A DNA stretch of 64,000 bases, taken from Pirellulales bacterium. GTDB lineage: Bacteria > Planctomycetota > Planctomycetia > Pirellulales > JACPPG01. Within the stretch, counting starts at the first letter, position 1, and the number at the start of each line of letters is the position of its first letter. Both the position numbers and the translations under genes were made by a program. Positions 1 through 64,000 of this stretch are shown here, piece after piece. The DNA lies in NCBI GenBank assembly GCA_036490175.1, contig DASXEJ010000008.1, forward strand, positions 1 to 64,000, given 5' to 3'. The notes below the pieces were generated by a model. The model worked only from the letters and a program-made list of their open reading frames with translations. It had not been told where the DNA came from and did not search any database.

Positions 1-1
1 G

Positions 2-781
2 ACCAACATCCTCCATCAATGGAACGTCGATCCGGTGGTCGAGGCCGATGATCTCGAGGTTCTGCAACTCGCCTATCGCAAGGCCATCGATCCGTTCGAT
101 GGCGATGGCTCGATCAAACGTACGGCCTATGACAAGATCTGCGAGCTTAGCTCGGGCTATCACATCGCGCTGACGCGGGGTGTGGCCACAGACATGATCG
201 ATACGATGAAGCAGGGCGCCAGTGAACATAGGCTGGAACGCCTGGACCGGATCAAGGGCGATCTCGAAGGGCTCTACAACGAGATCGACGAGATCTCTGA
301 AAGGCCACAAAAGTACGAACCGGGCTCGTTTGCCGGCGGTGGCGCTGGCGGCCCCCCTTCAAAGCTCGAGTTCCTCAAGGAAGAGGTTATTCGCCTTACC
401 GGCGAAGTAGGGGACGACGCCGTCGAGCCGGTGGGCGCGTATTACCGTCCGGGCCGCAATGTGGGGCTTATTGAGCAGGCCCAGGACAAGATTGAGGCAT
501 TGCTCAAGCTGGTGGAAGTACACGAAGATGGCCAGGTCAATCCGTACTCGATGCCCTGGTTGGCCAGTTGTTGCGATAAAAAGGCCGTACCGCGGTGCGC
601 CTGTCTGGTGGGACGCTATCAGGGCTGCGGACAGGAGTGCTACTTGTGGGTCGAGCCGGGCAACGCGAAGACTTTCCGTGATTTCGTGCTGATCGTTCTC
701 AGCCTGGCGCCGCCCGATGCGCAAGAAATGGCGCTGCCGACGCCCTCGGGAGTGGGCGCGGCCAATAGCCCGAATTTCTGA
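2..781 (+). CDS. Unknown protein, 5' end cut by window edge
   Basis: The frame is open from the first bases of the window to TGA at 779-781, so this is the C-terminal 259 residues or more of a longer protein. I do not recognise a family. Visible features are a charged helical stretch (about residues 75-100, heptad-like, possibly coiled coil), a Gly-rich linker near residue 110, and a Cys-rich patch near the C-terminus (SCCDKK...RCACLVGRYQGCGQEC) that could bind metal or form disulfides. It lies about 190 bp upstream of the formyltransferase gene on the same strand, so co-transcription is possible. An internal GTG at 35 is an alternative start, but nothing supports it over a start outside the window. 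Function is not assigned. Confidence 0.7.
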   Translation, partial: TNILHQWNVDPVVEADDLEVLQLAYRKAIDPFDGDGSIKRTAYDKICELSSGYHIALTRGVATDMIDTMKQGASEHRLERLDRIKGDLEGLYNEIDEISERPQKYEPGSFAGGGAGGPPSKLEFLKEEVIRLTGEVGDDAVEPVGAYYRPGRNVGLIEQAQDKIEALLKLVEVHEDGQVNPYSMPWLASCCDKKAVPRCACLVGRYQGCGQECYLWVEPGNAKTFRDFVLIVLSLAPPDAQEMALPTPSGVGAANSPNF

Positions 782-968
782 CGCCGTCCGTTTGCCTTTG
801 TCGTCACCACGGGCGACATCGCCTGACGGGCGGACTACCCGCGCAGAGGCGGCCTTGCCAGCCTACCGCCGCCGAGCCGCAGACGATAATCTGCTCTCTG
901 AGCCGCTGCCCCAAACATCGTTCATCGTCGTAGCGGCGAATGGACCACGAATCGCCGCGAGTTCGACA

Positions 969-1865
969 TTGCAAATCGACGGCACCGAGATCGAGGATAC
1001 CTTCGCCGAGGCGTTTCGCATGCGCTACGCGCGGCTGCTGGTTACCGCGCACGACGAGCATTGGTTGCAGGCCGCGGTGGGTGAATTCACAGGTTACGCG
1101 GCCTCGGTGATCGCCTGCGATGCGGAAGCCGGCATCGAGCACAAGCTTGGCGAGAGCGACACTCCCGACGGTCGCCCTGGGGTGGCTGTGCTGGTATTCG
1201 GGTTTTCGATCGAGGCGCTGGCCAAGGCGGTGCCTAATCGCGCAGGCCAATGCCTGATGACCTGCCCGACGTCAGCCGTTTACGACGGCCTTCCCGGCGG
1301 CGAAGAGCGCATTGCGCTCGGAAGCCACCTCCGCTTCTTTGGCGATGGCTATCAGAAGAGCAAACTGCTGCTGGGACGCCGCTATTGGCGGGTCCCGGTC
1401 ATGGATGGTGAGTTCCTGGTCGAGGATACGCTGGGTATTGGAAAGGGGGTCGCCGGGGGCAATCTGATCATTCAAGGGGAAGACTTGCCGGCTGCATTGT
1501 CTGCCGCGCGCCGCGCCGTCGAGGCATTGCGTGATATGCCGGGCATCATCACCCCGTTCCCCGGCGGCATCGCGCGGAGCGGTAGCAAAGTGGGATCGCG
1601 TTACAAAAAACTGCGGGCCTCGACGGCCGATGCCTTCTGTCCAACACTGCGTGGCCGCGTCGCGACGCAGTTGCATCCCGGTGCCAACTGCGCCTACGAA
1701 ATGGTGATCGACGGGACCGACGAGCCGACGATCGCCACGGCCATGGCGGCCGGGGTTCGCGCCGCCGCGGGGCCACGCATTGTCGCCATCAGCGCCGGTA
1801 ACTACGGCGGCAAGCTAGGCAAGTTTCATTTTCATTTGCACAAGGTCCTGTCGGGGGCCGAGTGA
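969..1865 (+). CDS. fhcD: Formylmethanofuran:tetrahydromethanopterin formyltransferase
   Basis: Transfers the formyl group between formylmethanofuran and tetrahydromethanopterin (H4MPT) in the cytosolic C1 pathway of methanogens, methylotrophs and many planctomycetes; it is the Ftr/FhcD subunit of the formyltransferase/hydrolase complex. The N-terminus DGTEIEDTFAEAF and the later blocks FFGDGYQKSK, IITPFPGGIARSGSKVGS and ISAGNYGGKLGKFHFHL are characteristic of Ftr. The frame is open upstream, but similarity begins exactly at TTG 969, and a start there gives 298 residues, the normal Ftr length. No in-frame ATG lies nearby, so a TTG start is inferred. The other fhc subunits are not in the window; the partial gene upstream is not one I recognise. 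Family call is strong, start is moderate. Confidence 0.92.
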   Translation: MQIDGTEIEDTFAEAFRMRYARLLVTAHDEHWLQAAVGEFTGYAASVIACDAEAGIEHKLGESDTPDGRPGVAVLVFGFSIEALAKAVPNRAGQCLMTCPTSAVYDGLPGGEERIALGSHLRFFGDGYQKSKLLLGRRYWRVPVMDGEFLVEDTLGIGKGVAGGNLIIQGEDLPAALSAARRAVEALRDMPGIITPFPGGIARSGSKVGSRYKKLRASTADAFCPTLRGRVATQLHPGANCAYEMVIDGTDEPTIATAMAAGVRAAAGPRIVAISAGNYGGKLGKFHFHLHKVLSGAE

Positions 1866-2009
1866 GAACGTCGGTCGCGCGCGTCTCAGCCGATATGGGT
1901 GGCTGGATGACAGCGCCTGTGCGTCCACCAAATGGCGTCCGCGGCGCGCGCGGTGTAAGGTAGAATCGGTCACGCATACGTTGCCCGCCCTTTTTTCTGC
2001 TCACTTATC

Positions 2010-3302
2010 ATGCCCGAGAATCGCTGGGATTTGCTCGCGCGCCGCTACGATACCGGCGAGATCGTGCGCGTAGCGATGGCCGGCACGCGGATTGAAAGCG
2101 TCCAGAGTCCAGGCGTGCCGTTGTCGGGATCAACGTCGGCATCAACATTGTCCCAGGCCGTAGACAATGCTGAAGAATCGTCTCTTCCGTGGGTTTCACC
2201 GGGATTTGTCGACATCCAAATCAATGGCTACGGTGGGCAGGAATTCAGCTCGCTCGACCTGACACCGCAGCGTGTTGCCGACATCGTACGACAGCATTTT
2301 GCTTTTGGCGTGACGCGCGTTTGCCCCACACTAACGACGCAAAGCCTCGCAGTGCTCTCGCATGGCGTGACCACGATTCGTGCTGCCTGTGAAAAATACC
2401 CTGATGTGAATCAGGCAGTTGCCGGCGTTCACTTGGAAGGGCCGTATTTTTCAACCGAGGACGGACCTCGTGGCGCCCACCCGGCCGAGCACTGTCGCCG
2501 GCCGAGTTGGCCGGAGTTTGTGGCGCTGCAAGAGGCCTCCGGTGGTCGCGTGCGTCTGCTTACAATGTCTCCCGAGTTTGACGAGGCGCCCGCGTTCATC
2601 GCGCGGGTTGTCTCCTCGGGCGTGACCGTGGCGATCGGTCATACCGGGGCGAGCGGTAGGCAGATTCGCGCCGCCGTCGATGCCGGCGCCCGGCTGAGCA
2701 CGCATTTGGGCAATGGTGCCCATCGCATGCTGCGGCGGCATCCGAATTATCTTTGGGATCAACTGGCCGAGGATCGACTGTGGGCCAGCTTGATTGTGGA
2801 CGGGCATCATTTGCCCCCCGAGGTCGTGAAGACGTTCTTGCGCGCAAAGACAACGGCCCGGTGTTTGCTGGTTAGCGACGTTTCCGGCCTGGCTGGTTTG
2901 TCGCCCGGCCGCTACACGAGTAGCGGCTGCGAGCTCGAGATTTTGGCCGACGGCCGCCTGGTGATTGCCGGACAGGACCAACTATTGGCCGGCGCCAGCG
3001 CGCCTATTGGCGTTGGCATCGCAAACGTGATGCGTTTCGCCGGTTTGGACGTGACCGAGGCTGTCGGCATGGCCACGCACGCGCCAGCAACGCTGCTGAG
3101 CATTGCGGCAAGTCGCCTGGAAGCGGGATCTGCCGCCGATTTGGTGCTGTTCGATCTACCTGCGGATTTGAACAACGTGCGCGATTGCGCTGAAACCGGG
3201 CAGGCAGCGCCTGACCCTGCGCGGGCCGAGGCGCCAAATACGAACGAAGGCCTGACTATTCGCACCACGATTCTGGCCGGACAGATCGTCTATCAGAAGT
3301 GA
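2010..3302 (+). CDS. nagA: N-acetylglucosamine-6-phosphate deacetylase
   Basis: Amidohydrolase that removes the acetyl group from GlcNAc-6-phosphate, feeding amino sugars into glycolysis or cell-wall recycling; cytosolic. 430 residues, slightly longer than typical NagA (about 380). Visible motifs: PGFVDIQINGYGG (64-76), the metal-ligand segment HLEGPY (141-146, Glu143), GHTGAS (210-215, His211), THLGNGAH (231-238), DGHHLP (264-269) and the catalytic Asp in LLVSD (Asp290). The usual THLFNAM segment is replaced by THLGNGAH, and the SDA motif reads SDV, so substrate range may differ from the E. coli enzyme. It starts at ATG 2010 without a clear Shine-Dalgarno sequence. The downstream neighbour is convergent with a 35-bp gap. 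Confidence 0.88.
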   Translation: MPENRWDLLARRYDTGEIVRVAMAGTRIESVQSPGVPLSGSTSASTLSQAVDNAEESSLPWVSPGFVDIQINGYGGQEFSSLDLTPQRVADIVRQHFAFGVTRVCPTLTTQSLAVLSHGVTTIRAACEKYPDVNQAVAGVHLEGPYFSTEDGPRGAHPAEHCRRPSWPEFVALQEASGGRVRLLTMSPEFDEAPAFIARVVSSGVTVAIGHTGASGRQIRAAVDAGARLSTHLGNGAHRMLRRHPNYLWDQLAEDRLWASLIVDGHHLPPEVVKTFLRAKTTARCLLVSDVSGLAGLSPGRYTSSGCELEILADGRLVIAGQDQLLAGASAPIGVGIANVMRFAGLDVTEAVGMATHAPATLLSIAASRLEAGSAADLVLFDLPADLNNVRDCAETGQAAPDPARAEAPNTNEGLTIRTTILAGQIVYQK

Positions 3303-3337
3303 AGCCTGGCGACTGAAATTCGCGTTGTGACGCTGCC

Positions 3338-5254
3338 CTAGCGCCTGCCACCTTGCTTACGGGCGCCATCGGCGGCAGCCGCTTTGGCGTACACCGGCAG
3401 TTGTTTCACTCGCTCGCGTATTTGGTTGACCTCTTTGAGAAACCGCGGATCGGAGCTGGTGCCGTAGGCTTCGTGGAACGCGGCGAAGCTCAGCCCTTCG
3501 CGCAGGTCCTGCAAGCTGGGCATGAACTCGGCAATGGTAAACGAATCTGCCATCTCGCGCAGGTGGGCATCCGACCCACGGATGTAATCGGCTAGCGCGA
3601 TACCGGCCAGGTCGGCCGCCAGGTCTGTGAAACTGAAGCCGCTTTTCCCTTGGGAGTCTTGCATCTCTTTCAGCAGACCGGCCGATTCGGATATGGCAGA
3701 GCTGGAGAGCGTGGCGATCGCCGCCGAGAAAAAGAAATGTCGCGCCAGGTCGTTGCGTTCCAATAGCGTCGGCGCGCCAATGACGTCCAGGCGGCGTGCC
3801 CGCTCGGAGGCGTTCTCGACGCGTCCGATCAGGTCACGCGTCAGGCTGTTGGACATGAACGAATCCGTATCCACGATCGCCACGGCCAAGCCGAGCGTGA
3901 ACGCCCTGTAACGATGCACTTCGGGCAACTCGAGCGCTGCCAGGGCCGCCGCGCGCACGTAACGCTCGGTCAGTGCGTCCCCCGCCAGGCGGACCTGCCC
4001 TGCATCGGCCGGTGCGATGCGCGGCAGACGGCGATTGCGATCTGCCGCGTCGACCACCGCGTCGCGTACCAGACGTGCCGCGTCCGCCAGCGATGCAATT
4101 CGGCTTTGGGCCGGGCGCGATGTGGCGGGGGGAGATTCGCCAAGCAACGCTAAATAGATCGAAGCCGCCGGGTCCTCGGGAAAGGCTTTGCCGAGTGTCA
4201 GGTAGATTGCCACCAATGTATCGCGGGTACGCGGGCTGACCTGGTAGAAGTGTTGGATGTCGTGGTCGCGGATTTCCTCAGCCACCAGGTTCATCGCCAG
4301 AGCATTGACCGGATCGAACACGATCAGAAATCCGCGCGCGACGGACTTCCGATCAGCCAGTACCGCGCGCATGACTGACATCGGCTCGGGGCTGTGCGTG
4401 GCGCCAAAGCGATGTCCCAATTCGTGGACCAACAGCTCCAACCGTTCGGGTTCCGAGGCGTGGCGCGACCATTCGCGCAACATGATGTGTTTGGCAAAAG
4501 GACCGCGCGTGCCCCCCAGGTGCGTTCGGCCGGTGACGACCGAGTATTGGCTGGCGAAGCCGATCGCCAGATCCGCGGGAGCGGCGTTGACCGTGTGTTC
4601 GAATTCGCGCAATTGACCGTCAAAGTCCTGAATCGTGTCAGTCGTCTCCCACGTTTCGCAGGCCACGACCTCGAGGGTAATGCCGGCGTATTTCTCCAAG
4701 ATTTTCGAGGCGTCGGCGATCCGCTTGCGGAGCCGCTGCTCCCACAAGGATCGGACGGCCTTCTCGTCGTCGTCAACCAGGATTTTTACCGTCACCTTGG
4801 TAAGCGCGGGCCGCATGGCCGGCTCGGGTTCCGCCGACTTCGCGGACTGTTTTTCAGTCGTCTGTGTGGTCGGCTGCGCTTTGCGCGAGGGCTCGATAAT
4901 AGCGATCTGTTCAATGTCCAGTCGGTTGCCTTCTTGAGGGCGATGGAAAAAGTAGATCGAATTTCCATCCAGCGTGTAATCCCGGCGGGCGCCCGCCGAC
5001 ATGAACGCGATGCGAAGTTTACCTCCCGTGGGACAGGTCAACGGGATCAGGTCGCCGCTGGCCAATTCGTAGGCGTGCCCTTTGGTCGCGGTGCCTGCGG
5101 CCGAGAATTTCACACTGGTCGGCGAGCGATTCGAGAGGATCACCAGGTCGGCTCGCGCCACAGACCCCCAAATCGATATGCCACAGCCGATGGCCAGCAA
5201 CGATGCCGCCCAACCGCCTCCCGGATGTGACAAAGTTCTAGCGGGGACTTGCAC
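3338..5254 (-). CDS. Secreted metzincin-like zinc metalloprotease
   Basis: 638 residues with an N-terminal signal-like segment (hydrophobic about residues 15-33, ending SVARA). The metzincin signature HELGHRFGATH sits at residues 277-287 and provides three zinc histidines and the catalytic Glu278; SPEPMSVM follows and may supply the Met-turn. The region before the motif (about 150-275) looks like the N-terminal half of a metalloprotease domain. The 350-residue C-terminal part is helical and unassigned. The N-terminal 40-120 region resembles a small beta domain. It is probably exported to the periplasm or outside the cell; substrate unknown. It is convergent with nagA. An uncharacterised planctomycete metzincin is the best description. 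Confidence 0.75.
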   Translation of the reverse strand: MQVPARTLSHPGGGWAASLLAIGCGISIWGSVARADLVILSNRSPTSVKFSAAGTATKGHAYELASGDLIPLTCPTGGKLRIAFMSAGARRDYTLDGNSIYFFHRPQEGNRLDIEQIAIIEPSRKAQPTTQTTEKQSAKSAEPEPAMRPALTKVTVKILVDDDEKAVRSLWEQRLRKRIADASKILEKYAGITLEVVACETWETTDTIQDFDGQLREFEHTVNAAPADLAIGFASQYSVVTGRTHLGGTRGPFAKHIMLREWSRHASEPERLELLVHELGHRFGATHSPEPMSVMRAVLADRKSVARGFLIVFDPVNALAMNLVAEEIRDHDIQHFYQVSPRTRDTLVAIYLTLGKAFPEDPAASIYLALLGESPPATSRPAQSRIASLADAARLVRDAVVDAADRNRRLPRIAPADAGQVRLAGDALTERYVRAAALAALELPEVHRYRAFTLGLAVAIVDTDSFMSNSLTRDLIGRVENASERARRLDVIGAPTLLERNDLARHFFFSAAIATLSSSAISESAGLLKEMQDSQGKSGFSFTDLAADLAGIALADYIRGSDAHLREMADSFTIAEFMPSLQDLREGLSFAAFHEAYGTSSDPRFLKEVNQIRERVKQLPVYAKAAAADGARKQGGRR

Positions 5255-5654
5255 GAGGCACCTTCACAGCCGTCACGGCGTGATCGCTGGGGGCAGCCAG
5301 GCGTGCAAGGCGTTTTGGTGCGACTCACCAACAGAGCGCGTCGCTAGCCCCCTTCCAATGTTCAAGTCTAGCCGTGGCGGCAGTTGGTGCGGAAGAGGCC
5401 GACAAACGCCTACACATTGGAATCGAGGTTACCGAGATGCCCAGAGACAGATTCAGGGCCAAGAAAAAAAGACGCCCGAAGCCGCTATGAGGGGGGGGCG
5501 AAGGGGGACTCAGGGTCTGAATCCAGCGGCTTCGGGCGCCTAGCTTTTTGTCTTCGATCGTCGGTGGTCTGCCGAATTCCTGCGGAACTCGATCAGTCAT
5601 CCGAAGGACCGGCGAACTTCTTTAGCCGGCGACGAACAGGTTGTCGGTTGGCAC
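5255..5654. other. Intergenic region with one terminator
   Basis: 400 bp without a convincing gene. It contains the upstream region of the metzincin gene, a run of eight G at 5491-5498, and the long-stem hairpin annotated separately. Small open frames here have no protein-like composition. Confidence 0.6.
5463..5538 (-). terminator. Rho-independent terminator of the BON/small-membrane-protein unit
   Basis: A perfect 14-bp inverted repeat pairs 5473-5486 (cgcccgaagccgct) with 5525-5538. The A-run at 5464-5470 becomes a T-run just after the stem on the minus strand. On the plus strand the stem is followed by TAGCTTTTTG, so it may act in both directions. The loop is long (38 nt) and G-rich. It lies about 117 bp after the stop of the small membrane protein gene. 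Confidence 0.7.
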
Positions 5655-5813
5655 TTAGAACATGATGGCTACTGCGAGTACCACCAATAGTCCGGCCAAG
5701 ATATATGCGGGTGACACGATATTGAGTCTCTTGCGAGCGGAACTCGATTTATCCCCCCGGATAGTTGGCCCGTCGAGTTCCAGACGGACCAGCCGGCTAC
5801 GAACGGCAAACAT
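5655..5813 (-). CDS. Small single-pass membrane protein, 52 residues
   Basis: A short gene found by reading the minus strand after the BON gene. ATG at 5813-5811 is followed by 52 codons and TAA at 5657-5655. The first 30 residues are polar and basic (start MFAVRSRLVRLELDGPTIRG). Residues 36-52 form one membrane helix (AYILAGLLVVLAVAIMF) that runs to the last residue, giving a C-tail-anchored look. A GAGCGG sequence precedes the ATG. It begins 18 bp after the BON stop on the same strand, so the two are probably one operon, closed by the terminator at 5463-5538. No family recognised. Confidence 0.6.
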   Translation of the reverse strand: MFAVRSRLVRLELDGPTIRGDKSSSARKRLNIVSPAYILAGLLVVLAVAIMF

Positions 5814-5831
5814 TTGCCGCTCGCGATTGCG

Positions 5832-6071
5832 TTACGCCACTACCACGGCGTCGACGAACTGCACCACACCTTTGACTTGCCGACAAACGTTTTGGCACAG
5901 CTGCTTTTCGTAAAAGCTTCGTACCCGGCCCCGCAGGGTTACCGTTCCCTGACTGGCGGCGACGTGCAATTGGCGTAGCGCGGGGACATGACGATCGGCG
6001 AGAAACGATGTGATTCTTCGCTCCAGGTCTCGATCGTCCTCGTCACTAAATGGCTTGACCCCAGACACCAT
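5832..6071 (-). CDS. BON domain protein
   Basis: 79 residues, almost entirely one BON domain (a small alpha/beta fold in OsmY-like and envelope proteins, thought to bind phospholipid or other surfaces). The key pattern is GTVTLRGRVRSFYEKQL followed by V-x-G-V-x-x-F-V-D-A-V-V-V at the C-terminus. There is no signal peptide, so the protein appears cytosolic unless the membrane protein encoded next recruits it. It is clearly paralogous to the BON protein at 47684-47968, which shares GTVTLRGRV and FYEKQL. Likely operon with the 52-residue membrane protein downstream. Confidence 0.8.
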   Translation of the reverse strand: MVSGVKPFSDEDDRDLERRITSFLADRHVPALRQLHVAASQGTVTLRGRVRSFYEKQLCQNVCRQVKGVVQFVDAVVVA

Positions 6072-6440
6072 TGCTAGACTCCCTCTCCTACAGGCGGGTA
6101 ACGACTAATGGCCTTTTCCTTGACACTGCCCGGCCAGACCGCCTGTGGATCAACCATTCCCGGTGATCCGATTTGGATGGGCGACACCGCTGTACAGCAA
6201 TGGGCGTGCCGATTCGTGAACGATTCTAGGCCATCAGCACGTAAACCATTACAGCATTGGATGCTAAGAGAATTTGGTCGCACCGGTTCTGTCGATCGAG
6301 GGCGTGCAATCCTAACGGCTTGCACAGCGAGCAGGCAGATGCCTGCAACGGGTGTGGGCAAAAGTCTCTACTTTTGAGACGCAGATGTTGCCATACTGCG
6401 ACAGGCGGTCCGGGGAGCCTGCGCTGGGGTGGCCAAATGC
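6072..6440. other. Intergenic, nothing recognised
   Basis: 369 bp between the BON gene start and the stop of the enolase-superfamily gene, both on the minus strand. It presumably holds the BON promoter. No hairpin with a T-run and no credible coding frame was seen; the open frames here have low-complexity, shadow-like translations. Confidence 0.5.
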
Positions 6441-7793
6441 CTAGAACCCGAGGCCCGGGCCGGTCAGGACAGCCGTTTCCAGTGTGCCGTCGCTCAGGCG
6501 GAACATGCCTGGGAAACGATCGGCCCATCCCTGGTTGCCTGCCGGGCAGTATTGGCGTGCATTCCCCTCGATCGCGGCGATGGTGGGGATCCGTGCCGAG
6601 AGTGTTGCCGAGTGCAGGAACGAGGCGCCCGGGCAGGTCAGATCTTGCACGCACAGGAACATGCCGAACTTCTGTGCCGCGGCCCCCATCAATAGCGCCT
6701 CGCTATGCCCCTTGCACGCCTTGAGAGCTACGCCCGAGTAACCGAGCTCTCGACACAAAAGCAAACTCTCCAGGTCGACCAGCGATTCATCGATCACCAC
6801 CGGTTTGATTTTGGCCGCGGCGTGCATGCGATTATGGGGATGAGCCTTCAGGTCGCGATGCGTTGGTTGCTCGATGTATTGAGCCCGATCCAACGCCGCC
6901 GGCGAACGTTCTTGGACCTTCGCCAAAAAATCGAGCACATATTGGACGCTTGCGCAGCGCTCGTTGAAATCGAGCGAATAGTGCCATGACCGGCAGCCAC
7001 GTGCCGCCTGGGCCTCGGCCGCGACACGTTCGATCGCCACGACGCGCTCGACATCCCAGGCCAAGTCGTCGCCATTGAGCTTGAGCTTTAAATGGGTCAA
7101 TCCATCGGCCAAGATCCATTCCGACAAGGTTTCGGGCAGTCCATCAGCGATACGGCGGGCAATTTCGGCATCTGTCAACGGGTCGAGCGCGCCGACCAGG
7201 TGATACAGCGGCATCCGCGGTTTCGGCGTTCGTAGCGTGTAGCGATCCAGATACTCGCCGCGAAAGTCTGACGTTAGATACGCGGAAAGATCTCGGTTGG
7301 CGAAATCCGGGCCAAGTAGGTTGTACGAGTTCGTACCCAATACTTTGCCATAGGCATCGTGGATGGCCGCTTCCAGCGGGCTGGCCGATACCAATTGCGC
7401 GAGGCGTGGCATCGGCTCGCCCATCTGCAATTCGTGCTGCACACTGTCGGCCAAGGATTGCAGATCGCCAGACAGATCGTGCGTGATCTCGAGAGGATGG
7501 CCGGCGCCGCGATAGTCGCGTGCTGCCTCGACCGTGCGGTCGACCAGGCGCAGCATGGCCCGTAGCGTGTCATCGCCGCCGGTTGCTTTTGAGGGCCAAG
7601 ACCAGGCGTTACCCATCGACATGGAGCCCAGGCCCGTGGCACGGCGGCCATCACGGGTCTCGACGGTCGCTTGCACGTCGTAGATCACGGCATCGGTCAC
7701 CACCCGGCCGCCGAACTTGATTGGGGTGCGGTAGGCATATCGTTCGGTCTGGGTGGATAGTTCGACGAGACGAATATCGGTAGGCTTGGGCAT
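6441..7793 (-). CDS. Enolase-superfamily (mandelate racemase/muconate lactonizing type) enzyme
   Basis: 450 residues from ATG 7793; the frame is open further upstream but similarity starts here. Enolase-superfamily enzymes abstract a proton alpha to a carboxylate using Mg2+. Visible elements: N-terminal capping domain (about 1-140), then a barrel with the KxK motif LKLKL (Lys236/Lys238), metal-ligand candidates Asp275 (SLDFNE), Glu308 (YIEQP) and Asp335/Glu336 (VIDES), and a further Lys at 358 (ALKACKGHS). This set suggests an acid-sugar dehydratase or epimerase, but the substrate cannot be read from sequence. It is divergent from the DUF1501 gene at 7992 with a 198-bp shared upstream region. 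Confidence 0.82.
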   Translation of the reverse strand: MPKPTDIRLVELSTQTERYAYRTPIKFGGRVVTDAVIYDVQATVETRDGRRATGLGSMSMGNAWSWPSKATGGDDTLRAMLRLVDRTVEAARDYRGAGHPLEITHDLSGDLQSLADSVQHELQMGEPMPRLAQLVSASPLEAAIHDAYGKVLGTNSYNLLGPDFANRDLSAYLTSDFRGEYLDRYTLRTPKPRMPLYHLVGALDPLTDAEIARRIADGLPETLSEWILADGLTHLKLKLNGDDLAWDVERVVAIERVAAEAQAARGCRSWHYSLDFNERCASVQYVLDFLAKVQERSPAALDRAQYIEQPTHRDLKAHPHNRMHAAAKIKPVVIDESLVDLESLLLCRELGYSGVALKACKGHSEALLMGAAAQKFGMFLCVQDLTCPGASFLHSATLSARIPTIAAIEGNARQYCPAGNQGWADRFPGMFRLSDGTLETAVLTGPGLGF

Positions 7794-7991
7794 GACGGCC
7801 GTCAAAGAGGGTACGCTGAATGATAAAAAGCGACATTCGCACGGTGCGAAGAGGCAGGCACTCCGCCATTCTAACGACTCGACCTCGGGAACGCGCTTGA
7901 CGGTGCCGCAGCGAACCATCAGCATGCCGCTAGGGATCAACCACTTTTTCTGCTTCGCAGACCGCAAAACTCGCGAGCGAGGTTGCCGCAG

Positions 7992-9386
7992 ATGGATCGT
8001 TTGCCGCGCGCGAGCACGTCGACATTTTGCAACCGTCGCCAGGCTATTGCAGCAGGTGGCCTCTCGCTCGTCGGGTTATCGTTGGCCGATTTGCTGCGCG
8101 GTCGTGCCCTGGCAACGATCGCCCCTCCGTCGCGCCCTGCATCGTTTGGGCGTGCGAAGAGCTGCATCGTGATCTGGCTCAAGGGAGGGCCATCGCACCT
8201 CGACACGTTCGACATGAAGCCCGATGCGCCGGCCGTGATTCGCGGCGAGTTCCGCCCCATCGCGACCGGGGTGCCCGGCATGTTTATCTCGGAACATTTG
8301 CCACTGCTGGCACGCCAAGCCGACAAGTTATTCGTAATCCGGTCGCTCGCACACAAGGACACGGGACATCCCAGCGGCGCGTATCAAATGACGACCGGTC
8401 GCGCGTATCCGCGCGCGTCGAATCTGGCCGACATTGGCACGCGAGACGATCATCCCCACCTGGGTTCGTCGATCGCCGCCGTGGCGGCGCGCGGTTGTCC
8501 GATGCCGCCGTTCGTGATGCTGCCGCAATATTTGGTTGTCAACGGCCAGTTCCGCTCGGGGCAAAACGCCGGCTTCCTGGGGAATCGGTTCGATCCTTTG
8601 GTGCCCGGCGGCGATCCCAATCGTGACGATTACAAGCCGGTCGACCTGGGGCTAGGGCAGGCGTTCGATGCGGCCCAGTTCTACGGTCGTCGCACGTTGC
8701 TCGAGAGTCTCAACTCTGCGCGCGTCGATTTGCAACGCGACCCCACGATTCATGACTTCGACGGTTATCACGCGAAGGCGTTCGACATGCTATCGGCGGG
8801 GCATGCGCGACAGGCGTTTGACCTGGATGCCGAATCTGCCGCGGTGCGCGATCGCTACGGCCGCACGCAGCTCGGACAATCGGCCCTCTTGGCCCGGCGC
8901 CTGATCGAGGCAGGCGTTCGCCTGGTCCACGTCAATTGCCTGTCGAGTCTCTTGGAACCGGCGAGCAATTGGGACAGCCACAAAGACAATTTTGCAATCC
9001 TCAAGAACCATCGCCTGCCGCCGGCCGACGCAGCCGTGGCCGGCTTGCTCGAAGACTTGCACGAGCGCGGGCTCCTGGACGAAACACTGGTCGTCGTGAC
9101 TGGCGAATTTGGCCGCACGCCAAAGATCAACGCCGGGGCCGGGCGGGATCACTGGCCCGACGCGTTTTCTGTCCTGTTGGCCGGCGCCGGATTGCCCGGC
9201 GGCACCTACTATGGTGCGACCGATAAGCAGGGGGCCTACCCGATCGATCGGCCGATTTCACCCGCGCGACTGGCGGCGACGATATTTCACGCGCTCGGCA
9301 TCGATCCGCAACGCGAGCTGTCCACCGCGGTCGGCCGCCCCTGGATGCTGGCCGACGAACCACCGGCCACAGACTTTTGGGCGTGA
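7992..9386 (+). CDS. DUF1501 protein (sulfatase/alkaline-phosphatase-like fold)
   Basis: 464 residues from ATG 7992; an in-frame TTG at 7983 is the alternative. Twin-arginine-type N-terminus (NRRQAIAAGGLSLVGLSL), so probably exported folded. Family hallmarks: IVIWLKGGPSHLDTFDMKP, the conserved RGEFRPI, a VVTGEFGRTPKIN block near the C-terminus and the following GRDHWPDAFSV. DUF1501 proteins are abundant in planctomycetes and often sit beside cytochrome-containing proteins; their activity is unknown although the fold resembles sulfatases. Here the neighbours are an enolase-superfamily enzyme (divergent) and an AAA ATPase (convergent). Confidence 0.9.
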   Translation: MDRLPRASTSTFCNRRQAIAAGGLSLVGLSLADLLRGRALATIAPPSRPASFGRAKSCIVIWLKGGPSHLDTFDMKPDAPAVIRGEFRPIATGVPGMFISEHLPLLARQADKLFVIRSLAHKDTGHPSGAYQMTTGRAYPRASNLADIGTRDDHPHLGSSIAAVAARGCPMPPFVMLPQYLVVNGQFRSGQNAGFLGNRFDPLVPGGDPNRDDYKPVDLGLGQAFDAAQFYGRRTLLESLNSARVDLQRDPTIHDFDGYHAKAFDMLSAGHARQAFDLDAESAAVRDRYGRTQLGQSALLARRLIEAGVRLVHVNCLSSLLEPASNWDSHKDNFAILKNHRLPPADAAVAGLLEDLHERGLLDETLVVVTGEFGRTPKINAGAGRDHWPDAFSVLLAGAGLPGGTYYGATDKQGAYPIDRPISPARLAATIFHALGIDPQRELSTAVGRPWMLADEPPATDFWA

Positions 9387-9429
9387 TGCCGCGCGGCGCG
9401 AGGCGTGCTACGTGCGCGTCGGCGGCCTG

Positions 9430-10260
9430 CTATTCGGTGGCCACGCTGACCAGTTCCTGGCTCACGGCCTCGATCTGTTCGGCGCCGATCGACGATTGCT
9501 CTTCGGCAAAGCCAATCAAAAGTGCCAGGTCGCACAGACGATTGATTTGCCGCGGAATTCCGCACGAGAGATGGTGCAAGGCCTCGGTCGCCGACGGTTC
9601 GAAAATCGTGCGATCGCTGCCGGCCACGGCCAGCCGATGCTGCACATAGGCCATGGTTTCTTCGACAGCCAGCGGTCGCAGCATGCATTTCACGGCCAGT
9701 CGTTCTTCTAACTGCGGCATCCGCGCGAACATCGGCACGAGCGCGGTCTGGCCGACCAGCAATAACGTTAGCGCCGGGCCGGCCGCGGTCTCGAAGTTCA
9801 ATAGCAGACGAATGGCCTCGAAGGCCCGGCTGCCATCCAACAGGTGGGCCTCGTCGATCGCAACGACCGCGTGCTTTCCTTGCTGGGCGTTTTCGGTCAG
9901 ACGGTGTTGAATGCGGCGCACGCTGGTTTCGACCGACGCGACTCGGCCTTCGCTATGTTCCGCGGATCCGGCGCCCAGCTCGGCCGCGAGAAACGCCAGC
10001 AGATCGGCCGCCGGCATTTGAGGAAACACCAGGTGTGCCAGCGGCCGAAACTCGTCGCCAAGTTGGTCGGCAAGAAGTCGTACGAGCAGTGTCTTGCCCG
10101 AGCCGGAGGGGCCGACCAACAACGCGGCACCGCGCCGGTTTTCGACCGCATAGCGCAACTTCAGCAGCGCGCCCTGATGCGTTTCCGACGGGTAATAAGC
10201 ACGCGTGTCGACGCCGGCCGTGAATGGTTTGCTCTGAAATCGCCAATAGGATTCGTACAT
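9430..10260 (-). CDS. ExeA-like AAA ATPase (exosortase-locus type)
   Basis: 276 residues. The N-terminus MYESYWRFQSKPF is typical of ExeA/GspA-related ATPases. Walker A GPSGSGKT is at 50-57 and Walker B VVAIDEAH at 131-138, followed by a C-terminal sensor-2/winged-helix-like part with GIPRQINRLCD. This family occurs in type II secretion (ExeA) and, in a shorter form without a peptidoglycan-binding domain, in exopolysaccharide and PEP-CTERM/exosortase loci. The short length and a CapB-like neighbour favour the latter. It is third in a minus-strand operon; 160 bp separate it from the upstream ATPase gene. A role in polysaccharide export or assembly is inferred. Confidence 0.82.
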   Translation of the reverse strand: MYESYWRFQSKPFTAGVDTRAYYPSETHQGALLKLRYAVENRRGAALLVGPSGSGKTLLVRLLADQLGDEFRPLAHLVFPQMPAADLLAFLAAELGAGSAEHSEGRVASVETSVRRIQHRLTENAQQGKHAVVAIDEAHLLDGSRAFEAIRLLLNFETAAGPALTLLLVGQTALVPMFARMPQLEERLAVKCMLRPLAVEETMAYVQHRLAVAGSDRTIFEPSATEALHHLSCGIPRQINRLCDLALLIGFAEEQSSIGAEQIEAVSQELVSVATE

Positions 10261-10420
10261 CGTTCGTGCCTGTTGTCAGGAATGGCGGGTGGCCAGGTGT
10301 TGGCGTGGCGTCACTGTCCCATACGAGGCGTCATGGCGCCGCGCGCCGCGGCAATGCTGTAAAGCGGACATACAAGGCCCGCGAGCATGGCACCCAGGGG
10401 CAATCTGCTCCGGAATACTT

Positions 10421-11812
10421 TTACGCGGCGGCAAAATTCTCGACGAAGTTCCATTGTGCGATACCGCAGCCGTGTAGGCGTCGCTCGATCTCGGCCGTCT
10501 CGTCGTCGCCGGTCGTGCGCAGGTCGCGTACCACCAAGGCGCGATCGACGCGACACGGGCCGGCCCAAGAGACCAAATTCCTGCGGTCGCCATCGGCGCC
10601 AAACGGTCCGGCGTCGACCAGCACCACATCGGCGTGGCGTCGCAATTCGTCGAAGGCCGCTTTGAGCCGCGCCACGCTCAATCGCCATTCAGGATTTGCC
10701 GCTTGCTTCAGTGGCAGCACGGTTAGGCGATCTTCCAGTGATTCGACCATCGCTTCGGTCAGAGACTTTTCGCCTGTGAGCGTCTCTTCCCAGCCCACTT
10801 GGGTTGCTACGCCGAGGCTATCGGCCAGACCCGGTGCCTCGAAATGGGCGTCGACCAGGATGACACGTTGATCCAACTCGGCCAGAGCTTTGGCCAGGGC
10901 CAAAGTCACGACGGTACATCCTTCGCCACGATGGCCGGCGGTAACGGCAACCAGCTTGCGATGTCGCCGGCACGCTTCGGCCAGGTCGCCGGCGGCAGTA
11001 CGGAACTGCGCGGCGGCCGCTTCGAGCAACACCTCGGTGAGTTCCGGCCAGGTGAAGCTCGTCACCTCGAAAACAGGACGCCAGATGGGAGATGGCCCAG
11101 AGATGGGCAAAATGACTGGGCGTGGATTAATCGGTGCGCTGGCGATGGAGGCGGGGCTGGACGGAATTGCCCCAGCGGCCGCTGCTACGTTCGGCGCGGC
11201 GCCACTACTCGCGCTCTCAATCGATCCGGTTTGTGTCGGCGCCGTCTCGGATGCCGCTGTCTCGTGTGGACCCACAGGGGCCTGGCTTTTTGCAGCCGGT
11301 GCAGGAGCGGCGTGCAAGGGTGGCGCGGCCGTCGGCCGGGTAGTGACGGGCTGCGGTGGATCGACGAAGTTGGCATATGGAGCGCGGACACCCGCATGCG
11401 CCGAGTCGACGATCGTAATGGGTACTGGGGGCGGAACGGGAGTCCGGCCCGCAGTCGACTTCGGCGTCGAATCTGGCGGCGCGCCTGACGCTGTCGTGCT
11501 GCGCGGGGCCGAGATCGTCGAGGCGGCTTCAGTAGCCGGCACAACGGGTGGCGCCGGTGCCACCGGGGGGGCGCGTCCGGGCAGGGTGGCCGTCAGCAGT
11601 GCGCTGCCGGCCAGCGCGCGGTGCGCCGCGTGGGGTGGCCGCGTTACGTTCGCTTCGACCACGCTCGCTGGCGGCGCGTTCGTGTCGCTGCGGGCTGTCG
11701 TCGGCTTGGCAGGCGTCGGACGAAAATGCGGGCCGCGCCCCTGCGGCTGTTGCGCAGCCGCCGCGGTGCTTTTGTCGAATGCCTTGATAAACGCTTTGTT
11801 GAGGCTACTCAT
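10421..11812 (-). CDS. CapB/BY-kinase-like ATPase with degenerate Walker A
   Basis: 463 residues. Residues 1-240 are a Pro/Ala/Thr-rich low-complexity region. Residues 280-460 match the cytoplasmic ATPase domain of bacterial tyrosine autokinases and polysaccharide co-polymerases (CapB/Wzc C-terminal type). Visible are the Walker A' strand RVILVDAHFEAPGL (316-329) and Walker B DVVLVDAGPFG (395-405). The Walker A loop reads AGHRGEGCT (292-300): the usual PGEGKS/T lysine is Cys299, so ATP hydrolysis or kinase activity may be lost or altered. No C-terminal Tyr cluster is present. It starts 6 bp after the upstream membrane protein gene, so the two are translated together. Probable role: regulator or structural partner in exopolysaccharide assembly. 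Confidence 0.78.
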   Translation of the reverse strand: MSSLNKAFIKAFDKSTAAAAQQPQGRGPHFRPTPAKPTTARSDTNAPPASVVEANVTRPPHAAHRALAGSALLTATLPGRAPPVAPAPPVVPATEAASTISAPRSTTASGAPPDSTPKSTAGRTPVPPPVPITIVDSAHAGVRAPYANFVDPPQPVTTRPTAAPPLHAAPAPAAKSQAPVGPHETAASETAPTQTGSIESASSGAAPNVAAAAGAIPSSPASIASAPINPRPVILPISGPSPIWRPVFEVTSFTWPELTEVLLEAAAAQFRTAAGDLAEACRRHRKLVAVTAGHRGEGCTVVTLALAKALAELDQRVILVDAHFEAPGLADSLGVATQVGWEETLTGEKSLTEAMVESLEDRLTVLPLKQAANPEWRLSVARLKAAFDELRRHADVVLVDAGPFGADGDRRNLVSWAGPCRVDRALVVRDLRTTGDDETAEIERRLHGCGIAQWNFVENFAAA

Positions 11813-11818
11813 CGAAAC

Positions 11819-12427
11819 CTAATACTGGGTAGGAACCCGTTCGATTCTATGTTCGAGATGTGCCGTGGCCGACTTGCGCGGGTTGCCGACGGCTGCCGAG
11901 GTGCTTGTTGCACGCGTCTCCGGCGATTTACCGATCGCACCCGGCTGATTCGGACGGCCCTGATTCGCGTCGGCTCCTGCAAATGGCGGCGCCTCGTCGA
12001 CCACATGCGCCGAAGAGTTTGCACCGGAAGAACTTTGGCGCCCCTCCACCACCGTTTCCCATTCTGGCGCCGCGTCGGCGGCGTCGTGCCGGTCGCCTTC
12101 GGCATGATCAATGCCATGTTGCCGCGTGGCCGCGAATAGGGCGACCGCGAATAGCACAAAACCGATGCTGGCAATGGCTGTAACCACGTTGCGCGGGCGC
12201 CGCCAGGGCGTGGCGATTCCTCGCAGCAGGGCGACCAACTTGCGCAGGCCCATGGCTATGGCCAACGACTCGGCGTGGACGTCTTCGGGCGCCGCGGCCA
12301 AGCGCGTTGAGCAATCAGGAATCCGTAGCAACACGTACTGATCGCGGCCGACGGCCGCCCCCAGACCCTGCCCACCATTGAGGGGGACGTAAAGACTGGG
12401 TGTCCGAGACGCAAGCGCGTTTTCCAT
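11819..12427 (-). CDS. Single-pass membrane protein of the ExeA/CapB-like operon
   Basis: 202 residues. An N-terminal cytosolic part of about 75 residues precedes one membrane helix (about 81-100, VVTAIASIGFVLFAVALF). A polar, disordered extracytoplasmic tail of about 100 residues rich in Ala, Ser, Glu and Asp follows. No enzyme motif. It is the first gene of the operon and is followed after 6 bp by the CapB-like gene, so it may anchor the two ATPases at the membrane. Family not recognised. Confidence 0.7.
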   Translation of the reverse strand: MENALASRTPSLYVPLNGGQGLGAAVGRDQYVLLRIPDCSTRLAAAPEDVHAESLAIAMGLRKLVALLRGIATPWRRPRNVVTAIASIGFVLFAVALFAATRQHGIDHAEGDRHDAADAAPEWETVVEGRQSSSGANSSAHVVDEAPPFAGADANQGRPNQPGAIGKSPETRATSTSAAVGNPRKSATAHLEHRIERVPTQY

Positions 12428-12900
12428 GGCCCACCGAATCGCGCGGGAAACTGTGTGACTCTTGCCGCCTCGGGCGTCACGCGCGACGTGAGCCCGGACC
12501 CTGGCACTTGCCGCCCGTTATGGGGAGCAGGGACGCTAGTATCCCGAAGTTTCTATCGGTCCTGGATATACCGATCTTGAGCCCTGTCGCGATGTTAAGC
12601 TTTGGGTAAGCTGGGGCACGTCCCCCAGAGTGCTGGCTCACCCTGGACGGCCTTCCGCGGCCCATGCCAGCAACGGCGGAATGCCGATCGGCCGCTCTAA
12701 ACATCACCGTCATGCGGGTGCCAGCGATTACAATCGGATGGGTTGCCCGAGACCTGGCGACATGGGAGATTTGAATCTAAGCGACGCGGTCTCGCGCGCC
12801 GCTTTATGATCCCTCGGGCGCTGATCGCCGAGCGCGCGTCGCCCGCTCTGACACGTCATCGCATCCCCGTTCCAGAACCCCACATTACGAAGCAGTTAGC
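12428..12900. other. Divergent intergenic region upstream of metH
   Basis: 473 bp between the polysaccharide-type operon (minus) and metH (plus), so it should hold both promoters. I looked for a B12 or SAM riboswitch in front of metH and did not see a convincing B12 box or SAM-I core. No coding frame is convincing. Confidence 0.5.
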
Positions 12901-15900
12901 ATGGCCATTGCGAATCAGCCGCACACACGGGAAATCCTCGAACGGCTTCTGGACGAGCGGATCCTGGTGCTCGACGGCGCGATGGGAACCATCATTCAGA
13001 CGCTCAAGCTGAGCGAGCAGGACTTCCGCGGCGAGCAGTTCGCAGAGCATTCGTTTCCGTCCCTGAAAGGGTGCAACGATCTGCTATCAATCACACAGCC
13101 CGAGGCCATCGAGCGGATTCACTTACAGTACCTCGAGGCGGGCTCGGATATCATCGAGACCAATACGTTCAACGCCAATTCGATCTCGATGGCCGATTAC
13201 GGTCTCGAGGCCTATGTGCGTGACATCAATCTGGCCGCCGTGGCTTGCGCCCGCCGAGCCGTCGACGAAATGAACAGCCGCACGCCTGGGCGGCCTCGAT
13301 TCGTGGCTGGCTCGATGGGGCCAACCAAGGCTCAGCTTTCGGTGGCAGGCAATGTCGACGACGCCGCGTATCGTCCGGCCACGTACGAGCAGATGGTCGA
13401 GATGTATTACGAGCAGGTGGGGGCGCTCGTCGAAGGGGGCGTCGATATTTTGCTGCCGGAGACGGCCTTTGACACGCTGGTCTTGAAGGCCTGCCTGTTT
13501 GCCATCGATAAGTATTTTGTCGACCACGATGTGCGGCTGCCAGTGATGGCGTCGATCACGATTTTTCAAGGTGGGCGCACGCTCTCGGCGCAAACGATCG
13601 AGGCGGCCTGGACGTCGATTTCGCACGCCGACTTGCTTTCGGTCGGAATCAACTGCGCGCTGGGCCCCGAGCACATGCGCCCTTATCTGGAAGAGCTATC
13701 GCAAATCGTGCCCGTCTACGTCAGTTGCTATCCCAATGCCGGTCTGCCGAATGCCTTTGGCGGCTTCGATGAAACACCGGAACAAATGGCGCGGACGTTG
13801 GCCGATTACGCTTCGAACGGTTGGCTGAACCTGGTGGGCGGCTGCTGTGGTTCTACGCCGGCACACATCCGCGCGATTGCCGCGGCGGTTAGCGACAAGC
13901 CTTCGCGGAAGCGACCCAAATTGCCGGCGCTGACGCGCTTGAGCGGCCTGGAGCCGCTGACGCTGCGGCCGGACAGCAATTTTACGATGATCGGCGAACG
14001 GACCAATGTAACCGGCTCCAAAAAATTCGCCCGCATGATCCTGGCGGGACAGTTCGAGGATGCTGTCGCGGTCGCGCGAGGTCAGGTCGAAGGGGGGGCC
14101 AATGTTCTGGACGTGAACATGGACGAGGCCATGCTCGACGGCGAGGCGGCGATGACGCGATTCCTGAACCTGGTGGCTGCCGATCACGACGTTTCGCGCG
14201 TGCCGATCATGGTCGATAGCTCGAAGTGGTCGGTGATCGAAGCCGGATTGCGCTGCGTGCAAGGGAAAGCCATCGTCAACTCGATCAGCCTCAAGGAGGG
14301 AGAAGAGCAGTTCCTGCATCACGCCCGGCTGGCGCATCGTTACGGTGCCGCGGTGGTCGTGATGGCCTTCGACGAGCAAGGGCAGGCCACCAGCAAGGAA
14401 GAAAAGGTTCGCATCAGCCAGCGCGCGTACAAGCTGCTGATCGACAAGGTAGGCATGTCGCCGACGGACATTATCTTCGACCCGAACATTCTTACGGTTG
14501 CCACCGGCATCGAGGAGCACAATCGCTACGCGATCAATTTCATCGAGGCTGTGAGCGAAATCAAACGAGTCTGCCCTGGCGCGAAAGTCTCGGGCGGCGT
14601 GAGCAATATCTCCTTCTCCTTCCGCGGCAACGATCCCGTGCGCGAAGCAATGCACGCGGCGTTTCTCTATCATGCCATCCGCGCTGGGTTGGACATGGGC
14701 ATCGTCAACGCCGGGCAACTTGCCGTCTATGAGGATATTCCGCGTGATTTGCTGGAACGTGTCGAAGACGTCCTCTTCGACCGTCGACCGGACGCCACCG
14801 AACGATTGGTCGAGTTTGCCGAGACGGTGAAGCAGGGAGGAACGAAGCGGGCTACCGCGGATCTCTCTTGGCGCGAAGGGGATGTGAACGAACGACTGTC
14901 ACACGCGCTGGTGCGTGGCATCGCGGACTATGTCGAGAAGGACGTCGAAGAGGCCCGCCAGCTGTATGCCACCTGCCTGGAAATCATCGAGGGCCCGTTG
15001 ATGGCCGGCATGCAGATCGTGGGCGACCTGTTCGGCCAGGGGAAGATGTTTTTGCCACAGGTGGTGAAGAGCGCCCGCGTGATGAAGCGCGCCGTGGCGT
15101 ACTTGATGCCGTTCATGGAAGAGGAAAAAGCACGCGGCGGCAAAGCCGGCCAGGCTCGCGGCAAGATTCTCATGGCCACGGTCAAGGGAGACGTCCACGA
15201 TATCGGCAAGAACATCGTCGGCGTGGTTTTGGGCTGTAACAATTACGAAGTGATCGATCTGGGCGTGATGGTCCCTTGCGAGAAGATTCTGGAAACGGCC
15301 GTCAAGGAGGCGGTCGACTTGATCGGGCTCAGCGGCCTGATCACACCCAGCCTCGACGAGATGGTGCATGTCGCCCGCGAGATGCAGCGGCAAGGCTTCC
15401 AGACGCCACTATTGATCGGCGGAGCGACGACCAGTGCCAAGCACACTGCCGTGAAGATCGCTCCCAGTTATAGCCAGGCCACGGTACACGTGCTGGACGC
15501 CTCGCGCAGTGTGGGAGTTGTCGAAAAGTTATTGAATCCCAAGGCACGCGAGCAATTCGCGGAGCGAAATAAAACCGAGCAAGCGCGACTCGTTCAGTCG
15601 CACCAGGAGCGGCAACAGGTCAACCTGGTATCGTACGACGAGGCACGTCGGCTTCGCTTTGCCACCGATTGGCGGGACGTACGAATCGACGTACCGTCGT
15701 TCCAGGGCATTCGCCTGCTGGAAGATGTTTCACTGGAAGAACTGGTTCCCTTTATCGATTGGTCCCCTTTCTTTCAGGCCTGGGAGCTGCGCGGCAAGTA
15801 TCCCAAGATCTTCGACGATCCTACAGTGGGCATGGCGGCGCGGGAGCTGTTTTCCGACGCCCAGCAATTGTTGAAGCGGATCATCGCCGAGAAACTGCTT

Positions 15901-16605
15901 ACGGTGCGCGGGGTATATGGCTTCTGGCCGGCCGTGTCGTTGGGAGACGACATCGCGGTGTACTCCGACGAGCGGCGCGATCGCGAAATCGCCCGCTTCC
16001 ATACGCTGCGTCAGCAATGGGAGCGCAAGGGGCAAAAGGCCTACTACGCTTTGGCGGATTTCGTGGCGCCGGTCGAAAGCCAGCGGCACGACTACATCGG
16101 CGCGTTCGCCGTCACGGCTGGCTTGGGCACTGACGAACTGGTGCGCCGCTTCGAGGCCGAGCACGATGATCACGGGGCGATCCTGGTGAAATCGTTGGCC
16201 GATCGATTTGCCGAGGCCTTTGCCGAAATGCTACATCACCGCGCCCGCCGCGACTGGGGCTACGGGCTCGAGGAAAAGCTGTCGGCCGAGGACCTGATCG
16301 ACGAGCGCTATCGCGGTATTCGCCCGGCGCCAGGTTATCCGGCCTGCCCGGACCACACCGAAAAGCGAACCTTGTTCGACCTGCTATCGGCCGAGCGCAA
16401 CGCACATATAACGCTCACCGAGAATTTTGCCATGTACCCGGCGGCCAGCGTGAGCGGCCTGTACTTTGCCCATCCCGAGGCGCGCTATTTTGCGGTCGAT
16501 CGTCTGACGCGTGATCAGGTCGAAGATTACGCCCGTCGCAAAGGCATGACGATCACCGAGGTCGAGCGCTGGTTGGCGCCGAACTTGGGATACGACCCGG
16601 GCTGA
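12901..16605 (+). CDS. metH: Cobalamin-dependent methionine synthase
   Basis: 1234 residues, the normal full MetH length. It transfers the methyl group of 5-methyl-THF to homocysteine through methylcobalamin, in the cytosol. All four modules are present: homocysteine domain (1-330) with zinc ligands Cys252 and GGCCGSTP (Cys315, Cys316); pterin-binding domain (about 355-620, starting near [13 protein letters not shown]); cobalamin domain with DVHDIGKN (764-771, His766 as lower axial ligand); and AdoMet reactivation domain (about 900-1230) with [12 protein letters not shown] (1141-1152). The reactivation domain means it can recover from Co(II) inactivation with a flavodoxin-type donor. It appears monocistronic; the next gene is convergent. 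Confidence 0.97.
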
Positions 16606-16662
16606 AGCACAGATGGCGGGCAAGGCGTTTTGACAGGCAGGAGTGCCTCGCGCTAGCCAGTT

Positions 16663-17829
16663 CTAAAAGTCGTACCAGATGCCCCAGCCGATGCGCTGCT
16701 CGAACTGGTTGTAGAACTCGAACTGCGAGCTTTTGCCGTTGATGTATTGCAGGCCGATGCGGAACGTGCTGAGAGCCAAGCCGCCGCGCCATTGCCAGCC
16801 GGCCTGCACGACGATAAACCCGCCGTACTTCAGTTCCTGGCGCTGATCACCGTAGAGGGCAAAGAACGGAGCGCCTCCGGCTCGGGCGGGGCTGTAGTCG
16901 AGCCCCCACTGCAACTCAACCGGCTGGGCGCCGTCTTCGTGTCCGAAGGCGTAATCGAACTCGCCGAACAGCCGCAAATTATCTGTCACAAAGCAGCCTA
17001 TACCCAGCATGGCTGAGTCGCGCACGTAGTTAATTCGCTGTGCCGCGAACGCCGGGTTGTTAATCATCAACTCGTCACCCATGTGTGAGCTGAGATGCGT
17101 GTAGCCGGTTTTGTATTGCCAACGTCCTTGGGCGTACGTGACCGGAATGCCGACAGTGTAATCGCACGACAACAGCGGCGTGCTCGCCCCAAAAGGATTC
17201 AGCCGTGGCTGAGCCGAGCCGGTAAGGTCGACCTGAAAGCCTTCGGGCCGATAGGCGTTGGGCGTGCCGTAGCGCAGGATGCCCACGCGTGCACCTAACG
17301 TAGAATCCCATGCCGTTCCCACGAAGGGCGTATCCAAGCGCGTATCGTGATAAGGTCCAAGTTGCGTGTCAGTCCCCCAGGTCGTGCCGAGGCGCGGTTC
17401 CTTGACGCCGGCCAGATACGAACGGTACATCAGGCCGGTGGGCATCACGTGCCACGACCACGGCAAGTCGCTGCTCGGGCCGTAGGCCAGCGCCGTCTCA
17501 CCTTGACTGGGCGGTCGGACAGGAGGTTGCGCGCCAAGCGGCACGCTCGAGCCGAGCACGGTAGGCTCGTCGAGCGAGCTGGCCATGCCCGAGCCCGACA
17601 GAGGATTGATCCCTGACGAACCGTTGGCTGGTGGCGGCGGACTCGTGGGGGGCGGATATCCACTTGGTGCTGCGGCGCCTGGCAGGATTGGCTCGGGCTG
17701 CCAACCCGTCGGGCTGACAGATGGCAAGCGGAGGGCCTCCTGCGCGGCGACACTACTGGCCAACATTGCCAACAGGGTCGCCGCGAGGAGCGCAGCGGGG
17801 CGCAGACGATGTGCTTGAGATTGGGGCAT
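16663..17829 (-). CDS. DUF1207 outer-membrane-like protein
   Basis: 388 residues from ATG 17829, chosen because a signal peptide starts there (hydrophobic AALLAATLLAMLASSVAAQ). A Pro/Ser-rich linker (about 40-110) is followed by a long domain of alternating aromatic and polar strands ending in IGWGIWYDF, the C-terminal pattern of DUF1207. Terminal aromatic residues and strand periodicity fit an outer-membrane beta-barrel. Function unknown. It is convergent with metH; a long non-coding stretch lies upstream. Confidence 0.75.
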   Translation of the reverse strand: MPQSQAHRLRPAALLAATLLAMLASSVAAQEALRLPSVSPTGWQPEPILPGAAAPSGYPPPTSPPPPANGSSGINPLSGSGMASSLDEPTVLGSSVPLGAQPPVRPPSQGETALAYGPSSDLPWSWHVMPTGLMYRSYLAGVKEPRLGTTWGTDTQLGPYHDTRLDTPFVGTAWDSTLGARVGILRYGTPNAYRPEGFQVDLTGSAQPRLNPFGASTPLLSCDYTVGIPVTYAQGRWQYKTGYTHLSSHMGDELMINNPAFAAQRINYVRDSAMLGIGCFVTDNLRLFGEFDYAFGHEDGAQPVELQWGLDYSPARAGGAPFFALYGDQRQELKYGGFIVVQAGWQWRGGLALSTFRIGLQYINGKSSQFEFYNQFEQRIGWGIWYDF

Positions 17830-18540
17830 GCTTCTTGAGGCGCACCGTGCCGGCGGGAATCGGCTTGGTGGCTGTGGGCGGGGTGGGTCGTAGAACAAGA
17901 TCAAACGTTGCCACACGCATCATCGGCATCTACGCCACACTGACCGCACGTGCGATAACGCGATTCTTTGGCAAAGTCGTGGCCAAAAGTCACTCTGCAC
18001 AAAGCGGGTCACGGTTGCGGCTGCTAACACCCTGTGGATGCTGTCCGGACCTGGGAAAATGGTCCGCGGACTCGTTTTGGAAGGGTTGGCGCGCGTGGCG
18101 TTTGGGTTGTGCTAACCGGCAAATTTTGACTAGCCGGAAACGACGTCCCACGTGGCACAGGGGGCGCCACCGGCAGGGGGCAAAGATGACCGGCGGCGAG
18201 TCGACTTTGACGAGGTTTCCGGACGTGTACCCGAGGCGGGGCCTCCCCTCACCTGGGTGCAAAGCAAAAAGTAGTATAAAAGGGTTGCGGGCACGTTTCG
18301 TTTCCCTTAGGCTACGAACTTACGCTTTCCTAATCTAAATGCACCTTGACCCGTTTTGAGACTGCATCGCCGCTGCGGTTCGCATGGGACAATTCTGCGT
18401 AGATGAGGCGTGCTTGAAAGTTTGCGTTCAACGTGGGTTACGGTCACTGTCATCATGGCCGGGGCTCACTTGTGTCGCGTCGGGGTCAAGTGTGTTCTCC
18501 GTCGCAAAGTTTTGTCGTTTTGTGTGAAGGAGTGGCGAGT
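17830..18540. other. Long intergenic region including the cold-shock leader
   Basis: 711 bp. The right-hand part probably contains the promoter and 5' leader of the cold-shock gene; a TATAAA-like box is at 18275-18280 within AGTAGTATAAAAGG. Cold-shock genes commonly have long structured leaders, and about 250 bp separate this box from the ATG. The left-hand part holds the promoter of the DUF1207 gene. No coding frame is convincing. Confidence 0.45.
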
Positions 18541-18753
18541 ATGGCGTCGGGTACGATCAAGAAATTAGTGCATGACAAAGGGTTCGGGTTCATTCAGGGC
18601 TCGGATGGCGCAGACGTGTTCTTTCATCACTCGAGCGTGGCGGATCGCCAGTTCGACAATCTGTCCGAAGGGCAGAGCGTGGAGTACACCGTCGACCAGG
18701 GCGGCGGACCGAAGGGCAAGGGCCCCCGTGCAGCCTCGGTTACACCTGTCTAA
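18541..18753 (+). CDS. Cold-shock domain protein (CspA family)
   Basis: 70 residues, one cold-shock domain. RNP1-like KGFGFIQ (residues 15-21) and RNP2-like DVFFHHSS (about 27-34) are intact. It binds single-stranded RNA/DNA and acts as an RNA chaperone in the cytosol. The ORF starts at ATG 18541 behind a good AAGGAG (18526-18531), and a terminator follows at 18821-18854, so it is a monocistronic unit. The name csp is not specified further because several paralogues are usual. Confidence 0.95.
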   Translation: MASGTIKKLVHDKGFGFIQGSDGADVFFHHSSVADRQFDNLSEGQSVEYTVDQGGGPKGKGPRAASVTPV

Positions 18754-18820
18754 TTCGACAGGTAAGTAAACGTGGCGGCCGATGGCCGTTCGGGTTTACC
18801 AGGCCAAACAAGACCTAACG

Positions 18821-18854
18821 GGCGGCCTCGCAACTGCGGGGCCGCCTGTTTTTT
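18821..18854 (+). terminator. Rho-independent terminator of the cold-shock gene
   Basis: Stem ggcggcc (18821-18827) pairs with ggccgcc (18840-18846), followed by TGTTTTTT at 18847-18854. It lies 67 bp after the cold-shock stop codon. Confidence 0.85.
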
Positions 18855-19007
18855 GCGCTCACGCGGCGCGGCCGTCACGACCGCTGATGGCAGAATGTGG
18901 GATAATACTCGAGCGCGCCGATTGTCCCCCGCGACGTCGGCCGCGCAGCCCCCGGAAGTTTCTCCCGGCGTTCATCATTTAGCCAATAACGTTCATCGTT
19001 TCTGTCT

Positions 19008-20621
19008 ATGCCGATTCGCGTTTCGAATATTCGTTTGGGCATCGACGAAAGCGAGCAGGCGATCACAGAGCATGCCGCTCGGGCACTCGGCATCAAGGCC
19101 AGCGACATTCGCCGCTGGCGCATTTTGCGCAAGAGTCTCGATGCGCGCAGCAAGGCAGATCTACGATTCGTATACGCCGCGGAAGTTGTATTAGGGGCCG
19201 ACGAAGATCGCCTGGTCGCTCAAGCGTCGAGTCGCGCGCGCGGCATCACTGCCGAATTGTATCGCGAGACCGCGTTTGAGCTGCCGGCGACCGGCAGCGA
19301 GCCGCTTGCCGAACGGCCGATCATCGTCGGCAGTGGCCCAGCAGGACTGGCGGCCGCCTGTTTTTTGGCCGAAACGGGCTACCGGCCGCTGGTGCTCGAA
19401 CGGGGCTTTCCCGTCGCCCGAAGGGTGCGCGACGTGCAGGCGTTCGACGCGGGTGGCACGCTCGATCCGGAAAGCAACTATCTCTTCGGTGAAGGAGGAG
19501 CCGGCACGTTCAGCGACGGCAAGCTTACCTGCCGCGCGAGCGGGCCCGACGTGCAGCGCATTCTGCAACTTTTCGCCGACTGCAAAGGGAAACCGTCGAT
19601 CCTCTACGAACATCGTCCGCACCTGGGGAGCAATCGACTGCCGGCGGTGGTCAAGGCCCTGCGGCAACGCATTGAGGGCGCCGGTGGCGAGTTTCAATTT
19701 GCCTGTCGCTTAGAAGATCTGGATATTGCCGACGGCCGTTTGCGCGGCGTGACGACCTCGTCGGGCTACGTGCGCTGCGCGGTACTGGTTCTGGCGATTG
19801 GCCATAGCGCTCGCGATACCTACGACATGCTGCACGCCCGCGGTGTGCCGATGGAGCAAAAGCCGTTTCAGATCGGCGTCCGCATCGAGCAGCCGCAGGA
19901 ACAGGTCAATCGCGTGCAATATGGCGACTCGCGGCTGGAAGACCGTTTGGGCGCCGCCGACTATAGCCTGGTGGCGCGGGGCCGCATCAATCTCTTCAGC
20001 TTTTGCATGTGCGCCGGTGGGCAGGTGATACCCAGCGTGTCGGAGCCGGGCTTTTTTTGCACCAACGGCATGAGCCTTTCTCGCCGTTCGTCCCCCTTCG
20101 CCAACAGCGGCATGATGGTCACGCTGGAGCCTCGCGATTTCGGATCGGACCATGTTTTGGCGGGTGTTGCGTTGCAGCGGCAGTTCGAACGTCGCGCGTT
20201 CGAGTTGTCGCGCGGCGAGTACGCCTGCCCAATCCAATGGGCTGGCGATTTTCTGGCGGGCCGCACGAGCCAGGGCGCGATTCCCTCGAGCTATCCGCGG
20301 CAGACGATTTCCAGCGAGCTAGCCGCACTGATGCCCAAGAGTGCTTTAGAATCGCTGCAGGCCGGTTTGCCGCTGCTCGATCGACGCTGGCGCGGCAGGT
20401 TCCTCGCCAATGCGACACTCGTCGCGCCTGAATCCCGCGGCAGTTCGCCAGTGCGCTTTCCGCGCCACCCGGCAGGGCTCGAGAGCGTGGGCGTGGCGGG
20501 ATTGTACCCCGTGGGCGAAGGGGCAGGCTATGCCGGCGGCATCATCAGCGCGGCCTTGGACGGATTGCGGGCCGCCAAGGCGATCATCGCGCGTTTTGCA
20601 CCACTCGAGATGCGCGCCTGA
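19008..20621 (+). CDS. FAD-dependent dehydrogenase (COG2509-like)
   Basis: 537 residues. An N-terminal domain of about 95 residues (LGIKASDIRRWRILRKSLDAR) resembles the one preceding the Rossmann fold in uncharacterised FAD dehydrogenases. The FAD-binding IIVGSGPAGLAAACFLAE segment starts at residue 105 (GSGPAG 108-113), and a glutamate follows at the end of the second strand (VLERG). Further conserved parts are GEGGAGTFSDGKLTCR and, near the end, YPVGEGAGYAGGIISAALDG, which closes over the FAD. Substrate unknown. It starts at ATG 19008 and is convergent with the Tyr-rich protein gene. Confidence 0.85.
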   Translation: MPIRVSNIRLGIDESEQAITEHAARALGIKASDIRRWRILRKSLDARSKADLRFVYAAEVVLGADEDRLVAQASSRARGITAELYRETAFELPATGSEPLAERPIIVGSGPAGLAAACFLAETGYRPLVLERGFPVARRVRDVQAFDAGGTLDPESNYLFGEGGAGTFSDGKLTCRASGPDVQRILQLFADCKGKPSILYEHRPHLGSNRLPAVVKALRQRIEGAGGEFQFACRLEDLDIADGRLRGVTTSSGYVRCAVLVLAIGHSARDTYDMLHARGVPMEQKPFQIGVRIEQPQEQVNRVQYGDSRLEDRLGAADYSLVARGRINLFSFCMCAGGQVIPSVSEPGFFCTNGMSLSRRSSPFANSGMMVTLEPRDFGSDHVLAGVALQRQFERRAFELSRGEYACPIQWAGDFLAGRTSQGAIPSSYPRQTISSELAALMPKSALESLQAGLPLLDRRWRGRFLANATLVAPESRGSSPVRFPRHPAGLESVGVAGLYPVGEGAGYAGGIISAALDGLRAAKAIIARFAPLEMRA

Positions 20622-20679
20622 TCAGAGCGCGCCGTTTCGTGGTCCGGCGTGACCAGTTGCTCTTATGAGCCGAACGTCG

Positions 20680-21075
20680 CTATTGCCGCTCTGGGTCGAG
20701 CTGCGGGTTGATCGGCGGGCGATTTCCTCGCGGGGCTTGGTCCCCTTTTCCGGCTGACCAGTCGTAGATGAACTCACGGGGGTACTGCGTGTAGCCACCG
20801 TAATAGTTCGACGAGCCGTAGTACCAGGACGACGGCGGGTAGAGGCAAGGTCGGTAGCGGTAGCCCGACGTGGGAGCACAACGATAAGCCGGGTAGTACG
20901 AATAGCCGTGGTGGGGGCTCCAACCCCCGAGACCACCCCACCAGGGGCGCCAATGATCGTAATAGGGATGGTAGCCGGGCCCGAATCCGCCGTAGGCGTA
21001 GTCGGCCTGGGCCGCGGTGGTCAGGCTGGCCGAGAGCGCGGTCGTCAGCAGGACCAAGATGATGGCTCGCTTCAC
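20680..21075 (-). CDS. Small secreted Tyr/Gly/Pro-rich protein
   Basis: 131 residues beginning with a GTG codon at 21075, preceded by AGGGAG at good spacing. A clear signal peptide (AIILVLLTTALSASLTTAAQA) is followed by a region very rich in Tyr, Gly, Trp and Pro (repeated YY, GGY and WW) with two Cys. Such proteins are common in planctomycete envelopes and may be structural, but no function is established. No domain recognised. Confidence 0.75.
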   Translation of the reverse strand: MKRAIILVLLTTALSASLTTAAQADYAYGGFGPGYHPYYDHWRPWWGGLGGWSPHHGYSYYPAYRCAPTSGYRYRPCLYPPSSWYYGSSNYYGGYTQYPREFIYDWSAGKGDQAPRGNRPPINPQLDPERQ

Positions 21076-21369
21076 GGTTTGCTCTCCCTGCGAATCGAAG
21101 TGCGCAAGATTGCCGAGACCTCAAAATCCACATCGGACGTTTGGCCTATGAGAAAGCAGGAAAAAAGTATCCCACACGCGGGTCCCCGAGAGGCGCATGT
21201 GCTAGCAACCGCTTGCAATCACACGGTAGCAAAAAGCAGGCAGAACTTGCCAGGTGGTAGCACAGCGCATGACAAACGGTCGTTGCGCATCGATAAGCAT
21301 TATCGCGATTTAACGCGCTGTGCGCCGTGGGGCGCATGTTCTACGACATCCGCGTTCATCGATCAGCAT

Positions 21370-22587
21370 TCACTTCGCCGCGTCACCGGCGCGAATCCAC
21401 GCTTCGTTCGTGGCGACGTGCTTCATGCTCTTGCCCCCTTTGACGAAGTAGCTGTAGATGAAGTGGATCGTACCGTCGGCCCCCTGGATAACGGCCGGGT
21501 AGTGGTACGAACCATCCTCGTGCTTTTCCAGATGTCGCGTGATGGGCCAGGTGCGTCCTTCGTCTTCCGAGATCGACGCGGCCAGGCTATTGCGCCCTTT
21601 GACCGTGTCGTTATAGACAAGCAGCCAGTGACCGTTGGCCAATCGTACACCGTCGATGCCGGCGCCTGGGTTCGGCAAGTCCATGGTGCCGACCGGGCCC
21701 CAAGTTTCGCCGCTGTCCTGAGATTCGCTGGTACGGATCTTGTTCAGCGGACCATTCTCGCGCATGTAGGCGACCAGCGTGCCGTCGTTTTTGCGGAGAA
21801 CGGTCGGTTGGATATTGCCAAAGCCGCAGATGGGCTCGCTGGCGTACCACGTGCGGCCATCATCGTCTGAGATCGCCATCAACGAGACCGAATACGCGTC
21901 TGTGTACAGCGGCAACAAGATTCGCCCGCTGGGGAGCACCGTTGGCTTGCAACGCGGCTGCCAACCCAACCGGTGCGAAATCTTTTCCTTGAGGGTTTTG
22001 CGTACATGGGCATCGAAGGCCTTCTCGCGAACCAATTCGCCCTCTCGTTTCGAGCCAAGCTCGTCGAGGGTCCTGGTCATCTTCTCTTCGAATCGCGGAG
22101 GGTTGAGCGGAATGACTCCCTGCCACTCCCACTGGGGCGGGCCGTCCTTTTCGTAGTCGCTCGACACAAGATATTCGGTCAAACACGATTCCCAACTATT
22201 GGCCAGGATCAGCGGCCAGAATAGCCATAGCCGTCCCCGGGCGTCGATCATCATCGTGGTGTTGCAATCGGGGAAGCCCGGCGTGTCGACCAGCAGAAAA
22301 GTTTCGCTCCAGTCGTTCTTTCCCTTGCGTTGCCGGGCACCGAAGACTGCCACGTCGTCGGCCGTGCGCTCGCCCGAGCCCCGATACCAACTGACAAACA
22401 AGTCGCCGTTCGGGCATTCGACGATGCCAGGGGCGTGGTTATGTTGCGGATTCAAGGGAAAGACCAGCGACTCACGGTAGCTGGGCTCCTCGGCCCGAGC
22501 CGATGATGGCAAGAATGCCAAGTTGAGTAGCAAAAGAGCCCAAGGCAGGGCGTTGGTCCGAGTGTCCAGCAGGGAACAAAATCTCAT
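21370..22587 (-). CDS. Secreted sialidase-like (BNR/Asp-box) protein
   Basis: 405 residues from ATG 22587, where a signal peptide begins (ALPWALLLLNLAFLPSSARA). Three Asp boxes are visible: SDDDGRTW, SQDSGETW and SEDEGRTW, marking a six-bladed beta-propeller of the BNR_2 exo-alpha-sialidase-like family. It is expected to act outside the cytoplasm on glycosides. True sialidase activity is not certain because many planctomycete members of this fold are uncharacterised. It is divergent from the DoxX gene (212-bp gap). Confidence 0.82.
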   Translation of the reverse strand: MRFCSLLDTRTNALPWALLLLNLAFLPSSARAEEPSYRESLVFPLNPQHNHAPGIVECPNGDLFVSWYRGSGERTADDVAVFGARQRKGKNDWSETFLLVDTPGFPDCNTTMMIDARGRLWLFWPLILANSWESCLTEYLVSSDYEKDGPPQWEWQGVIPLNPPRFEEKMTRTLDELGSKREGELVREKAFDAHVRKTLKEKISHRLGWQPRCKPTVLPSGRILLPLYTDAYSVSLMAISDDDGRTWYASEPICGFGNIQPTVLRKNDGTLVAYMRENGPLNKIRTSESQDSGETWGPVGTMDLPNPGAGIDGVRLANGHWLLVYNDTVKGRNSLAASISEDEGRTWPITRHLEKHEDGSYHYPAVIQGADGTIHFIYSYFVKGGKSMKHVATNEAWIRAGDAAK

Positions 22588-22799
22588 GGGGTGCGATTCC
22601 GGCGGGGCTAGAAGGGCAGGGGCGGGGGTAACGACCGTAGTGTGGTTGGCACAGTCGTGACTGTCAACTTTGAACGTGCCGGTTGCCAAGCGAGGCGTAT
22701 AATTCCCGCCGGAGCTGGCTGAGAGCCGCTCCGGCACTTCGCTTTCGATCGACTTTTGCTCGCATCACGAGTACGGTTTTCTCACTCGGGAGACATCCC

Positions 22800-23225
22800 A
22801 TGAACGCTGCGCTCGAGGGACCGCTGAATCTCGCGGGTCGCATGCTGCTGGCGCTCATTTTCGTGGCCAGTGGTTTTGGCAAGATTGCCGATTGGGAGGG
22901 GACTCAAGGGTACATGGCATCGGCCGGAATGGTGGCCATTCCGGTCTTCCTTGTGGGTGCGATCGTGTTCGAGATCGTGGGGGGATTGTCGGTGGCAAGC
23001 GGCTTCAAGGCCCGTTGGGGTGCCTTGGCACTGATCGTATTCCTCATTCCAACAACGCTGATATTTCATGGCTTTTGGCGCGAAACCGAACCCGGTCCGA
23101 GCCGCGTGCAAATGATCAACTTCATGAAGAATGTGGCGATCGCGGGAGCCATGCTCACCATTGTCGCCCGCGGCGCCGGGGCGTGGAGCCTCGACGCGCT
23201 GCTGGCCGATCGACAAAAGCAGTGA
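22800..23225 (+). CDS. DoxX family membrane protein
   Basis: 141 residues from ATG 22800, preceded by GGGAGAC. Four hydrophobic helices are visible (about 10-30, 47-68, 72-90 and 107-125). The pattern LALIFVASGFGKIADWEGT near the N-terminus is typical of DoxX/DoxD-like small integral membrane proteins. The exact role is unclear; relatives are linked to quinone or thiol redox reactions. It is followed 124 bp later by a pirin gene on the same strand, a frequent pairing. Confidence 0.88.
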   Translation: MNAALEGPLNLAGRMLLALIFVASGFGKIADWEGTQGYMASAGMVAIPVFLVGAIVFEIVGGLSVASGFKARWGALALIVFLIPTTLIFHGFWRETEPGPSRVQMINFMKNVAIAGAMLTIVARGAGAWSLDALLADRQKQ

Positions 23226-23349
23226 CACGACCTGCCGTGATGTATCGGGGATACTCATGCGGTCGGGATCATCGCAAGCCCAGCGGCCTCGTCGAAGTAT
23301 TTATCCGCCAGCCGCATGTTTTTGACCTTAAGACGAAGGGAACAGAATC

Positions 23350-24048
23350 ATGATCATGCTGCGACGCTCGGCCGAGCGCGGCCACTTCGACCACGGTTGG
23401 CTCGACACCTATCACACGTTCTCGTTTGGCGACTATTACGACCCGCGGCATATGGGCTTTCGCACTCTGCGTGTGATCAATGAAGACCGCGTGAAACCGG
23501 GCGGCGGTTTTGGCATGCACGGCCACCGAGATATGGAAATCGTGACGCTCGTGCTGGCGGGACAATTGGAGCACAAGGACAGCCTGGGGACCGGTTCGGT
23601 GATTCGTCCCGGCGATTTGCAGCGCATGTCGGCCGGTACCGATATCCGGCATAGCGAGTTCAATCCTTCGGCAACCGATTCGGTTCACCTGCTGCAAATC
23701 TGGATTACGCCCCGCAAGCCAGGGTTGACCCCTCAGTACGAGCAGCGGCAGTTTCCTGCCGACGCCCGTAGCGGACGGTGGCAGCTAGTGGCCTCGCCCG
23801 ACGGGCACGACGGCAGCTTGACCATTCACCAGGACGCGCGGATTTCGTGGGCCACTCTGGGGCCGGGGCAATCGCTCGACTATACGTTCGCGGAGGGCCG
23901 CTACGGTTGGCTCCAGGTAATCTACGGTGAGATTAGCGTCGGCAACGACGCGCTTTCCGCCGGTGACGGCGCCGGACTGATCGACGAGGCGCATCTAAAA
24001 ATCACGGCGCGCGAGTCGGCCGAGCTGTTGCTGTTCGATCTGGGTTGA
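23350..24048 (+). CDS. Pirin-family bicupin
   Basis: 232 residues, bicupin pirin-like protein of the YhhW (quercetin 2,3-dioxygenase) type. The N-terminal cupin shows RSAERGHFDHGWLDTYHTFSF and FGMHGHRDMEIVTLVLAGQLEHKDS, which supply the metal-ligand set (His57, His59, His101, Glu103 in pirin numbering). The C-terminal cupin (about 145-232) is typically metal-free. Proposed roles are redox sensing or dioxygenase activity, cytosolic. An AAGGGAACAG sequence precedes the ATG. Likely co-transcribed with DoxX. Confidence 0.92.
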   Translation: MIMLRRSAERGHFDHGWLDTYHTFSFGDYYDPRHMGFRTLRVINEDRVKPGGGFGMHGHRDMEIVTLVLAGQLEHKDSLGTGSVIRPGDLQRMSAGTDIRHSEFNPSATDSVHLLQIWITPRKPGLTPQYEQRQFPADARSGRWQLVASPDGHDGSLTIHQDARISWATLGPGQSLDYTFAEGRYGWLQVIYGEISVGNDALSAGDGAGLIDEAHLKITARESAELLLFDLG

Positions 24049-24222
24049 ACGCCATGAGCGCCAGTACCCTGTCGCGACATCCGGATGCGCGCAGCAGCAG
24101 ATACAACGGCTGCATGGTAGCAATTCACATCCGACATTCTGTCGGCTTTTTGCTCGGCAGGAGTGTTCGCGTGTCGTACAATCACGCGCATTCAGGGGTG
24201 CACTTCGTCGAACGAGGCCCTC

Positions 24223-24771
24223 ATGGCTGAGCAGGAAGCTGCCCATTCGCTGGTCGTTGGTGAATTCTTAGAGTTGATTCGCGAGGGGCATTGGGAATAC
24301 GCGAAGCGAACCAACTCGCCAGGCGCCGTCGTGATCGTGCCGGTGACCGATGACGGCCAACTCGTGCTGATCGAACAATATCGCATTCCGGTGGCGCATC
24401 GCGTGATCGAGCTTCCCGCTGGACTGGTGGGAGATTCCAGCGACGACCAGGGAGAAACAGTAGAGACGGCCGCGCGCCGCGAACTGCTGGAAGAGACCGG
24501 CTACGAAGCGTGGGAGTTGCGCGAGTTGACCTGCGGTCCGCCGTCGGCCGGCATGAGCTCCGAGGTCGTCACCTTTCTGCTCGCTACACATCTCAAGCGC
24601 GCCGGCTCCGGCGGCGGCGTTCACACCGAGCAAATCGAGGTCCACAGCATTCCGCTGGCCGACGTGCCGCGCTGGCTCGACAAGCGTCGCGACAAAGGGG
24701 TCATGGTGGACCCCAAGGTTTACGCCGGGCTGTACTTTGCCGAGCGGGCCGTGCGCAACGGCGGCCACTAA
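24223..24771 (+). CDS. Nudix hydrolase (ADP-ribose pyrophosphatase-like)
   Basis: 182 residues from ATG 24223; the upstream in-frame start at 24163 gives a non-homologous extension. The Nudix box core RRELLEETGYE is present with the preceding Glu in GETVETAA; the glycine expected five residues before it is displaced by the acidic insert GDSSDDQGE. The segment LIEQYRIPVAHRVIELPAGLV is typical of ADP-ribose/NDP-sugar pyrophosphatases. It cleaves nucleoside diphosphate-X compounds in the cytosol. It is convergent with the GNAT gene. Confidence 0.9.
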   Translation: MAEQEAAHSLVVGEFLELIREGHWEYAKRTNSPGAVVIVPVTDDGQLVLIEQYRIPVAHRVIELPAGLVGDSSDDQGETVETAARRELLEETGYEAWELRELTCGPPSAGMSSEVVTFLLATHLKRAGSGGGVHTEQIEVHSIPLADVPRWLDKRRDKGVMVDPKVYAGLYFAERAVRNGGH

Positions 24772-24818
24772 CGATTCAAGAGCAAATGCGCTTGCGAAGA
24801 GTCCCGGCGGCCCGCGCG

Positions 24819-25310
24819 TTATTCTTGCGGCTTGATAGCGCCGGACCAATCGCACTCATACAAATGATGTCCCGACGGCGCGAGGCCTAAGCGCCGGTAC
24901 GTGGATATCGCCGCGTGGTTGTGCTCGTCGACGTACAGCCGCAATCCGCAGACGTTGGGTTCGGCGCGCGCCAAAGTGCTGATAAAGTCGTGCAGGGCGC
25001 GAAACACGCCGCTGCCGCGGTAACTTGGATGCACGTAGACGCTTTGGATCCACCAGAAGATGCCGTTGCGCCAGTCGCTCCACTCGTACGTGAGCATCGT
25101 CTGGCCCACGACTTCGGTATCCAAGGTGGCGATGAAGTAGCGACACAACTCCGGTTGCGCGAGCGCCCGTTCGACGCCCAGCGTCAGGACTGCCGGATCG
25201 AGCACTTTGCTTTCGGTCTCGATTGCCAGCTGGCGGTTGAATTCGACGATCGTCCGCACATCGTCGATCGTTGCTTCGCGGACGAGCACTTTGTGATGCG
25301 TGGCTGGCAT
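24819..25310 (-). CDS. GNAT-family N-acetyltransferase
   Basis: 163 residues with a GNAT fold: REATIDDVRTIVEFN at the N-terminus, the acetyl-CoA-binding motif A IQSVYVHPSYRGSGVFRAL (about 88-106), and motif B LYVDEHNHAAISTYRRLGL. It transfers an acetyl group to an unknown amine; substrate not predictable. It is soluble and starts at ATG 25310. The peroxiredoxin-kinase gene lies 46 bp further on the same strand (upstream in transcription), so co-transcription with it is likely. Confidence 0.9.
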   Translation of the reverse strand: MPATHHKVLVREATIDDVRTIVEFNRQLAIETESKVLDPAVLTLGVERALAQPELCRYFIATLDTEVVGQTMLTYEWSDWRNGIFWWIQSVYVHPSYRGSGVFRALHDFISTLARAEPNVCGLRLYVDEHNHAAISTYRRLGLAPSGHHLYECDWSGAIKPQE

Positions 25311-25356
25311 GGGTTCCTCGTCGGTATGTAAACTCCCGAAGCAACCTCGTGGGGTA

Positions 25357-26736
25357 TTATGTCGCCAGTGGCCCCGTCGCGCAGTTCGCCAATTCGTCGG
25401 CTATGTCTTGCATAGTGGCGTCGCGCTCGCGTGGGTCGTGCACCAGGGCCTTGCGTACGATCGCGGCGAACGGCTCTGGCAACTGGCTGGCCAGCGCTGC
25501 GGCGTCCGCGTGGCGAATGCGATTGAGGACCTGTAATACATTATCACCGTCGAAGGCCCGTTGGCCACTGAACATCTCGTATAACATTGTGCCCAACGAA
25601 AAGACGTCGCTGGCTATCGTCGCCCGCTCGCCGTTGGCTTGCTCTGGGGACATATAGCACGGAGTTCCGGCGAGACTCCCTGAGCTGATGCCCAATAGGT
25701 CGGTGGTATCGTCCGGGGTTGCGGATCGCACCTCGCGACGCGAAAGTCCGAAATCCAGCAACTTCACTACGCCGCTGTCCGTCACAAAGATGTTGGCCGG
25801 TTTCAAATCGCCGTGTACGATGCCGCGAGCATGGGCCGCGGCCATGCCGGCGGCGATTTGCTGTGCCAAGTTGGCGCACGACTCGGCGGACAGCGGGCCG
25901 TCTTCGATAACCCGGCTGAGCGGCCTGCCGGCCAGATACTCCATGGCGATCACCGGCACGCCTTCGCTGTCGTCGACGCTGTATACCGTACAGACGTTGA
26001 CGTGATTCAGCGCGGCTGCGGCGCGGGCTTCCGCCAGCACGGCGCCGGCGTTGGCCGGGCTGCCGACCTTCAAGACTTTCAGCGCCACCGAACGGTGCAA
26101 TGTTGTGTCCTGCGCGCGAAATACCGAGGCAAACGCGCCGCTACCGATCTGCTCTTCGATGCGGTAGTGCGACAACACGCTGCCGGGCCCCAATGATCGT
26201 GGTTTATCGAGCGTGGACTCGCCGGGGCTCCAATTCTCGGCGCACAGCCCGCCGGTCTGCAGAGCGGCCAGCACACGCAGTATTTCATCGGTCCGGCGTC
26301 CGACGCTGAGATTGTGAACCACTTGGTATTGTAAGACGCTGTTGGGGTCGATGATGAACAGCCCGCGCAGCGCCACGTGCTGCGTTTCCAGAAACACTCC
26401 GTAGTCGCGGCAGGCGGCTCCCGACACGTCGCTGGCCAGCGGATAGCCGAGCCCGCTGAGCCCTCCCTGCGCGCGGGGAGTGCCAATCCAGCGCTGGTGC
26501 GATTCCAGGGTGTCGGCACTGATGCCCAAGGCATCGCAGCCACGGCGCGTGAATTCTTCGATGCGGGCCCCGATCGCCGTCAATTCGGTGGGGCACACCA
26601 GCGAAAAATCGCGAGGGTAGAAGATCAGCACCAACCAGCGACCCCGGAAGTCGGCCAGCCGGCTGCGGCCCGCGGCGGCGGTCGAAGGGAGGTCGAAATC
26701 AGGTGCCAGGCTGCCGACCGCGGCATTTGTCGTCAT
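25357..26736 (-). CDS. 2-Cys peroxiredoxin fused to a soluble Ser/Thr protein kinase
   Basis: 459 residues from ATG 26736. Residues 1-178 form a complete AhpC/Prx1-type typical 2-Cys peroxiredoxin: FYPRDFSLVCPTEL with peroxidatic Cys48 (the Thr of the PxxxTxxC motif is Ser45), LRGLFIIDPNSVLQY, and GGLCAENWSPGES with resolving Cys165. Residues 190-440 form a Hanks-type kinase: GSGAFASVF Gly loop (198-206), VALK Lys220, alpha-C Glu236, HGDLKPANI (308-316; Asp310, Asn315), DFG 328-330 and SPE 363-365. All catalytic kinase residues are present; HRD reads HGD, so it is a non-RD kinase. No membrane helix, unlike most planctomycete kinases. Reading: peroxide oxidation of Cys48/Cys165 may control kinase activity in the cytosol. 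GNAT gene follows 46 bp downstream. Confidence 0.93.
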   Translation of the reverse strand: MTTNAAVGSLAPDFDLPSTAAAGRSRLADFRGRWLVLIFYPRDFSLVCPTELTAIGARIEEFTRRGCDALGISADTLESHQRWIGTPRAQGGLSGLGYPLASDVSGAACRDYGVFLETQHVALRGLFIIDPNSVLQYQVVHNLSVGRRTDEILRVLAALQTGGLCAENWSPGESTLDKPRSLGPGSVLSHYRIEEQIGSGAFASVFRAQDTTLHRSVALKVLKVGSPANAGAVLAEARAAAALNHVNVCTVYSVDDSEGVPVIAMEYLAGRPLSRVIEDGPLSAESCANLAQQIAAGMAAAHARGIVHGDLKPANIFVTDSGVVKLLDFGLSRREVRSATPDDTTDLLGISSGSLAGTPCYMSPEQANGERATIASDVFSLGTMLYEMFSGQRAFDGDNVLQVLNRIRHADAAALASQLPEPFAAIVRKALVHDPRERDATMQDIADELANCATGPLAT

Positions 26737-26829
26737 AGGTACACGCCTCGAACGCTTGCGCTCCGTCGCAGTTGTCCCCACAGCGCGAACTTACCGCAAC
26801 GTGCCGCGAATGGCAAGGAGGCCGAAGAT

Positions 26830-27585
26830 CTATAGCTTTACGGCGACCACGCGGATGCGACGATAGTCAACCACCCAGTGATCTTCTTGCCAGAGCGGAT
26901 CGCGCAATTGTCGTTCGACGGCTGTGAATACGGATTCCTGTCGCTCGGCGCTAAGCGGCGCCAAAAATGAACCGGCGAACATACGCAGCCAGTTGCGCAA
27001 TCCTTGCTCGCCATCTTCGAGCGGCGTGGGTCGATCGAAGAGCGTGGCGAAGCGCACTTCAAACCCCTGCTGTTCCAGAAGGGGCGCGTACTGTCCCACG
27101 CTGGGAAAGAACCACTGCTGCGACAGATCGGTGTCGCCGAGCGCCTGGTTCATCGCCGTGATCACGCTGGCGACGCACCCCTTGCCGCCGAACTCGGCCA
27201 CGAATCGTCCGCCGGGTCGCAGGGCACCGGCAATCGCACGCACGGCCGCTTCGGGAGGGCGGACCCAATGTAGCACGGCGTTGCTAAAGACCGCATCTTG
27301 CGGCGCTTCCACTGTAAAGTTAGTGCCATCCGCGACGCGAAAATCGAGCTGCGGAAAATTGCGCTGGGCTTGTTTGACCATCTCGGGCGAGAGATCGGCG
27401 CCAATCACTTGAGCGCCGCGGGCCGCGATTTCGGCCGTCAGCGGACCGGTGCCGCAACCCAGGTCGAAAATTCGCTCGCCCGGCTGCGGATCGAGCAAAT
27501 CTAACAACCCAGCCGCTGCTTTATAGACGAACGAGTGCCGCGAATCGTACAGCGCCGGATCCCAAGTCTGCGTGGGTGTGGTCAT
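26830..27585 (-). CDS. SAM-dependent methyltransferase (class I)
   Basis: 251 residues. Motif I is IFDLGCGTGPL (about 39-49), followed by VIGADLSPEMV (motif II) and a motif near SNAVLHWVRPP. The pattern resembles trans-aconitate 2-methyltransferase and UbiE-like small-molecule methyltransferases; the acceptor cannot be deduced. Cytosolic. It lies upstream of the peroxiredoxin-kinase gene on the same strand with a 93-bp gap. Confidence 0.85.
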   Translation of the reverse strand: MTTPTQTWDPALYDSRHSFVYKAAAGLLDLLDPQPGERIFDLGCGTGPLTAEIAARGAQVIGADLSPEMVKQAQRNFPQLDFRVADGTNFTVEAPQDAVFSNAVLHWVRPPEAAVRAIAGALRPGGRFVAEFGGKGCVASVITAMNQALGDTDLSQQWFFPSVGQYAPLLEQQGFEVRFATLFDRPTPLEDGEQGLRNWLRMFAGSFLAPLSAERQESVFTAVERQLRDPLWQEDHWVVDYRRIRVVAVKL

Positions 27586-27649
27586 GGTGTATCTGTAGGC
27601 GGTAGGGATGATTAATTAACCGGGGTGACACGTCGTAGCGCGTCCGGGT

Positions 27650-28057
27650 TCACTCGCCGTGACGATCAAAGGGGCTCTCGCGAGATTCGTACTCCTCGAG
27701 ATCTTCCTCCGAGTAGCCAAAATGGTGGGCCAGCTCGTGGATCAGCGTGCGCCGTATTTCGTAGGCCAGCTCGGCGCGGCTGCGGCAGGCTTCTTCGAGC
27801 GGGCGCTTGAAGAGCAGGATCTGGTTGGGCGCGTGCTCGCCGTACGCCTGCTCGGTGACAGCGTTACCCACGAATAGCCCCAGCAGTGTTTCCTGACTGG
27901 GATCGAGCCCGGCCTCGACGAGCATCTTGCGTGTGGGTGCGAGCTCGACGTCGACCACGACGTTTTCAAGCCACGCCTTGAATGGCTCGTCCAGCTCGGC
28001 GATCACTTGCTGAGCGATGGCGACGAACTCGGGCATCGAGAGATGAGCCGATTTCAT
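27650..28057 (-). CDS. Zincin-like metallopeptidase family protein
   Basis: 135 residues from ATG 28057; an in-frame TTG at 28066 is less likely. The C-terminal TLIHELAHHFGYSEEDLEEYE contains HExxH with a downstream acidic residue, the pattern of the minimal metallopeptidase family PF06262. The protein is small and soluble, with unknown substrate. Upstream blocks NQILLFKRPLEEACRS and the EIRRTL helix match the family layout. Confidence 0.88.
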   Translation of the reverse strand: MKSAHLSMPEFVAIAQQVIAELDEPFKAWLENVVVDVELAPTRKMLVEAGLDPSQETLLGLFVGNAVTEQAYGEHAPNQILLFKRPLEEACRSRAELAYEIRRTLIHELAHHFGYSEEDLEEYESRESPFDRHGE

Positions 28058-28106
28058 GTTCTGCAAGAATTGCCAGGAAGGGCTCGTCGGTCACGCGTTG
28101 CCGAAC

Positions 28107-28787
28107 CTATGACTTGTCTTGGACCGCATCGGTTGATGGCGCCACGGCCAACGCATGTCGCCGTGCGCGCCAGGCTTCTACGATGGCGGGCAATATCGAA
28201 ATAACGATGATCGCCAGCAACACGACTTCGAAGTTCTTTTTTACCCAGGGAATATTGCCGAAGAAATAGCCGCTGAACAGACACAGTGAAATCCACAATA
28301 CGGCGCCTACGACGTTGTAGCTGGCGAACCGCCAGTAGGACATGCTCCCCACGCCAGCCAGAAACGGGGCGAAGGTGCGCACGATCGGGACGAAGCGGGC
28401 CAGTATGATCGTCTTGCCCCCGTATCGCTCGTAGAACTGATGCGTGCGGTCGAGATATTTCTTTTTCAGGAAGCGTCCGTCGTGGTTGAGCACTTTCGGA
28501 CCCAGGAAATTGCCAATCGCATAGTTCACGGCATCGCCGGCGATGGCGGCCACGCCCAGTAGCAAAAAAAGCAACGCCAAGTTAAGCGAATCGGGAATCG
28601 CCGCAAAAGCCCCCGCGGCGAACAATAGCGAGTCACCCGGCAGAATCGGTGTGATGACCAGCCCCGTCTCGCAAAAAATAATCACGAAAAGGATCAGATA
28701 CGTCCCGGGACCATACTCCTTGATGAATTCTTGCAAATGCACATGGAAGTGTAGCACCAGATCGATAAGGTCTTTCAACCATTCCAT
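28107..28787 (-). CDS. DedA-family membrane protein
   Basis: 226 residues from ATG 28787; upstream codons lack similarity. DedA/SNARE-associated proteins are inner-membrane phospholipid (undecaprenyl-phosphate or PE) flippase-like transporters. Hallmarks: FCETGLVITPILPGDSLLF (re-entrant segment), GDAVNYAIGNFLG, a long soluble stretch KYLDRTHQFYERYGGKTI, ARFVPIVRTFAPFLAGVG with the conserved Arg pair, and GAVLWISLCLFSGYFFG. About five to six hydrophobic segments. It is separated by 49 bp from the zincin gene on the same strand. Confidence 0.93.
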   Translation of the reverse strand: MEWLKDLIDLVLHFHVHLQEFIKEYGPGTYLILFVIIFCETGLVITPILPGDSLLFAAGAFAAIPDSLNLALLFLLLGVAAIAGDAVNYAIGNFLGPKVLNHDGRFLKKKYLDRTHQFYERYGGKTIILARFVPIVRTFAPFLAGVGSMSYWRFASYNVVGAVLWISLCLFSGYFFGNIPWVKKNFEVVLLAIIVISILPAIVEAWRARRHALAVAPSTDAVQDKS

Positions 28788-29029
28788 GTGTAGTCGTGCG
28801 CCGTGGGTGGAGGTTGCCGTTGGCAAGAGAAAACGAGAATTGTTTCCACCGTGACCATGCCGATCGGGCCATGGGCCGCCCGTGGATGCCCGTAGGTCTC
28901 AAAGTCTACTGCGCGATTCCCATTCTCGGTAGTGCGGCCGCTTGCTACGACCGCTACAATGTCGCCCGTCGCCACCCCAGCACATGAAATGCGCTTGCCA
29001 CTTCTGCCCCTGGATTTTCGGATTCATTG

Positions 29030-30403
29030 ATGACAGCAGAGGAATCTCGGTCTGGCGTCGGCTCGGCAGGCGCGACGGCCCGCAAACGGTTGCCGCTTCA
29101 CACCCGGGTATTGATTGGGCTGATAATCGGCGCCGTGGCCGGCGCGGTGGCCAACTACTTCCTCGAACGCGCACGGTTGGACAGTCTCCTCACGGTGACC
29201 GACACCATCGGCCGCATTTTTCTACGGCTGGTTTTCATGGTGGTTTTGCCGCTGGTGATATCGGCCCTGGCGCTGGGTGTGCTCGAGCTGGGGGACCTGC
29301 GGCGGCTTGGCCGGGTCGGCGCGCGAACGTTGTTCTTCACGCTCATCTTATCGGCCTCATCGGTAGCCATCGGGCTGGGGCTGGTGAACCTAATTCGTCC
29401 CGGCGCGCGGCTTTCCGAAGAGCAGCGTACGGCGCTCATGCAGCAGTACGCTCCGAACGTGGCGACGGCCAAGGCCAAAGCCGAGCAGGCCAAATCGCTG
29501 AGCGATACGCTCCTGGACATCATTCCCGAAAACCCCTTGCAGGAGATGGCCGGCGCCGTCGACGGCAGTTCCAAGGGGAACGGCATGTTAGCCGTGATGT
29601 TCTTTGCGCTGATGCTGGGCGTGGCGCTGGCCATGTCACCGGAGCGCACCGGAGCGCTAGTGCGCGTGCTGGAGGGAACGTTCGACGTCAGCATGGTAAT
29701 TATCGGCCTGGCGATGCGGCTGGCACCCTACTGTGTGGCGTGCCTGGTCTTTGGTATCACCGCGCGGCAAGGGCCCGATGTGCTGGTGACGTTGTTCTGG
29801 TTCGTGGCTACGGTGCTGTTGGGATTGTCGATCCAGATGTTTGTGGTTTACTCGCTGGCCGTTGCCGGGATTGCGCGACGGAGCCCGCTTCAGTTTTTTC
29901 GCGACGTGTCCGACGCGGCGCTGACGGCTTTCGGCACATCCAGCTCTAACGCCACCTTGCCCGTATCCTTGCGCGTGGCGCGCGAGAATCTGAAACTACC
30001 CCCCGAAATCTCGCGCTTTGTACTGACCGTGGGGGCGACGGGCAATCAGAACGGTACGGCGCTATACGAAGGCGTGGTGGTGCTGTTCCTCGCCCAGGTA
30101 TTTGGCGTCGAGCTGACGTTTGTTCAGCAGATCCAGGTGGTGCTGATGTCGATCCTGGCTGGCGTGGGAACCGCGGGTGTCCCTGGCGGATCGATTCCGC
30201 TAATCATGATCGTGCTGACGAACGTGGGCGTACCCGCCGAGGGTATTGCGGTGATCCTGGGGGTCGATCGACTGTGCGACATGTGCCGCACCGTATTGAA
30301 CGTCACTGGCGACTTGGTGCTGGCCACGTGTGTGGCTGGAGATGAAGTGGCCGATGATCCGGCCCTTTTCCAGGGCGAAGGCCTGGCCCCACCGGCCGGT
30401 TAG
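29030..30403 (+). CDS. Dicarboxylate/amino acid:cation symporter
   Basis: 457 residues, DAACS (GltP/DctA) family, importing C4-dicarboxylates or glutamate/aspartate with Na+ or H+. Family blocks: RVLIGLIIGAVAG, the re-entrant AFGTSSSNATLPVSLR (HP1), GATGNQNGTALYEGVVVLFLA (TM7) and AGVGTAGVPGGSIPLIMIVLTNVGVP (HP2), followed by GVDRLCDMCRTVLNVTGD (TM8), which carries the substrate-binding Asp and Asn. A TTG directly before the ATG at 29030 is not used here. An insertion of charged residues (about 135-165) sits in the 3-4 loop. It is convergent with the GH32 gene. Confidence 0.93.
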   Translation: MTAEESRSGVGSAGATARKRLPLHTRVLIGLIIGAVAGAVANYFLERARLDSLLTVTDTIGRIFLRLVFMVVLPLVISALALGVLELGDLRRLGRVGARTLFFTLILSASSVAIGLGLVNLIRPGARLSEEQRTALMQQYAPNVATAKAKAEQAKSLSDTLLDIIPENPLQEMAGAVDGSSKGNGMLAVMFFALMLGVALAMSPERTGALVRVLEGTFDVSMVIIGLAMRLAPYCVACLVFGITARQGPDVLVTLFWFVATVLLGLSIQMFVVYSLAVAGIARRSPLQFFRDVSDAALTAFGTSSSNATLPVSLRVARENLKLPPEISRFVLTVGATGNQNGTALYEGVVVLFLAQVFGVELTFVQQIQVVLMSILAGVGTAGVPGGSIPLIMIVLTNVGVPAEGIAVILGVDRLCDMCRTVLNVTGDLVLATCVAGDEVADDPALFQGEGLAPPAG

Positions 30404-30433
30404 CGCCATAAGCGCAGCCAAAGCCTGTTTTCG

Positions 30434-32647
30434 TTACCAGGCTGACCGCAATTCGAAAACCGTGAGCGATCGCAGCCGTACCGGTCCGCCGCGCGTGAAG
30501 AATTCCAGCGATTTATTGTCCGCCGCCGGCGTCATGCCGGCGGAAACCGCCACGGCCCCTTGGTTTCCGAAAATCTCTAGCGACCCGCGATCGACCAGCA
30601 TCCGCACGCGGATCACACCGTCGACTGCTGCTAGCGGAACCTTGTACTTGCCGCAGCTAATCTCGTGACGGCGAACATCGTAGGTCACGGGCACGCCGCG
30701 CACGACAAAGCCACATTCCTGCGCCTCGGCCAGGTCGATTTCCGCTTCGATGTCGAACAGCTCACCCGCAATATCCTCTAGTGGATTCTCGCCGGGCCTT
30801 ACCCGCGCGTCTCCCCAGGTGTGTAACGTCGTGCGGAGCGACTCGACTTCTTCGACGGGCCAGGCATGCATTCGCGGCCCATCCTTCGTTGTGTGCAACG
30901 ACAAGTCGACCGGCACCGTCATTTGCTGATTGAACGGCATGCCCGGGAACTCGATCCCTTGTGCCCAACCGATTTGTACGCGTCGACCGTCCGGCGCATC
31001 GTTATAGGTTTGCGAGGCGTAGAAGTTCCCATGCCATAGCTGATGTTTACCCGGCTCTCCGGTGCTCGCATCCGGAGTAAACTTCCGGCCGTCGAACTGG
31101 CCGAGCGTATATTTACCGTCGGCCGCGTACAGCACCCAGCGCGTGTTCGTGTCGTTGTTGTCGATCGGCAACTCGAAAAGATCAGGGCACTCGAAATAGC
31201 CTTCGATGCGGCTGGCCAATTGCCAGATTTTCAGATCGGGCGAAGTATAAAACGCGATCCAGCGTTTGTTATCCGTTTCGTCGTAGACCGCCATCACCCA
31301 GCGTTTGGTCGGCGCGTGCCAGAGCAGCTTGGGGTCGCGCCCCTGATGACGCACGACGGGGTTGCCCGAGTACTCGGTCCAGGTGGTCCCCTGATCGTTA
31401 CTGTAGGCGATGCATTCGCCACGTCCGGTGCTGGTATAGGCCAGCACCAGCGGCGTGTCGTCTCCACGCTGAAAACCGGCCGTATTGTCCCGGTCGACAA
31501 CGGCGCTACCGGAAAAGCACCAATCTCCGTAGCGGTGCGGAACGAGCGCGATCGGCAGCTCGTGCCACTCGATCAAATCTTCGCTCACCGCATGCCCCCA
31601 GTGCATGTTGCCCCAATTCCAGCCGTAGGGATTGTGTTGATAGAACAAGTGCCACCGCTGGCCGTCGTAAACCAGCCCGTTAGGATCGTTGAGCCAGCCA
31701 CGTTGCGACGTGAAGTGAAACTGCGGCCGCAACCGCTCGTGATAAACAGGAACGGCCACGCGCGGCTGATCGTCGAGCGTAACGGCAGCCAGGGCCTGCG
31801 AGCCCGCGGGAAGCGCTTCGACTTCGAGCCGTAACTTGCGGCCGCGGAACTCGGCGACGTCGACCGGCACCCAAAACGAGGGGCGGCCACTTGCCACCCG
31901 CGCCTTGTCGTCGAGGCGTTGACTGCTCGCCTCTCGGTCGCTGCCTGTAGAGTCGGCCAACTCAATGTCGAACTCGCGCACGCTATTTTCATCTACGACC
32001 AGTCGCATATGCCGCTGCGGGTTGCCTGTCGTCACGGGCAGATTCAAATAGCGGGCTGTGACCGTGATCTCGCGCTGAGCCGATTCGGCGGCGAGGCGCC
32101 GATCGCTTTGCACAATCTGATCGACGTTGACATGCCCCCAGCCGCCGGAACTGCGATCGACGATTTGTAACACGGCCTCGCGACCGGCCAGATCTTGCAC
32201 ATCCCAGGTTTGCCAATCGAGTCGCTCGTTTCCACCGCCGGCTGCCGGACCGGTTGCGGTGCGTACGACCTTGCCGCCGACGAGCAGGTTGACGCACGTT
32301 TCGAGCGGATGATGGCCGCCGCCGATCAAGAAGTTGATATAGCGGCGATCGATCTTGATTGGCGGGGATGCGAGTGTGCCGGTGGTCCTATCTCCGCCGA
32401 CATAGGAGTTGACCAGGCCATGTCCCTCGAACCCGCTGACGGCCATCTGATTGGCAAGCGTGCCGCGCGCCGGCCTTTGGCCGAACGCTTCACCTGCGAC
32501 CTGCCAATTGCCGTAATCGCTCCCCTCGAAATCCGCGATGACGAGATCCGGTCGGTCGGCGGCCGTCATTACCGTTGCTCGGAATGTCAGTGCCGCTGCG
32601 CACAACATCGCGCAACGGACAAATGTCGCCAGGTTATTTCTGCGCAC
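30434..32647 (-). CDS. Glycoside hydrolase family 32 (levanase/invertase-type) with N-terminal beta domains
   Basis: 737 residues if it begins at GTG 32647, chosen because a signal-like segment follows (FVRCAMLCAAALTFRATVMTAA); ATG 32608 is the alternative. The GH32 five-bladed propeller has its three catalytic residues in WLNDPNG (318-324, nucleophile Asp321), RDPK (Asp438, transition-state stabiliser) and FECPDL (Glu486, acid/base). A C-terminal beta-sandwich follows. Two extra N-terminal modules (about 30-180 and 185-300) look like beta-sandwiches and may bind fructan or sucrose. It hydrolyses beta-fructosides outside the cytoplasm. It lies 181 bp after a DUF1559 gene on the same strand. 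Confidence 0.9.
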   Translation of the reverse strand: MRRNNLATFVRCAMLCAAALTFRATVMTAADRPDLVIADFEGSDYGNWQVAGEAFGQRPARGTLANQMAVSGFEGHGLVNSYVGGDRTTGTLASPPIKIDRRYINFLIGGGHHPLETCVNLLVGGKVVRTATGPAAGGGNERLDWQTWDVQDLAGREAVLQIVDRSSGGWGHVNVDQIVQSDRRLAAESAQREITVTARYLNLPVTTGNPQRHMRLVVDENSVREFDIELADSTGSDREASSQRLDDKARVASGRPSFWVPVDVAEFRGRKLRLEVEALPAGSQALAAVTLDDQPRVAVPVYHERLRPQFHFTSQRGWLNDPNGLVYDGQRWHLFYQHNPYGWNWGNMHWGHAVSEDLIEWHELPIALVPHRYGDWCFSGSAVVDRDNTAGFQRGDDTPLVLAYTSTGRGECIAYSNDQGTTWTEYSGNPVVRHQGRDPKLLWHAPTKRWVMAVYDETDNKRWIAFYTSPDLKIWQLASRIEGYFECPDLFELPIDNNDTNTRWVLYAADGKYTLGQFDGRKFTPDASTGEPGKHQLWHGNFYASQTYNDAPDGRRVQIGWAQGIEFPGMPFNQQMTVPVDLSLHTTKDGPRMHAWPVEEVESLRTTLHTWGDARVRPGENPLEDIAGELFDIEAEIDLAEAQECGFVVRGVPVTYDVRRHEISCGKYKVPLAAVDGVIRVRMLVDRGSLEIFGNQGAVAVSAGMTPAADNKSLEFFTRGGPVRLRSLTVFELRSAW

Positions 32648-32828
32648 GTCTTCCCCGAAGAAACCGGGCCCTTGCAAATCGCCACTGGTAGCCAGTTTCC
32701 TCAGATATTGGTCCGCCCGCAAGCGGGGCGTGGCATGACTTCGCGAGCGCCTGACCCACGGGGCCGGGTCGAGAATGCCGACCGCTGGGGGGCGGTCGGT
32801 GAGAGACGGGGTTACGCGGCAGGCAGAA

Positions 32829-33944
32829 TCAATAGTCGCCTGCGATATCGGCTCCGCTGCGGGTTCCCAGGGCGTGCCACGTCTGCGGTTGGATGGTTGA
32901 AGCGACCCCGCGCACCGAACCATCCATGAGCAAACAATTAACCACGCCCGGATGATAACTTCGCGACGTGACGGCGGCGAACGTGTATCCGCTGGTCATC
33001 GCCTTTTCTGCTAACGAGACATAGTCGACGTCGTACGTGCCCGACACGTTCGGCACCTGATTACCCCCCTGGCTCACGGGCGTACCCGTGCCCACATTCT
33101 GATTCGTGACGGTGACATACATGGGTGCATTCGGAGTAAACGCAGTCGTAAAGCCCGTCTGAGTGACAGTCGGGTTGTTGTAGTCCAAGTGCAAGTTGCT
33201 GTTGAGGGTGCTGCCATCACCGCTGAAACTGCTCGCCTGCGGATTCACTCCGAGCAACGTGAGCAGAGCAGCCGGGCTCGCCGGCAGCGTCGTGTTCGTC
33301 GGGTCCGCCATGTTGGGGAGCTTAAGGCTGCGGATATAGCCGATGCCCATCTTGATACCGCCCGATTGAAGTTGGGCTTTCACCTCTGCCGCACCCAATG
33401 TGTTGCTGAGCCCATCGGTGATTGCTTGAGGCCCCAGCGCGCTATTGATGACGAAGGGCCCGTCGCTGGCGACATTGCGCGCCCAGTCGTATAGGAACCA
33501 GGTGCCGTAGTTGAATCCGTAGTTGATGGGCCAGCGGTAGGTGAACGTGTCGGGTGATGGTCCGCCGCCGTCGACTACCGCATCTACGCTAGAATCGCTG
33601 GGGCAGTTATAGGTGGGGATCTGCTGCTGAATCGCCATGCTTTGCGACGAGACGTACGCGCTCGCCAGGTTGCCCTGTTCGATAAAGGGGAGCAGCCCGA
33701 GATGCACGGACGTCGTACCCGTCGAGGGAGCGGGATACATCTCGGCCGGGGGAAAGACGAGGTAGGTCGTCTGGTAATTGTGTAGCGCGAGTCCCACCTG
33801 CTTGAGATTATTCGAACACTGGGCCTTGCGCGCCGCTTCGCGCGCCATTTGCACGGCCGGCAACAACAGGCCGATCAAGATGCCAATGATGGCAATAACG
33901 ACCAGCAATTCGACCAGAGTGAAACCACGACGCTGTTTCGGCAT
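32829..33944 (-). CDS. DUF1559 pilin-like protein
   Basis: 371 residues. The N-terminus [19 protein letters not shown] is a type IV prepilin-like cleavage and methylation segment (G then F at the predicted cleavage site). The C-terminal [17 protein letters not shown] is the usual DUF1559 tail (HxxGxN...DGS). These proteins are highly expanded in planctomycetes and thought to be processed and assembled as surface structures, but their function is unknown. It is upstream of the GH32 gene; co-transcription is possible. Confidence 0.93.
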
Positions 33945-34214
33945 CGCTGCCCCTTTTGCAATTCCGGGATGGCTTTGGACATTGGGTCCCGCTAGACAGC
34001 AAAGGGAATGCCCCGGACAGGTCCTAACAGATTCGTAAGACGCGCCTTGGGCCCATGTCCAATACGCGCAGAAAAGTGCCGCAAACGGCGGCTTAAGGGG
34101 CTAGATTTCCCAATCGCGGCATTGCGTCGCGACGATGTTTTCACCAGGCGTGGCGAAAACTTCGCCGTGACATGACCGCCCTGGCGGGGACGCTCGCCTT
34201 TAGGCGAAGACCGC

Positions 34215-35678
34215 TTAGGTCAATCCGGGAATCGGCTCGCCGTGATAGATCTGATGCGGTCGATCTTCCTGATCGTGCCACACGGCCATGTCAGGAATAC
34301 CAAGCGATTGGTAGATCGAGGCGGCCATGTTCTCGGGCTTTACGGGGGTGTTGGCCGGGTGACCGCCGTTGCGATCCGATGAGCCAATGACCGTTCCTCC
34401 GCGCACGCCGCCTCCCGCGAAGAAAACGCTTTGCACCGCGCCCCAGTGATCACGCCCTGGCAACTTCATTCCGGCCAGTGTCGAGATCCTCGGAGTGCGC
34501 CCGAACTCGCCTGCCATTACGATCAACGTGCTATCGAGGAGTCCTTCCATCTCCAAGTCGTCCAACAATGCCGATAGGGCGCGATCCGTGGGGGGAAACA
34601 ATTGGTCCTTCAGTACGGGGAAGATGCTCTGGTGCGTATCCCAGGTTTCGTTGTTTCCCAGATTCACCTGCACCAAACTAACGCCGGCCTGCACCAGACG
34701 CTTGGCCATCAATAGCGACCAGCCAAACACGTTGCGGCCATACCGTTCTTGCACGGCCGGCTCGGCATGCGCGACATCGAATGCTTGATGGACGCGCGGA
34801 TCAGCCAACAGAGAGATCGCATCCTGCCGGTAGCGGTCAAAGCGCTCGTCGCTGGCTAATCGCTCCAGACCCGCGCGTTGTCGGCCTACTTCGTCTAGTA
34901 GCGCCAATCGCTTTTGAAATCGATCGCCGGCCAACCCCTCGGGCAGGGACAAATTCGGTGCCTGAAAGGCAAAGCCCGCGGGATTCTCGGCACCGCGCTC
35001 GAAATGAAATCCGTACTCCGGCCAGGCGCCGTAAGAGGTGGCGTTGAACGGCGAGGCGTCGACAAACCAAGGATCACGCTGCATCCCCATCTGGCCGCCA
35101 AATTGGCCAGGAATGACACGCCCAGAGCGGTGAATGAGCCGCTCGGGCAGTACCACGGCCGGCGGGAGATTGTTTTGCCGTGGTTGCGCGACGCCAGCGA
35201 TCGCAGCGATCGAAGGCCAATCGGTCGATTTCGGCCCGAGGGGATCGAACGCCGGCGGCACGGACGACACGCCCGAGAGCATAAACATGTGGCCTGCGGA
35301 ATGATCGTTCGTGCCATGTGTCAGTGAACGGACCAGCGACCACAGGTGGCTTCGCTTGGCCAACTCCGGCAAATGTTCGCAGATCTCGATGCCTGGTGTC
35401 CGGGTCGAGATTGGCCGAAATTCTCCGCGGATCCCGTCCGGGGCAGCGGGTTTCAGGTCAAAACTCTCGTGCTGCGACATTCCGCCGGAGAGAAAGATGT
35501 AGATTACAGCGCGAGCGCGCCCCGTCGTGGACGCGGCACGTGCCGACGGAGCGGCGGCGCTCCGCAGCGCGGCCAGGTGATTCATACCAAGCCCCAGCAG
35601 GCTCACGGTGCCGGCTTCTAGCGCAGCCCGGCGCGTTAAGCGCGGGTGGGTCGCGGTCGACGGGCGAAAGGTGGGCAT
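34215..35678 (-). CDS. DUF1501 protein
   Basis: 487 residues. Tat-like N-terminus (LTRRAALEAGTVSLLGLGM). DUF1501 blocks: YIFLSGGMSQHESFDLKP, GIRGEFRPIST, LIVMAGEFGRTPRIS and GRDHWGAVQSVFFAGGGVRGG. The fold is related to alkaline phosphatase/sulfatase but activity is unknown. It is paralogous to the proteins at 7992-9386 and 43076-44524. It appears monocistronic; upstream lies an 829-bp non-coding stretch. Confidence 0.92.
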   Translation of the reverse strand: MPTFRPSTATHPRLTRRAALEAGTVSLLGLGMNHLAALRSAAAPSARAASTTGRARAVIYIFLSGGMSQHESFDLKPAAPDGIRGEFRPISTRTPGIEICEHLPELAKRSHLWSLVRSLTHGTNDHSAGHMFMLSGVSSVPPAFDPLGPKSTDWPSIAAIAGVAQPRQNNLPPAVVLPERLIHRSGRVIPGQFGGQMGMQRDPWFVDASPFNATSYGAWPEYGFHFERGAENPAGFAFQAPNLSLPEGLAGDRFQKRLALLDEVGRQRAGLERLASDERFDRYRQDAISLLADPRVHQAFDVAHAEPAVQERYGRNVFGWSLLMAKRLVQAGVSLVQVNLGNNETWDTHQSIFPVLKDQLFPPTDRALSALLDDLEMEGLLDSTLIVMAGEFGRTPRISTLAGMKLPGRDHWGAVQSVFFAGGGVRGGTVIGSSDRNGGHPANTPVKPENMAASIYQSLGIPDMAVWHDQEDRPHQIYHGEPIPGLT

Positions 35679-35989
35679 GGCGTGCCGTCGCGATCAAGGT
35701 GGGGTCCAATGAACATAACGCTAACAGACACCAGAAGATGATTCAAGCAAAGCTGGATCGTAAGCGGCGTCGTCGCTCCCGACGGCAGATCGCCTTGTCG
35801 AACTCTCAACGGCAATCCCGTTGAGGAACGATCGCATGCCGACGACGATTCCTGATCGCTGAGGGTTCGAGTTTCGACTCAGCAGCAATGGAATTTTATT
35901 GACAGTCGCGTTACAGAGATGTAATGTGACGGCGCAGTTCGGGAATCTAAAGAGTCGCACCAACATTTCTCTGCTCGTGCCACTGGGAA

Positions 35990-36021
35990 TTCCTACGATT
36001 CTTTCCTGGCCATCGTAGGAA
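35990..36021. repeat. Perfect 10-bp inverted repeat
   Basis: ttcctacgat (35990-35999) pairs with atcgtaggaa (36012-36021) across a 12-nt loop. No T-run follows on either strand, so a terminator is unlikely; it could be an operator or an RNA hairpin. Confidence 0.6.
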
Positions 36022-36331
36022 AACGTGTCGCACTGTTAGGGCTCGTCGGCGGTTGAGTGTGTGTAGGTGCTACGCGGCAAGAGGGCTCGCGCGATGTGGC
36101 TCAAGCGTGCGTCGCGAATGACCTGTCGCATTGTGCTTGCATTCTTAAGCGAAGATCGCTTGGCGCTGCGCATTGATTGCGCTCGTGGCATCGGGGCAGG
36201 GCTGGTTTCTCGGGTCGTTCTTAGCCCCGCGTTATGCAGTAGAGACGCCAATGAACTCGACAGTTCCGACAATCTGTCGATATCTCGCGACGAGGTAGCT
36301 TGCGCCTCACGTCTGAGCGCTCGGCGACACG

Positions 36332-36357
36332 CACGTCCGAATTAATGCGCGGACGTG
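36332..36357. repeat. Perfect 8-bp inverted repeat
   Basis: cacgtccg (36332-36339) pairs with cggacgtg (36350-36357) across a 10-nt AT-rich loop. It lies about 150 bp upstream of the PEP-CTERM gene, within its likely leader or promoter. Confidence 0.5.
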
Positions 36358-36507
36358 TCTGGGCGATGCAACTGTTCTTGCACGCCCATTTTGTTGCGCG
36401 GCAGCGTCAAGAAATGGCCGCCTGCTCTCGCCGCGGCGCGCGGCGGTCTTGTCCGTTGCGCTTTTGCAGGGCCAACAAGATAAACCAATCCACCTAGGAG
36501 TAGAACC

Positions 36508-37494
36508 ATGTCACGTCGCATGAATCGCATCGTGTCGGTCGTTGTCGTCCTGATGGCGGTCCTGGCTGCACAGGCTGCTGCGGATCCACTGCCTGGTGAA
36601 GTTCTAAAGTTCGAGCAATTCCCGTTAGTGGCGGGTCCCAATGGCGGCTATCCAGGCCACGACGAAATCAGCACCATCGCACCCGCGAATGTCGCCCCAG
36701 GTTACACGGGACAGTACATGGCCGATGATTTTGCTGACAAGTTCTCAACGCCAGTGGTCGATGTCGGTTGGTGGGGTTCGTACTTGCAAGGGAGCGGCGC
36801 CACGCAGTTTCTGATCTCTTTCGAGTCTGATGTGCCGGCCGATCCTGCTGGTGAATTCAGTCATCCCGGCCAGGTGCTCTCGGCACAGATCGTAACCCTG
36901 GGCGCGCTCACTGCGGGATCGGGCACCTTCACCGAGACTGCCGTACCGAATCCAGGCAGTCCGGACGGCAACCTGTTTCAATACAACGCTGAGTTGAGCG
37001 TGCCGTTTGCCGAGCAGCCGAACACCGTCTACTGGTTGAAGATCGTGGCCATACAACAACCAGGGCAGGGATTTGTGTGGGGCTGGCATGATCGCGATTG
37101 GTCGATTCAAAATCCGTTGGCGTCGACCGCGCCGGCGGTGTCTCCCGGCGAGCACGTGCTGGGGATAGTCGCTCCGGGCATTCCTGTGTACCACTTTCAA
37201 GACGATGCGGTATCGGGAACGATGACGCTCGACCCGACGACGCTGCCGCTGCCTGGCCCAATCTCGCCGGGTTCGGTTCACCAGGCCCTTGGCACCCCGC
37301 AGAACTACATTCTGCCGTGGGACGGACCGGCGGCCGTTCCGGGGACGACGTTTCCGGGCATCGACTCGTTCTCGAAGGACCTGGCATTTTCGCTGTACAC
37401 CAGGACGCCGGAGCCCTCGACGTTTGTCCTCTTAGGACTGGGTTCCCTGGCGTGCGGGCTGAGCCAATGGCGCAAAGCACGCCGCGGCTTGTGA
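36508..37494 (+). CDS. PEP-CTERM sorting-domain protein
   Basis: 328 residues. Signal peptide IVSVVVVLMAVLAAQAAAD at the N-terminus; a secreted beta-rich domain of about 270 residues without recognised motif; and a C-terminal sorting signal consisting of PEPST (301-305), hydrophobic FVLLGLGSLACGLS and a basic tail RKARRG. Such proteins are recognised by an exosortase, cleaved at PEP and often attached to exopolysaccharide or the envelope. No exosortase is in the window, but the ExeA/CapB-like operon at 9430-12427 is of the kind seen in such systems. TAGGAG precedes the ATG at 36508. A strong hairpin follows. Confidence 0.88.
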   Translation: MSRRMNRIVSVVVVLMAVLAAQAAADPLPGEVLKFEQFPLVAGPNGGYPGHDEISTIAPANVAPGYTGQYMADDFADKFSTPVVDVGWWGSYLQGSGATQFLISFESDVPADPAGEFSHPGQVLSAQIVTLGALTAGSGTFTETAVPNPGSPDGNLFQYNAELSVPFAEQPNTVYWLKIVAIQQPGQGFVWGWHDRDWSIQNPLASTAPAVSPGEHVLGIVAPGIPVYHFQDDAVSGTMTLDPTTLPLPGPISPGSVHQALGTPQNYILPWDGPAAVPGTTFPGIDSFSKDLAFSLYTRTPEPSTFVLLGLGSLACGLSQWRKARRGL

Positions 37495-37510
37495 GATGCC
37501 CAGCGATTCT

Positions 37511-37537
37511 GCCCCTCTCCGCAGTGCGGAGAGGGGC
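37511..37537. terminator. Strong hairpin between convergent genes
   Basis: gcccctctccgca (37511-37523) and tgcggagaggggc (37525-37537) form a 13-bp perfect inverted repeat (effective stem about 11 bp). No T-run follows, so termination may be weak or Rho-assisted. It lies 17 bp after the PEP-CTERM stop and 78 bp before the convergent propeller gene's stop. Confidence 0.55.
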
Positions 37538-37614
37538 AGGCGCTGGGTGCGATGTCGCACGATGAACGCTACGGGCCGCGGCTGGCTCGCTTTGGCATGC
37601 GGCCCATTATTTTC

Positions 37615-39675
37615 CTACGGCAATTCGTTGAGCGTGTAATAGGCGTCGGGGTGCAACAGCTTCTCCCCTTCGTCCGTAGGAACGTCTTTCAGTCGCAGGT
37701 GGTAGACACGCCGTTTGTCGCGCTCCGGCACTGTAATATGAGCGGTCAGACCGTCGCTTGCTACGCGGATCTCGGTAATTTTATTTTCGCGTCGTTCGAT
37801 CTCGGGCGAGCCGTACGTATCCCAATAGTGATAGGTGTACGATTCCAGAAACCAGCGCTCTGCCTCGGCTGCCTTGGCGACGTCGATCGGCTTGGTGAAT
37901 TTCAGGTCCCAACCATCGGCCGTGATATTCATGGAATGAATTTCCGGCGGGACGTTGCCTGTGTACACCACCCGCTGCACGCCGTGCGTCTGTCCTCCGA
38001 GCGAACCCCAACCGCGATTGGTTTCGCCAACGAACATGCTGCCGTCCGGCGCGAACGCAAGTCGGTTCACGCCCGACTGAAATCCAGTGCGGAAGCCGAA
38101 GCACGCACCCTGCATGCGTCCCTGAACTTCTTCCAGCGAACAGCGCATGACGAGCGAATTGGTCAGCTCGGCCACAAAGCATTGTCCGGCAAAGGGACCG
38201 AACCGCCCTGCGGTCGTATCCCACACCGGTTCGGCCGCCGAGCGCGCTACGGCAAAGGGAAACCAAATGGCCGGCTGCACGACCTCGGGCGTCTCACCCT
38301 CGGCCACGCCCGGCATCCAGGGAAGAGCCGCTTTGTGGCCGTAGAACTCACCGCGGCGGATCTCCTGCAGTTTGCAGACCGGGATGTATTCTCCTTGATT
38401 GTCGGTATAGAACAGCCGACCCGCCGGATCGAAGGCCACGCCATTGGGGCTGCGCAATCCGAATGCCCAGGGAGTGAACGTGCCGTCACGGCCGATCTTG
38501 GCACAGCAGCCGCGATACGCGACTTCAGGACGCTCTTTGCTGAATGCCAGGTTCAATGTTACGAACAAGTCGCCCAGCGCGTCACGCACGGGGCCGTAGG
38601 CGAACTCATGGTAGTCGCCCGAGATGCCAAAGCGATCGCACATGGTGTCGTATTCGTCGGCCACGTCGTCGCCGTTGGTGTCGCGCAATAACGTTAGTTC
38701 CGGCCGTTGCATGGCCCACAGCGAGTGGTTGCCATCGGCCAGCAGTCCTAAGGGCTCGTGCAGACCGATGGCGAATCGTTGCCAGTGGATCTGGTCGACA
38801 TCCTCGGCCAAGGGATTCGTCACCAGCCACACATCACCGCGGCGCGTGGCCACGAACAACTTGCCGTCGGGGCGAAACGCTAGTCCGCCCACTTCGACCA
38901 ACGTGTCCGGCGGCAGCGGGAGGCTCTCGATGCGGTAATGCTGCCCTTCGCCGGTAGGAGGAAAGTCGCGATCCAACAATCGATCGAGCTTCACCTGGAA
39001 ACGGACGGCCACGGTCGGATTGAAATAGAAATTCCAACGCCCCTTGCGATGCGCCACTTTGATGAGCAGATCGTTCATCCCCTCGTGCAAGTCGAGAGCG
39101 ACCGTATCTTGTTCAAGCGCCTGACGCGTGCCGGCCCCGGTGAACACGAGCGGTTTGCCATTGAGCCAAGCCACCACTTGATCTTCGCTGCCGATCGATA
39201 CAGGCACTTGCATCGCCCGCGGGCTTTCCACCCGCCGGTACAAATAACAGGCGCAGTCATCGGAGGTCTTGAATCTGGCCAGGCTGACGCGCAGGCCGTC
39301 GCGCAGATTCACGCCGCGCCAACGAGCCGTCTCCCCTTTGCCTTCGTAGGTGGCGTTGAGTTTGATCTCTTGCTCGGGCGGGTAAGAAGTGCTGAGGCCG
39401 CGGCCGTCTGTGTTGTCGAATGGCCCAATCAAGTGCCAGGTGGCAGGCCAGCGTACGGCGCCGCTCGCCTCGAGCGATGCTATGCGTGTTGCTTCGCGTG
39501 TTTCTTTTTTTACGTAGGTCAGGTCGTCTTGCGCTAGCGTAATCGTTGCGAGCGCGAGGACGACGCACAGCGCGAGACTCGTGTGCAGCGCGTTCACCGT
39601 ATGCCCACGTGCCGTGGGCATGGCACCGGCTTGCGCGGCTTGCTTTGTAAACGTCGTTTGGCGATCGGCGGACAT
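37615..39675 (-). CDS. Secreted beta-propeller protein (sugar dehydrogenase-like)
   Basis: 686 residues from ATG 39675, 8 bp after the upstream cytochrome gene's stop; the longer frame would overlap that gene. A signal-like segment (LALCVVLALATITLAQ) is followed by an N-terminal beta domain (GPFDNTDGRGLSTSYPPEQE, about residues 80-220) and a propeller of the glucose/sorbosone dehydrogenase-like kind common in planctomycetes (LAFRPDGKLFVATRRGDVW, RSPNGVAFDPAGRLFYTDNQGE). No CxxCH motif in this protein, so the adjacent pentaheme cytochrome may be its electron acceptor if it is a dehydrogenase. Enzyme activity and substrate are unproven. Confidence 0.75.
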   Translation of the reverse strand: MSADRQTTFTKQAAQAGAMPTARGHTVNALHTSLALCVVLALATITLAQDDLTYVKKETREATRIASLEASGAVRWPATWHLIGPFDNTDGRGLSTSYPPEQEIKLNATYEGKGETARWRGVNLRDGLRVSLARFKTSDDCACYLYRRVESPRAMQVPVSIGSEDQVVAWLNGKPLVFTGAGTRQALEQDTVALDLHEGMNDLLIKVAHRKGRWNFYFNPTVAVRFQVKLDRLLDRDFPPTGEGQHYRIESLPLPPDTLVEVGGLAFRPDGKLFVATRRGDVWLVTNPLAEDVDQIHWQRFAIGLHEPLGLLADGNHSLWAMQRPELTLLRDTNGDDVADEYDTMCDRFGISGDYHEFAYGPVRDALGDLFVTLNLAFSKERPEVAYRGCCAKIGRDGTFTPWAFGLRSPNGVAFDPAGRLFYTDNQGEYIPVCKLQEIRRGEFYGHKAALPWMPGVAEGETPEVVQPAIWFPFAVARSAAEPVWDTTAGRFGPFAGQCFVAELTNSLVMRCSLEEVQGRMQGACFGFRTGFQSGVNRLAFAPDGSMFVGETNRGWGSLGGQTHGVQRVVYTGNVPPEIHSMNITADGWDLKFTKPIDVAKAAEAERWFLESYTYHYWDTYGSPEIERRENKITEIRVASDGLTAHITVPERDKRRVYHLRLKDVPTDEGEKLLHPDAYYTLNELP

Positions 39676-39683
39676 GAGCTTTG

Positions 39684-42600
39684 TCACTTCAGTTCCTCTG
39701 CCAGCAACTGGCGCCATGTTTCGGGTTGCGCATCGGTTGGCCGCCACAATGTCATTTTCACGTTTCGTTCATCCCCCGCGGCCGGCGCGGCAATGCGAAC
39801 CAGCACTTGCCAGCGCTCGCCCTGTCGCTGGATGTGCCAATCGGCGGTGTTTCCCGTAGGTCGAAGTCTCAACAGCAACGGCTGGCCCCCTTGGTCGATT
39901 CGCAGAAAGCAATTGGCCGCCGGGCGTTGGTCGCCGACGGGTGAAAAATCGGCGGCTACGCCTGTCGTGATCTGGGGCTCGGTCTCGGCATCGGACACGT
40001 GCAGCCACACGAGATCGTTTGCAGGGGCCGCAATGGATACTTCGCGTAACACACCCACGCCTGCCGCCGACCGCAGCGACGTGATTCGTTCCGCGAACGT
40101 TGCGTCTCCGCCCCCATCGAGCGCCAAGCGGTAGCGGAACGTCGGACCGCGATCATCAACCTGATATCCCAGTTGTGCGAGCCGCGATGGATGCAGCTTT
40201 CCATCGCGCACCATAAAGCCGAGCGCAGGGTCCGTGTCGCGCCCGGCGAAATTCGGCACCAGGGAGGTCGCGGCAGTGACCTCCCACGGGCAGCCGGCGG
40301 GTGCCGTCCAGAAAGTAGTACCGAGCACGTGTGCCGGGTGCCCGCCGCGTCCGTTCCAGACCGGTCCCATATCGAGGAATTCACCACTCCAGGCGAACGC
40401 CAGCCGGCCCATCTGAGCATCGAATGCTGCGTGTACGTCATTCGGAAAGCGCACGGCGATGCTGCGGGGTGTGGTGCCGGGCAAAAACGTTCGGATGGCT
40501 ACCGGACGCGTGCCGGCCGCCAGCGTTTGCAGCTTTTGCCGCTCGAGTCCCTCGGGGGGCGGCAGGCTGCGGGCGACGGCCAGATACTGCCAGATCGCGG
40601 CGCGCTGCCGTGCGGGATCGCCGTCGAGGATGTCTTTATATGGGCTCTCTCCATTGAGAAACACCGTCGGCATCCGCGTCCCAGCCGCGATGCGTTGCGG
40701 GTCTTGCATCCAACGTTCGTACCAGCCGTTATTGATGCGTGCCGTGACGTTGGCCAGGTCGGGACCACGCGTGCCTGTCGACGGGATATCGAGCATGTCG
40801 TGACACTTGGTACAACCAAAGCCACGGCTGCCTACCAGCGTGCGCCCGGCTTCGGCCAGCGCTGTGTCCGCAGGGTTGTCGGCAGCTTTGTCGGCAGCAA
40901 CGGCCGCGGCCGGCTCTGCCAGCGGCTGCGCGTCGAGCGACGCCAGCTGCGGTGGAAGCGACGAGATCGATCTCTTGTCGAAATGCGGCATCTGCAACGA
41001 CATCCAGGGACGCGATCGTTCGTCCCCTTCCAGAACGCCGCGAAGTGCTTTGCCCGTGAGCTTACCTGTGACTTGTGTCAATGACGGCGGCGTGACCAAT
41101 TCGCTACCCCCGTCCTGGCCCGTGCCGAGACGATTAATGAACTCCTGAGTTAGGCCGCCGTCGCCGTCGCGTTCGTGACAGGCCTGACAATTGAAGCGGA
41201 CTAGCGCTTGCCGGGCCGCATCGGCTGGCGCAGCGAGAGCCGGTGCTTTTACGGCGCCCTGCAGCAGTGCGACAACCGCCTTGCGATCGAGCGCGGCACT
41301 GAATTGTGGCACAGCCTTGCCGTCTGCCTTAGTCGACGAGACGTCGTTGGCGTCTGCCCGCGCTGTCGCCAGGCATCCCCCCGCACATTGCGTCGCCACA
41401 GCGAGAAAATCGAGGCGGCTGGCCTTGGGTTGCCACGGTTGATCTTCACCTGCAGGTTTCATCTCGTGGCAGGCGGCGCAGTTGCGCGCCTGCATCACCT
41501 CGCGACCCAGCGCCGGCAGCTGTTGCTGGGACGGTAGCGCGGCAAAGGCGGTTTGATGCGCCTCGGAGAGCCCGAGCGCCGCGAAGGCGGCTTGCACGGC
41601 ATCGGCGGCCGGCGCCGCGGGCAATTCCAAGGCAGGTGCCGTAGCCGCATCGTGGCCAATCAAGTACATCGCCAGTTGCCGCTTGTCGAGTTTGCCGAGC
41701 ACGAAGCGGGGCATGAGTCCGGCCGGGGCAATCGCCTCGGGCTTGTGCAAAAACGCCTCGATCACCTCGGGCGTGGTTTTTTGCGATAGGTTCCGCAATG
41801 TGATACGCGCCGGCCGCTCCCCCTGTCGCTCGTGGCATACGGCGCAACCAATTTTCTGGAAGTGCTGCGCACCGGCTTCGGCCGTTTCGCGAACCACCGC
41901 ATCGGGCGAGCTGGGCACGATGGCTATCGGTCCCCCCTCGGCGGCCAAAAATGTCGCCACCGCATAGCGTTCGACGTCACCAATTGCGTCAGCAGAAAAC
42001 AGTCGTGGCATCACGGCTTCGGGGCGCAGCGTTGTCGGATCCGCCAGCCAGTGGTAGATCCAGCCGGTCTTGAGCCGCGCCCCGGCGGCGGTCAGGCGCG
42101 GACCGGGGCGCTTGGCAAGTTGCAACGACAAGGACACCTTTTCGTTCGGGGTGTGACAGGCGACACAGCTATGTTCTTCTGCCACGAGACGGCCGCGTTG
42201 GAACAAATCGTCAACGAGCGGATCGCCTTTTTGGTGTCCTAAAACTCGCGATGGCAGTGGCTCGGGGGCGAACGATTCTGATTGCCAGTTGAGCTTCAAT
42301 CGCGCGGGCTGATTCGCTGTAGGTTCGTATTGAAGGTCGACGCGATGCAGACCGAGCGCCAATTCCACTGGCGTCGCAGCCGTGGTTGATTTCCGAGTTT
42401 CGTCCGTAAGGGGTAGTGCGACCGGTCGATCATCGATCGATAGTGCAACGCGTCCGATTGCCGTCGCCGAGAATTGATATTTGCCGGGCTGAAGAATGTC
42501 CATCACGCCGCGATAGTGGACCCGCCAGCCGGTTGCCGGCAATCGAGGGTCGGGCGACTCGCCGATGGCAAGCTCGCAGGCCGGGATCGCTTCGTAGCGG

Positions 42601-42803
42601 CTGAACTCGACGTGACTATCCGCGTGCGCGTAGTTGGCGACGAGTCCGGGAAGTCGCGTGGGAAGCACATCTTCGTCATCGTTATCCGCCGGAGCGGACC
42701 AGGCCGTAGCGCCGCTGATCATCAGAAATGCGACGGCGACATAAGGCATGGAGCGCAGCAGGCACGCAAACGGAGGCGTAGTGGCAGCGAAGCAAACTTT
42801 CAT
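39684..42803 (-). CDS. Large pentaheme cytochrome c protein with PA14-like domain
   Basis: 1039 residues. N-terminal signal (PYVAVAFLMISGATAWSA), then a PA14-like beta domain (about 55-180, with HYRGVMDILQPGKYQFSATA). Five c-type heme motifs follow: CVACH 213-217, CAVCH 320-324, CAACH 442-446, CQACH 539-543 and CTKCH 664-668. Candidate methionine axial ligands are AVMPRLF, GLMPRF, LQMPHF and TRMPTVF. The C-terminal 350 residues are heme-free beta-rich sequence. It probably transfers electrons in the periplasm and may bind a carbohydrate through the PA14-like part. It precedes the propeller gene by 8 bp in the same operon and is divergent from a DUF1501 gene. Confidence 0.85.
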   Translation of the reverse strand: MKVCFAATTPPFACLLRSMPYVAVAFLMISGATAWSAPADNDDEDVLPTRLPGLVANYAHADSHVEFSRYEAIPACELAIGESPDPRLPATGWRVHYRGVMDILQPGKYQFSATAIGRVALSIDDRPVALPLTDETRKSTTAATPVELALGLHRVDLQYEPTANQPARLKLNWQSESFAPEPLPSRVLGHQKGDPLVDDLFQRGRLVAEEHSCVACHTPNEKVSLSLQLAKRPGPRLTAAGARLKTGWIYHWLADPTTLRPEAVMPRLFSADAIGDVERYAVATFLAAEGGPIAIVPSSPDAVVRETAEAGAQHFQKIGCAVCHERQGERPARITLRNLSQKTTPEVIEAFLHKPEAIAPAGLMPRFVLGKLDKRQLAMYLIGHDAATAPALELPAAPAADAVQAAFAALGLSEAHQTAFAALPSQQQLPALGREVMQARNCAACHEMKPAGEDQPWQPKASRLDFLAVATQCAGGCLATARADANDVSSTKADGKAVPQFSAALDRKAVVALLQGAVKAPALAAPADAARQALVRFNCQACHERDGDGGLTQEFINRLGTGQDGGSELVTPPSLTQVTGKLTGKALRGVLEGDERSRPWMSLQMPHFDKRSISSLPPQLASLDAQPLAEPAAAVAADKAADNPADTALAEAGRTLVGSRGFGCTKCHDMLDIPSTGTRGPDLANVTARINNGWYERWMQDPQRIAAGTRMPTVFLNGESPYKDILDGDPARQRAAIWQYLAVARSLPPPEGLERQKLQTLAAGTRPVAIRTFLPGTTPRSIAVRFPNDVHAAFDAQMGRLAFAWSGEFLDMGPVWNGRGGHPAHVLGTTFWTAPAGCPWEVTAATSLVPNFAGRDTDPALGFMVRDGKLHPSRLAQLGYQVDDRGPTFRYRLALDGGGDATFAERITSLRSAAGVGVLREVSIAAPANDLVWLHVSDAETEPQITTGVAADFSPVGDQRPAANCFLRIDQGGQPLLLRLRPTGNTADWHIQRQGERWQVLVRIAAPAAGDERNVKMTLWRPTDAQPETWRQLLAEELK

Positions 42804-43075
42804 CGGAGACCGTGTCTACGTGGTAGGCGGGATCGGCAGGGCGGCTGCTGCAGGTATCTGCGAGGCGGCCGCGGACCGGCGGCAAACCCCCAGTTTACGC
42901 TCGGCGGATGGCGAAATAAACCGCTCTGCCTCCCTGATGGAAAAGGCGCTCGCCCCGGTTGCTTGGCGGATCGGTTGACGCAGCCTCGGAAGTTCCCGCG
43001 GCGGTTGTGGCAAAGGGCGCATTTCGCGGTTGCGCACAGGGCGGTTAGAATCCGGAGAGTGATTCCACTAGACGC

Positions 43076-44524
43076 GTGCGATTTGAGGCGAGAGTGTTCC
43101 GCCAAGCCTGCTCCAACTATCTGACATCGATCCGCCTCCATCGCCGGGAAGTGCTGCGCGCTGGTAGCCTGGGGCTGTTAGGGCTGTCACTGCCTGGCTT
43201 GCTGGGCGGTCGGGCGAGCGCCGCAGCCGAGGGCGTCCCCCTCACGGACGCGACCTTTGGGCGCGCCAAGAATTGCATCCTGCTCTTTATGTGGGGCGGC
43301 CCGGCGCAGCACGAAACTTGGGATCTGAAGCCCGACGCGCCGGCCGAGATTCGCGGCGAGTTTCGGCCGATTGATACCTGCGTTCCCGGCATTCAGATCA
43401 GCGAGCATTTTCCTCAACTGGCTCAGCGGACCGACAAGTTGGCGATCGTGCGCTCGATGACGCACACCAACGTCGACCATCTGACTGCCACTTCGTTCCT
43501 GCTTACCGGTCAGCCGCCTCCGCCCGACGGCAACCTGCGCAATGATTGGCCTCATATTGGGGCAGTCTTATCTCGGCTGGGGCATGGCCGGGGACCGCTG
43601 CCTCCGTTTGTCTCGCTACGGCCGAAGCTAGAGAACGACGTGCCGCGGTTTGTCGAGCAGTGCCACGGGCAATTTGCAGGCTGGCTCGGCCAGGCCTACG
43701 ATCCACTAACGATTGACGCCGACCCCAGCCGCGACGGCTACCACGTGGGCGATTTCAAGCTGCCGCCCGAGATTTCCGTCGCACGCATGGACGAGCGGCG
43801 CAAGCTCCATCGCGAGTTCAACGCCTCGCTACGCAGCCGGCTGACGCAAGACGAGGGCTTAACTGCCTTCGACGGTCATTATCGTAAAGCGTTCGAACTA
43901 CTCGATTCGTCGACCGGCGGCGATGCGTTTGAAATCGATAAAGAGCCGGCTCCGCTGCGCGATCAATACGGGAGAAACCCGCACGGCCAAAGCGTGCTGC
44001 AAGCCCGGAGGCTGGTCGAGCGCGGCGTGCCGCTGGTGACGGTCTATTGGCCCAACGACGGGCGCAAGAATGTGAGTGTCTATTGGGACACCCACAATCG
44101 CAATTTTGTCGATCTGCGCGAGCGGTTGATGCCGCCAGCCGATCAGGCGTTTTCCGCGCTGCTCGACGATCTGGCGACACGCGGCATGCTCGACGAGACG
44201 TTAGTGATCTGGACCGGCGAGTTCGGCCGCACCCCACGCATCGGACAGCGTAACAGCGATGCCGGGGCAGGACGCGACGGCCGCGACCATTGGCCAGGTT
44301 GTTTCTCGACCGTGCTGGCCGGCGGAGGGATTCGCGGTGGGCAGGTTTACGGTGCATCGGACAACCATGCTGCATACCCGGCAGCCGATGCCGTGCCGCC
44401 GGTCGACCTCGTGGCGACCGTTTATCATCTGCTAGGCGTCAGCCCTGACGCGGTGCTGAACGATCAACAAGGCCGCCCGCTAACGATTTGTCCGGGCACG
44501 CCCATTCGCCGCTTGCTTGCCTAG
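43076..44524 (+). CDS. DUF1501 protein
   Basis: 482 residues, starting at GTG 43076; no better ATG precedes the Tat-like segment (HRREVLRAGSLGLLGLSLPG). DUF1501 blocks: ILLFMWGGPAQHETWDLKP, EIRGEFRPIDT, VIWTGEFGRTPRIG and GRDHWPGCFSTVLAGGG. It is divergent from the pentaheme cytochrome gene, with a 272-bp intergenic region, a typical planctomycete arrangement of a cytochrome-type gene beside DUF1501. Function unknown. Confidence 0.9.
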   Translation: MRFEARVFRQACSNYLTSIRLHRREVLRAGSLGLLGLSLPGLLGGRASAAAEGVPLTDATFGRAKNCILLFMWGGPAQHETWDLKPDAPAEIRGEFRPIDTCVPGIQISEHFPQLAQRTDKLAIVRSMTHTNVDHLTATSFLLTGQPPPPDGNLRNDWPHIGAVLSRLGHGRGPLPPFVSLRPKLENDVPRFVEQCHGQFAGWLGQAYDPLTIDADPSRDGYHVGDFKLPPEISVARMDERRKLHREFNASLRSRLTQDEGLTAFDGHYRKAFELLDSSTGGDAFEIDKEPAPLRDQYGRNPHGQSVLQARRLVERGVPLVTVYWPNDGRKNVSVYWDTHNRNFVDLRERLMPPADQAFSALLDDLATRGMLDETLVIWTGEFGRTPRIGQRNSDAGAGRDGRDHWPGCFSTVLAGGGIRGGQVYGASDNHAAYPAADAVPPVDLVATVYHLLGVSPDAVLNDQQGRPLTICPGTPIRRLLA

Positions 44525-44654
44525 TGCTGGGCTGTGCCGGTTTCGAGGGACCGAAATTCTGCGCGCACGAACGCCGCCCTATCAATCATGTGGCGGCGTG
44601 GCGGAATCCATTGCCCTGGTCGCGGTTACGCGTCCTGAGGGGCTATGCAGAGAG

Positions 44655-44885
44655 TCAGTTCCAGGTCGAAAAGAACCGCTTCTCCAGGCGGGTCAGGCGG
44701 GCCTTGGCCTGGGCCTGCTCGTAGGCCTGACGATAGAGCGCCTGAATCGCGTTAACCTGCTGCACGGCATGGATTTGGACAATGAAAACCGGGCACATCA
44801 CAAATCCAACCGGCACCACGTTAGGCTGAGATGCGGGCTGAACTGTATGCTCGGCGAACATTCCTGCGAGGCGATTCACGGCCAT
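44655..44885 (-). CDS. Small protein of unknown function, 76 residues
   Basis: ATG 44885, preceded by a purine-rich GAGGACC; an in-frame GTG at 44906 is the longer alternative. A hydrophobic middle (NVVPVGFVMCPVFIVQIHAV) is followed by a helix rich in Gln and Ala (VNAIQALYRQAYEQAQAKAR) and ends in FFSTWN. No signal peptide. The composition and the conserved-looking C-terminal tail argue that this is a real gene; planctomycetes carry many short proteins of this kind. It is convergent with the DUF1501 gene at 44524. Confidence 0.55.
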   Translation of the reverse strand: MAVNRLAGMFAEHTVQPASQPNVVPVGFVMCPVFIVQIHAVQQVNAIQALYRQAYEQAQAKARLTRLEKRFFSTWN

Positions 44886-45302
44886 GGGAGAAGGTCCTCG
44901 AATCACGGGCGCTGTGTGGGGGTTTAGGGCGACTGGGAATTTATCACAACTTACTTGATCAACATTATGTATATCGTAAGTCTACCATGCTTTCAATAAT
45001 AGCGTCGGCATTTTTTTGGGGATTTCCGGCGTTTAAGGCCCCACCCCCCTAAATCCGTTAAACCGAACGCCTCTTGCCAAACGAAATATGGTTTCGCTAG
45101 GATCACACGCGTCGTTTCAGTGCTGCCAACAGTGGCATTGAAGGCGTTTTTTCTATCGTCGCGTCGCTGACTGGAGATACCAGAGGAACGCAAATCCCTT
45201 CGGTGTGGGCCTGGTAAGCCTCGAACGGACATACGATCCGGACGCTGCAGATTGCCTGTGCATTCTGTGGCAGCGGCTGGGCCCAAGAAAAGGAGTTCAT
45301 GT
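44886..45302. other. AT-rich intergenic region before the Cys-rich gene
   Basis: 417 bp. The left part (44937-45020) is distinctly AT-rich for this genome and contains an inverted repeat acttac...gtaagt (44949-44954 and 44976-44981), a possible promoter or operator. AAGGAG at 45290-45295 is the ribosome site of the Cys-rich gene. No coding frame is convincing. Confidence 0.5.
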
Positions 45303-45770
45303 ATGTCGAGCGCGATGTTAATAGAGCGGGCGAGTCTTGGTTTTCCGGGCATGGCCAATCCGAGCATGGGCGGCCAGACGGCCCCCCACGCCGCTTCGAC
45401 CGCCAACTATTGCGTGGTCCCTCGCTGCACTCTCAAGGTGGAGAAGTGCCAGGGAGGCATGAAGATCCACTGCAAGTGCGACGACGACGTTGCTTGCGGA
45501 ACGCTGCAGAACTTGTGCAATATGTTGGCCGGTGGCATGTGCAGTTGCGTCTGCACGATGAACGGCATTCCTTGCTGCACGCTGAATCTGGCCTGCGGCA
45601 TCTGCAAGTGCGAAAGCACAAAAGACGGCGTGTGCATCACCTGCACCAGCGGTGACAAGACTTGCTGTGAAATGATCCAGGCCTGCTGCGATTGTTTGGC
45701 CTGCATGTGCAAGTCGGGTTGCTGCTGCTACGTCTGCTTGGGCAACACGCCAGTTTGCTGCTGCTGCTAA
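45303..45770 (+). CDS. Cysteine-rich protein with 32 Cys
   Basis: 155 residues from ATG 45303, seven bases after AAGGAG (45290-45295); the out-of-frame ATG at 45299 is not used. The first 36 residues have no Cys and no signal peptide; the remaining 119 carry 32 Cys (27 percent) as CxC, CC, CxxC and terminal CCCC (ending PVCCCC). Segments include KCDDDVACGTLQNLCNM, ICKCESTKDGVCITC and CCEMIQACCDCLACMC. I recall similar uncharacterised proteins in other planctomycetes. It could bind metal (metallothionein-like) or form a disulfide-linked envelope protein. A terminator follows at 45800. Confidence 0.85.
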   Translation: MSSAMLIERASLGFPGMANPSMGGQTAPHAASTANYCVVPRCTLKVEKCQGGMKIHCKCDDDVACGTLQNLCNMLAGGMCSCVCTMNGIPCCTLNLACGICKCESTKDGVCITCTSGDKTCCEMIQACCDCLACMCKSGCCCYVCLGNTPVCCCC

Positions 45771-45799
45771 GCTGACGGGCGTATACGACGATTCGATTC

Positions 45800-45834
45800 A
45801 CCCCCGTGCCGGCAATCCAGCGCGGGGGTTCTTC
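45800..45834 (+). terminator. Terminator of the Cys-rich gene
   Basis: acccccgtgc (45800-45809) pairs with gcgcgggggt (45820-45829) in a 10-bp stem with one G-U pair, followed by a short TCTTC. It lies 30 bp after the Cys-rich stop. The T-run is weak. Confidence 0.55.
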
Positions 45835-45855
45835 ATGCGCCGCGTGGTGGCGAAT

Positions 45856-45899
45856 AAAAAAGCCCGCGCCGTGGTCGGGCGATACCACGGCACGGGCCT
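45856..45899 (-). terminator. Rho-independent terminator of the DUF1559 gene
   Basis: The stem gccgtggt (45868-45875) pairs with accacggc (45884-45891), extended by agcccg (45861-45866) and cgggct. On the minus strand the stem is followed by TTTTTT (45856-45861 on the plus strand as A). It lies 85 bp after the DUF1559 stop. Confidence 0.75.
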
Positions 45900-45983
45900 A
45901 CCACTCTCCCTTTTCCGTTCACAGGGGAGACGTTTCAACGAACGTTGCACTGTGTCGCGGCTTTGCTGCCGCAGGACGTGCAA

Positions 45984-47081
45984 CTAGTAGTTTGGCGTTG
46001 GCTCGCCTTGGCCGCGCGTGACGAGTGCGGCGAACGTCGGCATGGTGATTGTCGAATTCAAAAAGTGGACCGAGCCGTCGCCGAACAGAGCGTTGGCCCC
46101 GCCGGGATGAAAGGCAAAAACTTCCCCGGTCCCTTCGGTTGTGTAATACGGATAGTTGGTTGCCCCGCCGTTCAATGCCACAACGTCCTGACCGTTAGTG
46201 CAGTTGATGGCGCAGGGCCCCCACGGGGGGCTGCCCGTCGAGGTGGCCGGGAACGTGCCGTCGATGTTCGACCCTTCGATCGCAAAGTCGTTGGCTGCGC
46301 GGGCCCAACCCCCGCCGTTTACGCGTGCGACCAGTTGATCCGTACTGATCTGGCCGCCGGCCTTGCGAAATACAAACGGGCGACCGGCCGATTCGGCCAG
46401 AGCAATCGTATTCGACAATCCGTCCGAAACGTCCGCTAAGCGCGGTGAGGTCTTTTGCTGGCCGTTGGTTGCCGGGAGCGTGGTCAAAGTGGGATCGACT
46501 TGCGGCATCATGCCTACTCCGGCGACCGTGATAATTCCATTGGTCACGAGCGCCGTGGCGACGCCGGTCGTGGCCCCATAGTCCGAGGTCATCACATGGA
46601 CCGGATTAGGACTGCCGTTGCCGTAACCGGCCGGCAAGGTCGACGCTTGAGGATCCGAGTCCCAACGATCGAGGTCCGTTCCCGTCGAGGGGCAATTCAA
46701 ATTCGGCACGATTTGGGATGCCACAAACAGGTTGCTGGCCTGATAGGTAGTGGTGCTTTGGTCGTCCCAGTTCAGCGCTTTGTTATAGGTGGCGACCAGG
46801 TTGCCACCTTCCATGTACGGGAGCACCACGGTGTATAGCGATTGTCGGGCACTCGCGGGGGGGCGAATTGCCGTGGGCAAGTAGCCCATCGTGTCGTTGA
46901 AGTTCGTGATGGCCAGGCCGAGCTGTTTGAGGTTGTTGGTGCACTGCGTGCGTCGGGCTGCCTCGCGGGCGGCCTGCACGGCCGGCAGCAACAGGCCAAT
47001 CAAAATGCCGATGATGGCGATAACCACCAGCAGCTCAACCAACGTGAATCCCTTCGGTCGGTACTGTGTCGTAATACGCAT
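45984..47081 (-). CDS. DUF1559 pilin-like protein
   Basis: 365 residues with the prepilin-like N-terminus [18 protein letters not shown] and the C-terminal [18 protein letters not shown]. Paralogous to the protein at 32829-33944. Same role as other DUF1559 proteins: presumably processed by a prepilin peptidase and exposed at the surface; no function established. The lipoprotein gene at 47176 lies 94 bp upstream on the same strand, a pairing often seen for DUF1559 genes, so they likely act together. Confidence 0.93.
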
Positions 47082-47175
47082 CTCTATGAATCCTATGTCG
47101 AGTGGAAACTAATGAGCGGTAAAGCCGACGCAACAGCGCGTCGACACAAAGCCAATGGCGGCACTTGACGATGAC

Positions 47176-47655
47176 TTATCGTTTGAGCGTGATGGGAGGC
47201 AACTCGTTGGGTTGCGCCGCCACGCGGACTTCGATGTTCGAGGTCTGAGGCTTGCTGTATTTGTCAGGAACGAGGTTGGGCCCGACGACGTAATCGTCGT
47301 TCTTGGGCACGGCTTTGTACCACTCGACCGTGACGACGTAGTCACCTTCGGCCGCGCCGTCGGCCGGCGCATAGGTAGTGGCCTCGAACGTGCCGTCGGG
47401 TTTGACGGCAGCGCGCGCCGATGGTTTCGAGGGATCCCCCTTCGGGTGCAGGATCACCAAGGCGCCAGCCGCCGGCTTTCCATTGACCGAGACCTTGCCT
47501 TGCACAGGAAAGACCGGCACACGCGGCGGCGCCGATTGGCCGCAGCCGGCGCTAGTCAGAACTGTCCCCAGGGTCAGCGCCCAAACGCCCAGACGCAATG
47601 CCGCCGAGCGAGGCGCCGCGGCAGACTTCTCCGATGTTGGGTTAAACATCATCAT
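47176..47655 (-). CDS. Lipoprotein with carboxypeptidase-regulatory-like beta domain
   Basis: 159 residues from ATG 47655, the first of three adjacent ATG codons behind AGGGGA. Lipobox LTSAGC gives a lipid-anchored Cys. The rest is a single small beta-sandwich: FPVQGKVSVNGKPAAGALVILHP, PDGTFEATTYAPADGAAEGDYVV, the pattern of carboxypeptidase-regulatory-like (transthyretin-like) domains. No enzymatic residue. It precedes the DUF1559 gene on the same strand. Confidence 0.82.
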   Translation of the reverse strand: MMMFNPTSEKSAAAPRSAALRLGVWALTLGTVLTSAGCGQSAPPRVPVFPVQGKVSVNGKPAAGALVILHPKGDPSKPSARAAVKPDGTFEATTYAPADGAAEGDYVVTVEWYKAVPKNDDYVVGPNLVPDKYSKPQTSNIEVRVAAQPNELPPITLKR

Positions 47656-47683
47656 CTCAAAATCCCCTCGTAGATAAACGATG

Positions 47684-47968
47684 CTATGGTTTTCCATTCA
47701 CGCCGATCGTCTGCCCGAATGAATCGTTGCTCGCCGGTCTTTCCACCACGACCTCGTCGATAAGTTGCCTCACGCCGGCGACGCGTTGTTGGCATTCCTG
47801 CGAAAGCTGCTTTTCGTAAAAGGTCGCCACTCGTCCGCGTAATGTGACCGTGCCGTTGCGGGCTTCGATCGCCAGGCGCCTCAGGGCGGGAAAGTTGCGC
47901 GCGCCTAGGAATTGCCTGACGCGTCCTTCCAAATCGCGATCTCGTAGTTCGTCAGTGAATCGAATCAT
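47684..47968 (-). CDS. BON domain protein
   Basis: 94 residues from ATG 47968; the frame is open to an ATG at 48103, which would add 45 residues without similarity. The BON core GTVTLRGRVATFYEKQL and V-x-G-V-R-Q-L-I-D-E-V-V-V parallel the protein at 5832-6071. No signal peptide. It lies between the YezD-like gene and the DUF1559 lipoprotein gene, all on the minus strand, 28 bp before the lipoprotein start. The 380 bp upstream to the YezD-like stop contain no convincing gene apart from this possible extension. Confidence 0.8.
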   Translation of the reverse strand: MIRFTDELRDRDLEGRVRQFLGARNFPALRRLAIEARNGTVTLRGRVATFYEKQLSQECQQRVAGVRQLIDEVVVERPASNDSFGQTIGVNGKP

Positions 47969-48348
47969 CTCTCGCACACCCGAATTCGTGTTATGTCGTG
48001 GTCTACCGAGGGCCGTAACGGGGAGTTGCGGCGTATAGCGCTCGGCAAGCGTGGCGTGTGTGTCGGTGGTTGGCAGTTGCATAATCAAGAAAGCAGAACG
48101 CATAACAGGACCTCGCCACGAAAACGCGCCTGCGGAGGACCGTCGCGCACGCGAAGCCTGGCGGCTGTGCGCGATAAGTCTGGAGCGGCGCGATCAAATG
48201 ACCACGTAAAACTCACCAAGTGAGCGGTCCGTGCGCCTCCGGTAGAATCCGGTCAGCGACACGCGGCGGGCGGGGATGCCTCCCGTAGTCGGGTCGGCAA
48301 ATACTCTTTTGCGGTTTCGTTTTTTGGCGAATCTTGGCGCGGCGCTAA

Positions 48349-48561
48349 TTACTCCGATCCGCGGCGCAATCGCACGCGCTCGATCCGTTCGATCTGAATG
48401 ACGACGCCATCCTGGACCGTGATCGCGATCTGACCGTATTGCAAGCCGCTCAGTGCCTGCCGAACCTGCGACAAGGCCTGGTCGACGCGCGATTCTGGTC
48501 GCGCCGAGACCGATGCGGCGGCGGTTGCTGCGACGGGCTCGGGTCTACGTTGGTTATCCAT
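48349..48561 (-). CDS. YezD/DUF2292 small protein of the sulfate operon
   Basis: 70 residues from ATG 48561; the frame extends upstream without similarity. An N-terminal Ala-rich segment is followed by LSQVRQALSGLQYGQIAITVQDGVVIQIERIERVRL, the DUF2292 (YezD) fold of about 45 residues. DUF2292 genes are frequently found with sulfate assimilation genes, and here it follows cysA by 145 bp on the same strand. It may help regulate sulfate uptake or reduction. Biochemical role unknown. Confidence 0.75.
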   Translation of the reverse strand: MDNQRRPEPVAATAAASVSARPESRVDQALSQVRQALSGLQYGQIAITVQDGVVIQIERIERVRLRRGSE

Positions 48562-48706
48562 TTCGACGACTCCTGGCGGTGTGCCTTCGCTCTGACCATC
48601 GGTTTGCCACATCGGCCGACCGTGTTGCCTGGTGCAGATAACTCACGCGGCACACAAGCAGAATCAACCTCAGGGTTTCCATACACGCCGCCTAATATCT
48701 CTCTCG

Positions 48707-49783
48707 CTAAATCACGTAGTCCGGCACTTCGGCACCGTCGGGCACGAAGACGCGCACCTTGCGCGGCGAAACGTACAACGAATCTCCGGGTCGCACTCGC
48801 AACTCGGCGTACCTTTCGGCGCTCAGTTCGACGTGCATACCAATGCCAAACTCTTCGCTCCGCACGAATATCTTGGCCACGCTGCCAGCCGGATTGACGC
48901 GATCAACCAGCACCCGCAAGCTGCCGGTGCCGGTGGGCGAATGCTCCAGGTCCAGCTCGTGCGGACGCACATACAACGTGGCCGGCATGGCCTCGTCATG
49001 GGGATAGTCCGGATATTCCAGTTCCAACCCGCCGACATGGGCCCGGCCGCTTTGCAGCCGGCCATGAAACACGTTGACGTTACCCAAGAAGTCCATCACG
49101 AACGCGTTGGCCGGATGCTCGAACACGTCCTGCGGCGTCCCTTCCTGCTCGATGCGCCCGCCGTGCATCACCACGACCTTGTCGGCCACTTCGAAGGCCT
49201 CTTCCTGGTCGTGCGTGACGAAGATGCTGGTGACGCGAATCTCGTCGTGCAGGCGGCGCAGCCATTGACGCAACTCTTGCCGAACCTTGGCATCCAGCGC
49301 GCCAAAGGGCTCGTCCAAGAGCAGCACCTTCGGCTCGATAGCCAAGGCTCGCACCAGTGCGACCCGCTGTCGCTGGCCGCCGGAAAGCTGCGAAGGATAA
49401 CGCTTCTCCAGCGAATCGAGGCGCACCAGAGTGAGCAGCTCGCGCACCCGATCCTGTATCCGCTGTTTCGGCCAGCCCCGCACGTGCAGACCGAAGGCCA
49501 CGTTGTCAAAGACGGACATATGGCGGAACAAGGCGTAGTGCTGAAACACGAAGCCAATGTTGCGTTCGCGGGCCGACTGTCCGGTGACGTCTTCTTCTTG
49601 GTAGTAGATGTTGCCGGTGTCGGCCGTCTCCAGCCCCGCGATGACACGTAGCAGCGTCGTCTTGCCTGACCCTGACGGACCCAGCAGCGCCAGCAGCGAT
49701 CCCCCCTCGGCGTCGACGCTGACATCGTCCAGCGCGAGGAAGTTTCCGAATCGCTTGGTAACTTTGTCTACCTTGATGCTCAT
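48707..49783 (-). CDS. cysA: Sulfate/thiosulfate ABC transporter ATPase
   Basis: 358 residues from ATG 49783, which overlaps the cysW stop as ATGA. It powers sulfate import as the inner-membrane-associated ATPase. Walker A GPSGSGKT (35-42), Q-loop FQHYALF, signature LSGGQ (133-137), Walker B VLLLDEP (153-159) and a C-terminal TOBE-like domain (about 240-358, with [11 protein letters not shown]) are all present. The gene is followed by the YezD-like gene. The order binding protein, CysT, CysW, CysA matches other sulfate operons. Confidence 0.94.
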
Positions 49784-50862
49784 CGGTCGGCTCCCATGGC
49801 GCCACTTGTCGCGACATGATGAGGTGCCCGAACGTAACCGCGCGAGAACTCGATCATGTGGCTTTTCGTAATCTGAGTGGCGTGGCCGCTGTCCTTGGTG
49901 CTTGCTGGCGCTGTTCCAGCCGCACCCACAGTACCCACGGCGGCCGTACCGTTTGCGGATTCTGCCGCCTCGTCGCCACCGCCATGTGCTATGGCGGCTG
50001 CCTCGCGCAGCTCGGAGCGGGTCTTGCGCTCCAGCGCCACCTTGGCGGCCAGAGTTACCAACGCCAGCAACGTCAGCACCGAGGCCACGGCGAATGAGCC
50101 TGGCGTGTTGTATTCCTGAAAGAGCTTTTCCACGCGCAGCGGCATTGTGTCCGTGCGTCCGGCGATATGGCCCGAGACGACGTACACGGCGCCGAATTCT
50201 CCCATCGCGCGGGCGTTGCACAGCACCACGCCGTACAACAGCCCCCACTTGATATTGGGGAGCGTGATATACCAGAAAGTCTGCCAAGGGTTCGCCCCCA
50301 GGCTGACCGCGGCTACCTCTTCTTCGGAGCCGATCGCTTCCATTACCGGAATCAACTCTCGCGCTACGAACGGGAGCGTGACGAACGTCGTGGCGAGAAT
50401 CAGTCCCGGCAGCGCGAAGATAACCTTTATGTTGTGCTCGCGCAGCCACGGGCCCAGGTAGCCTTGCAGTCCAAAGATCAGTACCAGCGACAGTCCCGCC
50501 ACGACCGGTGAGACCGAAAACGGCAGGTCGATGAGCGTGGTCAGCAATGTGCGGCCCGGGAAGCGAAACCGCGAAATGGTCCAGGCGGCCGCCACACCGA
50601 ACACCGTGTTCACGGCCACCGCGATCGGCGCCACGATCAGCGTCAGCAAGATGGCGTGCCGCGTGTCCCGATCAATCACCAGGCTATCCCAATAAGTTTT
50701 CCAACCTGCCGAGAGGGCCTGGGCAAAAACATTGATCACCGGCACGATCACTAGCAGTCCGACGACTGACATGGCCAGCGCGATCAACGTCCAGCGAACC
50801 ACCGGGTGGTCCGACCGGGCCGAGCCTTTGTTCACATGGGTCAGCTGGCTGGGATTATGCAT
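49780..50862 (-). CDS. cysW: Sulfate ABC transporter permease CysW with long C-terminal extension
   Basis: 360 residues, versus about 290 for usual CysW. Six hydrophobic segments; the EAA loop reads [27 protein letters not shown]. It forms the channel with CysT. After the last helix (about 290) there is an extra 70-residue, Ala/Gly/Ser-rich, basic tail not expected in this family; it may be cytosolic. The start codon overlaps the cysT stop by 8 bp and its own stop overlaps the cysA ATG, so translation is coupled along the operon. Confidence 0.93.
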
Positions 50863-51679
50863 AGTGTCGCTTGCTCCAGCGCTCTAGCAGGTTGATCAGG
50901 ATCAACAGCGAGAACGACATAGCCAGCAGCACCACCGCGATCGCGGTCGCCTCTTTGTAGGCGAATTGCTCAAGTCGCGCGACGATCAGCATCGGTGCGA
51001 TCTCGGTATCGAACGGCTTGTTCGCCGACACGAACACCACCGAACCATATTCACCCAGTGCCCGGGCCAGCGATAACGAAAAGCCCGTTACCATCGCCGG
51101 CAGGACCAAAGGGATGATCACCCACGTAAAGGTTTGCCAGCGACTGGCCCCCAACAGCGCGGCCGCCTCTTCGGTTTCGGCTTCCAGGCTTTCCAGCACA
51201 GGCTGCAAGGCGCGGACGACAAACGGCAACCCAATAAACGTCAGCACCAGCACCACGGCCAAGCGCGTGTAAGCGGCTTCGATTCCCAGCGGCACCAGGA
51301 ACTGACCGAGCCAACCCTGTTCGACATACAAGCTGGAATACACCAATCCCGCGACCGCCGTCGGCAAGGCAAACGGCACGTCGACCACCGAGTCGAGCAG
51401 TCGTTTGCCGGGGAACTCGTAGCGCACCAAGACCCAGGCGATCAATAATCCCAGCACGCTGTCGATCGCGGCCGAAACCACCGACGCGCCCACCGTCAAC
51501 GAATACGCGGCGCGAGCCCGTGGTGTCCAAACGGCGGCCCAGAACTCGGCGGGCGTCAAAGAGCAGGCCTTGAAGGCGCAGGCGGCCAGCGGCACCAGCA
51601 CCAGCACGCCCAAATAAAACATCGTGAAGCTCAGGCTGAGCCGGAAGCCAGGCAGCACGCTTCGATTGCCTTTAGCCAT
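50855..51679 (-). CDS. cysT: Sulfate ABC transporter permease CysT
   Basis: 274 residues. Six membrane segments, with the EAA loop EEAAALLGASRWQTFTWVIIPLVLP. It pairs with CysW to form the sulfate channel. It starts at ATG 51679 and lies 94 bp after the binding-protein gene; its end overlaps cysW by 8 bp. Confidence 0.93.
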   Translation of the reverse strand: MAKGNRSVLPGFRLSLSFTMFYLGVLVLVPLAACAFKACSLTPAEFWAAVWTPRARAAYSLTVGASVVSAAIDSVLGLLIAWVLVRYEFPGKRLLDSVVDVPFALPTAVAGLVYSSLYVEQGWLGQFLVPLGIEAAYTRLAVVLVLTFIGLPFVVRALQPVLESLEAETEEAAALLGASRWQTFTWVIIPLVLPAMVTGFSLSLARALGEYGSVVFVSANKPFDTEIAPMLIVARLEQFAYKEATAIAVVLLAMSFSLLILINLLERWSKRHYA

Positions 51680-51773
51680 GGCTTGTTCCAGGTTCAGTCC
51701 GGGGAGCGTGGGAAGAAAAATGGTGCATTTTGCAGGAACGAATTAAATCATAACGTCGCAGTCAAGCCGGTTG

Positions 51774-52808
51774 CTATTTGCCTTGAGAAGCGGTATCGAA
51801 GATGTTGTCGAACACGGCCCCTTCGGCGAAGAACTCTTGCGCTGCGGCATCCCAATCGGTTGAAATTTTGTCGATCGTGAACAACTCGACCGTGGGAAAG
51901 GTTTGCGCGTGATTCGCCAACACGTCTTCGTTGATCGGCCGGTAGAAATTCTTGGCGACGATCTCTTGTCCCGCGGGCGTATAGAGGAAGTTCAGATAGG
52001 CCTCGGCGGCCTTGGTCGTGCCGTGACGCTTGACGTTCGAGTCGACCACGGCCACTTTCGGCTCGGCGCGGATACTTAGCGGCGGATAAACGATTTCCAG
52101 CTTGTTGCCCGATTCGCGAACCTCGAGCTGCGCCTCGTTCTCCCAGGTTAAATGCACATCCCCCTGGCCCTTCTGTGCAAAGGTCGTGGTGGCGCCGCGG
52201 GCCCCCGAGTCGAGTACGGGAACGCGACGATACAACTCGGTGACATATTTGATCGCGTCGTCCCGCGAGCCGCCGCGTAGCAACACGCTACCCCAGGCGG
52301 CCAAAAACGACAGCTTGCCGTTGCCCGAGGTCTTGGGACTGGGCGTGATCACTTTCACGTCGCCGCTGACGAGATCGGCCCAGTCCTTGATCTGTTTCGG
52401 ATTCCCTTCGCGCACGACGAAAACGATCGTCGAGAAGTATGGGAGAGAATGATTGGGGAACCGCTCTTCCCAGTCGGCATCGATCAAGCCCGACTTGCGA
52501 ATCGCGTCCACGTCCGACCATAGCGGCAATGAGACGATATCCGCCTCGAGACCGTCGATGACACTGCGGGCCTGGCTGGCCGATCCGCCGTGTGACTGGC
52601 GAATTGACACATGCGGCGAGTTCTGGGTGTTGTATTCGGATGCGAAGGTTGTGTTAACGGCCTCGAAAAGCTCCCGCGTCGGGTCATAAGAGACGTGCAA
52701 CAGCTCGACTTCGTTGGCGCTTCCCCCAGAGCAGCCCGCAATCGTGAGCGCGGTCCCGCCCCCCAGACTTGCCAGAATTGCCAACCCCCAGATCGAACGT
52801 TTGGACAT
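51774..52808 (-). CDS. cysP: Sulfate-binding lipoprotein
   Basis: 344 residues from ATG 52808 (GGAAGGA lies 5 bases upstream; ATG 52811 is directly adjacent). Lipobox TIAGC at the end of a short signal; the mature part is a periplasmic sulfate/thiosulfate-binding protein of the CysP/Sbp family (VELLHVSYDPTRELFEAVN, LPYFSTIVFVVREGNPKQIKDW, VITPSPKTSGNGKLSFLAAWG, TEAYLNFLYTPAGQEI-like segment). It delivers sulfate to CysTW. First gene of the operon, so the AT-rich inverted-repeat region upstream probably controls it. The cysP/sbp distinction cannot be made firmly. Confidence 0.88.
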   Translation of the reverse strand: MSKRSIWGLAILASLGGGTALTIAGCSGGSANEVELLHVSYDPTRELFEAVNTTFASEYNTQNSPHVSIRQSHGGSASQARSVIDGLEADIVSLPLWSDVDAIRKSGLIDADWEERFPNHSLPYFSTIVFVVREGNPKQIKDWADLVSGDVKVITPSPKTSGNGKLSFLAAWGSVLLRGGSRDDAIKYVTELYRRVPVLDSGARGATTTFAQKGQGDVHLTWENEAQLEVRESGNKLEIVYPPLSIRAEPKVAVVDSNVKRHGTTKAAEAYLNFLYTPAGQEIVAKNFYRPINEDVLANHAQTFPTVELFTIDKISTDWDAAAQEFFAEGAVFDNIFDTASQGK

Positions 52809-53341
52809 CATATTCCTTCCCATTCGTGCCCTCTGGCCGTTGTCGAATCCATCGCGGGTGAGCAGTCTGCGGCGGGCTGTTTATCGAAGTCCTTTTCGGA
52901 CAGTATTTTAGGGATAACCCGGAAAATCATCTAATCATCAGTATCTTGATTATGATGATAACTATCGTCATTTGAGTGTTGTTTGTCAAGCTCGCTTTGG
53001 ATCATTTTTCGGGCTTCGCCGGCGGCACATCAGTCGGGGTGCCGACCGAGCGAGCCACGGACGAAATGGACTCGATAACTCTGATTTTCCCGTGCTGGCA
53101 AGCAGCATGTGGTAGGATCGGGCCGACCTAAAAACCGAAAACCGAGGGGCCACGGCGCATGCCCGTTGGTTTTCTGGGGCGGACCCCTTGGCGGGGGATA
53201 TTACGCAGAGCGGCTTCCGGCTTCTAAGGGCGCTGGCGATGTCGCTCTGGTCCGCGCTTGGTAAATGACGATCAATCCCGGTAGAGCTGACACTTTGTCG
53301 TCGGCTGGCCGCGGATCACGCGCATCAAGGGAATCAGCTAG
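52809..53341. other. Divergent regulatory region of the sulfate operon
   Basis: 533 bp between the sulfate-binding lipoprotein gene (minus) and the acyltransferase-like gene (plus). The part at 52881-52985 is AT-rich, unlike the surroundings, and contains the inverted repeats listed separately. On the minus strand TAAAAT (52910-52905) could be a -10 box for the operon. No coding frame is convincing. Confidence 0.55.
52926..52970. promoter_or_regulatory. AT-rich inverted repeats upstream of the sulfate operon
   Basis: ATCATCTAATCA (52926-52937) faces TGATTATGATGAT (52947-52959), a near-perfect inverted repeat with one extra base. A second dyad, ATGATGAT (52952-52959) and ATCGTCAT (52964-52971), overlaps it with one mismatch. 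They lie 118 bp upstream of the cysP start. They look like operator sites for a sulfur-responsive regulator; the regulator is not in the window. Confidence 0.5.
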
Positions 53342-54466
53342 ATGGCCGGAGTCGAGATCACGCCGGTGGTTAGTGCCGCTGACTTGCGAGCTTTTATTGA
53401 CCTGCCCTGGTCCCTTTACCCGCGTGACTCGAACTGGGTGCCACCGCTGAAGTCGGAAGTCCGGCATACGCTCGATACTGAGCGGCACCCCTTCTGGAAA
53501 TTCTCACAACAACAGTTGTATCTCGCACGGCGTGGTGGGCGCACGGTGGGGCGCATCGCGGCGATCGTCGATGGCAACTACAACGTGCATCACAAAGAGA
53601 AGATGGGCGTGTGGGGATTCTTCGAGTGCGCAGACGATCTCGAAGCCGCGCAAGGACTGTTTGCTGCTGCCGCCGATTGGACGCGCGCTCGGGGCATGAC
53701 TTTTATGCGCGGTCCGCTGAATCCGTCGACGAACTACGAAATCGGCATGTTGATCGACGGCTTCCAGCATCCGCCCGTTGTTATGATGCCTTGGAATCAT
53801 CCGTACTACGTCACATTGGCCGAGCAGAGTGGATTGGCAAAAGAGAAGGACCTGTTGGCCTTCTACATTGGCCCCGACGACTTTCCGGCCGAGCGGACCG
53901 AGCGACTGGCGAAAGTGATCGTCAAACGCCACAACATGTCGCTGCGCTGTGCCGATAAGCGGCACTTCAACAAAGAAATGGCGCTGATCAAAGATATTTA
54001 TCACGCGTCATGGGAGACGAGTTGGGGATTTGCCCCCATGACCAATGAAGAGATCGATGAGATGGGGCGCAGCTTGCTCCGTTTTGTTGATCTCGACCTG
54101 GTCTTTTTTCTATATCACGGTCAGGATCCCGCGGGCGTGGCCGTGGTGCTGCCCGACATCAACCCTGTGTTGAAGCTACTCAACGGACGGATCGGGCCCA
54201 TTGGATTGGCGAAGATGCTGCTGTTCGGCCGGGGCAAGCGCGGCTGGCGCGGCACCGTGTTCGGCTTCAAGCCTGAATTTCGCAAGATCGGATTGCCGCT
54301 GGTGGCCTTCGACTATACGAATCGTATTCTTCGCGAGCCGCGGAAGCGGTCCTCGTTTTTGGAACTGGGTTGGAACCTGGAAGACAACCGGGATATCAAC
54401 CAGTTCGCGGCCGACGTGGGGGGCAAGGTCTACAAGCGCTATCGCCTCTGGCGCAAAGAGCTATAG
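53342..54466 (+). CDS. GNAT-fold acyltransferase-like protein (YghO type)
   Basis: 374 residues. The pattern FIDLPWSLYPRDSNWVPPLKSEVRHTLD at the N-terminus, FMRGPLNPSTNYEIGMLIDGF in the middle, and FLELGWNLEDNRDINQFA near the C-terminus match the YghO-like proteins of the acyl-CoA N-acyltransferase superfamily. No GNAT motif A with a clear acetyl-CoA loop is obvious by eye. Cytosolic, substrate unknown. It starts at ATG 53342 with GGGAATCAG upstream; divergent from the sulfate operon. Confidence 0.75.
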   Translation: MAGVEITPVVSAADLRAFIDLPWSLYPRDSNWVPPLKSEVRHTLDTERHPFWKFSQQQLYLARRGGRTVGRIAAIVDGNYNVHHKEKMGVWGFFECADDLEAAQGLFAAAADWTRARGMTFMRGPLNPSTNYEIGMLIDGFQHPPVVMMPWNHPYYVTLAEQSGLAKEKDLLAFYIGPDDFPAERTERLAKVIVKRHNMSLRCADKRHFNKEMALIKDIYHASWETSWGFAPMTNEEIDEMGRSLLRFVDLDLVFFLYHGQDPAGVAVVLPDINPVLKLLNGRIGPIGLAKMLLFGRGKRGWRGTVFGFKPEFRKIGLPLVAFDYTNRILREPRKRSSFLELGWNLEDNRDINQFAADVGGKVYKRYRLWRKEL

Positions 54467-54664
54467 GGCAATCGCCGCTTGTCACGCGGACGCGACACTT
54501 CGATCCCCCAATTCGGGCCTTGCAGATTCATCGCAGCAGCCGCTTTTTCTTGCCTCGCGCGTTGGACGGCTTTATCTTAGCGTCATCGTTAACGTAGCGC
54601 CGTCGTCGCCCGCATCCGTGCCAGCACGACATGTTGTCGCGCCCCCAAAGCAGGAGTCGTTCGC

Positions 54665-55618
54665 ATGCCTCGTTCCCGTCATCTATTCAAAATGGCTATG
54701 GGTCACGCTCGCCAGTCGCCCGCTGGTTTATCGCGGCGCAACTGGATATCGCTTTCGGCCGTCGGCGGAATGGCTGCGGCGGCATTGGCCGTGCACTCGC
54801 AGACTCCGGCTGCCGTCGCCGACGAAGAACCGCAGTGGAAGATCACAAACGGACGCATCAATCAGTCGGTCGTCCATTGGTGCTTCAATCCGATGCCGCT
54901 GGACGAGTTGGCACGCGCCGCGGCGGCACTGGGAATGAAATCAGTGGAAATTGTCGCGCCGGAGCAGTGGCCTATTCTCAAGCAGCACGGACTCGTTTGT
55001 GCCTGCACGCCCAGCCACGGTTTTGTGCGAGGCCTGAACCACAAGGAGTATCACGCCGAGTGCATCGAGAAGCTCACCACCGCGATCGAGGCTACCGCCG
55101 CCGCGGGTTTTCCCAACGTGATTACATTCTCGGGCATGCGCGAAGGGCTGACCGACGAGGAAGGGATCAAGAATACGGTCGAAGGGCTGAAGAAGGTGCT
55201 CCCGTTGGCGGAGAAAAAGGGAGTCAACCTCGTGCTCGAGCCGCTCAACACGCGCGTCGACGTCGAGATGAAGGGGCACCCCGGCTATCAGTGTGATCGT
55301 GTCGAATGGGCCGTGGAAGTGTGCGACAAAATCGGCTCGCCAAGGATGAAGATCCTCTTCGACATCTATCACACCCAAATCATGCAGGGAGATGTCATTA
55401 CTCGAATCCGCCAGTTCAAAGACTACATCGGCCACTACCACACGGCGGGCGTGCCGGGCCGCAACGACTTAGATGTTGTCCAGGAAATCAACTATCCGGC
55501 CATCATGCAAGCGATCGTCGAGACCGGTTACCGCGGCTACGTAGGGCAGGAATTCATCCCGCTGGGCACTGACAAAATCGCCGCCTTGCGACGCGGCGTG
55601 CGGATCTGCGACGTGTAG
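54665..55618 (+). CDS. Exported hydroxypyruvate-isomerase-like TIM-barrel protein
   Basis: 317 residues with a Tat-like N-terminus (LSRRNWISLSAVGGMAAAALAV). The mature part is a xylose-isomerase-like TIM barrel of the Hyi family: IEIVAP-type strand (SVEIVAPEQWP), LVLEPLNTRVD, LFDIYHTQIMQGD, HYHTAGVPGRNDLD and GYVGQEFIP. Metal ligands Glu, Asp, His and Glu are present in these strands. It isomerises or epimerises an unknown sugar or keto acid. AGGAG precedes ATG 54665. It is convergent with LemA. Confidence 0.88.
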   Translation: MPRSRHLFKMAMGHARQSPAGLSRRNWISLSAVGGMAAAALAVHSQTPAAVADEEPQWKITNGRINQSVVHWCFNPMPLDELARAAAALGMKSVEIVAPEQWPILKQHGLVCACTPSHGFVRGLNHKEYHAECIEKLTTAIEATAAAGFPNVITFSGMREGLTDEEGIKNTVEGLKKVLPLAEKKGVNLVLEPLNTRVDVEMKGHPGYQCDRVEWAVEVCDKIGSPRMKILFDIYHTQIMQGDVITRIRQFKDYIGHYHTAGVPGRNDLDVVQEINYPAIMQAIVETGYRGYVGQEFIPLGTDKIAALRRGVRICDV

Positions 55619-55654
55619 CGTTAACGCGTGAAAACCCGCGGCGCGCCTGTGGCG

Positions 55655-56254
55655 CTAACTCTTGGTCGCCGGCTCGGCCGTGCCGAAGTCGACTTTGGGA
55701 GTTTCATGGGCCTCTTCCGATGGCTTGAAATATTCCGCCGCTTTGACTCCGGCGAGCGATGCGTAGAGGCTCGATGGGAACTTTCTGACAAAGACATCGA
55801 GCGTCTTGACAGATTCGTTGTAGCGCATGCGCTCGACGGACAGGCGATTTTCCGTACCGGCCAGTTCGTCTTGCAGCTTCAAGAACGATTCGTTCGATTT
55901 CAGCTCGGGATATTTTTCTTGCAAGAATAACAATCGCGATAATGCCTGCTCGACTCCGGTAGCTGCCTCGGCCTTTTCGGCCACGGTGCCGGACTTCTGC
56001 GTTTGGAAGTAGGCTTTCCGTGCTTCGGCAATGCCGAGGAATATCTTCTGTTCCTGGCCGGCGATTCCCTTAACCGTGTTCACGAGATTGGGAATCATGT
56101 CGTAGCGACGCTGTAGCTCGTTTTCGACCTGCGCCCAATGCTGCTTGACGTTCTCGTCCAGCGTGATGGCCTCGTTATATCCCTGATAGGCGCAGCTGCC
56201 TGCGGCCAGGGCCACGACCAAAAGTCCCACACCCGCCAGCAGAAGTGCCTTCAT
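55655..56254 (-). CDS. LemA family lipoprotein-like protein
   Basis: 199 residues. A membrane or lipobox segment (LLLAGVGLLVVALAAGSC) leads into YNEAITLDENVKQHWAQVENELQRRYDMIPNLVNTVKG, the signature start of LemA. The rest is helical (LFLQEKYPELKSNESFLKLQDELAGTENRL). LemA proteins form membrane-anchored helical assemblies of unclear role. No HtpX or other classic partner lies adjacent. Confidence 0.9.
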   Translation of the reverse strand: MKALLLAGVGLLVVALAAGSCAYQGYNEAITLDENVKQHWAQVENELQRRYDMIPNLVNTVKGIAGQEQKIFLGIAEARKAYFQTQKSGTVAEKAEAATGVEQALSRLLFLQEKYPELKSNESFLKLQDELAGTENRLSVERMRYNESVKTLDVFVRKFPSSLYASLAGVKAAEYFKPSEEAHETPKVDFGTAEPATKS

Positions 56255-56436
56255 CCGAGATACCTCAACTTCAGAAGAGCGTGCGAGAAGAAATGCTGCT
56301 CCTGAATTCTAGTATCTTCCGGCCGTCAGGGGAGCAGTGATTTTTCACGCTGCCGAGGCCGCGGTCGAGCACTACACAAGAGTTGCCGCATTGCCCGCGA
56401 CCGAACAGCCCACAGTCGCACGGCATGCTCAGGCAA

Positions 56437-57930
56437 TTAGGTGGTGATCGCGCTCTTGTTGATCGGCAAATCAACCCAGACTTCCGTGCCTGTGCCGGGC
56501 GTGCTGTGAATTTGCGAGCGGCCGCCGAACAGGCGTGCGCGTTCGACCAAACCCCGTAAGCCGAAGCGGTCGTCCGGGACCTTCGCCCGATCGAATCCGA
56601 TGCCATTGTCGCGTATCGTCAGCAACACGCGCTCGTCTTGCTGGATTAGTTCGACGTCGACCCGCGTCGCCCGGCTGTGGCGGCACGCGTTGGTCAAGGA
56701 TTCTTGGACGATGCGAAACAGCGCGCCTTCAAGCAGCGGGGGCAAGCGGACGAATGTTACGTCGTAACGAAAACTCATTTCCGGCGACGTTGGACCTTGC
56801 CTCTCGTTGATCAGGTATTCGATCGCGGCCAGGATGCCCGAGTCATCGATCACGAGCGGCCGTAGGTTCGAGATCATCCGTCGCCCCTCGCCGATGGCCT
56901 TGCGCAACGAGGCTTCGATGGCGTCCATGCGCGCCAGCAGCACGGGCTGATCCGTCGGAAAGCCCGGCCGTAGCGATTCGAGCAGCATTTTGGCCCCGAC
57001 CAGATCCTGGATGAAACCGTCGTGGATCTCGTACGCCAACAGGCCACGTTCCTTCTCTTGCAAATCGAGTAAACGCTTTAGCAACTTTCGTTCCGCACGC
57101 AGGTTGCCTTCGATGCTTCTCTGCTCGGTGACGTCTTCGGCGATGCCAGCCATGCGGCAGACTTTTCCGTCGGCATCACGCAGGGGATAGCCTTGATCAC
57201 GAACCCAGCGAATTGACCCATCCGGTCGCATGATGCGATATTCCGCATGGAAACTGCCGCTTTCAACAGCGGCAAGAAACGCCCGCTCGACGCGGGCGCG
57301 GTCGTCCGCATGTACTGCGCTGATCCAGGACACGGCGCTCTCATATAATTGCCGCGCGGGCAGCCCCCAGATTTTCTGATAGGCATTCGTTACGTACAAA
57401 ACGCGTTGTTCGTTCCAGTCCATCAGCCAGAAAACCTCACGCACGTTCTCGGCCAACTGACGGAACCGCTCTTCGCTCTCTCGCAACGATTCCTCGGTGC
57501 GCTTTCGATGGTCAATGTCCGTGGCTATGACCAGCGCCATAATGGGTGACAGGCCTGCTAGGGGCGCCACGCGGACCGATCTCCAGATCTCGTCATTCCA
57601 GCGTTGTTCGTATTGATCGGGCTGGTTAAACGCGCAGGCATTGCGCAGCGCCGCGCGACATCGCTCGTGGCTTGCCGCGGGAAGCAGCGAAAACAGGTTG
57701 GTCTGCGGCACTTTGTCGGGCGTTAGCCCGGCAGGCATTCGATTGACAAACTGAATGTTTCCTTCGGCGTCGACGAGCATGATCGTATCGGCGGTATTCT
57801 TGAGCAACGACTCTAGCACCTCGGGGGGGCAGTGCTGCGATGCTACGGCGCGCGGCGGCGCGCTTGCTTGCCCCAGGGAGGTCGGTTGCTCAGACGCGGC
57901 ATGCGATTCAAACATCGTGCGTTCGATCAT
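56437..57930 (-). CDS. Soluble PAS-PAS histidine kinase (NarX/DegS type)
   Basis: 497 residues. Two PAS domains: about 37-145 (first) and 152-272 (second, with a PAC-like HADDRARVERAF...RDADGKVCRMAGIAEDVTEQR). A coiled linker (275-298) leads to AYEIHDGFIQDLVGA, where His303 is the phospho-acceptor candidate of a HisKA_3 domain. The HATPase has the N box IVQESLTNACRHS, G1 DNGIGFD and G2 GLRGLVERA. No membrane helix. It starts in an ATGA overlap with the stop of the TPR kinase gene, so it is coupled to it. No response regulator is nearby. Confidence 0.9.
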   Translation of the reverse strand: MIERTMFESHAASEQPTSLGQASAPPRAVASQHCPPEVLESLLKNTADTIMLVDAEGNIQFVNRMPAGLTPDKVPQTNLFSLLPAASHERCRAALRNACAFNQPDQYEQRWNDEIWRSVRVAPLAGLSPIMALVIATDIDHRKRTEESLRESEERFRQLAENVREVFWLMDWNEQRVLYVTNAYQKIWGLPARQLYESAVSWISAVHADDRARVERAFLAAVESGSFHAEYRIMRPDGSIRWVRDQGYPLRDADGKVCRMAGIAEDVTEQRSIEGNLRAERKLLKRLLDLQEKERGLLAYEIHDGFIQDLVGAKMLLESLRPGFPTDQPVLLARMDAIEASLRKAIGEGRRMISNLRPLVIDDSGILAAIEYLINERQGPTSPEMSFRYDVTFVRLPPLLEGALFRIVQESLTNACRHSRATRVDVELIQQDERVLLTIRDNGIGFDRAKVPDDRFGLRGLVERARLFGGRSQIHSTPGTGTEVWVDLPINKSAITT

Positions 57931-60900
57931 GTTGCAGGTGACTCGTGGGGCGCTGGACGAGACTGGAGCAACTGCGAGGCTTCTTCGAGTAGCGCTGCCC
58001 GTTCGATCTTGGCGCGTCGCACGCTGGCTGGCGTTTGTTCCGATGGCGCCGCCACGGATGAGGCCTGAGACGCCTTGTCGAGCTGATCTGCCGCCTCAGT
58101 CGTACGACCGGCTTGCGCGTAGGCCATCGACAGTAGGGCATGATCGGCCCAGACATCACCGTCTTGCAACAACTGGGGCGCTTGGCGCAGTAGCTCGATG
58201 GCTTCCTCGAAGCGACCGGCCCTGTACAAAGCGGCCGCGAGCGGTCGTTGGTAGCTGGCCGCTGTGCGATTGCGGCCGCGCGCGTCTTCGGCCAAGCCTA
58301 CGAGTTGTTGAGGATTTGTCAGCGGGTTGGGCGCCAAAGCACAAGTCCAGACGAGCTCGCGCATCCGCTCCCGCGTGGGTTTCGACCAGCCAGTCGTCAT
58401 CATCTTGTGGCAGACCTGTTGGTATTTGTCTGTCGCTCCGTGTGCCAGCGCCAGTCGCGCTAAGTTCATCATCATATCCGCCAACGGGAGATCGCCCGCG
58501 GCAGCCAGACTTTGTTGAATGCCAATAGCCTCTTCGAGCGCTGCCTGGGCAATGTCCCAGTGACCAAGTGCCTCTTCGGCCTGCGCGGTCTGACAGAGAA
58601 CTGTTCTAAGGTAGGTAGTTCGCTCGGCACTTTCCGGTAGCGCGCGAGCGCCGCGCAACTCTTCCTGACACAGTTCGACGGCTGCCGCCTGACGATCCTG
58701 ACGTTCCAGTATTCCCAGCAGGGACCGCAGGCAGTGTTCGCGATTCGAAAGGTTCGTGTCCTCGCGGCGGAAGATCGCCAGCGATTCACGGAGGACGGCC
58801 TCCGCCTGATCGAAGTCGTCCATCAATCTGAGCGGCTCGGCCATCCTGGCCTTGGTAATGCCAATCGCGCGGTGATTGGCATCACCGTAGACTTGCTCGC
58901 AGAGTTCGGCCGTCTCGCGATAGACCTGAACTGCCTGGGCGTGCTCGCCGGCGCCGATCAGCGCCTCGGCCCACATGAATCGCGGCCAAACAAGCGCCGG
59001 ATGTTGGTCCCCGACCGCTTCGCGCATTTGGGCAATCGCCGACTCGACCGACGTGAGGGCTGCGCGATGGTTGCCGACACGACGTTGGGCATAACTCCGC
59101 AACATCGCAGTTAGTCCCGACGCGATCTGGGAATCGCTCTGGTCCGACAGCACGCGGTTCGCATCAGCGACGAGCATGGCGGCTTCGAACGGCTTTTTTT
59201 CGACTTCGTAACGCAGCATCGCCAGACCGAGCAAGGCGAATGCGTACCTGGTAGGCGAATCACTTTCGCGGCGATGATACTGTAGGACCTCCTCCATCAG
59301 CGGCAGGGCCAGCGCCTTCTCGGCCTCGGTTTCATGGCCGTTGGTAATGATCAGCCAGGCCAGGTTGAACTTAGTGCGGATCGTTTCCGGATCTTGTGGC
59401 CCCAACCGCTCGGTGCGAATCGCCAGTGCTCTGTGCAAGAGCTGCTTCGTGGCGCTGAAATCAAAATTGGTGAATCGCAAACTTGCCAGATCGTGCAGGC
59501 TCTCGGCGATTTCCAAACTGTCATCGCCATACAACTCCTCACGGATTTGCAGGCTTCGTTCCAACAAAGGCGTGGCCTCGCGCAGCATTCCCAACGTGAC
59601 GTAAACGCTGCCGATCACCGCCATCAGCTTGGATTGAACCGCTGGCTGACCGTTGAGATCGGCGCTGACGGTGTCGCCTCCCTGGCGCAGGATCTCGACG
59701 GCCGTTAATTCGGACGCGCGACCAACCCGCGCCTGAAATCGCACTCCTTCGACGCCGACTGGATCGGCCGAGCGGAACATGGCCTCGAGGAAATGCGCCA
59801 CGCGCTGCGCGGTGGCAGATTCTTGTTGGGCCTTCGCGGCGAAATCTTCGGCACGTTCTGTCTCGAAGCGGGCGGTGGCCAGGGCGTCTTGTTCGCGATC
59901 ACGTGCGCGTTCGATGCGGATCGCGGCCACGGTCGAGCCGACCGCCAAAGCGGTTAACAACAACAGCACCGCGGTCGTTAACGTAGCAATACCTGGGTTG
60001 CGTCGCGCCCAACGCGCTAAGCGCTCGAAGCGGTTTACGCGGCGGGCCTGTATCGGCTCGCCCGCCAAATACCTCCGCAGGTCGTCTGCCAAGGCCTGCG
60101 CAGATACATAACGGCGTGCCGGATTCTTTTCCAAGCACTTCAGACAAATCGCCTCGATGTCGGGGCCGGAGGCGCCTGAAAAGCGACTCGGAGCCGTCGG
60201 TTCCTCAGACAGGATGCGATGCAGGCAATCTGCTTCGCACGTCCCCATGAACGGACGCTGCCCGGTGAGCAATTCGTAGAGCACCGCACCCAGGCCATAC
60301 ACATCGGTCGCCGGGCCGATCTCGTCGACTCGGCCCGCGACTTGCTCTGGCGCCATATAGCCGGGCGTCCCCATTGCGACGCCGCTGCGCGTCTCTGCGC
60401 CGCCGTTGCCAGACAGCTTGGCCAGGCCAAAGTCGACCAATTTGGGCACGAACGGGAATGCGTCATCCGAAACGGCCCCAAACTCGCCACCTGCGGCCTT
60501 CGGCTCAAGCAACACGTTACTCGGCTTGATATCGCGGTGCAAAACGCCCTGAGAATGTGCGTAGTGCATCGCCTCGGCAAGTTGTTTGATGAGTCGGGCC
60601 GCAGGACGCGGCGCGAGCAGCCCGATCTTTTCCTTGAGCCACGTCGCCAGGCTTGGTCCGGTGCAATACGCCGAGGCGATATAGCCGACGCGACCCGCTT
60701 CGCCCACCTCGTAGACCGAAACCAGGTTGGGGTGCGTCAGTCGTGCCGCTGCCCGAGCTTCGTTCAAGAAGCGGCGGCGCAGCTCGGCGGACATCATGTC
60801 TTCGGATCGCGGCACCTTGAGGGCCACCTGGCGCTTCAACACCGGGTCGAACGCCAAAAGGACAACGCCATGCCCCCCGATGCCCAACTCGCGCTCGATG

Positions 60901-61238
60901 ACAAAGCGACCAAGATGCTGGATTGTCGGAAAGTTGCCACGGCCAGGCGTCAAGATCTCATCGAGATTACCGGCCGAGAGTTCCGCCTCGGCCATCGATT
61001 GTGCGGCGCCGATTTCGATGTCGTCCTGATCCCGCTGATTGCCGATCGTGGCCATCAGCTCTAGCAGGTGTTTGCCCCGCGCGAGCTGATCTGCGTATTC
61101 CGTCCCCGTCCGCAGCGGCACGTGCGTTTCGCTCGGGGCCAGCGTCCCATCGGCCAGGGCCTGGTCATACTCGACCAGCATGTCGAGCAGTCGCTCTTCG
61201 TCAGCGCTGAGATCGGGGAACTCTTCGCGTTGATTCAT
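57927..61238 (-). CDS. Membrane Ser/Thr protein kinase with TPR repeats
   Basis: 1103 residues. A regulatory N-terminus (1-105) precedes a kinase domain (about 110-395): GIGGHGVVL Gly loop, VALK Lys141, HRDIKPSN (234-241, Asp236), DFG 269-271 and APE (TPGYMAPEQ). One membrane helix follows (about 417-441, ATLTTAVLLLLTALAVG). The outer or C-terminal 600 residues contain TPR-like repeats (for example LHDLASLRFTNFDFSATKQLLHRALAI). Typical planctomycete receptor-like kinase. Ligand unknown. It is the first gene of a pair with the histidine kinase, overlapping it by ATGA. Confidence 0.93.
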   Translation of the reverse strand: MNQREEFPDLSADEERLLDMLVEYDQALADGTLAPSETHVPLRTGTEYADQLARGKHLLELMATIGNQRDQDDIEIGAAQSMAEAELSAGNLDEILTPGRGNFPTIQHLGRFVIERELGIGGHGVVLLAFDPVLKRQVALKVPRSEDMMSAELRRRFLNEARAAARLTHPNLVSVYEVGEAGRVGYIASAYCTGPSLATWLKEKIGLLAPRPAARLIKQLAEAMHYAHSQGVLHRDIKPSNVLLEPKAAGGEFGAVSDDAFPFVPKLVDFGLAKLSGNGGAETRSGVAMGTPGYMAPEQVAGRVDEIGPATDVYGLGAVLYELLTGQRPFMGTCEADCLHRILSEEPTAPSRFSGASGPDIEAICLKCLEKNPARRYVSAQALADDLRRYLAGEPIQARRVNRFERLARWARRNPGIATLTTAVLLLLTALAVGSTVAAIRIERARDREQDALATARFETERAEDFAAKAQQESATAQRVAHFLEAMFRSADPVGVEGVRFQARVGRASELTAVEILRQGGDTVSADLNGQPAVQSKLMAVIGSVYVTLGMLREATPLLERSLQIREELYGDDSLEIAESLHDLASLRFTNFDFSATKQLLHRALAIRTERLGPQDPETIRTKFNLAWLIITNGHETEAEKALALPLMEEVLQYHRRESDSPTRYAFALLGLAMLRYEVEKKPFEAAMLVADANRVLSDQSDSQIASGLTAMLRSYAQRRVGNHRAALTSVESAIAQMREAVGDQHPALVWPRFMWAEALIGAGEHAQAVQVYRETAELCEQVYGDANHRAIGITKARMAEPLRLMDDFDQAEAVLRESLAIFRREDTNLSNREHCLRSLLGILERQDRQAAAVELCQEELRGARALPESAERTTYLRTVLCQTAQAEEALGHWDIAQAALEEAIGIQQSLAAAGDLPLADMMMNLARLALAHGATDKYQQVCHKMMTTGWSKPTRERMRELVWTCALAPNPLTNPQQLVGLAEDARGRNRTAASYQRPLAAALYRAGRFEEAIELLRQAPQLLQDGDVWADHALLSMAYAQAGRTTEAADQLDKASQASSVAAPSEQTPASVRRAKIERAALLEEASQLLQSRPAPHESPAT

Positions 61239-61917
61239 AGTCGAGACCAGAGTTGGCGCTACACGGCAATCGTCAAATAGGACGTTTGTACGGTCGGCAG
61301 GTCGCGCGTTGTCATCGCGACGGGCAAGTCGTTACGTGGCTTCGATGTGGGATGGTGTCTGCAATCAGGCCGCGTGATTCACGGGCTGTGCCCGACGCCG
61401 GCCGCATCCATGACATGGTGCATGCAGGCACTCTTGGCGAGGTCGGCTTGTGCAACTTGCCCATCGCGCGCGATCGAACGCCGCGCCAACTGAGCACCGT
61501 TGCCCGTGAGGGAGCGGCGAACCGTTTCCTCGCAGGACTGAATCGAACCACGAGTATCTCCCGTCCCCTGCGTTGCACTACAAAGTATCCGTGCGACCCG
61601 CAACGAACGCAAGCAATTTACAGGCAGGCCAGGAGCACCCAGAGAAGGCTTTCTCCGCCTGCCCGCTTACGTGTCTCGCTCGAACGTTACCTGGGCAACG
61701 TCCGGTTGGTTTGTCGGCAGGAGATGGGGAAAACCGGGGGTACTGCTCGCAAGAACCGCAGGGTTGGACAACTGCACGGTTTGGTCGATAGGACTCAGAC
61801 TGACAGGTCAAAGGCCGGCTTTCGCGCTACAATGAAGGGAATCAAGGGTTCCCATCGCCGGGCAACTGTGTCCGTACATCTATATCTGTTACGTCAGCAC
61901 CCCCGTTCAGGACCGAT
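61239..61917. other. Divergent intergenic region
   Basis: 679 bp between the TPR kinase gene (minus) and the ABC exporter gene (plus). Open frames here have shadow-like translations. Only a short hairpin gggaa...ttccc near 61840-61856 stands out. No terminator or regulatory element recognised. Confidence 0.5.
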
Positions 61918-63879
61918 ATGTCGTCACGCGCCCGTTCCAGCCGAAGGCGATTCTTGAGCTATCGCCGTCAATTGCGTCGCGGGCCCGAGCCCGATGGAAA
62001 GCCCGATTCCCCAGGGAACGCCGCCGCGTTAAAGCGTGTTGGGCACCGCCCGATTGGCCAACTGATCCGCCAGTTTGCCGGTATGTTGCGTGGCCATCGC
62101 CTGCCACTGGTCCTGTCGCTGCTTACCCTTACCGCTTCCACGCTACTCAAACTGGTGCCGCCGGCGGCAACCAAGTTGGTCGTTGATTACGTGTTGCCTG
62201 GCAAACCGTTGCCAGAGGGAATAACCGAGCGCTGGCACCTTCCCAGTGTCGGAATGCCAGTGCTGGTGGCGCTTGCCGCCGGTGTATTCCTCGTGTCGAT
62301 GGTGGCTGTGGCTCTGAATACTTGGGGAAGATGGCTTGCCACGGTCACGGCCAAGCGACTGCAGATCGAGCTCCGCAAACGAGTCTTTGCCCATGCCGTG
62401 CGGCTACCGTTGGACCGTGTCTATGCGCTGAAGTCCGGCGGCGTGGCGAGTATTTTGCGGGAAGACGCCGGCGGCGTCGGAGAGCTCGTCTTCAGCATGC
62501 TGTACAACCCCTGGCGCGCGGTAATCCAGCTGGTGGCCAGCCTGGCGGTTCTGGCTTGGGTCGATTGGCGTCTGCTGCTAGGCTCGCTGTTGGTGATCCC
62601 GACTGTGTTTCTGACGCATCGCACCTGGATTGGCCGCATCCGCCCGCAGTATCGCGAGGTGCGGCGGCAACGGCAGGAAATCGACAGCCATGCCACCGAA
62701 GCCTTTGGCGGCATGCGCATCGTGCGGGCCTTTGGCCGCAGCCGCAGCGAAACGGCTCGGTTTACGCGCGGTGGAAATCTGATGGCGCGCCACGAGTTGC
62801 TTGCCTGGTGGTGGGCGCGCGTCGTCGAAATCGTGTGGGCCATATTGTTGCCTGCCGCTTCGGCCGGGTTGTTGATGTATGGTGGCTCGCAAGTCCTGGC
62901 CGGAGCGCTCTCAGTCGGCGATTTGATGATGTTTCTGATCTATCTGGCAATGCTACTGGAACCGCTGGCCGTGCTGGCCGAGAGCGCTACCGGCCTACAA
63001 AACAATTTGGCGGGCTGGGACCGGGTGTTGGATCTGCTGGCCGAACCGCGCGAAATGCCAACCTCGCCTGCTGCAATCATGGTCGATCCGGAGAACGTGC
63101 GGGGGAGAATGACTTTGCGTGACGTGCGGTTCCAATACCCGCAGAGTGATCAGGCTGTTCTGGAGGAGATAAATCTTGAAGTTTTGCCCGGACAGATGAT
63201 CGCCCTGGTTGGACCCAGCGGCGCGGGGAAAACGACCTTCTGCAATCTGATTGCCAGGTTCTACGACCCGACGAATGGATCGATTGAATTAGACGGCGTG
63301 AACCTGCGCGATATCGACGTGGAGAGTTACCGGCGCCTGTTGGGCATCGTCGAGCAGGATATCTTCTTGTTCGATGGCACGATCGCCGAGAATATCGGCT
63401 ACGCCGCGCGTCACTCGACCCAAGAGCAAATCGAAGAAGCCGCGCGGATCGCCAATGCCCATGATTTCATCATGTCGTTCGCCGATGGGTACAACACCTT
63501 GATCGGCGAGCGAGGCGTGCGACTGAGCGGAGGCCAACGCCAGCGGCTGGCGATCGCCAGGGCGGTGCTCGCAAATCCGCGGATTTTCATTCTGGACGAG
63601 GCCACGAGCAATCTCGACACCGAGAGTGAGCGGCTCATTCAAGATAGCCTCGACACGCTCCTGCGCGGCCGCACGAGCTTTGTAATCGCGCACCGTTTGA
63701 GTACGATCATGCACGCCGATCAAATCGTGCTGCTAGTCAATGGCCAGATTGTCGAGCGCGGGACGCACGAGGAATTAATGGCCACCAGCGGCCGCTACCG
63801 GACGATGGTCGAAATGCAAATGGGAGGCAGTCGAGCGCGGCGGGGCGTGAATGGCAACGCCCACATCGCGAGCGGCTGA
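61918..63879 (+). CDS. ABC exporter (fused membrane and ATPase domains)
   Basis: 653 residues, half-transporter of the MsbA/LmrA type, acting as a dimer to export lipids or hydrophobic compounds across the inner membrane. A basic N-terminal extension (1-50) precedes six membrane helices (about 65-340). In the ATPase domain: Walker A GPSGAGKT (432-439), Q-loop IVEQDIFLFDGTIAENI, signature LSGGQ (about 535-539), Walker B IFILDEATSNLD and the H-loop in FVIAHRLST. The intracellular loops read FGGMRIVRAFGRSRSET. ATG 61918 has CGAT just upstream. Substrate not predictable. Confidence 0.93.
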   Translation: MSSRARSSRRRFLSYRRQLRRGPEPDGKPDSPGNAAALKRVGHRPIGQLIRQFAGMLRGHRLPLVLSLLTLTASTLLKLVPPAATKLVVDYVLPGKPLPEGITERWHLPSVGMPVLVALAAGVFLVSMVAVALNTWGRWLATVTAKRLQIELRKRVFAHAVRLPLDRVYALKSGGVASILREDAGGVGELVFSMLYNPWRAVIQLVASLAVLAWVDWRLLLGSLLVIPTVFLTHRTWIGRIRPQYREVRRQRQEIDSHATEAFGGMRIVRAFGRSRSETARFTRGGNLMARHELLAWWWARVVEIVWAILLPAASAGLLMYGGSQVLAGALSVGDLMMFLIYLAMLLEPLAVLAESATGLQNNLAGWDRVLDLLAEPREMPTSPAAIMVDPENVRGRMTLRDVRFQYPQSDQAVLEEINLEVLPGQMIALVGPSGAGKTTFCNLIARFYDPTNGSIELDGVNLRDIDVESYRRLLGIVEQDIFLFDGTIAENIGYAARHSTQEQIEEAARIANAHDFIMSFADGYNTLIGERGVRLSGGQRQRLAIARAVLANPRIFILDEATSNLDTESERLIQDSLDTLLRGRTSFVIAHRLSTIMHADQIVLLVNGQIVERGTHEELMATSGRYRTMVEMQMGGSRARRGVNGNAHIASG

Positions 63880-63961
63880 GTTTCGGCATGTTCGACAGGA
63901 TGACGGGTCGACCGAATTCTGTCGTTGTTTGATTCGCCCGCACCGGTATCTCGGTTAGTCC

Positions 63962-64000
63962 ATGAACGAGCTGTCATTCACGGTTCTGGTTGGCCTCGGC
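63962..64000 (+). CDS. Possible start of a further gene (3' cut off)
   Basis: An ATG at 63962 opens a frame MNELSFTVLVGLG that runs to the window end. The hydrophobic start could be a signal or membrane helix. No clear ribosome site precedes it and only 13 codons are visible, so this is a weak call. Confidence 0.25.
   Translation, partial: MNELSFTVLVGLG

Follow-up and report, generated by a model that had tools for sequence, protein, structure and literature searches.

Does a bacterial gene that joins a peroxiredoxin (Prx) to a Ser/Thr kinase encode a protein in which peroxide controls phosphorylation? The question is raised by a gene on the minus strand of the 64,000-nt stretch of DNA that was analysed (the window), at positions 25357..26736 (ATG at 26736, stop at 25359-25357), which encodes a Prx-kinase fusion of 459 amino acids (aa). 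An earlier note had described this single frame with correct coordinates and the strand unstated, and the residues it named (Cys48, Cys165, Lys220, Asp310, Asn315, and DFG 328-330) are all where it placed them. From comparative sequence analysis, the fusion is probably a single-chain, soluble, single-copy peroxide-sensing Ser/Thr kinase.

Two catalytic domains in one chain

The protein has two Pfam matches far over the cut-off, AhpC-TSA (residues 7-137, 1.8e-32) and Pkinase (residues 191-442, 7.9e-46). No membrane segment was evident in it, as the earlier note had held, and its hydrophobic stretches are ordinary kinase-core helices only. The family alignment used for the residue counts comprised the best 54 distinct fusion sequences, the window's included. 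An AlphaFold monomer model was built on a 48-row family alignment and contained two confident domains (mean pLDDT 84; pTM 0.60). In a Foldseek search, the kinase half matched PknB/PknA structures and the Prx half those of human Prx2/3/4. The arm at residues 163-177 was modelled with low confidence (pLDDT <50), and no defined Prx-kinase interface was seen in this monomer model. The missing interface is not decisive against a sensing kinase because the arm is without its dimer partner in a monomer.

The Prx1/AhpC-type domain (26203..26718, minus strand, residues 7-178) matches human Prx2 at 9e-44 with 42% identity. It combines the AhpC-TSA domain, the PxxxT/SxxC motif, and the catalytic Arg of typical 2-Cys Prxs with their arm motif for the resolving Cys, xxxCxxxW. 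The codon of the peroxidatic Cys48 (26593..26595, minus strand) is Cys in 52/54 sequences and TGA in 2/54. The resolving Cys165 (codon at 26242..26244, minus strand) and Arg124 are invariant (54/54 each), Ser45 is kept in 53/54, and Trp169 in 50/54. Scores fall below the cut-offs of the NCBIfam equivalogs AhpC (TIGR03137; 99 vs 272 bits) and PrxU (NF040737; 117 vs 270 bits). The arm of Prx1-family proteins bears a YF helix and shifts upon disulfide formation. In the fusion, the arm/linker from Cys165 to the kinase (26167..26241, minus strand, residues 166-190) stands in place of this helix, and the spacing from Cys165 to the start of the kinase (Tyr191) is 25 residues in 50/54 sequences and 26 in 4/54. 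What had been called a complete typical 2-Cys Prx is therefore complete in its catalytic set and lacks the C-terminal YF helix, the kinase being there instead.

The soluble Hanks-type Ser/Thr kinase domain (25411..26166, minus strand, residues 191-442) has the PknB/PknA fold and the defining Hanks elements (Pkinase domain, Lys, Glu, HxDxxxxN, and DFG), with Lys220, Glu236, Asn315, Asp328-Phe-Gly, and Asp377 kept in 54/54 fusions. The invariance of all catalytic residues of both domains across the 54 sequences (Cys or selenocysteine [Sec] at 48) supports the sensing-kinase reading. The catalytic loop is of the non-RD type, with HGD at residues 308-310 (25807..25815, minus strand) in 54/54 fusions and no Arg before the catalytic Asp; HGD was found in 0/78 compared non-fusion kinases, Arg being present in 29/29 distinct own-genome kinases and 49/49 kinases from other loci. 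The activation segment, from DFG (328) to GT (358) (25663..25755, minus strand), carries a conserved Thr344 (49/54), commonly in a [DE]xT context, in the loop that takes the place of the usual TxTG. The [DE]xT pattern occurs in 30/54 fusions vs 1/72 other kinases. We take this pattern (residues 342-347) to recall FHA-docking phospho-threonine sites, and Thr344 might recruit an FHA protein.

Ser45 and HGD, listed as oddities in the earlier note, are present and turn out to define the family. The loss of the HRD Arg and of the TxTG loop suggests that the kinase has become independent of classical activation-loop phosphorylation and receives its input from the Prx. The restriction of HGD and of the rebuilt activation loop to the fusions supports a sensing kinase, as does the low dN/dS of both domains; within the genus, purifying selection was found for the Prx half (pN 0.11-0.12 vs pS 0.57-0.65) and for the faster-evolving kinase half (pN 0.17-0.22 vs pS 0.58-0.64). 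Against this reading, HGD may also be a sign that the kinase chemistry is altered or weak. Cys249 is present in 49/54 fusions vs 0/29 distinct own-genome kinases and 2/49 others. A disulfide relay from the Prx to Cys249 is at most a possibility, its beta4 site being expected to be buried and the residue being absent in some members.

Probable selenocysteine at codon 48

In two species, L110 (= L015, a Gemmataceae MAG) and L119, the fusion gene has TGA exactly at codon 48 as the sole in-frame stop, in the context FY..DFSLV*PTEL in both (L015 positions 3288-3290; L119 positions 1654-1656). SelB scored over the curated cut-off in both genomes (368 and 358 bits), and both have a tRNA-Sec with a UCA anticodon. 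Both genes also have a SECIS-like hairpin at equal offset, the loop coming 17 nt past the TGA: ACCGC-(5 nt, G in the first two)-GCGGU. The hairpin is strong in L119, with a z score of -3.9, and less so in L110, with one of -1.6; in the Cys-bearing relative L112 it is disrupted. The three marks of a selenoprotein gene (in-frame TGA where a redox Cys is expected, the genomic machinery for Sec, and a 3' SECIS hairpin) were found together in L110 and L119 only. L112, a third member of the family of the TGA species, has the Sec machinery, yet Cys at 48. Neither SelB nor tRNA-Sec was found in the window's genome, where the best matches were a below-cut-off elongation factor and a tRNA-Ser.

Residue 48 is very probably selenocysteine in L110/L015 and L119. 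As Sec in place of Cys is sensible only if residue 48 catalyses redox chemistry, there is a strong case for selection on peroxide chemistry within the fusion. Sec at 48, with SelB, tRNA-Sec, and hairpin in two species, supports the sensing-kinase reading, and we regard it as the strongest evidence for the fused Prx being an active peroxidase or peroxide sensor. To our knowledge, all known bacterial Sec peroxiredoxins are stand-alone. Those on record (PMC1794560; PrxU) likewise have Sec at the peroxidatic position and differ from the Sec form of the fusion, which bears a kinase.

Proposed peroxide sensing and its alternatives

In the proposed mechanism, the Prx, with Pro41, Ser45, Cys48, Arg124, and Cys165, would react with H2O2 and form an inter-subunit Cys48-Cys165' disulfide. 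Going by known Prx1-family structures, the active-site loop and the Cys165-bearing arm would then unfold and the decamer would loosen. Because the kinase starts 25-26 residues past Cys165 at constant spacing and replaces the YF helix, the moving arm doubles as the tether of the kinase N-lobe. The redox or oligomer state would set the spacing and orientation of paired kinases and hence their (trans-)phosphorylation, and disulfide reduction of the thioredoxin type would reset the kinase. We infer redox control of the kinase, on or off, by the Prx arm. The more specific proposal, that in this bacterial family Prx catalysis (with Sec in some species) directly gates a non-RD kinase via the resolving-Cys arm, we hold at even chances.

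Control could instead run in reverse, with the kinase phosphorylating its own Prx or its decamer partners and so tuning the peroxidase, the fusion then being an antioxidant enzyme and no sensor. Eukaryotic kinases do phosphorylate Prx1/2 and tune the peroxidase in this way, and the slower evolution of the Prx half would fit. A search for further AhpC/Prx1-type proteins came up empty in 10/23 bearing genomes examined, the window's among them; there the fusion, as the sole peroxidase of this type found, is perhaps the housekeeping enzyme. The remaining 13/23 hold a separate AhpC-type Prx, however, and the combination of kept catalytic residues and rebuilt regulatory parts is a better fit to a changed kinase input; reverse control is considered unlikely. 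The absence of another AhpC/Prx1-type protein in those 10 genomes also supports the sensing kinase, and there the fusion may additionally act as a general peroxidase. Replacement of a stand-alone AhpC by the fusion was considered and not adopted; the numbers are suggestive (AhpC missing in 10/23 vs 2/16), but Fisher p=0.08 and the genomes are related.

A Prx ring might also serve as a scaffold that gathers kinase domains, its redox chemistry being incidental. Prx1-family proteins form decamers, and clustering helps trans-autophosphorylation, but a scaffold needs neither the invariant Cys48 (or Sec), Arg124, and Cys165 nor Sec at the peroxidatic site, and this explanation is improbable.

Slightly more doubtful still is a chain of two uncoupled enzymes joined for co-expression only, a reading that would suit the lack of both an interface and a conserved neighbour. 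Across the families compared, no neighbour gene or operon of the fusion was conserved, and no support came for a peroxide regulon, a point against the sensing kinase; methyltransferase and NUDIX neighbours are common to the fusion loci within the genus only. In the window, DoxX, pirin (quercetinase-like cupin), and NUDIX genes lie in a row nearby (22683-24771, plus strand). A GNAT gene 46 bp downstream of the fusion had been proposed as its substrate or co-effector; no such gene adjoins the orthologues in two other genomes of the window's genus (G019 and G036), nor is it conserved in other families, and it is not supported as a partner. Of the joint enzyme earlier proposed, soluble Prx chemistry and phosphorylation in one protein stand without this partner.

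Against two uncoupled enzymes are the constant junction length, the confinement of the kinase changes to the fusion, and the shared history of the halves across 54 sequences. Set against 27 stand-alone Prxs, the Prx halves of the fusions group as a single clade (99 SH-aLRT); their kinase halves do likewise when set against 85 other kinase rows (99 SH-aLRT), and the pairwise distances of the two halves are correlated at r=0.87 (permuted maximum 0.21). The single clades and mirrored distances point to one ancient fusion event without later exchange of partners, and together with the constant Cys165-kinase spacing they favour the peroxide-sensing kinase.

Although the window is from a 393-contig draft assembly, a sequencing or assembly artefact merging two genes is ruled out for practical purposes by at least 53 further full-length fusions of distinct sequence. 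These are spread over many genera, and several lie in genomes assembled as a single contig (G435 and G477, for example). With this answer to the search for the AhpC/TSA plus Pkinase architecture that the earlier note had proposed, two of the objections it had foreseen, a sequencing error and the lack of a homologue with the same fusion, fall away. Every one of these fusions comes from Planctomycetota, with a single copy in each genome. Scanning the species genomes of GTDB gave 11 full-length fusions among the best 80 loci, all in Planctomycetota records, and whole-genome searches gave 19/397 bearing genomes in the order, 42/398 in the class, and 12/392 in the phylum (overlapping samples), again once per genome. 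Whole-genome sampling outside Planctomycetota covered Verrucomicrobiota and Acidobacteriota, with 0/309 genomes in the phylum sample of L025 (Verrucomicrobia / Verrucomicrobiota) and 0/317 in that of L024 (Acidobacteria / Acidobacteriota). The family is patchily spread (the 42/398 genomes of the class), which counts against the sensing-kinase reading. In G696 (L135:1501-3981), the fusion runs on into another kinase domain, giving a Prx-kinase-kinase protein of 827 aa. In G046 (L096 / L158), assigned to the window's genus, the fusion lies on a 9.5 kb contig and clusters with L119, a Sec-bearing member from another family, owing to horizontal transfer or a binning error.

Known systems and significance

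With the typical 2-Cys Prxs of the Prx1/AhpC type (human Prx1/Prx2, AhpC, and PrxU), the fusion has in common the fold, the Cp and Cr motifs, Arg124, and a loop that is mostly GG[LIV]G; it differs by Ser45 for Thr and by the kinase replacing the YF helix. With PknB/StkP-type Hanks kinases it shares the whole kinase fold and the Lys/Glu/Asp/Asn/DFG set; it differs by HGD for HRD, the loss of the TxTG loop, the lack of a transmembrane or PASTA part, and the N-terminal Prx. Eukaryotic Prx-kinase redox relays include Tpx1-Sty1 and Tsa1-PKA. The Prx1-ASK1 relay, also between separate proteins (PMC8300624), is a two-protein precedent that supports the sensing-kinase reading. In these relays, too, a Ser/Thr kinase learns of peroxide from a 2-Cys Prx; two proteins meet there, whereas the fusion is one bacterial chain.

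No published description of a single-chain Prx-kinase was found in the literature searched, an absence that is not proof, and redoxins are unmentioned in the main text of a survey of planctomycete kinases (PMC11032199). The family is apparently undescribed in that literature.

Peroxide signalling from Prx to kinase in eukaryotes is debated because two abundant separate proteins must meet. Where nature has joined the two covalently, the coupling step stands alone and can be tested on a single purified protein, and pairs of Sec and Cys fusions form a natural experiment in which sensor sensitivity can be compared. The fusion would also give a specific cue, peroxide, to one among the many orphan planctomycete kinases. 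We know of no earlier protein kinase from bacteria that carries a sensor peroxidase of its own, and if the proposed reading is true, the fusion would be the first.
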